IMG/VR virus record: IMGVR_UViG_3300028315_000511
Location: 1 to 28,373 of that record
Length of the DNA: 28,373 bases
Source of the DNA: a virus
Reading direction: 5' to 3' (one strand)
A program made the translations under genes and the position numbers. Positions 1 through 28,373 of this stretch are shown here, one piece after another (position 1 is the stretch's first letter; each line of letters opens with the position of its first letter). A model generated the notes under the pieces. It had not been told where the DNA came from. It did no database searches and was given only the letters and a program-made list of their open reading frames with translations.

Positions 1-1521
1 TCAGGGGCTTACCTCATCCCATCGACCGTTTTCTCCCCTCTCGACGACTGTTTCTCCTTCCGGGGTCTTCACCTGGCGGCGCTCGGGCGCGTTCCCCGGG
101 GAACCCTCCGGCGCCGGGGCATCGCGAAAGGGCGCGACCAGCTCGCTCGGATAGCCTGCGACGTCGAGCGCTTCGCCCATGCGCTGAAAGTAGCTGGAGC
201 GCCCCGCTCGGTTCGATTCCAGCATCTGCCTCAGGATGCCCTGCACCTCCGCCCGCTTGTCCGGGCCGTAGGCCGCGCCCGATCGGAGGTTCTCGGCGAT
301 TCCCTGAAGGCGGCTCATGAGAGACTGGGTGTCCCGTTGGGTATCTACCTCGCCTTCGCGTGCCGCTGTATTGTCGATGTTGTTGATCAGGGTCATGAGC
401 TGCACGAGGTCGCCCGTACCGCTGGGGGGGCTCTCGAGGGCCGTCCGGATCGCGAACTCCTTGGAGTCATACGCCTTCCGGGCGGTCGCCAGCTTGAACG
501 CCGCGGTCGCCTTCTGTCCCGCGGTCGGGCCGTCCGTCTTGCCCTCCCTCTTGGCCCTCTCGAGCCGCTCGCGGCCCTCTTGGCGGAGCTTCTCTTCGAA
601 TGTGAACTTCTCCCTCTCGGCCGCTTGCTTCTCGGATGCCGCGATCTGATCGCTCGTGGCAAACCCGTCCACCCGAGACGCGATGTCCGCCTGGCGGCGC
701 TCGAGCGTCCCGAACTCGCTCGGGGTCAGCGCGAAACCCTCGGATCCCTGGCCGGCGATCTCGTTCAGCTTGCGGAGCTCCTCGACCGTAATCTTCCCGT
801 CGCGCTGCGCGCGCTCCAGGGCCTGTCGAAGCACCGGGGAAGGTGCCGACAGCAGGCCCTGGATCTTCTGCTCGACCGCAGGCAGAAGCTGCTCGTCCTG
901 GCGCTCCTGAGCTCGAGCCTGGAACTCGGGAGATTGCCGCAGCGCCTGGATCTCCTCGACGCTCGCGCCCTGGGCGATCCGCTGCTGGATCTCCGGATCC
1001 TGCGCCAGCTCCGCAAGCACGCCCTGCGCACTCGCGGGATCCCCGAAGACGGCATCGAAGAGCACCTCGCTGCCCGGGCCGCTGAACTGGCCGTAGCGCT
1101 CCCTCAGCTCCTTCAGTCGATCCTCTCGGCCCTGAATCGGAGTCGAGTCAAGGAAATCGCCGATCTTCGCCAGAGCGCTCAAGTTCTGCATGAAGTCCTG
1201 CCGGCGCTGCTGGGCCTGCTGCTGCTGCAGTGCCACATGGCGCAGCAAGGGACTATTCGCCCCAGCGCTCTGGGGACCGGGCGGGCCGAGCCGGGAGAGG
1301 ACGTCCGCGATCCGCAGTGCGGCATTTTGTCCGCCGGAGAGGCTCGGATCTCCGCCCTGGATGGGGGAGGTGAAGTAGTCCCCGATGCCCCCCAGGATGC
1401 GACCCGGAACGCTCGCCAGGCCCCCGAGAAGCCTCCCTCCGGCATCCAGGGCGCCCCCGAGAAGACGCGGCTCTGGGGCGCTCCCAGGGGGCTGCGCGGG
1501 GGATCCGAGCACGTCAGCCAT
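1..1521 (-). CDS. Gly/Gln-rich coiled-coil virion protein, possible ejection protein
   Basis: A 506-residue protein, last of the minus-strand virion operon visible here; the stop codon is the first three bases of the window. Residues about 18-50 are Gly/Leu-rich and amphipathic, about 90-110 are Gln-rich, and about 195-330 are charged and strongly helical with Arg/Glu/Lys repeats. The C-terminal end is Pro/Glu-rich and probably disordered. I recognise no enzyme domain. The start overlaps the end of the S74-domain gene by 8 nt, so the two are translationally coupled. Position after the fibre genes and a membrane-like N-terminus would suit a podovirus ejection or internal virion protein, but this is inference. 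Confidence 0.7.
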   Translation of the reverse strand: MADVLGSPAQPPGSAPEPRLLGGALDAGGRLLGGLASVPGRILGGIGDYFTSPIQGGDPSLSGGQNAALRIADVLSRLGPPGPQSAGANSPLLRHVALQQQQAQQRRQDFMQNLSALAKIGDFLDSTPIQGREDRLKELRERYGQFSGPGSEVLFDAVFGDPASAQGVLAELAQDPEIQQRIAQGASVEEIQALRQSPEFQARAQERQDEQLLPAVEQKIQGLLSAPSPVLRQALERAQRDGKITVEELRKLNEIAGQGSEGFALTPSEFGTLERRQADIASRVDGFATSDQIAASEKQAAEREKFTFEEKLRQEGRERLERAKREGKTDGPTAGQKATAAFKLATARKAYDSKEFAIRTALESPPSGTGDLVQLMTLINNIDNTAAREGEVDTQRDTQSLMSRLQGIAENLRSGAAYGPDKRAEVQGILRQMLESNRAGRSSYFQRMGEALDVAGYPSELVAPFRDAPAPEGSPGNAPERRQVKTPEGETVVERGENGRWDEVSP

Positions 1522-2875
1522 GGGCCTGCTCCTCGAGCGCCCGCAGGCGCTTGTTGAGGTCGCTCACGAAGGCCAGCGTCGGACCTGCGATCTTCGTCGA
1601 GTCTACCCAGAGCGCGCCCTCTTCGTCCTCGACGAGAGCGCTGCCGAGACCGATCCGCTCGAGATCCTGCGCCATGACGCCGATCTGAGGCCCTCCACCC
1701 TTCGCGGGGTCCTTGTAGAAAAACCGATAGCTCGGGAGGTCGTCCAGGAGCCGACTCGCTTCAATCTCCTCGATCTCCTCCTTGCCGCGCTCATCCGAGG
1801 AAAAGAGGCTCCCGATCCACGAGAAGGCGCTTCCAATTCCGGAACCTGCAGCGCTTGCCCCAGATCCTGCCGCACTCCCGGCCGATCCTGCGGCCGATCC
1901 TGCGGCGCCGCCGGCCGCTCCGGCTGCGCCACCCGCAGCAGATCCACCGCCACCGCCGAAGATGCTCCCAAGACCAAAGGCGCCGCCGCCGCCGCCAGAG
2001 GGTGCATAGCTCGATGCGACCGCAGACAGCAGTGACCCCAGGTTGCCGTGCTGGATCGATTCGCTCCCCGCAACCTGCCGCTGCGGCAGAGAAGCCAGCG
2101 CCGACTGTGGTCCGTAAGCCCCCGTCACCAGGCCTTGAAGCTGGCCCCGGGAGATCCCCGCCAGGCCCAGGCGCTGCGCATCGGCCGCCTCAGACAAACT
2201 GGCCTCGAAGGCCCTCCGCCGGGTCGCCAGGTCGCTCGCCGCTCCCAATTGCCCCAGGTCCAGCGCCGCGTTGCGGAACGGCAGGTCCAGCTCCTGACCA
2301 ATTTGAGAGGCCCGGATGGCCCGGGCCAACTGCGTCGCCTGGCGGCCGAACTCCTCGCCGCTCTCCGTGAGCTGATTCACGATCGGCGTATCCGAGGGCC
2401 GAAGTCCCCGGCCCGCCGCCGCACGCCGGATGTTCTCGAACGTATCCTCCCGGAAGCGCCCGATGTCGGACAAACCCGACTCCAGCGCCAGATCCGCCGC
2501 CCCACGGATACGCTCGAGCTGCTCCGGCGTCGCGTTCGGACCCGCCTCTTGGTTCTTCAGGATCCGGCCCAGGATTTCGCTATCCACGCGGCCGAGCTGG
2601 TCCGCCTGGAGCTGGTTCTCGAACTGCCGAGCGGCTTCATCCTCGGGCCGAAAGAGCCGATTGAAGGCCTGCGCCGTATCGAACTCGCGGCCGATGATCT
2701 GGTCCGCCAAGCCCGACTCCGAGACCGCGCTGCCGAGAATCCCCGAGAAGAGGGGATCGGCCTCCCGGACGCGCTCCAGGAGAATCTTCTGGAGCTCCCT
2801 CTCTTGCTTTGAGAGAGGACGGTACTTGACCTCGCTTTCGGACTCGGACCCGAAGAGGCTATCGAGAAAGCCCAT
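1514..2875 (-). CDS. Virion protein with C-terminal S74 intramolecular chaperone domain
   Basis: A 453-residue protein. Residues 1-290 are mostly helical with many Gln/Arg/Glu; residues 294-350 form a Gly/Ala/Ser low-complexity linker partly built from short DNA repeats. From residue 360 the sequence fits the S74 chaperone domain of phage fibres: SDERGK (S360, K365, the presumed Ser-Lys self-cleavage pair), an aromatic F-F-Y segment, GVMAQDLE at 399-406, VDSTKI, and a final heptad helix. The family usually has SDxRLK, so Gly at 364 is unusual. Such domains trimerise a fibre and then cut themselves off. The helical N-terminal part looks less like a beta-rich fibre and more like an ejection or tail-base protein. 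Confidence 0.82.
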   Translation of the reverse strand: MGFLDSLFGSESESEVKYRPLSKQERELQKILLERVREADPLFSGILGSAVSESGLADQIIGREFDTAQAFNRLFRPEDEAARQFENQLQADQLGRVDSEILGRILKNQEAGPNATPEQLERIRGAADLALESGLSDIGRFREDTFENIRRAAAGRGLRPSDTPIVNQLTESGEEFGRQATQLARAIRASQIGQELDLPFRNAALDLGQLGAASDLATRRRAFEASLSEAADAQRLGLAGISRGQLQGLVTGAYGPQSALASLPQRQVAGSESIQHGNLGSLLSAVASSYAPSGGGGGAFGLGSIFGGGGGSAAGGAAGAAGGAAGSAAGSAGSAAGSGASAAGSGIGSAFSWIGSLFSSDERGKEEIEEIEASRLLDDLPSYRFFYKDPAKGGGPQIGVMAQDLERIGLGSALVEDEEGALWVDSTKIAGPTLAFVSDLNKRLRALEEQAHG

Positions 2876-2883
2876 GGCTCACC

Positions 2884-4116
2884 TCAGAAGAAAATGGGGG
2901 ATGCAAGCGGACTCGGGAACCCCCCGCAAAGATACCAGACAAATCGACCCGAGCTGGCATCCGCATCCGACATCTGGGCGGTGAACCCAGATGCGGATGC
3001 CCCGACGATATCCATCGTCCCATCGAGGTTGGATCCATCCGCAAGAAGACTGACATAGGCGGAATCGAATTCAATGGCAGCCCCTACCGAGGTTGTTGCC
3101 TGTGCATCCTGAGATGAGAGGGAAACCGCGCCTTGATTCAGATGCTCATCGAACATACCCATGCACAGAGATGCTCCCGATCCTGCCGTTCCAGAGGAGT
3201 TCTCCGATGCGAAGCAAGATCCGAGGATGCCAAAGAGTGGCTTGAACCCCGGCGTATTCCCTTTGAAACCCGATGCTGTCGATGTGCTCGTCGAAAGGGA
3301 GCCCACATGGAATTTGAACCCAGCGTCTCCCCTCAAAGCCAAGGATCGGACGGTTGCGCCTGTGCTGAGGCTATTCTCTGTCCAATTGACCGTAAATCCG
3401 TTCGATAGCCATGCCGTTACGGCTCCGCGCGCTATCGTAGAAGTCCCATCGGTTGCGAGAACCACAAGACTCGCAGCAGAGGATGCATAATGACTGTCCT
3501 CTGTGGGATCCGCAGCATTCTCGGATCGCATCGCACTCGACCCGCTAGTGATCGAGTCGGCTCCACCGTCCGCGCCAATCCCAAAGCTGTCATTGGTTCC
3601 ATAATGGATGATATGGAACACGGCGTCTGGCTGAAAGCTAAACGACGTGACACTTTGATCTCCGGTCGTTGTATTGGTCGTCCACTCCTGCATCTCCGCC
3701 TCGGCAATGCCAGAACCCAGAGAGAGGAGCTTCACTTGATGCGCACTTCCAGTGGAGGTGCCGTCCACTTCAATCGTCAAACCGTCCGCGCCTACGGCAC
3801 TGACATCCCAATCCGCCTGGAGAGTAAGGGCATCTTCATAGAAGATCCGCGACGTGGATCCTGCCGCATTCGTGACATCCGCGGCCGCCGATGAATCCGT
3901 GAAGTGGATCGCAGTCGTTGCGCGACTGGTAGTCGATGCTCCAATCCCAACACAGAACATTCCGGACGAATTGCCCGCCGAATCTGTTCCTGAGGTGTCT
4001 CCATTGCCGACCAAGAGAAAGGCCTTCGGTGCATGGCCGTATCCACTTCTCGCATCCGTGGTTCCGGTCGATCCGGTCGGCATTCCAAACGCATCGAGAT
4101 AAGAGAACTTGCCCAT
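2884..4116 (-). CDS. Ser/Thr/Gly-rich beta-structured tail or fibre protein
   Basis: A 410-residue protein, very rich in Ser, Thr, Gly, Ala and Asp with few charged helices, the composition of a beta-rich virion surface protein. No signal peptide and no named domain was recognised. Its start overlaps the stop of the preceding fibre-like gene by one base (TAATG), so the two are coupled. It lies between the tail hub and the S74-domain protein, where podoviruses keep tail fibre or appendage genes. Fibre or receptor-binding function is inferred from composition and place only. Confidence 0.65.
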   Translation of the reverse strand: MGKFSYLDAFGMPTGSTGTTDARSGYGHAPKAFLLVGNGDTSGTDSAGNSSGMFCVGIGASTTSRATTAIHFTDSSAAADVTNAAGSTSRIFYEDALTLQADWDVSAVGADGLTIEVDGTSTGSAHQVKLLSLGSGIAEAEMQEWTTNTTTGDQSVTSFSFQPDAVFHIIHYGTNDSFGIGADGGADSITSGSSAMRSENAADPTEDSHYASSAASLVVLATDGTSTIARGAVTAWLSNGFTVNWTENSLSTGATVRSLALRGDAGFKFHVGSLSTSTSTASGFKGNTPGFKPLFGILGSCFASENSSGTAGSGASLCMGMFDEHLNQGAVSLSSQDAQATTSVGAAIEFDSAYVSLLADGSNLDGTMDIVGASASGFTAQMSDADASSGRFVWYLCGGFPSPLASPIFF

Positions 4117-5090
4117 TAGCTATCGTTCAGCGCATTGATCGTGTAGAAGATCTTTACGCCGATGAGTCGAGCATCCTGCGTCGTCGTGTCCGCACCTGGA
4201 TTTCGGTCGACCTTGAAATAGACCAGATCACCTTCTGCCGGGGTCCCGGCAATTGTCACCGCAGAAGTCTCCGATGAAACCGCAAGGTCATTCGACGTAC
4301 CGTGAAAAGCGGCAACAGCGCTCTGGGCAGACCCGTATGCCGTATCGATCGAATCATCGTCACTAATGGCAACTCCGGCAATATCCCAGTTGACAGTCGT
4401 AACCACTGCGGCAGAGACGGTGTAGTAGAACTGCGCAGTGATCGTCCCCTCGTTCCACCCTTTCGGGAAAGAGACCGAGAAGAATGCGTTCTCTACAGAA
4501 GATCCGTCGAAATCCAGAGTCAGAAGCTCGGGCCTTCCCGCCGTCAGTTCCGTCTGTGTAAGAGCAGAGCATCCGCTGGTGGTGGCAGGCGACATTGCTG
4601 ATGCCGGAACCCAGATCGTGTGCTCTCCGAGAATGTCGGACACCAGGGGAACATTTGTGGTTCCCGTTCCAGTATCCCGGCTGATAACGGTGCCCACGGC
4701 GGTTCCGTCCAGAAGAACCGAACCAGAACCCTTCGGAACGATGTCAATGTCGATATTGGTACTCGACCCTTGAGCCAGGATCTGAACGTCGTTCCCGGCT
4801 GCCGCCGCATAGAACGTGAGCCCATCGACCGTCGTTCCGTCCGTCGCGCCATCAAAAAGGAACAGCGTCTGGCCTCTCAGATTGAGGTCCAGAATGTCAT
4901 CCGTCGCGCAATCGAGATTGCTGTCTCCATCCGAATCCAAGATCAGTGTCTGGCCATCGAAGTCCGCGGATGAAGTTCTCGGGAATCCCACGGACTGACC
5001 GTTGTCCGTGATCTGAGTCAGGCTTGCGTTGAGGTCCGCTGCCGTCAGGACCTCACCGGCGATGAATGTCTTGTAAACCGAAACAGCCAT
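4116..5090 (-). CDS. Tail fibre-like structural protein
   Basis: A 324-residue beta-rich protein. The N-terminus contains the pattern F-x-A-G-E-V-L-T-A-A-D-L-N (residues 9-21), which I know from the start of many phage fibre and tail structural proteins, where it probably anchors to the particle. The middle has repeated short Asp/Gly/Thr strands (residues about 45-125) as in fibre shafts. The C-terminal 150 residues look like a compact beta domain. It sits 3 bp after the tail hub gene and overlaps the next fibre-like gene by one base. A receptor-binding or connector role is inferred. Confidence 0.7.
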   Translation of the reverse strand: MAVSVYKTFIAGEVLTAADLNASLTQITDNGQSVGFPRTSSADFDGQTLILDSDGDSNLDCATDDILDLNLRGQTLFLFDGATDGTTVDGLTFYAAAAGNDVQILAQGSSTNIDIDIVPKGSGSVLLDGTAVGTVISRDTGTGTTNVPLVSDILGEHTIWVPASAMSPATTSGCSALTQTELTAGRPELLTLDFDGSSVENAFFSVSFPKGWNEGTITAQFYYTVSAAVVTTVNWDIAGVAISDDDSIDTAYGSAQSAVAAFHGTSNDLAVSSETSAVTIAGTPAEGDLVYFKVDRNPGADTTTQDARLIGVKIFYTINALNDS

Positions 5091-5093
5091 TCG

Positions 5094-6680
5094 TCAGTTC
5101 TCGTAATTCGGAGTTGCTGATTCTTCGAACACAGCATAAACCGTGTCTACTTCGAAGTCTTCGTCGGCCTGATCGTTACTGAGCTCGTAACTGACCGATC
5201 GGAAGTCCACACCACCGATCACATCCTGCCAGGTCGTCTCGTAGGCGTCTTCGGCGAGAGTCGAGGTGCCCAGAGTGAACTGGTTCGCGGAAGCGGGACC
5301 CAAGACATCCCCGGCGCTCTCCAGGGAGACGTCGATGTCCGTCTGAGAAGAATCCGTCTTGATGGAAACATCGACTGTTGCCGTCCCGACCACCTTTGTG
5401 CCCAGTCCGATATGCTGGATTGACTTGGCCCGGCCGGGAGCCCCATAGTGCAGAAACGGGGTTTGAGCGATGGCATTGATCGCTCCGGACCCATCGATAG
5501 AACGAGTCGGCTGCTGGGATTTCCGGATGAACCCGTCCGATCCACCGAAATAGATGATCGGACGGTTGTTGCTCGAACTGTCCGACATCCGCGCCACGCA
5601 GTAGTTGTCGAAGGCCGTCCATTGCGCAAACCGAGGGGATTGCGGGAAGCGGTAGTCCATCATGATGATGGTATTCGGAGTCGCCGAAGACTGGATTGGG
5701 AGCGCAATCAAGCAATAGTTGCGACCTGAATCGACAGCAGATGATCCGAGCTTTGCCGTCGCCAGGTTTACGTTGTCCTGAAGCCAGCTATTGATGGGCA
5801 GACTCAGGGATGCATTCTCGAAATCACCAAAACGATCCGAGGCCGCCAGTGTCCGGATCGTTCCGTCTACGTTCACGAAGCCTACGTCGTTCGGAAGCGG
5901 GAAAACGAGGTTTTGCCAGATCGCACCAACGCCATTGAGAAGCCGGATCCTGGAGAACGTCGAACTCGTGGCGCCTCGAATGAGATGGATGGATCCGAAA
6001 TTCGGACCCTTGAAAACGACCAATACTTCACGGTGCGGAAAAATCGCCGTGATCTGGTCCCCATCGTCGGGATCAATATCGATGCTGCCGCCATCTCCGG
6101 TCGTCCATGTCGTCGCATCGAGTGTTTCCGAGTAGTACAGCCGAGACGGCTGCGAAGCATCTCCGGCCGCCCAGAGCTTGTTGACGTGCGGTACCGAGAA
6201 GGCAAAATTGGGTGCGTCCGCACTCAGGTTCTGCGCCGTCGTTTGATCCCAGCTTTTCGGAACATCCGAGGTCGAGTCCGATGCAATGACCAAAGTGTCG
6301 TTGAAGACGCTGTAGTGCGGTACCTTGTCGTCTTCTAGCCCCGTGAAGATGCTTGTGAAGGAAGCGTCGTTGTCGTCCTTGAGCACTTTCGTACCGACGT
6401 GGCAGACGCGCTTCCGCGTCGACGATCCGGCCGTCCCGATCCTCACGAACTCGAACATGCCACGAATCTGATCGCCGCTCTCAAGGGCCGATGAGTTGTA
6501 CTTGGTCGTACCGCCGACCTTCCGGCAGGCGCCGTTGAGCTGGTAGTAGACATTCTCGGCCCGGAGCAGGAACGGAAGGTCTACGCGACCGCCCTCTCCG
6601 GAGACCTCTGCGAGCGTCCCGAAGTCCGTCGCCCAGCCTCCAGCAAAGCGATGCCGGAGCGCACGATCAGGGGACGCCAT
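5094..6680 (-). CDS. Tail hub/nozzle protein, P22 gp10 or T7 gp12-like
   Basis: A 528-residue protein resembling the beta-propeller tail hub proteins of podoviruses (P22 gp10 DNA-stabilising protein, T7 tail tubular protein gp12). Features that match are the N-terminal segment listing the virion component parameters (GG, ENVYYQ, R.VGGTTKY), the central HVNKLWAAGD then SRLYYSE block at about 165-188, and repeated strands such as VLVVFKGPNFGSIHLI near 220-235. These proteins close the portal channel and hold the fibres. It overlaps the adaptor gene by one base (TAATG), the expected neck-tail order. Family assignment is from residue patterns, not a search. Confidence 0.72.
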   Translation of the reverse strand: MASPDRALRHRFAGGWATDFGTLAEVSGEGGRVDLPFLLRAENVYYQLNGACRKVGGTTKYNSSALESGDQIRGMFEFVRIGTAGSSTRKRVCHVGTKVLKDDNDASFTSIFTGLEDDKVPHYSVFNDTLVIASDSTSDVPKSWDQTTAQNLSADAPNFAFSVPHVNKLWAAGDASQPSRLYYSETLDATTWTTGDGGSIDIDPDDGDQITAIFPHREVLVVFKGPNFGSIHLIRGATSSTFSRIRLLNGVGAIWQNLVFPLPNDVGFVNVDGTIRTLAASDRFGDFENASLSLPINSWLQDNVNLATAKLGSSAVDSGRNYCLIALPIQSSATPNTIIMMDYRFPQSPRFAQWTAFDNYCVARMSDSSSNNRPIIYFGGSDGFIRKSQQPTRSIDGSGAINAIAQTPFLHYGAPGRAKSIQHIGLGTKVVGTATVDVSIKTDSSQTDIDVSLESAGDVLGPASANQFTLGTSTLAEDAYETTWQDVIGGVDFRSVSYELSNDQADEDFEVDTVYAVFEESATPNYEN

Positions 6681-7708
6681 TAGCGGTCCTCGAGTCGGTC
6701 GAATTCGCCATCGAAATCATACCGTCCCGTTCCTCGCCTCCAGGGGCGCCGAGCGCGCGCTCGGTACACGCCTACGGCCGGAGAGAGGCTCAGCCGCTGC
6801 GCGCCGATGTCCTGGTCCCCGATCATTCGATCGAGCAGGGCCGCGTACTCCGCGCGCGCCTCTCGAGACCGCTCTCCGTCGTCCTTCCGGTCCCGGTACC
6901 ACTCCACCAGCGCCTTGTAGACGATGACGTGCCGGTACCGTAGCGGCATGATCGGCTCGTCGGCGTCCGCAGAAAAGGATGCCTGCCCCGTCCCTCCGCT
7001 CGAGACCACGATGTTCGAGGTCACGTAGGCATAAGGGATGACCTGCGTATTGCTGGGAGGCGGAGCGAAGCGAACCTTGCGGATCGGCGTCGTATCCCCG
7101 CTGAATGGGTGGTCGACGATGGTCGCGATCCGGATGTCCGTCTGGGGGATCCGGTTCCTCGGGTACCCGCGCCGGAAGTCCGTCCGGCCCACCAGGCGGA
7201 TGTGACGGTTCCAGTCGAAGCTCTGCTGGTCGATCGGCTTCCAGAAGTCCGATGCGAGGCTGTATTCGTCCTCGAAGTAGGAGTAGCTGAGACCGCTGTC
7301 CGTGTCCCCGATGTAGTTCGGCGAGATCGTCGCAGAGGTATCACTCGCAACTGCCGTGACCGTGTAGACGGTATCCGATCCTCCGATGGTCATCTTCCCG
7401 CCGACGCGCATGTTGTTCTGGCCGTGGTCGTTCGCGGTGTCCCAGGCGGTCCCGGACCCCGTGAGCGTGTCGCTTCCGATCGTGGCCGAGAGCGTCCCGG
7501 TCGTGTACTGCGCATGGAGAGTCAGCGACGCGCGGCGCTCAGCCCAGTGAAACTTCTCGCCGTTTCCGACGTAGAGGTCCATGTGCGCGCTCTGGATGAG
7601 GCGCTTCGCAATGACCACCGCCGCAGCGAGGCCCGTATCCGCTCTCATGCGGTTCATGAGGTCGGTATAAAGGTCGGAGAAATCGGTGGGTTGCGTGGTT
7701 GAGGACAT
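6680..7708 (-). CDS. Head-tail adaptor/connector protein
   Basis: A 342-residue protein from the ATG at 7708; a TTG twelve codons upstream (7744) is also open but would add an Arg-rich stretch unlike the rest, so the ATG is preferred. The N-terminus (DFSDLYTDLMNRMRA) and the C-terminal helical part (HVIVYKALVEWYRDRKDD, then repeated Arg/Glu helices) fit the helical adaptor that docks under the portal in P22 (gp4) and T7 (gp11). The middle 90-180 carries a beta insertion rich in Thr, Gly and Asp. It directly precedes the tail hub gene with a 1-nt overlap, supporting the role. Confidence 0.68.
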   Translation of the reverse strand: MSSTTQPTDFSDLYTDLMNRMRADTGLAAAVVIAKRLIQSAHMDLYVGNGEKFHWAERRASLTLHAQYTTGTLSATIGSDTLTGSGTAWDTANDHGQNNMRVGGKMTIGGSDTVYTVTAVASDTSATISPNYIGDTDSGLSYSYFEDEYSLASDFWKPIDQQSFDWNRHIRLVGRTDFRRGYPRNRIPQTDIRIATIVDHPFSGDTTPIRKVRFAPPPSNTQVIPYAYVTSNIVVSSGGTGQASFSADADEPIMPLRYRHVIVYKALVEWYRDRKDDGERSREARAEYAALLDRMIGDQDIGAQRLSLSPAVGVYRARARRPWRRGTGRYDFDGEFDRLEDR

Positions 7709-7780
7709 GGCTAGGTTCCGTCTTTCCTTTCGAAGTGGCCGCAAGGCCGAGGGCGCTTGGGGCCATGGAAGGGGCGATCG

Positions 7781-8497
7781 TTACGGCGCCGTCAGAACCT
7801 CCTTCCCATTCCAGTAGAGCTTCCCACCCGAAAGTGTGAGGTACCCATCCTCCGACCCGTCCTGGCTCTGGATCCGGATCGGCGTCGGCACGTCCATTCC
7901 GAGGTTGTGTCCCGGCTGAATCCGAAGGCCTACCGTATACCCAACGTCCCCCGTGGGGACGTTGAGCTGAACCCCCGTCCAGTTGCCAAGCTCTCCCATC
8001 GAATACCCACCCGCCACGAATCCAAACGCGTTGTCGACGGTCCCGGTGTTCTGTTCGATCGAAGCGCTGAACAGGTAGAGGTTCTCGATCTCGCCCGTGT
8101 TGGTAGAGAGCTGCGACTTGTACCCAAAGAGCCACTTTGCCCCCGCGACTTTGTTCAGAATCCGAGCCTCGCTCGCGAGGCAATAGCCGCCAGGCATGTA
8201 TCCGGCGGCGTTCCAGAGGTCGCACTCGGTGAGGTGTCCGATCTGGTGACCGCCCGAGACCATGGCGCCGGTGTGCCGCAGGATCGCGCGCGTCCAGAGC
8301 GCCGCAGTGATGTCGCTTCGATCGGCCGACCCCGAGGTCTGCGCTCGAAACTGCTGGCAGTACCACGTATCCGAGATCGCAGGATTCCCGCACCCGTATC
8401 CATGGTCCGTCGAAATCGGCACATGATTCGAGAGCGGAGACTGCGCGCTTGCAAGCGGCGCGAGAGCGATGGCGAGAAGAAAACTCAGTGCCTTCAC
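7781..8497 (-). CDS. Fibre-like protein with N-terminal Sec signal peptide
   Basis: A 238-residue protein starting at GTG, which overlaps the previous stop as GTGA. The first 18 residues form a textbook signal peptide: MK at the start, a hydrophobic core to residue 12, and ASA at 16-18 with cleavage expected before Q19. The remainder is beta-rich, with Cys at about 35, 46, 92 and 105, and ends in a DGYLTLSGGKLYWNGKEVL pattern typical of fibre tips. An exported protein inside a virion operon is unusual. It could be a periplasmic or outer-surface factor, or a fibre whose leader is a chance hydrophobic N-terminus. Confidence 0.75.
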   Translation of the reverse strand: MKALSFLLAIALAPLASAQSPLSNHVPISTDHGYGCGNPAISDTWYCQQFRAQTSGSADRSDITAALWTRAILRHTGAMVSGGHQIGHLTECDLWNAAGYMPGGYCLASEARILNKVAGAKWLFGYKSQLSTNTGEIENLYLFSASIEQNTGTVDNAFGFVAGGYSMGELGNWTGVQLNVPTGDVGYTVGLRIQPGHNLGMDVPTPIRIQSQDGSEDGYLTLSGGKLYWNGKEVLTAP

Positions 8498-9261
8498 AGG
8501 AGTGTCCCTTGTATGCGGTCGTCTGCCGCGGAGATGTTGGACTGGTCGTCCATGATATCGAACGCGGCGCCACCCGAGACGAGGTTGGAGCCCATGTCTG
8601 TTTCGAATTTCGGGTTAAAGTGCACTACGGCGCCGAGGTCTCCCACGGGCGAGAAGCTTCGGACCTGCGTCAGGAGCTGGGCACGCTCCCCGGCGTCCAG
8701 CACATCGGGAAAGAGCATGAGGTCTTGCAGCGCGCCATTCCATGAATTTCCGAGCGCCGAAGAGCCGCACACGTAGGCGGCCCGCGCAGTGTCGGTAAGC
8801 GTTCCCGGGTTGTTGGTTCCAAAGTCGATAGTCGCCGCGGATCCATTCACGTAGAGCGTCGCGGGGTTGCTTCCGAGGGTCCCGTCGAAAGTGAGGATCG
8901 CATGGAAGGGAACGCCCGCGACGACGGTGGACGCGACATAGCGCAAGTTGACGATAGCCGTGCCTGCGCTATTCCAGATGAGCACGTTGAAGCGGTCAGA
9001 GGCCCCGTCAAAGCGCATGATGATGCGATTCGCATCTGTGGCTCCCTTGAATTCGCACACGTACTTGAAACCCGTGATCGCATCCGCCCGGAGAAGCGCG
9101 GCGAGCGTCCACTGGTTCGCAATTCCGAGCGTTAGAGCCGTGGTATCCGCGAGAAACTCATCGCTCCCGTTGGTTTCCCAGTACCAGCGCTGAGGAACGG
9201 ATTGTCCTCGAAGGACTCGCATCACCCTGCGAGACCTGGCGAGCTCCGCAGGCGACTTCAT
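8494..9261 (-). CDS. LamG/concanavalin-like glycan-binding virion protein
   Basis: A 255-residue protein. The chosen ATG (MKSPAELARSRRV) overlaps the previous stop as TGATG; the frame remains open upstream but that part is antisense-like. Residues about 45-215 follow the laminin-G/concanavalin A-like sandwich pattern: W-T-L-A-A-L-L, a RIIMRFDG strand, AILTFDG, a LYVNG strand, then a final GALQDLMLF before the domain ends. Such domains bind sugars. It pairs with another lectin-like protein just upstream and probably decorates the capsid or tail to grip host glycans (inference). Confidence 0.72.
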   Translation of the reverse strand: MKSPAELARSRRVMRVLRGQSVPQRWYWETNGSDEFLADTTALTLGIANQWTLAALLRADAITGFKYVCEFKGATDANRIIMRFDGASDRFNVLIWNSAGTAIVNLRYVASTVVAGVPFHAILTFDGTLGSNPATLYVNGSAATIDFGTNNPGTLTDTARAAYVCGSSALGNSWNGALQDLMLFPDVLDAGERAQLLTQVRSFSPVGDLGAVVHFNPKFETDMGSNLVSGGAAFDIMDDQSNISAADDRIQGTLL

Positions 9262-10289
9262 CACGCACCGAAGGCGTTGGCCTTGCGGTTCTTCGCAAGC
9301 GCACGGATAGAACCCTCCGAGTAGTGGTTCGCGCGGTCGATCTTGACGAGCGCCCTCGGGTTGGTCCCGGAGAGAGAGACGTAGCACCCTCGATGCACGA
9401 CGAGGGGGAACTCTGGAATGACCTGGCTGTTTACCGTATTCTTGAGCTCGCTCACAATATTTCCCGCGTCGCTCGTGTATCCCGTGTCGGTGTCGTAGAC
9501 CGAAAGAACGCAATCCGTTCCGGCACCGGAGAGCAAGTAGGCATGTCCGATCGTGCCTCGTCCGACGAACACATGGCCACTCGCAGTCATGAGAACGGAG
9601 TCCTGATACCGCTCAACCGGCGGGAAGAGCCGGGCATCGTCCGTCACGATGTTGTCGAAGAGAGCCGTTCCGGTAGTCGTCCCCGCATCCTGGCCAATCA
9701 CGCCGAACACCCCAGACGTGATGTCTGCATTCGTCAGTCCGGTCACCTGCGTAAACGATGCGCCATCGAGCCAGGCGTCGATCGTTCCGCCTGCTCCACC
9801 GGCCGGATCGAAAAAGACCTCAATGCAGTGCCACTCGCCGAGTGTCAGACCCTTGAATGAGCTGGCCGTCGCCTTCCCGATGCCGAGGCGATAGCCATTT
9901 GCGGTCGTGTAGTTGACCATCACGCCCGCTTCTGGCGTGTTCGTCGAGCTCCAGAAGTCCAGGATCTTGAACTCGTCCGAGTTCGCCATCACCGTGTCCG
10001 GGCTCAGCCAGAACATGAAGCGGACGTAGAGCTCATTCGTTCCCGCGGTCATGTCCCAGGATCCGGTCTCCTGGAGGTACGCATCGGCAGGGGTGCCATC
10101 ATTCTCAAGAGCCACGCGCATGCAGTACGCGCCGCGCCACGGCATCGCCGTGTGCGTATGGGGAAATCTCGCAAGCTCCGAGTAGTGAGGAAAGTCGAGA
10201 CGGGACTCGGTGTCGGTTTCCGTATCAAAATGCGTTGCCGCGAAGGTACCTGACTCGAAGTTCTCCTCGGTCACAAACGCAAAGGCCAC
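9261..10289 (-). CDS. Concanavalin A-like lectin/glucanase-fold virion protein
   Basis: A 342-residue protein starting at GTG, with AAGGAG six bases upstream. Residues about 60-215 show the strand order of the concanavalin A-like sandwich: ELYVRFMFWLS, a buried K-I-L-D-F strand, LGEWHCIEVFFDP, DAWLDG near 166-171, and ALFDNIVTDD. The Trp-containing LGEWHCIEV and DAWLDG strands are typical of polysaccharide-binding or lyase-like versions, but I see no certain catalytic pair. The C-terminal 110 residues form a separate beta module. Together with the following LamG-like protein it makes a likely glycan-recognition pair. Confidence 0.7.
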   Translation of the reverse strand: MAFAFVTEENFESGTFAATHFDTETDTESRLDFPHYSELARFPHTHTAMPWRGAYCMRVALENDGTPADAYLQETGSWDMTAGTNELYVRFMFWLSPDTVMANSDEFKILDFWSSTNTPEAGVMVNYTTANGYRLGIGKATASSFKGLTLGEWHCIEVFFDPAGGAGGTIDAWLDGASFTQVTGLTNADITSGVFGVIGQDAGTTTGTALFDNIVTDDARLFPPVERYQDSVLMTASGHVFVGRGTIGHAYLLSGAGTDCVLSVYDTDTGYTSDAGNIVSELKNTVNSQVIPEFPLVVHRGCYVSLSGTNPRALVKIDRANHYSEGSIRALAKNRKANAFGA

Positions 10290-10304
10290 GGGAGTCTCCT
10301 TCGG

Positions 10305-10892
10305 TTACTTGATGGCGCTCTCGAGCTTGCTCTCAAGAGCGGCAAGCTTCTCCCGCATCGCTTCCTTCTCGGGGTCCGGCTTCGCAAAGATCTCATCGTA
10401 GTTGCTCTTGTACTGCTGGCTCGGGAATGAGAACGTCCGCCGCGCGGGGATCTGAGCTCCGTCCATGTTGAGCTGCGAAGTGGCCGGCCGATATCGATCC
10501 AAGTTGCACAGATGGTCCGCCTCGTCCGAGGGGATCCCCTTGTAGAGGGCCAGGAGCGAATTCCTCAAATCTTGGATGCGTCGCTTGTTCCGCTTCTCCC
10601 AGGCGCGGTTCTGCGCCACGGCACCCGGTGGGTTCCGGCGCATCTCCTCAGCCGAGAGCATGCCCTCCTTGATCTCTTCCTCAAGCTTCTTGATGAGTCG
10701 AGCCGCCTTGGTCCGCTGCTCGGGCGTCAGGTCCGGGGGAGCCTGCTCCAGCATCTTGTCGATGCGGCGGATGGCCTCTCGGGACTGCCCCTTGTTCAGC
10801 TTCCCCTCGGGATCCGGGCGAGCAATGATGGCCTGATGGATAGACCGCTCGCGCTCGCATTCCTCGACCTGCGCGGGCCTCAGATAGTTCAT
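10305..10892 (-). CDS. Conserved coiled-coil protein of the capsid region
   Basis: A 195-residue hydrophilic protein, mostly charged helices. The central EMRRNPPGAV then AWEKRNKRRI segment (about 83-107) is a pattern I recall in uncharacterised phage proteins encoded near capsid genes. The tail has another heptad helix (170-195). The ATG overlaps the previous stop as ATGA, so it is coupled to the putative oxygenase gene. No enzymatic motif is visible. A structural or assembly role is inferred from neighbours. Confidence 0.65.
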   Translation of the reverse strand: MNYLRPAQVEECERERSIHQAIIARPDPEGKLNKGQSREAIRRIDKMLEQAPPDLTPEQRTKAARLIKKLEEEIKEGMLSAEEMRRNPPGAVAQNRAWEKRNKRRIQDLRNSLLALYKGIPSDEADHLCNLDRYRPATSQLNMDGAQIPARRTFSFPSQQYKSNYDEIFAKPDPEKEAMREKLAALESKLESAIK

Positions 10893-11302
10893 GACTTTCT
10901 CCAATCGACGATGAAGTGCACCCGAGGCTGAGATCCCCAATTGATCGCAGCGTGTTCGATTCGAGGATCCATCTCGTAGATCCCGTCCTGCTCGGGTTGC
11001 ATCCACTCCCCACCCTGCATGATCCAAGATCGATCGTTCCCCTGGATCACCAGGATCGACCTCCGAAACTCATCCTCGATCCCGTCTTGGTGTGGAGGAA
11101 TGCTGCCATCGGGCCAGACGATCGAGACGCAGGCATGCCTCCAGGGCGGAGGGAAGACGGAGCCCAGGAGAGGCAGAAACCGCTCTCGCGTCTCGTCTCT
11201 TCCAGATGTTCCATACCCCTCTTTCTTCTTTCGGATCCCGAGGCCTGGAACCCATTCCAGAAGATGATCCGCGCCAGAATAGGATCCAGACCTTTCGATC
11301 AA
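10889..11302 (-). CDS. Putative 2OG-Fe(II) oxygenase, aspartyl/asparaginyl hydroxylase-like
   Basis: A 137-residue protein. It carries the sparse pattern of small 2-oxoglutarate/Fe(II) oxygenases of the Asp/Asn beta-hydroxylase type: H71-x-D73 within IPPHQDG, an Arg pair at 80-81 starting a strand, G107-Y-E-M-D, distal H117 in IEHAAIN, and R127 in RVHFIVDW for the 2-oxoglutarate carboxylate. Ligand assignments are by pattern only. The TTG start overlaps the beta-helix gene stop as TTGA and has only a weak ribosome site. It lies among capsid and tail genes, so its substrate could be a virion protein, a host protein or a small molecule. A cupin without activity is the alternative. Confidence 0.55.
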   Translation of the reverse strand: MIERSGSYSGADHLLEWVPGLGIRKKKEGYGTSGRDETRERFLPLLGSVFPPPWRHACVSIVWPDGSIPPHQDGIEDEFRRSILVIQGNDRSWIMQGGEWMQPEQDGIYEMDPRIEHAAINWGSQPRVHFIVDWRKS

Positions 11303-12246
11303 AGATCCGTGCTGGCAGTGAAACCGCCCGTGTACACCGCATTCGGAGTTGCCGGAGACTCCCCATCCGCATTGACGATCATGATCGGGGGGAAGATCTG
11401 CATGTCCGCTCCCGTGACTGCCTCGTCGATGTTGGCGGCATCGTCCTGAAGCCGGATATACAGATTCGGACCGAGCCGACCTGTCGTCGTGGCGACCGTG
11501 ATGATTGCAAGATCCTCGGCCGCATCCGTGAAGATGTAGCCGTCATGGATCTGGATCCTCACCGCGGCCGTGGTGACGTTCTCGATCGCGCCTTCGTCGA
11601 AGTTCCCGTAGAGGTCGAAGTTGCGGATGATGATGTCATCCCCGCCCACGATCGAGATCGCCGTGTCAGCGCCATCTGCAGCCGCGCCGATGTGACGCCA
11701 ACCGTCGATCAAGAGCCGGTCCGCATTGGCGTCCGTGACGATAAAGTCCGTCGCCTGCCCGGTGACGTCCCGGGTCTCGATGTTGAGGAGCCGGCAGTCC
11801 GCCGCGTTGATGTCGATCGGACCCGTGAGCGCATCCACGCCGCCCGTGAAGAGGACGTTCGAGATGGTGATGTTCGCGGCATCCACGTCCATGTCCGCGC
11901 CCGTTGCCGTGGTGAAGTTCACCGTCGGTCGGTCCGAGCCATGGCCGATCCCGATGCAGGTGATGCCGGCGACGTCGAGTGCCAGGCCCGCCGCTGCGGT
12001 CACCGTCTCCGTGTGGCCCGGCATGAGGACGATCACGTCTCCGTTGTTGGCCGCGCACTGGCCCACAGCGTAATCCCATGTCGCGAAGGGCTTATCCGGC
12101 GCCTTCCCATGCCCCGGGCTGTCCGCGGCATTGGCCCCACCCGAATCCACGAAGAAGATGTTCCCGGTCGTCGTGATCGGGGTTCCCGCCATGAGGAACC
12201 CCTGCCCAACGAATCCGCCGGGGAATGTCGCGCTGGTGAGCGGCAT
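11299..12246 (-). CDS. Right-handed beta-helix structural protein
   Basis: A 315-residue protein from an ATG with AAGGGAG six bases upstream. The N-terminal part contains FFVDS then G-H-G-K-A-P-D-K-P-F-A-T-W, a segment typical of phage beta-helix proteins. Residues about 70-260 are short repeated strands rich in I, V, D and N (DVIVLMPGHTETV, GITCIGIG, ITISNVLFTGG, CRLLNIETRD, DRLLIDGWRHIG), the pattern of a pectate-lyase-like coil. It directly follows the capsid gene and a small basic gene. It may be a capsid surface fibre or glycan-active protein; no catalytic residues were assigned. Confidence 0.7.
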   Translation of the reverse strand: MPLTSATFPGGFVGQGFLMAGTPITTTGNIFFVDSGGANAADSPGHGKAPDKPFATWDYAVGQCAANNGDVIVLMPGHTETVTAAAGLALDVAGITCIGIGHGSDRPTVNFTTATGADMDVDAANITISNVLFTGGVDALTGPIDINAADCRLLNIETRDVTGQATDFIVTDANADRLLIDGWRHIGAAADGADTAISIVGGDDIIIRNFDLYGNFDEGAIENVTTAAVRIQIHDGYIFTDAAEDLAIITVATTTGRLGPNLYIRLQDDAANIDEAVTGADMQIFPPIMIVNADGESPATPNAVYTGGFTASTDL

Positions 12247-12247
12247 C

Positions 12248-12451
12248 TCAGACTCCCTTTTCCTGCGGTCGAGTTCGAACGCGCTTCACGCCGAGGCTTC
12301 GATCTCGCGACTGCATGCTGCCCAGATTCTTCGGATAGGCCGGACCCCGTTCCGGGATGGCCGGAACCGTTCCCCTGCCGACGGGATCCATCCCGGTCGG
12401 AGTCCGAGCCTGGCGCTTCCCGCGGACCGGATGGTACGAGGACGCCTTCAT
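12248..12451 (-). CDS. Small basic protein downstream of major capsid gene
   Basis: A 67-residue Arg/Lys/Pro-rich protein whose ATG overlaps the capsid stop as TGATG. The frame is open further upstream, antisense-like through the capsid gene, so this ATG is the sensible start. It looks disordered and nucleic-acid or capsid binding in character, with no motif that I recognise. The tight spacing (1 bp to the beta-helix gene) supports its being real. Function unknown. Confidence 0.55.
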   Translation of the reverse strand: MKASSYHPVRGKRQARTPTGMDPVGRGTVPAIPERGPAYPKNLGSMQSRDRSLGVKRVRTRPQEKGV

Positions 12452-13368
12452 CACGAAACCTGTGCGCCGAGCACAAACCGCCAGTCGCGCCATACCATGG
12501 CGTATCGGACGTACGCCCGGTACTTCGCCGCGAACGTGTCGAAGTCCTCGACGAAGCCATACTCGAGCGGAATGCGGTCGATCCACTTGAGGAAGAGACG
12601 CATGTAGCTCGAGTCCATCATGAACCAGTTGTTCGTGTCCGTGAGGTAGTTCCACTCGACGAGCCGGTAGCGGCCCTCGTGGACGTTCGCGTTGTTGTTC
12701 GCCGTTTCGAGCTTCCCGGGCGAGTTGACGATCTCGAAGGCTTCCTCATAGAGGTCCGGAGGGAAGAGCAGCGTGTCCGGCATGACCTGGATCCGCTCGG
12801 CCTGTGGCCCGCGGAACTGGACCATCTGCACGCGGGCTGTCTGGACGCTCGTCGCCGTGAGAGAGCCCGTGATCACGTTATCGAAGCCCGTGGCCGTGCT
12901 CGCTCCGGTCGTGGTCGTGTGAGAGTCGCTGCACAAGGCAACGCCCTCGCTGTTCGTATAGAACAGCGTATCCACTGCAAACGCGTTGTTGAACATGCGG
13001 GCGGCATGCTGCTGTCGCGTCCGGTAGGCCGAAGCCGCCAGCGCCCGGGGCTTGTCGTCCCAGATGTTGTACTGATCGTCGTCCCAGAGCTTTCGCTCGA
13101 GCTGGAAGCCGTTCACCCACTCGAGGTAGGTGGCGGTCGAGTCGTACCCGAGGTGCTGGTCCTGATATGTGACGGTCCCCTGGAACTGCTGGAAGTCCTC
13201 GATCGTGGTCACGCTCGAGAACGTCATGTTGTTCCGGCCGTTGTGGGGAACCATGTCGTAGAGCACCGGAATCATGTCCGGGTGCGCGTTGTACTCGTCG
13301 TTGAAGATCCGCTCGAAACGAGGATCGAGAAGATCCGCAAAGTTCGCTGAAGTGTGCGGAACTGCCAT
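12451..13368 (-). CDS. Major capsid protein, Mu gpT-like HK97 fold
   Basis: A 305-residue protein, the size of Mu gpT. It opens with a short helical arm (TSANFADLLDPRFERIFND), then the long beta-structured P-domain and the ALCSDSHTTTT motif at about 144-154, which corresponds to the LFS-x-x-H-P segment of gpT-type capsids. Further matches are ERIQVMPDTLLFPPDLYEEAFEIV and the C-terminal FDTFAAKYRAYVRYAMVWRDWRFV strand-helix. It forms the head shell. It sits after scaffold and decoration-like genes, and AGGGGAC lies upstream of its ATG. Confidence 0.85.
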   Translation of the reverse strand: MAVPHTSANFADLLDPRFERIFNDEYNAHPDMIPVLYDMVPHNGRNNMTFSSVTTIEDFQQFQGTVTYQDQHLGYDSTATYLEWVNGFQLERKLWDDDQYNIWDDKPRALAASAYRTRQQHAARMFNNAFAVDTLFYTNSEGVALCSDSHTTTTGASTATGFDNVITGSLTATSVQTARVQMVQFRGPQAERIQVMPDTLLFPPDLYEEAFEIVNSPGKLETANNNANVHEGRYRLVEWNYLTDTNNWFMMDSSYMRLFLKWIDRIPLEYGFVEDFDTFAAKYRAYVRYAMVWRDWRFVLGAQVS

Positions 13369-13381
13369 TTCTCAGGTCCCC

Positions 13382-14113
13382 TTAGGTGTTCACAGAGGTG
13401 TAGTTGCCGCCATAGAAGTGATCCGTGATGAACACTTCCGCCCAGGTCTTGGTAGAGCCATCCGCTGCGGCATCCTTGTGATACAGGTGAACGCAGCGAA
13501 TGCTGCACGCCGCAGTTGTCTGGACATCCGCTGTCGCATCCAGCTCATCATACGTTGACGTGAGCTGGATACCGGCATCTTCGCCAGGACCAAACGTGCT
13601 GAGATAGAACGTGTCGCCCACGGCGATGTCTGCCGGGAATGCGATGATCGGTACGGCTGTAGTCGTGACGGCCGTGATCTTCCGGAGGATGCCTGCGTTG
13701 GCGCCGGTCGCCCCCCAGATATAGCCATCGTCGTAGGTGGCCTGCGTCGCGGAAAAGGTCAGAAGCAAGCCCGTTGTGTCCGCGGTCGTATTGCTGACCG
13801 CAGTCAGCGCCGTCCCGCTGGTAGACCCGCCAGAGAGGCGGCCATGCCAGAGGGCCTGCGAGTTGATGATGACTGAAACGTAGGCCGCAGGGTCGCTTCC
13901 ATCGGACTGCTGCGCAGTGTTTCGAGTCGTCGGAGCGTCCAGGGAAATTCCGAGCACGTCGGTCTGGTCGTTGGTCTCAGCCATGAGGACGCCATCGTTG
14001 TTCGCAAGAGCCGAAGGCTCAACGGGGATCCCCTCAGTTCCGTTCCATGTTTCTCCGATCTGAAACTTGCGCACAACGGGCGCATTGCCGGAGAGCAGAG
14101 TCGAAAGCTTCAT
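13382..14113 (-). CDS. Probable head decoration/stabilisation protein
   Basis: A 243-residue beta-rich, Thr/Ala/Gly-rich protein encoded immediately before the major capsid gene. The N-terminus (VVRKFQIGETWNG) and repeated short strands resemble capsid accessory proteins of other phages, which sit in this position between scaffold and capsid. Two Cys lie near 203-208. No enzyme motif is present. A decoration role is inferred from gene order and composition. Confidence 0.6.
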   Translation of the reverse strand: MKLSTLLSGNAPVVRKFQIGETWNGTEGIPVEPSALANNDGVLMAETNDQTDVLGISLDAPTTRNTAQQSDGSDPAAYVSVIINSQALWHGRLSGGSTSGTALTAVSNTTADTTGLLLTFSATQATYDDGYIWGATGANAGILRKITAVTTTAVPIIAFPADIAVGDTFYLSTFGPGEDAGIQLTSTYDELDATADVQTTAACSIRCVHLYHKDAAADGSTKTWAEVFITDHFYGGNYTSVNT

Positions 14114-14157
14114 ACTGCATCTCTACTTTTCCGGCCTTGAAGGCTCTCGTTGAAGCG

Positions 14158-14457
14158 TTACACCTTCCCGTGAAAGGACTCGTGAACGTAGATCTTTCGA
14201 TAGTGCCCCGGTTCCCGGCAGGCATCGCATGCACCGTTCACGCCACCGTAGAGCTCGTGCCAATCGTCCTTCGGTTCGTAGTGCGCCTTCCGGGAGTTCC
14301 ATTTGTGATCGCACGATAAGCACAGCAGGATGGTCTGTCGAAGCGCAGCAAGATCCGAGATGTACGACCCGGTCACCGCTCCGATACGACGCCCCGGAGC
14401 AACGGCGCGAGCTACCGCGCGACGGCGTTCCAGCTCTTTCGGGGAGATCACCCTCAC
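14158..14457 (-). CDS. Small zinc-ribbon-like protein
   Basis: A 99-residue protein beginning at GTG, which overlaps the scaffold stop as GTGA. The first third is basic and Ala/Arg-rich; the second half has a pair of CxxC knuckles, CLSCDHKW at about 46-53 and CDACREPGHY at about 77-86, and WHELYGG between them, so it should bind one zinc ion. Zinc-ribbon proteins of this size occur in phage late operons as assembly or regulatory factors. Role unknown. Confidence 0.6.
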   Translation of the reverse strand: MRVISPKELERRRAVARAVAPGRRIGAVTGSYISDLAALRQTILLCLSCDHKWNSRKAHYEPKDDWHELYGGVNGACDACREPGHYRKIYVHESFHGKV

Positions 14458-15236
14458 GCGGCGGCGTCCTTGCGCGCCTTCAGGATCTCGAGCTCCTTCT
14501 GGAGGTTCGGGTCCTTGGGGCCGCTGTAGAGGCCCCGCTTGATGGCCTCCCGATAGTACTCCACGCGGTGCGGCTCGACCCAGCTCGGGAAGCCCGACCC
14601 GGAGCTGCCGCCGTTCGACTTCGAGGGAGCGGATCTGCGTCCCGATCCCGTCCCGGCCGCATCCACGGTTGCGCGGTCTCCGGTCGTCTCCTTGACCTCG
14701 CTCTTTCGGGGCTTCCCCGGAGAGGCCCCGTAGACGATCCGAAGCGCGGCGAGCTCCGTGGCCGCAGAGTCGGGGTGGCCCTCCTGGATCAGCTCCTCGA
14801 AAGCAGCCTTCGCTTCCTTGAAGGCATCGCTCGTCCGGTCGGCGAGCTCCGGAATCGCGTCCCGGAACTCCTTGAGCTTCGATTTGATCACCGTCTCGGA
14901 CTGCTGCGCGCGGCTTTGCTCTGCGAAGCGCTTCTCCGCGGCCTGGATCATCTTCGCGGCCTTCACCTCGGCCAGGTACTCCATGCCCTGAGCCTGAGAA
15001 ATGTGACCGTCGTCGATGAATTTCTGAACCTCGGCCGCCGAGTAGATGCGGTCTTCGGCGGGCTTCTCGGGCTCCCTGGGAGCCTCCCGGCGCGAGGCGC
15101 GGAGCTCCTCGAGCAGTTGCTCCTGCCGCTCGGCGACCTTGCTGTTCTGTTCGGCGATCTTCTCGGCGAAGAGATCGAGCTGGTTCGATTCTTCGGGCTT
15201 CTCAGGAGTCTCGGTGGACTCAGGAGCCTCTGCCAT
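14454..15236 (-). CDS. Capsid scaffold protein
   Basis: A 260-residue acidic, strongly helical protein between portal and capsid genes, the normal scaffold place. The start chosen is the second of two adjacent ATGs, because AAGGAG is five bases upstream of it and only two from the first. Residues about 20-170 are coiled coil, rich in Glu, Lys and Gln, with EERIYSAAEVQKFIDDG-like charge blocks; residues 180-215 are Ser/Gly-rich and disordered; the last 45 residues form a conserved-looking helical end, likely the capsid-binding part. No assembly protease motif is visible. Confidence 0.7.
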   Translation of the reverse strand: MAEAPESTETPEKPEESNQLDLFAEKIAEQNSKVAERQEQLLEELRASRREAPREPEKPAEDRIYSAAEVQKFIDDGHISQAQGMEYLAEVKAAKMIQAAEKRFAEQSRAQQSETVIKSKLKEFRDAIPELADRTSDAFKEAKAAFEELIQEGHPDSAATELAALRIVYGASPGKPRKSEVKETTGDRATVDAAGTGSGRRSAPSKSNGGSSGSGFPSWVEPHRVEYYREAIKRGLYSGPKDPNLQKELEILKARKDAAA

Positions 15237-15429
15237 CATCACTCCTTGCGATGGAAGGAACCCCATCGCTCAAGACATTCAAAGACTTGCAGAACCGACA
15301 CCGCAGTTCAAGTGTCCCTTGAAGCCTGGGCTCTAAATGGAACTGCGCCAGGAGCTTCCGACACCTCTGGCAGTTCCAGGACTCGAGATGGGGCTCAGGC
15401 CGTTTCGGCCGGATCGGATGAGCGCCCAA
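15220..15429 (-). CDS. Com-like zinc-finger protein (Mu Com family)
   Basis: A 69-residue protein. It has two CxxC pairs, C20-x2-C23 (NCQRCRKLL) and C44-x2-C47 (RCRFCKSLN), with an ELRC strand before the second pair, matching the pattern of Mu Com, an RNA-binding zinc finger that activates translation of mom. The first start downstream of a good ribosome site (GAAGGAG, four bases) is TTG at 15429; no ATG or GTG fits. The gene overlaps the preceding gene by 35 nt and the scaffold start by 17 nt. No mom-like gene was recognised, so the target could be the overlapped scaffold message. Confidence 0.6.
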   Translation of the reverse strand: MGAHPIRPKRPEPHLESWNCQRCRKLLAQFHLEPRLQGTLELRCRFCKSLNVLSDGVPSIARSDDGRGS

Positions 15430-15763
15430 GAAGCTCCTTCGGGAGCCGCAGGCATTCGTCACGGGCCTCCATCCTCTCTCGCAACATCGCGATTTCCCAG
15501 GAGATTCGATCTCTCTCCACGCTCTCCATGTACTGTGTCGAGCGCATCCGCTCTTCGAGTATCGAGAGGCTTCTCTGGTCTCGATCTTGGATTTCCCCGA
15601 CCTTGCGCAGGTAGAGGTCCCAGGACTCCTGACCGACAAGGATGTTCACGCTCGCCTGTTCTTTTTGGGCTTGCCGGGCTTCATGGGCGCGCCGGCTCTT
15701 CCGCTCGCGCTCTCGGTTCTGCCGGGCCTTCTCCGCCTTGTACTTGAGAAGGTCCGTTCTCAT
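15395..15763 (-). CDS. Basic coiled-coil protein between portal and scaffold
   Basis: A 122-residue highly charged helical protein, with Arg/Glu/Lys repeats at 1-45 and 65-110, ATG overlapping the portal stop as ATGA. It shows no named domain. Small helical proteins at this position may be head completion or scaffold helpers. The frame is clean and coupled, so the gene is likely real; the role is unknown. Confidence 0.55.
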   Translation of the reverse strand: MRTDLLKYKAEKARQNRERERKSRRAHEARQAQKEQASVNILVGQESWDLYLRKVGEIQDRDQRSLSILEERMRSTQYMESVERDRISWEIAMLRERMEARDECLRLPKELLGRSSDPAETA

Positions 15764-18120
15764 TGCGGCGTCCCCGTGCCTACGGGCAGGCTCTCATTGA
15801 CGGGCTCATTGCGGTTCACGAGCGTCGGCCTTCCGCCTCCCGAGCTTCCGTTCGACCCGCCCCCGGGCGCGGCGTTCTGCTGGCGGTCCGCCTGGAAGCG
15901 CTCGGCCGCCTGGAGGATCTGCGCCTGGCGCTGCGCCTGCGCGGCCTGGCGCGCCAGCATCCCCAGGTAGATGCTGAGCCGCTGCTGCTCCTGGGACGAG
16001 AGCGTCTGCGCAGGCGTCTGCCCCATCTCGTCGGGCTCCTGCAGCAGTTCCCGGATCTTCTGGGCATGCGCATCGAAATCGCCCTCAGCGGGCGGCCCCT
16101 GCGGGACCTGGCCTTGGAGGATCAGTTGGAGGGCCTCTTCTGCGCTGACGGGGGCCTCGCTCGACTGCGGCTGCGGCTCGTTCCAGTATTTCTCGGACAT
16201 CTGGCCGAGGCTCGCGGTGTAGTCCGAGATCACGCGGTAGACCGAATCGGGCGTCGAGAGCCCGAGCTGGATCATGAGCGGGTTGGCCGCGAGATTCAGG
16301 ATCTCGACCAGGGCGCTCTGGAGAGCCAGCTTGCTCGAGTTGAGCACGTTCGCATGGAAGTCAAAGTGATAGTCCCGGAGGTCGTCCGCGCGCTCGATCT
16401 CGACGAAGGGGTCCTCTCCCGGCTTCGAGATCCCCACCACGCGGATCTTCTTGCGCTCGGGCAGGTAGTGGCGGTCCAGCGCGTACATGGTCCGGAAGAT
16501 CTGGAGCAGGCCCTTGAAGTAGCGCCGCAGGATCCGCTCGGGGCGCGCTTCGCCCTGCGCGAGCACCTGCTGGATGCCACTCGAGGTGCGCAGCGCCGAG
16601 CTCTTCCCCGCCGGAATGCGGCCGAGCTGCAGGTCTCCGATCGAGACGAGCTTCTCCTCCAGGCTCTCCCCGAGGGCGATGAGGTTCGAGCCGACTGCGG
16701 TAGACTGCGCCTGGAGTCGCTGCGGCACGAGATCCTTGGAGGGATCCTGCACGGGAATGCCTACGCCTGGGCCGATCCGGATGTCCTCGGGTTTGAGGTT
16801 GCTCGACTGCCGGTAGAGAAACCACGGGAAGAGTTCGAACATTCCCGCGTCGGACATCGCGTTGAAGATGGTGGCCTGGAAGTCGTGCATGGACTCCATG
16901 AGCTCCGGGAGGCCCATGCCGCGCCAGGTGCCCTGGACCGGGATCATGACCGCATGCGCGATCGGACGCCGGGGAGGGATCTGCGGGCACTCCTCCGTGA
17001 GCGGCCGGGCGCGGAGCAGGAATCCGGGTCCCGCCAGCAGCACCGTCCAGACCACATCGAGGCCGCCCCAGGTGTCGAAACAGATGAGGCGCTTCATCTG
17101 GGCGTGATCCTCATCCGCGTCCTCGGACGTGCTCGACTCCTGGCCGCGGAGCGAGCGACGCTGGCGGTCCAGCTCGCGGTCCGAGTCCGACCAGTCGCGC
17201 CAGCCCTCGATGCCCTCGAGATCGGATTCCTGCGTCAGGTCATAGAAGCCGTACTCGATTCCCCGGAGGATCTCGTCCCGAGTCGGATAGTCCACGAGGA
17301 TGACGTGAGGCGCCCCCCCGGGATTGCTCGGTCCTGGGGGCTGAAGATTCAAAGCCCAGGCGGGCGCCAGCACGTCCTCCCAATCGTAGACCATGCTGCA
17401 CGGCCCGCGGTACGTCTCCGCGTCCGACTCGATCTGCATGATCGTTCCGGGCCGGTCCTCGTCCGTGTAGAACCGGACGAGGTACTCCTGATCGCCCTGA
17501 GAGACCTCCCAGTCCCAGCCGTCCGAGCCCTCCATGGGACGCCAGCGCCCCGGCGTGAAAGCCCGCTCGACGAGCTGCTGGAAGTAGCCGACGGGAGGAA
17601 TTCCCATCGGAATCGGTCCGAACTCGCGCACCAGCAGGATCTTGCGGACTTCTTTCACCCAGCGCGTGAGGGCTGTGAACTCACCATCCCGTGAGAAGTT
17701 CATCGCGGATTGCTGGACGAGATCCTCTCCGTCCTGCTCGATGAAAAACTGGTGATCGAGGAGCTGGTCTACCTTGCGCTCGCGATCCGCGTTCTCTTTC
17801 ACGAGAGCGCGCGCGTTCACCATGGGCCGCGTCGCCATGGCCGAATTCTGGAGCGTGTCCTCGGTGCGCAGAACCGCCGTGAGGATATCGGGAAGCTGGA
17901 TGTTCGAGGACCCCGGGAAGGGCTCATCCACAGGGACGTCCACCTGCATCATCTTGGCGTAGCGCTGCTGCCGGAGGGACTTCTCGATCTCCCGAGAGCG
18001 GTCGTCTTCCTCGAAGAAGGTCCGAACGCGCTCGACGATCTGGTCCTTCGAGGTCTCCCCGAGGGGGACAGGCTGCGGGCGCGGGCGCGTTCTCATGGGA
18101 ATCTGAGCCGGCGCCGTCAT
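15760..18120 (-). CDS. Portal protein
   Basis: A 786-residue protein, close to the P22 portal (725 residues). The ATG overlaps the preceding stop as ATGA, with GGAG five bases upstream; a larger open frame before it is antisense-like. Features are the N-terminal helical stem, F-P-G-S-S-N-I-Q-L-P at about 74-83, a Cys/Trp-poor wing domain rich in D/E/W, a helix-rich stretch from 470 to 650 that fits the portal stem and crown, and a Gln/Gly-rich disordered tail (720-780). It forms the dodecameric channel for packaging and ejection. The order terminase-portal-scaffold-capsid supports it. Confidence 0.82.
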   Translation of the reverse strand: MTAPAQIPMRTRPRPQPVPLGETSKDQIVERVRTFFEEDDRSREIEKSLRQQRYAKMMQVDVPVDEPFPGSSNIQLPDILTAVLRTEDTLQNSAMATRPMVNARALVKENADRERKVDQLLDHQFFIEQDGEDLVQQSAMNFSRDGEFTALTRWVKEVRKILLVREFGPIPMGIPPVGYFQQLVERAFTPGRWRPMEGSDGWDWEVSQGDQEYLVRFYTDEDRPGTIMQIESDAETYRGPCSMVYDWEDVLAPAWALNLQPPGPSNPGGAPHVILVDYPTRDEILRGIEYGFYDLTQESDLEGIEGWRDWSDSDRELDRQRRSLRGQESSTSEDADEDHAQMKRLICFDTWGGLDVVWTVLLAGPGFLLRARPLTEECPQIPPRRPIAHAVMIPVQGTWRGMGLPELMESMHDFQATIFNAMSDAGMFELFPWFLYRQSSNLKPEDIRIGPGVGIPVQDPSKDLVPQRLQAQSTAVGSNLIALGESLEEKLVSIGDLQLGRIPAGKSSALRTSSGIQQVLAQGEARPERILRRYFKGLLQIFRTMYALDRHYLPERKKIRVVGISKPGEDPFVEIERADDLRDYHFDFHANVLNSSKLALQSALVEILNLAANPLMIQLGLSTPDSVYRVISDYTASLGQMSEKYWNEPQPQSSEAPVSAEEALQLILQGQVPQGPPAEGDFDAHAQKIRELLQEPDEMGQTPAQTLSSQEQQRLSIYLGMLARQAAQAQRQAQILQAAERFQADRQQNAAPGGGSNGSSGGGRPTLVNRNEPVNESLPVGTGTPQ

Positions 18121-18464
18121 GCGATCTCCAGGATGCCGAGAGGAAGGTTGCGGACGAAGCGCTCCGCGGTGCCGTCCGTCATCTGGCGCCCGCTGCACTC
18201 CTCCATGTAGAGCAGCCCCGCGCGCTTCCAGAGGACCGGGAGGTCCGCGGGCTTCGGGTCGCAGGCAGCGCAGATCGTGTGCTCCGAGAAGGAGCCGTCC
18301 CGGTGCTGGAGGCGAAGATACCGGGCGCTCGGGTCCCGGCGTCCCCACTGAAGCACGCGGCGCGTCCGGGGATCCAGGCGCACGACTTCCCGGCAGGGTT
18401 TGTCGCAGAGCGCGCAGGCCCCGGGCACCTTCGGCTTCAGAGCGGGAACTTCATCTTCGGGCAC
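18117..18464 (-). CDS. Zinc-binding small protein
   Basis: A 115-residue protein from a GTG with AGGAG eleven bases upstream. It has CALCDKPC at about 17-24 and ICAACDP at about 64-70, a two-knuckle zinc site, with a beta-hairpin (YLRLQHRDGSFSEHT) between. The end is amphipathic. It overlaps the previous zinc gene by 28 nt and the portal start as ATGA. One of a series of small zinc proteins between terminase and portal; role unknown. Confidence 0.6.
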   Translation of the reverse strand: MPEDEVPALKPKVPGACALCDKPCREVVRLDPRTRRVLQWGRRDPSARYLRLQHRDGSFSEHTICAACDPKPADLPVLWKRAGLLYMEECSGRQMTDGTAERFVRNLPLGILEIA

Positions 18465-18667
18465 TGCGCCTGAAACTCCTCATCGATCGCTTCCAGTCGC
18501 TCCGTGAAGAGCGCGGCGACCTCGGCGTGAAGGGCGTCGATCTGCTGCTGGCGGGAGTCCACGAGCCCCGCGCACGCCTCGCAGTAGTCGAGCGCACGCT
18601 GCCGGCCCCGCTTCTGCGTCTGCGCGCAGAGCTCGTGGCAGCCATCGCAGACCGTGGCCTGGCTCAC
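18437..18667 (-). CDS. Zinc-ribbon small protein
   Basis: A 76-residue protein starting at GTG (GTGA overlap). It has CDGCHELC at 7-14 and YCEAC at about 28-32, so the pattern is a short zinc knuckle, followed by a charged helix from residue 38. It is the second of the neighbouring zinc proteins and is not a copy of the first. Short length and tight coupling suit a phage assembly or regulatory factor; role unknown. Confidence 0.55.
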   Translation of the reverse strand: MSQATVCDGCHELCAQTQKRGRQRALDYCEACAGLVDSRQQQIDALHAEVAALFTERLEAIDEEFQAQCPKMKFPL

Positions 18668-18873
18668 TTGTAGACGCCCGTCCCGAGCACGGCCTTGCGC
18701 CGCGGCTGGACCGCCGGGAGCGCCTTGCGGGGCTTCTCGTAGGACTTGGGACCCATGCCGACCGTACCCTTGCGGGGCATGAAGATCCCACCGGACTCGC
18801 CGACCTTGCGGCGCGTCTGTCCGGCAATGACCTTCCGGGCCTCTTCCATCATGGGCTGGTGTCGGATCTTCAC
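18664..18873 (-). CDS. Small basic protein
   Basis: A 69-residue Lys/Arg-rich protein from a GTG that overlaps the tiny basic gene upstream (GTGA). Pattern K-x-G-x-x-G and several RK pairs suggest nucleic-acid or capsid binding. No domain recognised. Its position between packaging genes and the zinc proteins is the only clue to its job. Confidence 0.5.
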   Translation of the reverse strand: MKIRHQPMMEEARKVIAGQTRRKVGESGGIFMPRKGTVGMGPKSYEKPRKALPAVQPRRKAVLGTGVYK

Positions 18874-18998
18874 TTCCCCTTCCCCTTCTTGCCCTTGATG
18901 TACATTCCGGGCTTGCCCTTCTTCATCGTCCGGGTGCCTTCCTTGGCTCCCTTCTTGGGGCCCCTCGAGAGCGGACCCTTCTTTCCGTCGGTCGGCAT
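18870..18998 (-). CDS. Tiny Lys/Gly-rich basic protein
   Basis: A 42-residue protein, about half Lys, Arg and Gly, containing GPKKGAKEG and KGKKGKGK. The start is well supported: AAGGAG lies seven bases upstream, inside the end of the large terminase gene. Its stop overlaps the next start as GTGA. Composition predicts a disordered polycation, perhaps for nucleic acid or capsid contact. It is too short for routine gene callers. Confidence 0.55.
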   Translation of the reverse strand: MPTDGKKGPLSRGPKKGAKEGTRTMKKGKPGMYIKGKKGKGK

Positions 18999-19001
18999 CG
19001 T

Positions 19002-20720
19002 CTATCTCCTTGCGTAGGACACGCCCCGCGTAGGGTAGTGCCGGATGGGCGTCTGGATGGTTCGGCCGCCCTGGACCAGGGCGGAGAACCTCGGCTCATC
19101 GTTGCAGAAGTACCGCAAGATGGCCGGATAGTCGTCGTTTTTCTGCTTGGCCTTTTGCTTCTGGTCCTTGTCCGTCCCGGCGCGCCAGTCCTCCCACATG
19201 AAGCGCTTCATCTGGTATATGGCGTTCGTGCACCGGGGGTGAAAGATCAGCCTCGGCCGGCCCGTGTCGTGATCGGGCCGGAGGAACTGGTCCACGAGCT
19301 CCCGGCCCACGTCCGAGGACTGCGCAGGCTCGCAGTAGAGCCCCGCCGCATCGAACTCGTCGAGCCAGGTCCGGTCCCGGATGGCCCCGGAGGGATTCTG
19401 CGCCATGCGCGGGTCCACCAGCCGCCGCACCGTGCGCAGGCCGAGCTCTTCCTCCATGGCCTCCACTTCGGCGCGGAGCTGCACCGGGTCTCCCTTGCAG
19501 TCGAGATCCGCAATGACACAGTAGTCGTCGTTCGGGTCCACACCGATCCAGGCGCTCATGTGAGGCTTTCTCGGATGCGGGTCCAGGACCCAGATCACGG
19601 GCCAGCCCCGGTTCCATCCGAACTCCTCGACATGACAGTACGTCACCGCATCCTCGCTTCCGCAGGTGAGGCACTTGTTCTCGAGCACTGGACTGTCTTC
19701 TCCGCAGGTGAAGCACCAGCCGCGCGGGGTATCGGTGAAGAGCTCGTGCACGCGGTTCGAGAAGCGCACCTGTTGCCCGAAGATGCGAACGCGCTTTTGT
19801 CGCTCGTCCATCGTCGCCATATGCTCAGCGACGGCCGCCTGGTTCAGGTGGATGTTGTCGGTCGTGTGCAGCTCGAAGCACTCGTATCCGTCTACCTTGC
19901 TCGGAGAGCCCTCGGTGCCCTTTTCGTAGATCTCCTCATAGAGCCAGTCCACGTTGATCGAGGGGTCGTCGGGCCAGGTCATCGCGAGCGCAAGCCATCC
20001 GTTTGCGGACATCACGCGGATCTTGTTCTCGTTCCAGATCGGGAGTGTCGGGGGCTCGTCGAAGAGCACGAAGTGACAGTGCGCAGAGGCGAAGTCTTCG
20101 GGCTTCTGATCGTAGCTGAAGAACTGAATCGTAGACTCGCCCATGATCTCGTCGATATTCTCGGGGTTTCGGTAGAGCACGCGCAGGGTGCGGCTCTTCG
20201 CCGACCAGGATCGCTCCCACTCGCCATCGATGAGACACGTTCTCGGGATGAGGCCCCAGTGCCCGAGCTTGCCTCCGATCTCATCCGATCCGTTCCAGGA
20301 GTTCCACCGGAGTTTCGGGAGAATTGTAGGCTCGAGGATGTTCACGAGGGACTGGCAGATGATGCGGCCGTTCACGGGGCCGCGGAGCTGCTTCATGTAC
20401 TTCTCTTCGTACTGCCGCAGCGAATGCGGGATCACGCCCGTCGCCTGAATGACGCCTTCGGCGAGCATCCCTGTGGTTTTGGAGCTGCGATTTCCCCCGA
20501 ACATGGCGCGCATGAACGCGGGAGAGGCGTGCATGGCCTCGACCTTGGGGGAGGCGGGCATGTAGTAGAGAAGCTGGTTCTCGCGCTTGTCGTCCTCGAC
20601 AGTGCGGAAAGCGATCTTCATGATGCGGCGGAAGTCCGCATCCGAGAGCTGGTTCAGATGACCGGGCTCGAGCCTCTTCAGGTCGAAGTCGGCGGGGATG
20701 ATGTCGCGGGGCTCGCTCAT
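19002..20720 (-). CDS. terL: Large terminase subunit (ATPase-nuclease)
   Basis: A 572-residue DNA-packaging motor. The N-terminal ATPase has a Walker A-like FGGNRSSKT (residues 74-82; Ser80 where most have Gly) and Walker B FVLFDE (217-222). Residues 336-353 hold two CxxC pairs (CFTCG at 336-340, CLTCGS at 350-355), a zinc ribbon between the two domains that most terminases lack. The nuclease follows: D380, D395 and D405 in WIGVDPNDDYCVIADL, D436 in RRLVDPRMA, and NDDYP near 528-532. The ATG overlaps the small terminase stop as ATGA. It cuts and drives DNA into the head through the portal. Confidence 0.9.
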   Translation of the reverse strand: MSEPRDIIPADFDLKRLEPGHLNQLSDADFRRIMKIAFRTVEDDKRENQLLYYMPASPKVEAMHASPAFMRAMFGGNRSSKTTGMLAEGVIQATGVIPHSLRQYEEKYMKQLRGPVNGRIICQSLVNILEPTILPKLRWNSWNGSDEIGGKLGHWGLIPRTCLIDGEWERSWSAKSRTLRVLYRNPENIDEIMGESTIQFFSYDQKPEDFASAHCHFVLFDEPPTLPIWNENKIRVMSANGWLALAMTWPDDPSINVDWLYEEIYEKGTEGSPSKVDGYECFELHTTDNIHLNQAAVAEHMATMDERQKRVRIFGQQVRFSNRVHELFTDTPRGWCFTCGEDSPVLENKCLTCGSEDAVTYCHVEEFGWNRGWPVIWVLDPHPRKPHMSAWIGVDPNDDYCVIADLDCKGDPVQLRAEVEAMEEELGLRTVRRLVDPRMAQNPSGAIRDRTWLDEFDAAGLYCEPAQSSDVGRELVDQFLRPDHDTGRPRLIFHPRCTNAIYQMKRFMWEDWRAGTDKDQKQKAKQKNDDYPAILRYFCNDEPRFSALVQGGRTIQTPIRHYPTRGVSYARR

Positions 20721-21376
20721 GTCTTTTCCGGAAGCGCGTTCACGTCGATCGGCTCTTTGATGCGCTTCTGGGGCCACATCCCCGCAGGTCGCTCCAGCTG
20801 TCCGCCCTCGCTCGCGACCCAGCCGCGCTGGCGGGCCTCTTCCAGCATGGCCGGGAGGAGCTCGTGGAGGTGGCGGCGGTCCTCGACGCGCAGAATCTGG
20901 GTGGGCTCGCCGAGGATGAGGTTCCGAGACTGGATCAGGTTCTGCGCGGCACGGGCGAGCTCGGAGACGGTGGCCTGGGCGGCGCGCTTGTCCGTGATGT
21001 GCTCGAGAAGGATGCGGGCCTTCTGGTTCAGCAGCTCCGCCATGGTCTTGGGGGCTACGGCCTTCATGAGCGCGAGCTCTCGCTCCTGCTCGAGCTGGGC
21101 CTGCGTCTTGGCGTTGCTCGCGGTCTTGCGCCCGGCGACGGGGTTTTTCCCGAGGCACTTCTTGATCTCGGTCCAGTACGTCTGAGCCGTTCCCGGCTTG
21201 ATGCCGAGCATGCGGGCGCACTGCGGAATGGTGCGCACTGGCTCCGTCTCGAGGCGGATCTGGTAGAGATTCCGCAGACGCATCGGGAGCTTCTCGATGT
21301 CGTCAGGGTCCACGCGCGCGAGCGCGGGCGGACGCGTGGCGCGGTCCTCGACCTCGGTCGAGCTGGGCTTCGGCAC
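20717..21376 (-). CDS. terS: Small terminase subunit (probable)
   Basis: A 219-residue DNA-recognition partner of the large terminase, coupled to it by ATGA. The GTG start is preferred because it lies downstream of a candidate promoter, though its ribosome site is weak; the frame continues upstream. Residues about 30-75 (PMRLRNLYQIRLETE, TIPQCARMLGIKPGTAQTYWTEIKK) form a helix-turn-helix for packaging-site binding; 85-165 are a helical oligomerisation part; the last 50 probably contact the large subunit. The call rests on position and HTH, since small terminases vary greatly. Confidence 0.68.
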   Translation of the reverse strand: MPKPSSTEVEDRATRPPALARVDPDDIEKLPMRLRNLYQIRLETEPVRTIPQCARMLGIKPGTAQTYWTEIKKCLGKNPVAGRKTASNAKTQAQLEQERELALMKAVAPKTMAELLNQKARILLEHITDKRAAQATVSELARAAQNLIQSRNLILGEPTQILRVEDRRHLHELLPAMLEEARQRGWVASEGGQLERPAGMWPQKRIKEPIDVNALPEKT

Positions 21377-21422
21377 TAGGTGGAGTTCATGGCCTTCGAG
21401 GCTCTTCTCCCTGCTTGCGCTG

Positions 21423-21452
21423 AGGATACGGAAGAGTCCGATGGGATGGCAA
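21423..21452 (-). promoter_or_regulatory. Candidate late-operon promoter
   Basis: On the minus strand TTGCCA is followed after 18 bp by TATCCT, a 5/6 match to the -35 and a 4/6 match to the -10 of sigma-70 promoters. It points into the small terminase gene and so could drive the whole virion operon. The divergent ribbon-helix-helix gene begins just to the right. Found by eye; single sites of this strength arise by chance. Confidence 0.35.
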
Positions 21453-21506
21453 CCCGTGGGGTCCTGGGGACTTGCGGATGGGCCGCCCATATGCCAGCTT
21501 TGCGGC

Positions 21507-21659
21507 ATGGATGAGCCCTCCAAGATGACGATCCGACTTCCGGAGCCGCTGCACGTCGAGGCGAAGCTGGCGGCCGTTCGGGCGCGTCTGTCGCTTGAGC
21601 GCTGGGTGCGCGAGGCGATCGAAGCAAAGCTGAAGCGCGAGCAGAGGAAGAAGTCATGA
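21507..21659 (+). CDS. Ribbon-helix-helix (Arc/HicB-like) regulator
   Basis: A 50-residue protein. MTIRLPEPLHVEAKLAA at 7-23 gives the strand then first helix, and LSLERWVREAIEAKLKRE at 28-45 the second helix, the ribbon-helix-helix DNA-binding pattern. The ATG at 21507 or the one at 21525 could be used; neither has a strong ribosome site. It lies divergent from the terminase operon across about 130 bp, so it may repress either side. Dimeric repressor function is inferred from the fold. Confidence 0.62.
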   Translation: MDEPSKMTIRLPEPLHVEAKLAAVRARLSLERWVREAIEAKLKREQRKKS

Positions 21660-21685
21660 CCAAGGAGCAGGGGAAGAAGCCGTGA
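21639..21685 (+). repeat. Tandem 15-base coupling repeat with tiny frame
   Basis: GAGCAGAGGAAGAAG at 21639-21653 recurs as GAGCAGGGGAAGAAG at 21665-21679 with one mismatch, each followed by YCRTGA, a stop overlapping a start. Between them ATG (21656) opens a nine-residue frame, MTKEQGKKP, that ends where the next gene starts with GTGA. The repeats look like duplicated translation-coupling linkers. Confidence 0.6.
21656..21685 (+). CDS. Nine-residue leader minigene
   Basis: ATG overlaps the previous stop (TCATGA) and the frame ends as CCGTGA, where GTG begins the following membrane protein. It encodes MTKEQGKKP. The peptide itself is unlikely to act; passing ribosomes would be delivered to the next start. 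No conservation can be seen from one sequence. Confidence 0.35.
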   Translation: MTKEQGKKP

Positions 21686-21864
21686 TTGCAACTGCCATAA
21701 CGGGTTTGGTCTGCACGATCATCGGAGCATGGATTGGATACCGCAGTGGCTTCCAGGATGGAAGAATGGCCGAGTTCTGCTGCTGGGAATCGAGCCTCGA
21801 ACTCGTGAGCGATCAGTCTGCAGCGGAGGCGCGCGGCGCATACCGGAAAAGCCAGGAGTTGTGA
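21682..21864 (+). CDS. Small membrane protein
   Basis: A 60-residue protein from GTG. Residues 2-19 (IATAITGLVCTIIGAWIG) form one membrane segment; the rest is polar and acidic with CC at 33-34, probably in the cytoplasm. No signal cleavage motif. The gene overlaps the leader minigene by 4 nt. Function unknown; small membrane proteins of phages often affect superinfection or lysis, but nothing here decides that. Confidence 0.55.
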   Translation: MIATAITGLVCTIIGAWIGYRSGFQDGRMAEFCCWESSLELVSDQSAAEARGAYRKSQEL

Positions 21865-21867
21865 TCC

Positions 21868-22143
21868 ATGACCAAGGAAGAGCGGATTGCGGATCTCGAG
21901 GCGAAGTTCCTGGCGTTTCGTGAGGCGGCGGTTGCTTTTGAAGATGAAGTAGGATGGGCTGAGTTTCACTGGCCTAAAAATCGCATCTATAACAGCAGAC
22001 ATGATCCCGCTTACCTCAGCGGTCCGACCACGTCTGCCGTGGCTGCGAAGGTGCTGGAGCTCAAATTCACGGAAGTGCATCGCCTGGGCGCACGAAGCGA
22101 TACGGAACTTTACCCGGATCCTCGTGAGAACCGCCCAGAGTAG
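21868..22143 (+). CDS. Hypothetical protein
   Basis: A 91-residue protein beginning MTKEERIADLEAKF, a short helix, followed by an aromatic and acidic middle (FEDEVGWAEFHWP). No domain recognised. The first 15 bases of the gene match those of the upstream minigene start in 13 positions. It lies 3 bp after the membrane protein and 2 bp before the XRE gene, so it belongs to the same transcript. Confidence 0.55.
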   Translation: MTKEERIADLEAKFLAFREAAVAFEDEVGWAEFHWPKNRIYNSRHDPAYLSGPTTSAVAAKVLELKFTEVHRLGARSDTELYPDPRENRPE

Positions 22144-22145
22144 GC

Positions 22146-22472
22146 ATGGCGCGGCGGTACCGGCCGTACCGGGCGAACTACACGACGCGCGGGAAGGCCA
22201 AAAACACGGTCAAGAAGTACCACCCGCCGAGTGGTCTGCGCGACGCGAGACTGGCGCTGGGCTGGTCGCAGAGCAAGCTGGCCAAGAAGGTGGGCGTGCA
22301 CCGCGAGACGATCACGCGCATGGAGATGCAGGGCTACATGCCGCGGCGAAAGACGTGGGAGAGGATCCTCAAGGTCATGCGACTCGGATACGATGACCTC
22401 TACACACTTTTCGGTAAGAACTCGGCGCTGCGACGTGAGATTGCGCAGCTCAAGAAGGAGCTCGGGAAGTGA
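22146..22472 (+). CDS. XRE-family helix-turn-helix regulator
   Basis: A 108-residue protein with a basic N-terminal arm (1-28) and an XRE-type helix-turn-helix at about 31-63: LRDARLALGWSQSKLAKKVGV is helices 1-2, then HRETITRMEM the recognition helix. The remainder is helical and ends QLKKELGK. Its last codons coincide with the AAGGAGCTCGGGAAGTGA linker, which starts the next gene by GTGA. It likely regulates this cluster or the terminase side; target unknown. Confidence 0.75.
   Translation: MARRYRPYRANYTTRGKAKNTVKKYHPPSGLRDARLALGWSQSKLAKKVGVHRETITRMEMQGYMPRRKTWERILKVMRLGYDDLYTLFGKNSALRREIAQLKKELGK
22455..22472 (+). repeat. Coupling linker copy 1 (short)
   Basis: The 18 bases AAGGAGCTCGGGAAGTGA hold a ribosome site, eight bases of spacer and a GTGA stop/start. 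The same sequence ends the two longer linkers in this cluster. Here it forms the end of the XRE gene and the start of the Ntn-hydrolase gene. Confidence 0.7.
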
Positions 22473-23050
22473 GCATCATCTGCGCGATGACCGACCCGAA
22501 AACGCGTTCGGTATGGGTTGGATCCGATACCCAGACCTGCAGCAACTCTGACCTCATCGTCGACCGAACGACTCCAAAGTGGGATTTCGGCGGGGAATGG
22601 GCCATCGGAAGTGCAGGGAATCCCGCAGCGCGACAAGCCGCGGGTCGGATTCTCTGCGCGGACCTGGAACAATCCATGCATGAACTTTGCTCGGGCATCC
22701 ATGACGAGTTGAAGCGCATTGGATGGGATTCGCGCTCCTCGGACGGGGATCCTCCATTCCTCAACCTCGGAATGGTCGTGGTTCGGAAGGGCCTCATTTA
22801 TGAACTCGAGCCTGCGACCATTGGAGTCTGGCCCGTCGATTCCGACTTCATCGCGATTGGGAGCGGCTGTCGGTTCTCTTACGGGGCATGGGCCGCACTG
22901 CGGAATCTTCCGCAAAGCAAATCCCACCCTCGATGGACTCTCACGCAATGCATCGAAGCGGCCATCGAATACAACACGAGTTGCGGCGGGATCGCCTGGG
23001 TGAGTGAGATTAAGACGGACATTCCAGAGAAGCCGGAGGGTGGGAAATGA
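22469..23050 (+). CDS. Proteasome/HslV-like Ntn-hydrolase
   Basis: A 193-residue protein matching the small proteasome-type Ntn-hydrolases. After Met removal, Ser2 would be the nucleophile (HslV has Thr1). Then come a VWVGSDT strand (15-21, the GGD-G-Q position of HslV), K37 as likely catalytic Lys, the buried FGGEWAIGSAGN (40-51), and FIAIGSGCRFSYGAWAAL (127-144), equivalent to HslV's LIAIGSGG followed by a helix. The last helix, IEAAIEYNTSCGG, also fits. Start is GTG after AAGGAG. It may act as peptidase or amidase; no HslU-like ATPase is near. Assignment is by motif order. Confidence 0.7.
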   Translation: MSIICAMTDPKTRSVWVGSDTQTCSNSDLIVDRTTPKWDFGGEWAIGSAGNPAARQAAGRILCADLEQSMHELCSGIHDELKRIGWDSRSSDGDPPFLNLGMVVVRKGLIYELEPATIGVWPVDSDFIAIGSGCRFSYGAWAALRNLPQSKSHPRWTLTQCIEAAIEYNTSCGGIAWVSEIKTDIPEKPEGGK

Positions 23051-23088
23051 AGTTCCGGGAGCAGGTTCCGAAGGAGCTCGGGAAGTGA
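23035..23088 (+). repeat. Coupling linker copy 2 with 13-base insertion
   Basis: The linker begins GGAGGGTGGGAAATGA, continues with a 13-base insertion relative to copy 3, then GGTTCC and AAGGAGCTCGGGAAGTGA. It overlaps the end of the Ntn-hydrolase gene, a 13-residue minigene, and the start of the next gene. Outside the insertion the two copies differ at only a single base in 41. Confidence 0.7.
23047..23088 (+). CDS. 13-residue linker minigene
   Basis: ATG overlaps the Ntn-hydrolase stop as ATGA and the frame ends AAGTGA where the next GTG begins. It encodes MKFREQVPKELGK. The AAGGAG inside it serves the next start. The peptide probably has no job of its own and the frame may only carry ribosomes onward. 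Confidence 0.35.
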   Translation: MKFREQVPKELGK

Positions 23089-23408
23089 ATGGGAAATACG
23101 AGGCTTATCTCGAACGTAAGCTTTTCGAGGAAGATTACTCAGATAAAGGTCGCAGGGTACCGGTGACACCGCGACTCTCGACTGATCTGAAGGATCGCAC
23201 TTGGCTCGTCGCCGAATCCAAGCACGGACGCATCATCTACATCCGCATCGACGAGATCCAGTCGATTTTTTTCTCGAGCGACGGACCGTGCGCGTCGATC
23301 GAGACGCCCGGCTCCTACTTCGACCTCGCGCACACACCCGATCAGATCTGGGCGCTGCTCGAGAAGCGGAGGGTGGGAAATGAGGTTCCGGAGGAGCTCG
23401 GGAAGTGA
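23085..23408 (+). CDS. Hypothetical protein
   Basis: A 107-residue protein from GTG, with AAGGAG eight bases upstream. The middle has alternating strands (RTWLVAES, GRIIYIRIDEIQSIFF) and an acidic C-terminal helix. The last fifteen residues are simply the coupling linker read in frame, ending VPEELGK. No domain recognised. Function unknown. Confidence 0.55.
   Translation: MNGKYEAYLERKLFEEDYSDKGRRVPVTPRLSTDLKDRTWLVAESKHGRIIYIRIDEIQSIFFSSDGPCASIETPGSYFDLAHTPDQIWALLEKRRVGNEVPEELGK
23368..23408 (+). repeat. Coupling linker copy 3
   Basis: A 41-base copy beginning GGAGGGTGGGAAATGA and ending GGAGCTCGGGAAGTGA. Unlike copy 2 the frame of the upstream gene reads straight through it. The internal AGGAG is eight bases before the next GTG start. 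Confidence 0.7.
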
Positions 23409-23611
23409 AGCCAGCACTGGAGGCGCGGGTGGATCTGGCGGTGCTCGAGGCTTCGGGGTGTCTTTCTTGCGGGGAGATCCTGGCCTCGGACGAGGGGATG
23501 ATCTGCTCGGAATGCGAGGGGGACTCGGGGGTGCAGATCGGGGACCCGGCGCTGGAGGCGCTGCGGGCCAAGGTGCGGGAGCTGCTGGATGATCGCCATG
23601 ACGGAAGATGA
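23405..23611 (+). CDS. Small zinc-knuckle protein
   Basis: A 68-residue protein from GTG. C19-x2-C22 (CLSCGE) and C34-x2-C37 (CSECEG) form a short zinc knuckle; the last third is an acidic helix. It is coupled to the gene before by GTGA and overlaps the next start by 23 nt. Similar small zinc proteins also appear in the virion operon but share no clear sequence with this one. Role unknown. Confidence 0.55.
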   Translation: MKPALEARVDLAVLEASGCLSCGEILASDEGMICSECEGDSGVQIGDPALEALRAKVRELLDDRHDGR

Positions 23612-23978
23612 GATCAAGCAAGCCGCCCAGCGGTGGGCGTGGAAACAGATGAACGATCCCATTCAGCGGTCGCAGGATGCCGACGGTATTTTTGATGGCC
23701 TGGGCGGCATCCTGAACGATTCAGAAGATGAGGGACGAGGCATGACGGAAGATGAGCGGAAAATGTGGGGGACGGAGCTCAAGGGCGGAGCGATCGAGAT
23801 CCGGGATGAATCGGGCCGGCTTCTGGCTCCGGTCGCCATGGAGACGATCCAGCGCGAGGGTTTTGAGGTTTTGGTGGTGACCGTGAGGACCGAGGAGAAG
23901 TACCGCTCGTTTGCAGCGGATGTCGAGCAAACGAGCGAGATTCTTGCGGATGAATGCCCGGAGAGGTCCGGGCGATGA
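23589..23978 (+). CDS. Hypothetical protein with internal start repeat
   Basis: A 129-residue acidic protein from ATG with GGGAG seven bases upstream. Residues 4-8 are MTEDE and residues 52-56 are again MTEDE: 15 bases of DNA (ATGACGGAAGATGAG) are identical at 23598 and 23742. The second part (53-129) contains a strand-rich segment, FEVLVVTVRTEEKYRSF. It may be a fusion of two small genes or have a second internal start. No domain recognised. Confidence 0.55.
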   Translation: MIAMTEDEIKQAAQRWAWKQMNDPIQRSQDADGIFDGLGGILNDSEDEGRGMTEDERKMWGTELKGGAIEIRDESGRLLAPVAMETIQREGFEVLVVTVRTEEKYRSFAADVEQTSEILADECPERSGR

Positions 23979-24319
23979 CCCGGAGGGGGCTGCTGAAGGC
24001 GCTGGCCGTGCTGCCGGGGCTGGGATGGCTGCGGCCGGCGGAGGCCGATCGGTCGTGGTTTTCTCACTATGGGCCGACCGAAACCTTCTTCTCGCCGGAG
24101 TTCAGAGAGCTGGGAATCTGGCAGACCCGGGAGGCGCTTCTTGCGCCTGCTGAGCTCCAGGTTCTTCCGTTCTGCGAAGACGCGTACGATGTGGTGATCA
24201 CGCTGAGCCAGAGCGGATCGTACGTTCGCCATGAGCGGTTCGGACAGGGACCCGGGCAGATTCTGGAGGATTGCGCTTTCATGCCAGGTGAGGGATCCTC
24301 GGAGGGTGCGCCACGATAG
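23975..24319 (+). CDS. Exported protein with Tat-like signal
   Basis: A 114-residue protein; the ATG overlaps the previous stop as ATGA, AGAGG is eight bases upstream. Residues 2-8 are TRRGLLK, a twin-arginine motif, then a hydrophobic core to 18, and AEA at 22-24 as a signal-peptidase site. The mature part is acidic with aromatic and strand-rich stretches, and no domain was recognised. It should be sent to the periplasm through Tat or Sec; function there unknown. An alternative ATG seven codons upstream would leave the twin arginines deeper inside. Confidence 0.6.
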   Translation: MTRRGLLKALAVLPGLGWLRPAEADRSWFSHYGPTETFFSPEFRELGIWQTREALLAPAELQVLPFCEDAYDVVITLSQSGSYVRHERFGQGPGQILEDCAFMPGEGSSEGAPR

Positions 24320-24371
24320 ATCCATGCATTCGATTCCGCTTGGGCATCTGGCGCACACCAATGCCTCTTTG

Positions 24372-24401
24372 AACGGCTCCGGGTTTCGGCCCGGGGCCGT
24401 T
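24372..24401 (+). terminator. Strong GC hairpin, weak terminator candidate
   Basis: A 12-bp stem with one G:T pair (AACGGCTCCGGG with CCCGGGGCCGTT) and a six-base loop sits 52 bp after the Tat-like gene. No U-run follows, so Rho-independent stop is uncertain; it could be an RNA stability or attenuation structure. The next gene starts 20 bp downstream. Confidence 0.45.
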
Positions 24402-24421
24402 CCTGCATTCAGGAGACTGCC

Positions 24422-24733
24422 GTGATCCGGTACGGTCTGCCGACGCATGGCGAGGTCCTGGAGGCGTTCGATCGGGTCCCTACGGACCCCATGACGGGAT
24501 ATCCCCTCGGGTACCTCTTCTGGGCGCTCGAGCTCGAGTCGCGTCTTCCTCCGAAGCGCACGGTCACGCGTATGATCCACGGCCGCGCCGTCGAGGTGAC
24601 GATCGTCCCTCCCGGCAAGGCCACGAATCACGACCCGCACTTCGGAAAACGCATTGCGCAGATCCGCAGAGAAGCGGACCCTACCTGGGAGCCCAAGAAG
24701 AAGCGGCGCAAGCGCCGAAAGGGCCGTCGATGA
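24422..24733 (+). CDS. Hypothetical protein with basic tail
   Basis: A 103-residue protein from GTG with AGGAG six bases upstream. A compact N-terminal part (residues 1-70) with GLPTHGEVLEAFDRVP then a Lys/Arg-rich tail (KKKRRKRRKGRR), probably nucleic-acid binding. No known domain. It may form its own transcription unit after the hairpin. Confidence 0.6.
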   Translation: MIRYGLPTHGEVLEAFDRVPTDPMTGYPLGYLFWALELESRLPPKRTVTRMIHGRAVEVTIVPPGKATNHDPHFGKRIAQIRREADPTWEPKKKRRKRRKGRR

Positions 24734-24942
24734 ACGATTCCAGAGCGCGGCGGGCACCGGCTGACCCGCAGCGAGCACCCCGGGCAGGCACGCTACGTGC
24801 GCGGAAGGTCGTCCCCCGCGCGCATGCCAGAGGGCCTCTGCCGTCCCGGGCTTCCCAAGCCAATCCAACCCGCGGAGTGGGCATGACGACTCCATTACTG
24901 GCCGCGGGCAAAGGCAAGGGCGCGCTCCCTCCCCACCCATAG
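24730..24942 (+). CDS. Doubtful Arg/Pro-rich short gene
   Basis: A 70-residue frame starting within the stop of the preceding gene (ATGA). Rich in Arg, Ala and Pro, no domain, likely disordered. The overlap supports translation, but GC-rich DNA readily leaves such frames open, and the opposite strand is also open here. Kept with low confidence. Confidence 0.35.
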   Translation: MNDSRARRAPADPQRAPRAGTLRARKVVPRAHARGPLPSRASQANPTRGVGMTTPLLAAGKGKGALPPHP

Positions 24943-25052
24943 CTCAGCCGGGCCAAGCCACCGCAAAAAAAGCGGAATCCACGCCTTCAGGGGGTCCGTG
25001 CGTCCAGGCGAAGCCGCAGACGCACTCTGAACGGCCCCGAATAGGTGCGTAC

Positions 25053-25394
25053 GTGCCAAAAGTAGGATCGTATCGCGTAAACAAGGCGGAGAGCAGCTTC
25101 CTCAGGAAGGCGCTCGATCGAGGTGGAAACTTCCGCTGCCTGCGCCATGGGTGGCCAGACTTCCTCATGCTCGAAGAGGAAAAGTCCTATGCAGTCGAGG
25201 TCAAAACGACTCAGGACCTCGTGCGCAAGAACCAGGAAGAAATGTTCGAAGCCCTCGAAAAGATCGGAATACCCGTTTACATCTGGTGCCCATCGAAGCC
25301 AGATCGACTCATCCCATGGCGAAAGTGGAACACCAAATCCAGGGTACGGGCAGCCATGAAGGCTCCGTCATCGTGGGCGGGACGCAAGAAGTAA
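25053..25394 (+). CDS. PD-(D/E)XK nuclease, VRR-NUC/Holliday-resolvase-like
   Basis: A 113-residue protein from GTG. E13 lies in the first helix, then HGWPDFLML with D36, YAVEVKT with E49 and K51, and a following helix KNQEEMFEALEKIGIPVYIW, the order of the PD-(D/E)XK fold. Such small enzymes often act as VRR-NUC or structure-specific nucleases in phage recombination, packaging or defence. The substrate cannot be inferred. The preceding 110 bp contain no gene. Confidence 0.75.
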   Translation: MPKVGSYRVNKAESSFLRKALDRGGNFRCLRHGWPDFLMLEEEKSYAVEVKTTQDLVRKNQEEMFEALEKIGIPVYIWCPSKPDRLIPWRKWNTKSRVRAAMKAPSSWAGRKK

Positions 25395-25728
25395 ACGGCG
25401 GGCCATAAGCCCCACCCAAAGCCCTGCCCTCCGATGCCCCTCGCTTCCCTCCACTCGGTCACACAGGCACGGCTACCGCCGAACAGCGCAGCGATCCCTC
25501 CTACAAGGATGCGCTCGCCACGAGGGAAGACGGTCCCCCTGCGCTCCCTCCACAGCCGGGGCGCGGCACGCTGCGCCGCACACGCTCTCGAGTCGCGCCA
25601 AAGCTGCGGGAACCGGTGCGTGGGGAAACAGCGACATTCCGATTCGTGACTTCCAGGATGGTCCGGAGGGGATGATTCCCCCTCCCAAGCGGGCGGGGGA
25701 GGTGATGCCGGGTGGGGGTGGGTCGCTT

Positions 25729-25770
25729 CTGTAGCCTGGACGACGCAGACGTGGGGTGTCTGCGCTACAG
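25729..25770. other. Two-part stem-loop
   Basis: CTGTAGC at 25729-25735 pairs with GCTACAG at 25764-25770, and inside them GCAGAC pairs with GTCTGC around a GTGGGGT loop, with a nine-base bulge on the left side. The outer seven and inner six base pairs are perfect. It could be a structured RNA or a single-strand initiation site; no U-run follows. Confidence 0.45.
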
Positions 25771-25886
25771 CGAGGCGGGCGAAAGGGGCTGAGTTGTACC
25801 TGGAGCGGACGAGGGTGCTGGGTGAGGGTTGAGGGTTGATCCCCAAGTACGCGGATTCCCAGGGGATTACGTGATTGCCCCGCGGA

Positions 25887-25914
25887 ACTTCCGATAAGGT
25901 GTATTCCGTTAACT
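25887..25914 (+). other. dif/Xer-like recombination site candidate
   Basis: Eleven bases ACTTCCGATAA, a six-base centre GGTGTA and eleven bases TTCCGTTAACT form a dif-like layout. The right arm agrees with the E. coli XerD arm TTATGTTAAAT at 8 of 11 positions, the left arm with the B. subtilis dif arm ACTTCCTAGAA at 9 of 11. The inner CG of the right arm is atypical. A phage that integrates with host Xer recombinases would carry such a site; none has been shown here. Confidence 0.35.
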
Positions 25915-26058
25915 AGTTGAACTTGCTCGTCTATCTGCCCGGAATCTCACGCTTTACCCACTTGAGCGGCCCCATTCCAGGTGCATGGTACAGGGCTGCT
26001 GGGTGAGCTTCCCCCCAGCTCGTGTGCGGGGGCGAGGGGAACGCAGTGGAGCTGCCCA

Positions 26059-26113
26059 TCCCCTCCTCCCCCTCTCGCTCCCTCTCGCTCCTCCTGCATC
26101 CCCCTCCTGCGCC
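26059..26113. repeat. Pyrimidine-rich tract with tandem repeat
   Basis: The plus strand is nearly all C and T over about 50 bases, and CCTCTCGCTC occurs twice in tandem at 26071-26090. Such mirror-like tracts can form triplex or hold single-strand-prone DNA. No coding frame is supported. Confidence 0.5.
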
Positions 26114-26278
26114 GTCCTACGGCTTGGAATACCGCACGGTAGCCCTGCGGATCGCTGGATCGAATCTCGAGTGTGGGAGTGCGGAATTGTGGGAGGTGTG
26201 AGCTGAGTACCGCAGTTCGGGGGTGTGGAATTACGTGTGCGGCTCTCGGTTGGGTTCGGTGTGTTTGGGGGCCTTCGG

Positions 26279-26557
26279 TCAGGCGGGGTTGGGATCGGGG
26301 CTGGCGGTGTGGGCTTTGGGGTTGGCGAGGGCTTGCTGGTAGCGCTGCAGCCATTTGGCGGGATTGCGTTCGCCTCGCTCGAGCTGCCAGAGGTAGACGC
26401 GGGAGACTCCGAGGGCCTGGGCGAGGGTTTCCCGGGAGAGTCCTGCGGCTTCTCGTGCTTTTCGCAGTTCATTGCCGATCCACTCCGGGTTGATGCGGGT
26501 GCCGCGCCCTTGGCAGTGGCGGCAGGGGATCTCTTGCCGGATCTCGAATTCGCTCAT
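26279..26557 (-). CDS. CxxCxGxG-XRE repressor-like protein
   Basis: A 92-residue protein. Residues 12-19 are CRHCQGRG, the CxxCxGxG zinc repeat of DnaJ, directly before an XRE helix-turn-helix at about 30-62 (LRKAREAAGLSRETLAQALG, then SRVYLWQLERGERNP). The tail is short and Pro-rich, with no dimerisation or cleavage domain. It is divergent from the early-type plus operon across a 95-bp gap that carries two 22-bp repeats, so it is a good phage repressor or Cro-type candidate. A GTG two codons upstream is also open. Confidence 0.72.
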   Translation of the reverse strand: MSEFEIRQEIPCRHCQGRGTRINPEWIGNELRKAREAAGLSRETLAQALGVSRVYLWQLERGERNPAKWLQRYQQALANPKAHTASPDPNPA

Positions 26558-26568
26558 GGCCACTGAGT

Positions 26569-26590
26569 TTAGCTGCTGGCTGTTGACAGA
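26569..26590. promoter_or_regulatory. Candidate operator A
   Basis: A 22-bp repeat from TTAGCT to TGTTGACAGA that matches the second copy at 19 of 22 positions; copies start 36 bp apart in the gap between the divergent genes. TTGACA in this copy could also be a -35 for the plus operon, though the -10 17 bp later (TAGCTT) is poor. Confidence 0.5.
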
Positions 26591-26604
26591 TCCAGGGGGT
26601 CGCG

Positions 26605-26626
26605 TTAGCTTCTGTTTGTTGACAGA
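26605..26626. promoter_or_regulatory. Candidate operator B
   Basis: Second 22-bp copy of the repeat, differing from copy A at three positions near the middle and sharing TTAGCT and TGTTGACAGA. It overlaps the leader of the plus operon, with the first gene start 27 bp after it. Binding of the neighbouring XRE protein is inferred. Confidence 0.5.
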
Positions 26627-26652
26627 GAGCGGCGATGCCGCAGGGAGACAGC

Positions 26653-26940
26653 ATGAGCGAACCCATGGCCATCTGGGTGCCCAGGAGCGCCCTACTCACA
26701 ACAGAGGTAGAGCGCGAGGCGGGTCAGACCTGCGCGGTTCACCTGGAGCTCCCCGTGTCTCTCGTGCCTCTTATCGGGGCCAAGCAGTACACCGGGAATC
26801 TGGAGACCGATCTCGGCATCGACCCCATCGCCGTGAAGGTCGAGTGGCTCCGAGCACGGATCTCGATGGTGCTCCCCGAGGACTTCATCGGCGTCCGCTT
26901 CGAGTTCCGCACTCCGCCAGAGCCAAAGGAGACAGCATGA
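26653..26940 (+). CDS. First gene of early-type operon, unknown
   Basis: A 95-residue protein from ATG with GGGAG five bases upstream; the ATG six codons earlier is less likely. Mixed strands and acidic residues (VHLELPVSLVPLIG, WLRARISMVLPEDFIGVRFEF) suggest a compact fold; no family recognised. Just downstream of the candidate operators, it should be expressed first when repression is lifted. Confidence 0.58.
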   Translation: MSEPMAIWVPRSALLTTEVEREAGQTCAVHLELPVSLVPLIGAKQYTGNLETDLGIDPIAVKVEWLRARISMVLPEDFIGVRFEFRTPPEPKETA

Positions 26941-27230
26941 GCGAGAAGTGGGAACTCGAAGCCCGTGGGAACGGCGTGTTCTTCCCTGGGAAGAACGTCC
27001 AGCAATGCTTCGCGCTTTGCCAGGGCGAGAACCGCCAGGAGAACGCCAGGCTCGTGGCCCGCGCAGTCAACGCACACACCGCTCTCGTGGAGGCGTTGCG
27101 GGCGACGCTGCCTGAATTGGATCAATTCCAACTCGACATGCGCGAAGCCGCCTACGACGAGGATGCCTCGGCGGTCGCCACCGTAATCGCCCAAGCCCGG
27201 GCCGCACTGGCGCTCGCAGAGGAGAAGTGA
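26937..27230 (+). CDS. Hypothetical protein of early-type operon
   Basis: A 97-residue protein whose ATG overlaps the previous stop (ATGA) with AAAGGAG upstream. N-terminal strands, NRQENARLVARAVNAHTALVEAL in the middle, then an acidic Ala-rich helix. The 17 bases around its start (GGAGACAGC to ATGAGCGA) are the same as around the previous gene's start. Function unknown. Confidence 0.58.
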   Translation: MSEKWELEARGNGVFFPGKNVQQCFALCQGENRQENARLVARAVNAHTALVEALRATLPELDQFQLDMREAAYDEDASAVATVIAQARAALALAEEK

Positions 27231-27232
27231 AA

Positions 27233-27334
27233 ATGGACATGGACCCTCAGGACAAGGCAGACCTCATCCATACAGCGATGATTCTGACCTTCCTGGCCAT
27301 CATGATTATCGGACTTGCCTATGCCTGCTCCTGA
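27233..27334 (+). CDS. 33-residue membrane protein
   Basis: ATG with GGAG eight bases upstream. Residues 15-31 (AMILTFLAIMIIGLAYA) form a single membrane segment after a short acidic start. Overlaps the next gene by 14 nt. Role unknown. Confidence 0.5.
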   Translation: MDMDPQDKADLIHTAMILTFLAIMIIGLAYACS

Positions 27335-27644
27335 ACGTCCACTCACCCCACCCGAACTCGATGAGCTGGAGCGGTTGAACAGGGAAGCGACCGCGGGGCA
27401 GTGGGAAGCCGCCACCTTGATCGTCGCCATGCGCAACGCCCTCCCCGCCCTCATCACCGCCGCCCGCCGCGCGATCGAGCTGGAGGCATCGCTCAAGGAA
27501 ATCCTTGGCTTGATCGATGACGGCTACCTGATCCGGGACATCAGCAAAGACCATGAGCCCGGCTATGCCATGCGCCAGCTCGAGCCGGTTCGAAAGCTCT
27601 GCAACGCCGTTCGCTTGACCCAAGGAGACCCCAATGCCCGATAA
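27321..27644 (+). CDS. Hypothetical helical protein
   Basis: A 107-residue protein, mostly helix: TPPELDELERLNREATAGQW, then an Ala-rich helix to residue 55, and a moderate C-terminal part. The TP-ELDELERL start resembles other small phage early proteins I have seen, but I recall no function. It begins inside the preceding membrane-protein gene. Confidence 0.55.
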   Translation: MPAPERPLTPPELDELERLNREATAGQWEAATLIVAMRNALPALITAARRAIELEASLKEILGLIDDGYLIRDISKDHEPGYAMRQLEPVRKLCNAVRLTQGDPNAR

Positions 27645-27678
27645 CACGCCCAAGGGCACGCATACATGGAACGACTGA
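27634..27678 (+). CDS. 14-residue minigene
   Basis: ATG preceded by AAGGAG, encoding MPDNTPKGTHTWND. It overlaps the previous stop by 11 nt and ends 14 bp before the next start. The ribosome site is good, but the frame is too short to judge as a gene. Confidence 0.3.
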   Translation: MPDNTPKGTHTWND

Positions 27679-27692
27679 ACTGGAGACCCGCA

Positions 27693-27791
27693 ATGAGTAA
27701 ACTCACCTACATCCTCATCGGCATCGCCATCTGGGCCTGCTACATGCTCGCCAGCATCACGATTCAGGTGCTTTCTCAGGGAGTGAAGTGA
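27693..27791 (+). CDS. 32-residue membrane protein
   Basis: ATG with GGAG nearby. Residues 5-24 (TYILIGIAIWACYMLASIT) form one membrane segment. The stop overlaps the next ATG by one base (TGATG). Function unknown. Confidence 0.5.
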   Translation: MSKLTYILIGIAIWACYMLASITIQVLSQGVK

Positions 27792-27937
27792 TGAGCCTAC
27801 CAACACGCTACGCGCTAGTGCTCCGAGGCACCAGCGAACTGCTCTGCATGGTCTGCGCGTACCAGCTAGGGGGCTGGTGGGCGGTCGGCTGCGCATTCTT
27901 CGCCCTGTATGCCATCAACATCGGGAGGTCTACATGA
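27791..27937 (+). CDS. 48-residue membrane protein
   Basis: ATG overlapping the previous stop. Two hydrophobic parts separated by GG (LLCMVCAY at 17-24; WWAVGCAFFALYAI at 29-42) suggest a small membrane hairpin. Coupled to the next gene by ATGA. Function unknown. Confidence 0.45.
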   Translation: MSLPTRYALVLRGTSELLCMVCAYQLGGWWAVGCAFFALYAINIGRST

Positions 27938-28185
27938 GCCTCAAGAGCGAACGCGAGAAGGCGGCAACGCGTCTCGCCAATGGAGAGGATGCGTGCTCTC
28001 ACCCAGGCAATATCGCCGCTGTGGACTGCAGCGAATGCGGACCGGCACTCTTCGCGAGAGAGCTCCGCGCCGCCGAGCGGCGGGCCATGGAGCGGCTGTG
28101 GCAATGGGTCGATGAGACATACGGAGACGTATTTCCGTCTGAGCCACTGCTCAATGCACTCCTCGACGAGGACGACGAAGCATGA
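27934..28185 (+). CDS. Hypothetical protein
   Basis: An 83-residue protein from ATG with GGGAGG upstream. N-terminal charged helix, CSHPGN and CSEC (Cys at about 27, 38 and 41) possibly a zinc site, then an acidic tail. The open frame before the ATG is not preferred. Coupled to the next gene by ATGA. Confidence 0.5.
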   Translation: MSLKSEREKAATRLANGEDACSHPGNIAAVDCSECGPALFARELRAAERRAMERLWQWVDETYGDVFPSEPLLNALLDEDDEA

Positions 28186-28373
28186 AGATGCCCGTGAAGT
28201 GGCATGAGGAGTGCCTCGTGAACATGCGCAAAAGCTTGCAGCGCGATAGAGACGCATTCGAGCGGATGCGAGCCCGCTTGGAGCGCGAGGAATCTGAGGT
28301 GAGCTTATACGAATCACAGGTCGATCGCGCCAAGAGAGAAGGGCGAGAGTCTTTCGATAGCGAGCGATTCAAT
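28182..28373 (+). CDS. Partial coiled-coil protein
   Basis: At least 64 residues, running off the window end. Begins MKMPVKWHEECLVNMR and continues as a long charged helix (QRDRDAFERMRARLEREESEV). I recall similar short coiled-coil proteins in other phages but no function. The end is not visible. Confidence 0.5.
   Translation, partial: MKMPVKWHEECLVNMRKSLQRDRDAFERMRARLEREESEVSLYESQVDRAKREGRESFDSERFN

Follow-up and report, generated by a model that had tools for sequence, protein, structure and literature searches.

Proteasome homologs encoded by phages, PPH and AAH, were described in 2021 by Fuchs, Alva, and Lupas (PMC8665760). PPH proteins are about 140 aa long and lack helix H2, and connectase, a monomeric proteasome relative, acts as a protein ligase (PMC8665760). 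BPH proteins form double rings, have no known unfoldase, and outside the Betaproteobacteria are reported to use Ser1 as the nucleophile (PMC5777263). As a kind, phage proteasome-like genes are not new (PMC8665760), and since hundreds of sequenced phages already harbor an HslV-like gene, a single new case is not surprising. The locus described here, a divergent member with a putative Ser nucleophile that lies beside a regulator and outside the head cassette, offers a further independent setting for tests of function, one that also allows the need for a Thr nucleophile in phage proteasome homologs to be tested.

The locus is part of virus record IMGVR_UViG_3300028315_000511, whose 28,373 bases make up the window analyzed here, and which carries a minus-strand virion cassette and a divergent plus-strand cluster that starts at about 21510. 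Searches of public phage records with the virion genes (12451-20720, minus strand) brought up relatives that are all very distant: no close one for the terminase, and remote matches only for the portal. The length of this SU10-type portal (862 aa) is unusual. The features referred to below are as follows.

12451-13368, minus strand: major capsid protein, virion cassette
15760-18348, minus strand: SU10-type portal, 862 aa (PF23899, E 2e-16)
19002-20720, minus strand: terminase large subunit, virion cassette
Virion cassette, minus strand: tail proteins and an amidase
21510..21659, plus strand: Arc/HicB-like small DNA-binding protein, heading the plus-strand cluster (phrog_9151, E 7e-5; phrog_6506, E 4e-4)
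Between the Arc/HicB-like gene and the XRE gene, plus strand: two small ORFs without assigned function
22146..22472, plus strand: XRE-type HTH regulator gene, 108 aa (HTH_3, E 3e-11)
22447..22473, plus strand: first copy of a 27-nt repeat (family D1, three copies), containing the ribosome-binding site and start of the peptidase gene
22469..23050, plus strand: proteasome-like Ntn-hydrolase gene, 193 aa (phrog_1040, AlphaFold2 fold, BPH/HslV superposition, alignment columns)
23085..23408, plus strand: ORF of 107 aa and no clear family that follows the peptidase gene in the cluster, its start supplied by repeat copy two

The plus-strand cluster that carries the peptidase gene probably represents early genes. 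A promoter scan of the region returned a single site, on the minus strand and at chance level. The peptidase gene starts with GTG at 22469, behind AAGGAG at 22455-22460 with a spacing of 8 nt, and this start shares a 4-nt GTGA overlap with the TGA stop of the XRE gene (22470-22472), in agreement with the translational coupling of the two genes that an earlier note on this DNA had proposed. The choice of start is backed by homology, as the homologs open with M-T-x-I and the ORF 22469-23050 opens with M-S-I-I. The 193-aa protein has no propeptide; the putative nucleophile directly follows the start Met.

The proposal, made from the sequence, that this gene encodes a proteasome/HslV-like Ntn-hydrolase is supported by a PHROG match, by the AlphaFold2 fold, and by superpositions on BPH, HslV, and proteasome beta. 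The match is to phrog_1040, "peptidase HslV family" (E 5e-10, residues 15-186; 1.4e-11 in the search of the record itself), a similarity beyond what chance would give. Profile searches against HslV-type families thus bore out the expected kinship for phrog_1040 but not elsewhere: Pfam gave no match, and the NCBIfam HslV equivalog models, with cut-offs at 137 and 158 bits, scored it at 11.5. Scores so far under the family cut-offs rule out an ordinary HslV. A single-sequence PDB search found no match to the fold family. A tblastn search of phage records detected no close relative, peptide patterns picked up none among IMG/VR or GTDB contigs, and a search of four bacterial genomes, run without a positive control, found no match. 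Taken as a whole, the 193-aa protein is a real, divergent member of a kind of phage protein that has already been described.

Because no close relative was found, the search was widened stepwise, starting from E. coli HslV against phages. In this way, HslV-like genes came to light in phages of Klebsiella, Escherichia, Aeromonas, and Vibrio; one of the encoded proteins matched 592 phage records and another, of a longer type, 187. The longer type also occurs on plasmids of Rhizobium, Sinorhizobium, Bacillus, and Streptomyces and in at least 80 IMG/VR contigs; 42 genome contigs, from Rhizobiales, Frankia, Streptomyces, Paenibacillus, and other bacteria, carry it as well. In length and host range, on which the assignment is based, it agrees with AAH as described by Fuchs, Alva, and Lupas (PMC8665760). 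Some of these loci have features of their own. In five (L086:3387-4537, L069, L078, L092, and L094), the end of a Prok-JAB gene (JAMM, HTHPGGPA..S.TD) overlaps the proteasome-like gene by 4 nt, and in L086 the pair has terminase on one side and portal on the other. Such a neighborhood of JAB and proteasome-like genes brings to mind Rpn11 of the proteasome. Three phage contigs each carry two AAH-type genes in tandem (L027:4107-5243, L096:3450-4564, and L107:3452-4543), which could allow hetero-oligomeric rings. In Aeromonas phage 2L372X (L019:1001-1963), an AAH-type gene is directly followed by a second peptidase gene annotated as HslV family, apparently of the other type.

With 53 AAH-type homologs in the alignment, AlphaFold2 returned a model of the proteasome-beta/HslV-type alpha-beta-beta-alpha fold (pLDDT 86.5, pTM 0.83). 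In the element names assigned here, the model comprises strands S1 (3-8), S2 (15-19), S3 (21-26), S4 (29-36), and S5 (44-49), helices H1 (52-63) and H2 (70-83), strands S6 (101-106), S7 (109-114), S8 (119-122), and S9 (127-131), helices H3 (134-144) and H4 (154-168), and strand S10 (177-181), an order identical to that of proteasome beta. VIA-align gave BPH as the best structural match (Z 19.2, 175 residues, 2.7 A), with HslV at Z 18.3 and proteasome beta at Z 17.6. In the superpositions, including that on HslV, model residue 2 falls on chain residue 1, the catalytic position. The Ntn fold anticipated in the earlier note was recovered in the model. From the single sequence, AlphaFold2 was uninformative (pLDDT 39), and the fold claim hence depends on homology together with the alignment and has no independent prediction behind it. 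On that basis, we are confident of the predicted fold.

The motifs pointed out previously, Ser2, GSD (18-20), Lys37, AIGSAG (45-50), and FIAIGSGC (127-134), all lie at the places expected for them. Over 54 sequences, Asp20, Lys37, Gly47, and Gly131 are invariant, the first three being the equivalents of Asp17, Lys33, and Gly47 of proteasome-like Ntn-hydrolases. Ser2 aligns with Thr2, present in 53 of the 53 homologs; alignment and superposition together place Ser2 and Lys37 at active-site positions and agree with Ser as the predicted nucleophile. In the yeast proteasome, the corresponding beta5-T1S exchange costs only 40 to 45% of activity (PMC4792962). Ser132 is the equivalent of proteasome Ser129. 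The alignment columns of Asp166 and Ser169 are occupied by Asn169 and Cys172, respectively, and AAH-type proteins likewise deviate there.

The 193-aa protein fits no subfamily cleanly. PPH is excluded by the size of 193 aa and by H2, which PPH proteins lack and which is predicted here; what is shared with PPH is a phage-encoded, proteasome-like protein without an unfoldase and the GSG motif. HslV has the fold, the catalytic Ser/Thr-Asp-Lys, and the GSG motif in common with it and differs by the family cut-offs and by its HslU partner, which was not found in the record. The likeness to AAH extends to a length of 180 to 200 aa, the H1-H4 fold, the catalytic Asp, Lys, and Gly, the lack of a propeptide and of an unfoldase partner, and, in many relatives, a gene start that overlaps the preceding gene by 4 nt. 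Set against this are the Ser nucleophile, where 123 of the 124 collected AAH-type proteins have Thr (a trait that lies outside the published AAH definition), an identity of at most about 25% across the whole length, an H1-H2 connection shorter by about ten residues, and the adjoining XRE gene. The AAH and PPH labels on the collected sequences were assigned here, AAH from length and host range; with these labels, the 193-aa protein scored 32 bits with a profile of 12 AAH-type proteins versus 12 bits with one of 12 PPH-type proteins. A tree of 41 proteins placed it with the AAH types (support 95/80), on the longest branch of that tree (2.73 changes per column), and a smaller tree agrees. From the tree and profile scores on the AAH side, together with the longest branch, it is a group I outlier, probably derived from AAH.

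We know of no biochemical data on AAH or PPH proteins. Considered as a whole, the observations are best explained, in our view with somewhat better than even confidence, by a very divergent Ser-nucleophile peptidase of bacterial group I (HslV, BPH, AAH, and PPH), nearest to AAH. Removal of Met1 by the host methionine aminopeptidase would expose an N-terminal Ser, which, activated by Lys37 and Asp20 and with Gly47 providing the oxyanion hole, could cleave peptide bonds. The model contains every one of the helices H1 to H4, through which HslV and BPH subunits touch within their rings, and the protein therefore probably self-assembles. HslU and AAA_2 unfoldases were searched for and not found in the record, which may be a fragment, in agreement with the earlier observation that no HslU ATPase is near. 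Without an unfoldase in the record, the enzyme would act in a BPH-like manner, on small, flexible, or unfolded substrates, or borrow a host partner, possibly host HslU, and it may be a slow peptidase acting on accessible or unfolded substrates. Other findings speak against this explanation: the D166N exchange, which Asn169 mimics, strongly impairs yeast beta5 (PMC4792962), and the profile of 124 AAH types gives the 193-aa protein 22.8 bits, under the 33.8 bits of E. coli HslV. The altered Asp166 and Ser169 equivalents, and the precedent of connectase as a monomeric relative with ligase function (PMC8665760), would also suit a protein that is inactive or repurposed, for instance as a connectase-like ligase, for acyl transfer, or as a binding subunit. 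However, the protein retains equivalents of the nucleophile, of Asp and Lys, of the oxyanion Gly, and of Ser129, and H1 and H2, both missing from connectase, are predicted. The sequence makes peptidase activity likely and a nonpeptidase function rather unlikely. A Ser1-type BPH picked up by a phage, which would make the protein a peptidase of double-ring form from the BPH branch instead of an AAH-type protein, would account for the best structural match, BPH (5ovs, 5ovt, and 5ovu), and for a Ser nucleophile such as that reported in part of the BPH branch (PMC5777263), and a clade with BPH was not rejected (p-AU 0.37). Nevertheless, a profile of 13 BPH proteins (11 of them fetched from genomes) gave the 193-aa protein only 11.2 bits, a score that many proteins of the AAH and PPH types exceed, the free tree groups it with the AAH types, and it did not join L159, the single M-S-starting protein of the BPH set. 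We therefore give such an origin very little credence.

What the peptidase favored here might do is best approached from its surroundings. Its place behind the XRE gene, in a divergent and probably early cluster, weakly points to regulation or host takeover, and not virion building, as its task; removal of host or regulatory/repressor proteins, one of the functions put forward earlier, is possible. A more specific version, in which a serine-type, unfoldase-free peptidase that is translationally coupled to XRE serves as the posttranslational arm of an early or lysis-lysogeny switch by destroying a regulator or host protein, is quite improbable. An XRE neighbor is not a family rule and was rejected as such: among 81 upstream ORFs of AAH-type loci, considering the 25 commonest of 40 families, the pairing does not recur, and HTH_3 matched only in the window's own gene. 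The other function put forward, trimming of virion proteins, fared worse. A protease that processes prohead proteins, be they scaffold or capsid, might stand in for a prohead protease that the record seems to lack, and indeed searches of the record for S78 and ClpP-type proteases found none, in line with the earlier remark that no other assembly protease is seen, although one may be concealed among the unannotated ORFs that separate portal from capsid. Genes of relatives often lie beside terminase or portal (TerL-peptidase-portal in phiM5 and TerL-JAB-AAH-portal in L086), and their neighbor families include HNH, TerL, Mu F, and portal. In contrast, the gene studied here lies outside the head cassette, next to XRE and on the other strand from the structural genes, and T5-like phages keep their gene among nucleotide-metabolism genes. 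Moreover, four AAH-type loci have a canonical S78 prohead protease directly downstream, so that the relative does not replace S78 there. A general capsid-maturation role is not supported, and we regard a virion-assembly protease at this locus as very improbable.

The start region of the peptidase gene belongs to a small repeat family. A 27-nt module (about AGGTTCCGAAGGAGCTCGGGAAGTGA) with ribosome-binding site and GTG start is present in copies at 22447-22473, 23063-23089, and 23383-23409 and precedes three consecutive genes, with starts at 22469, 23085, and 23405. A larger near-copy lies on both sides of the gene at 23085-23408 (with further positions 23034-23058 and 23367-23391), and this gene looks as if it had been inserted by recombination between repeats.
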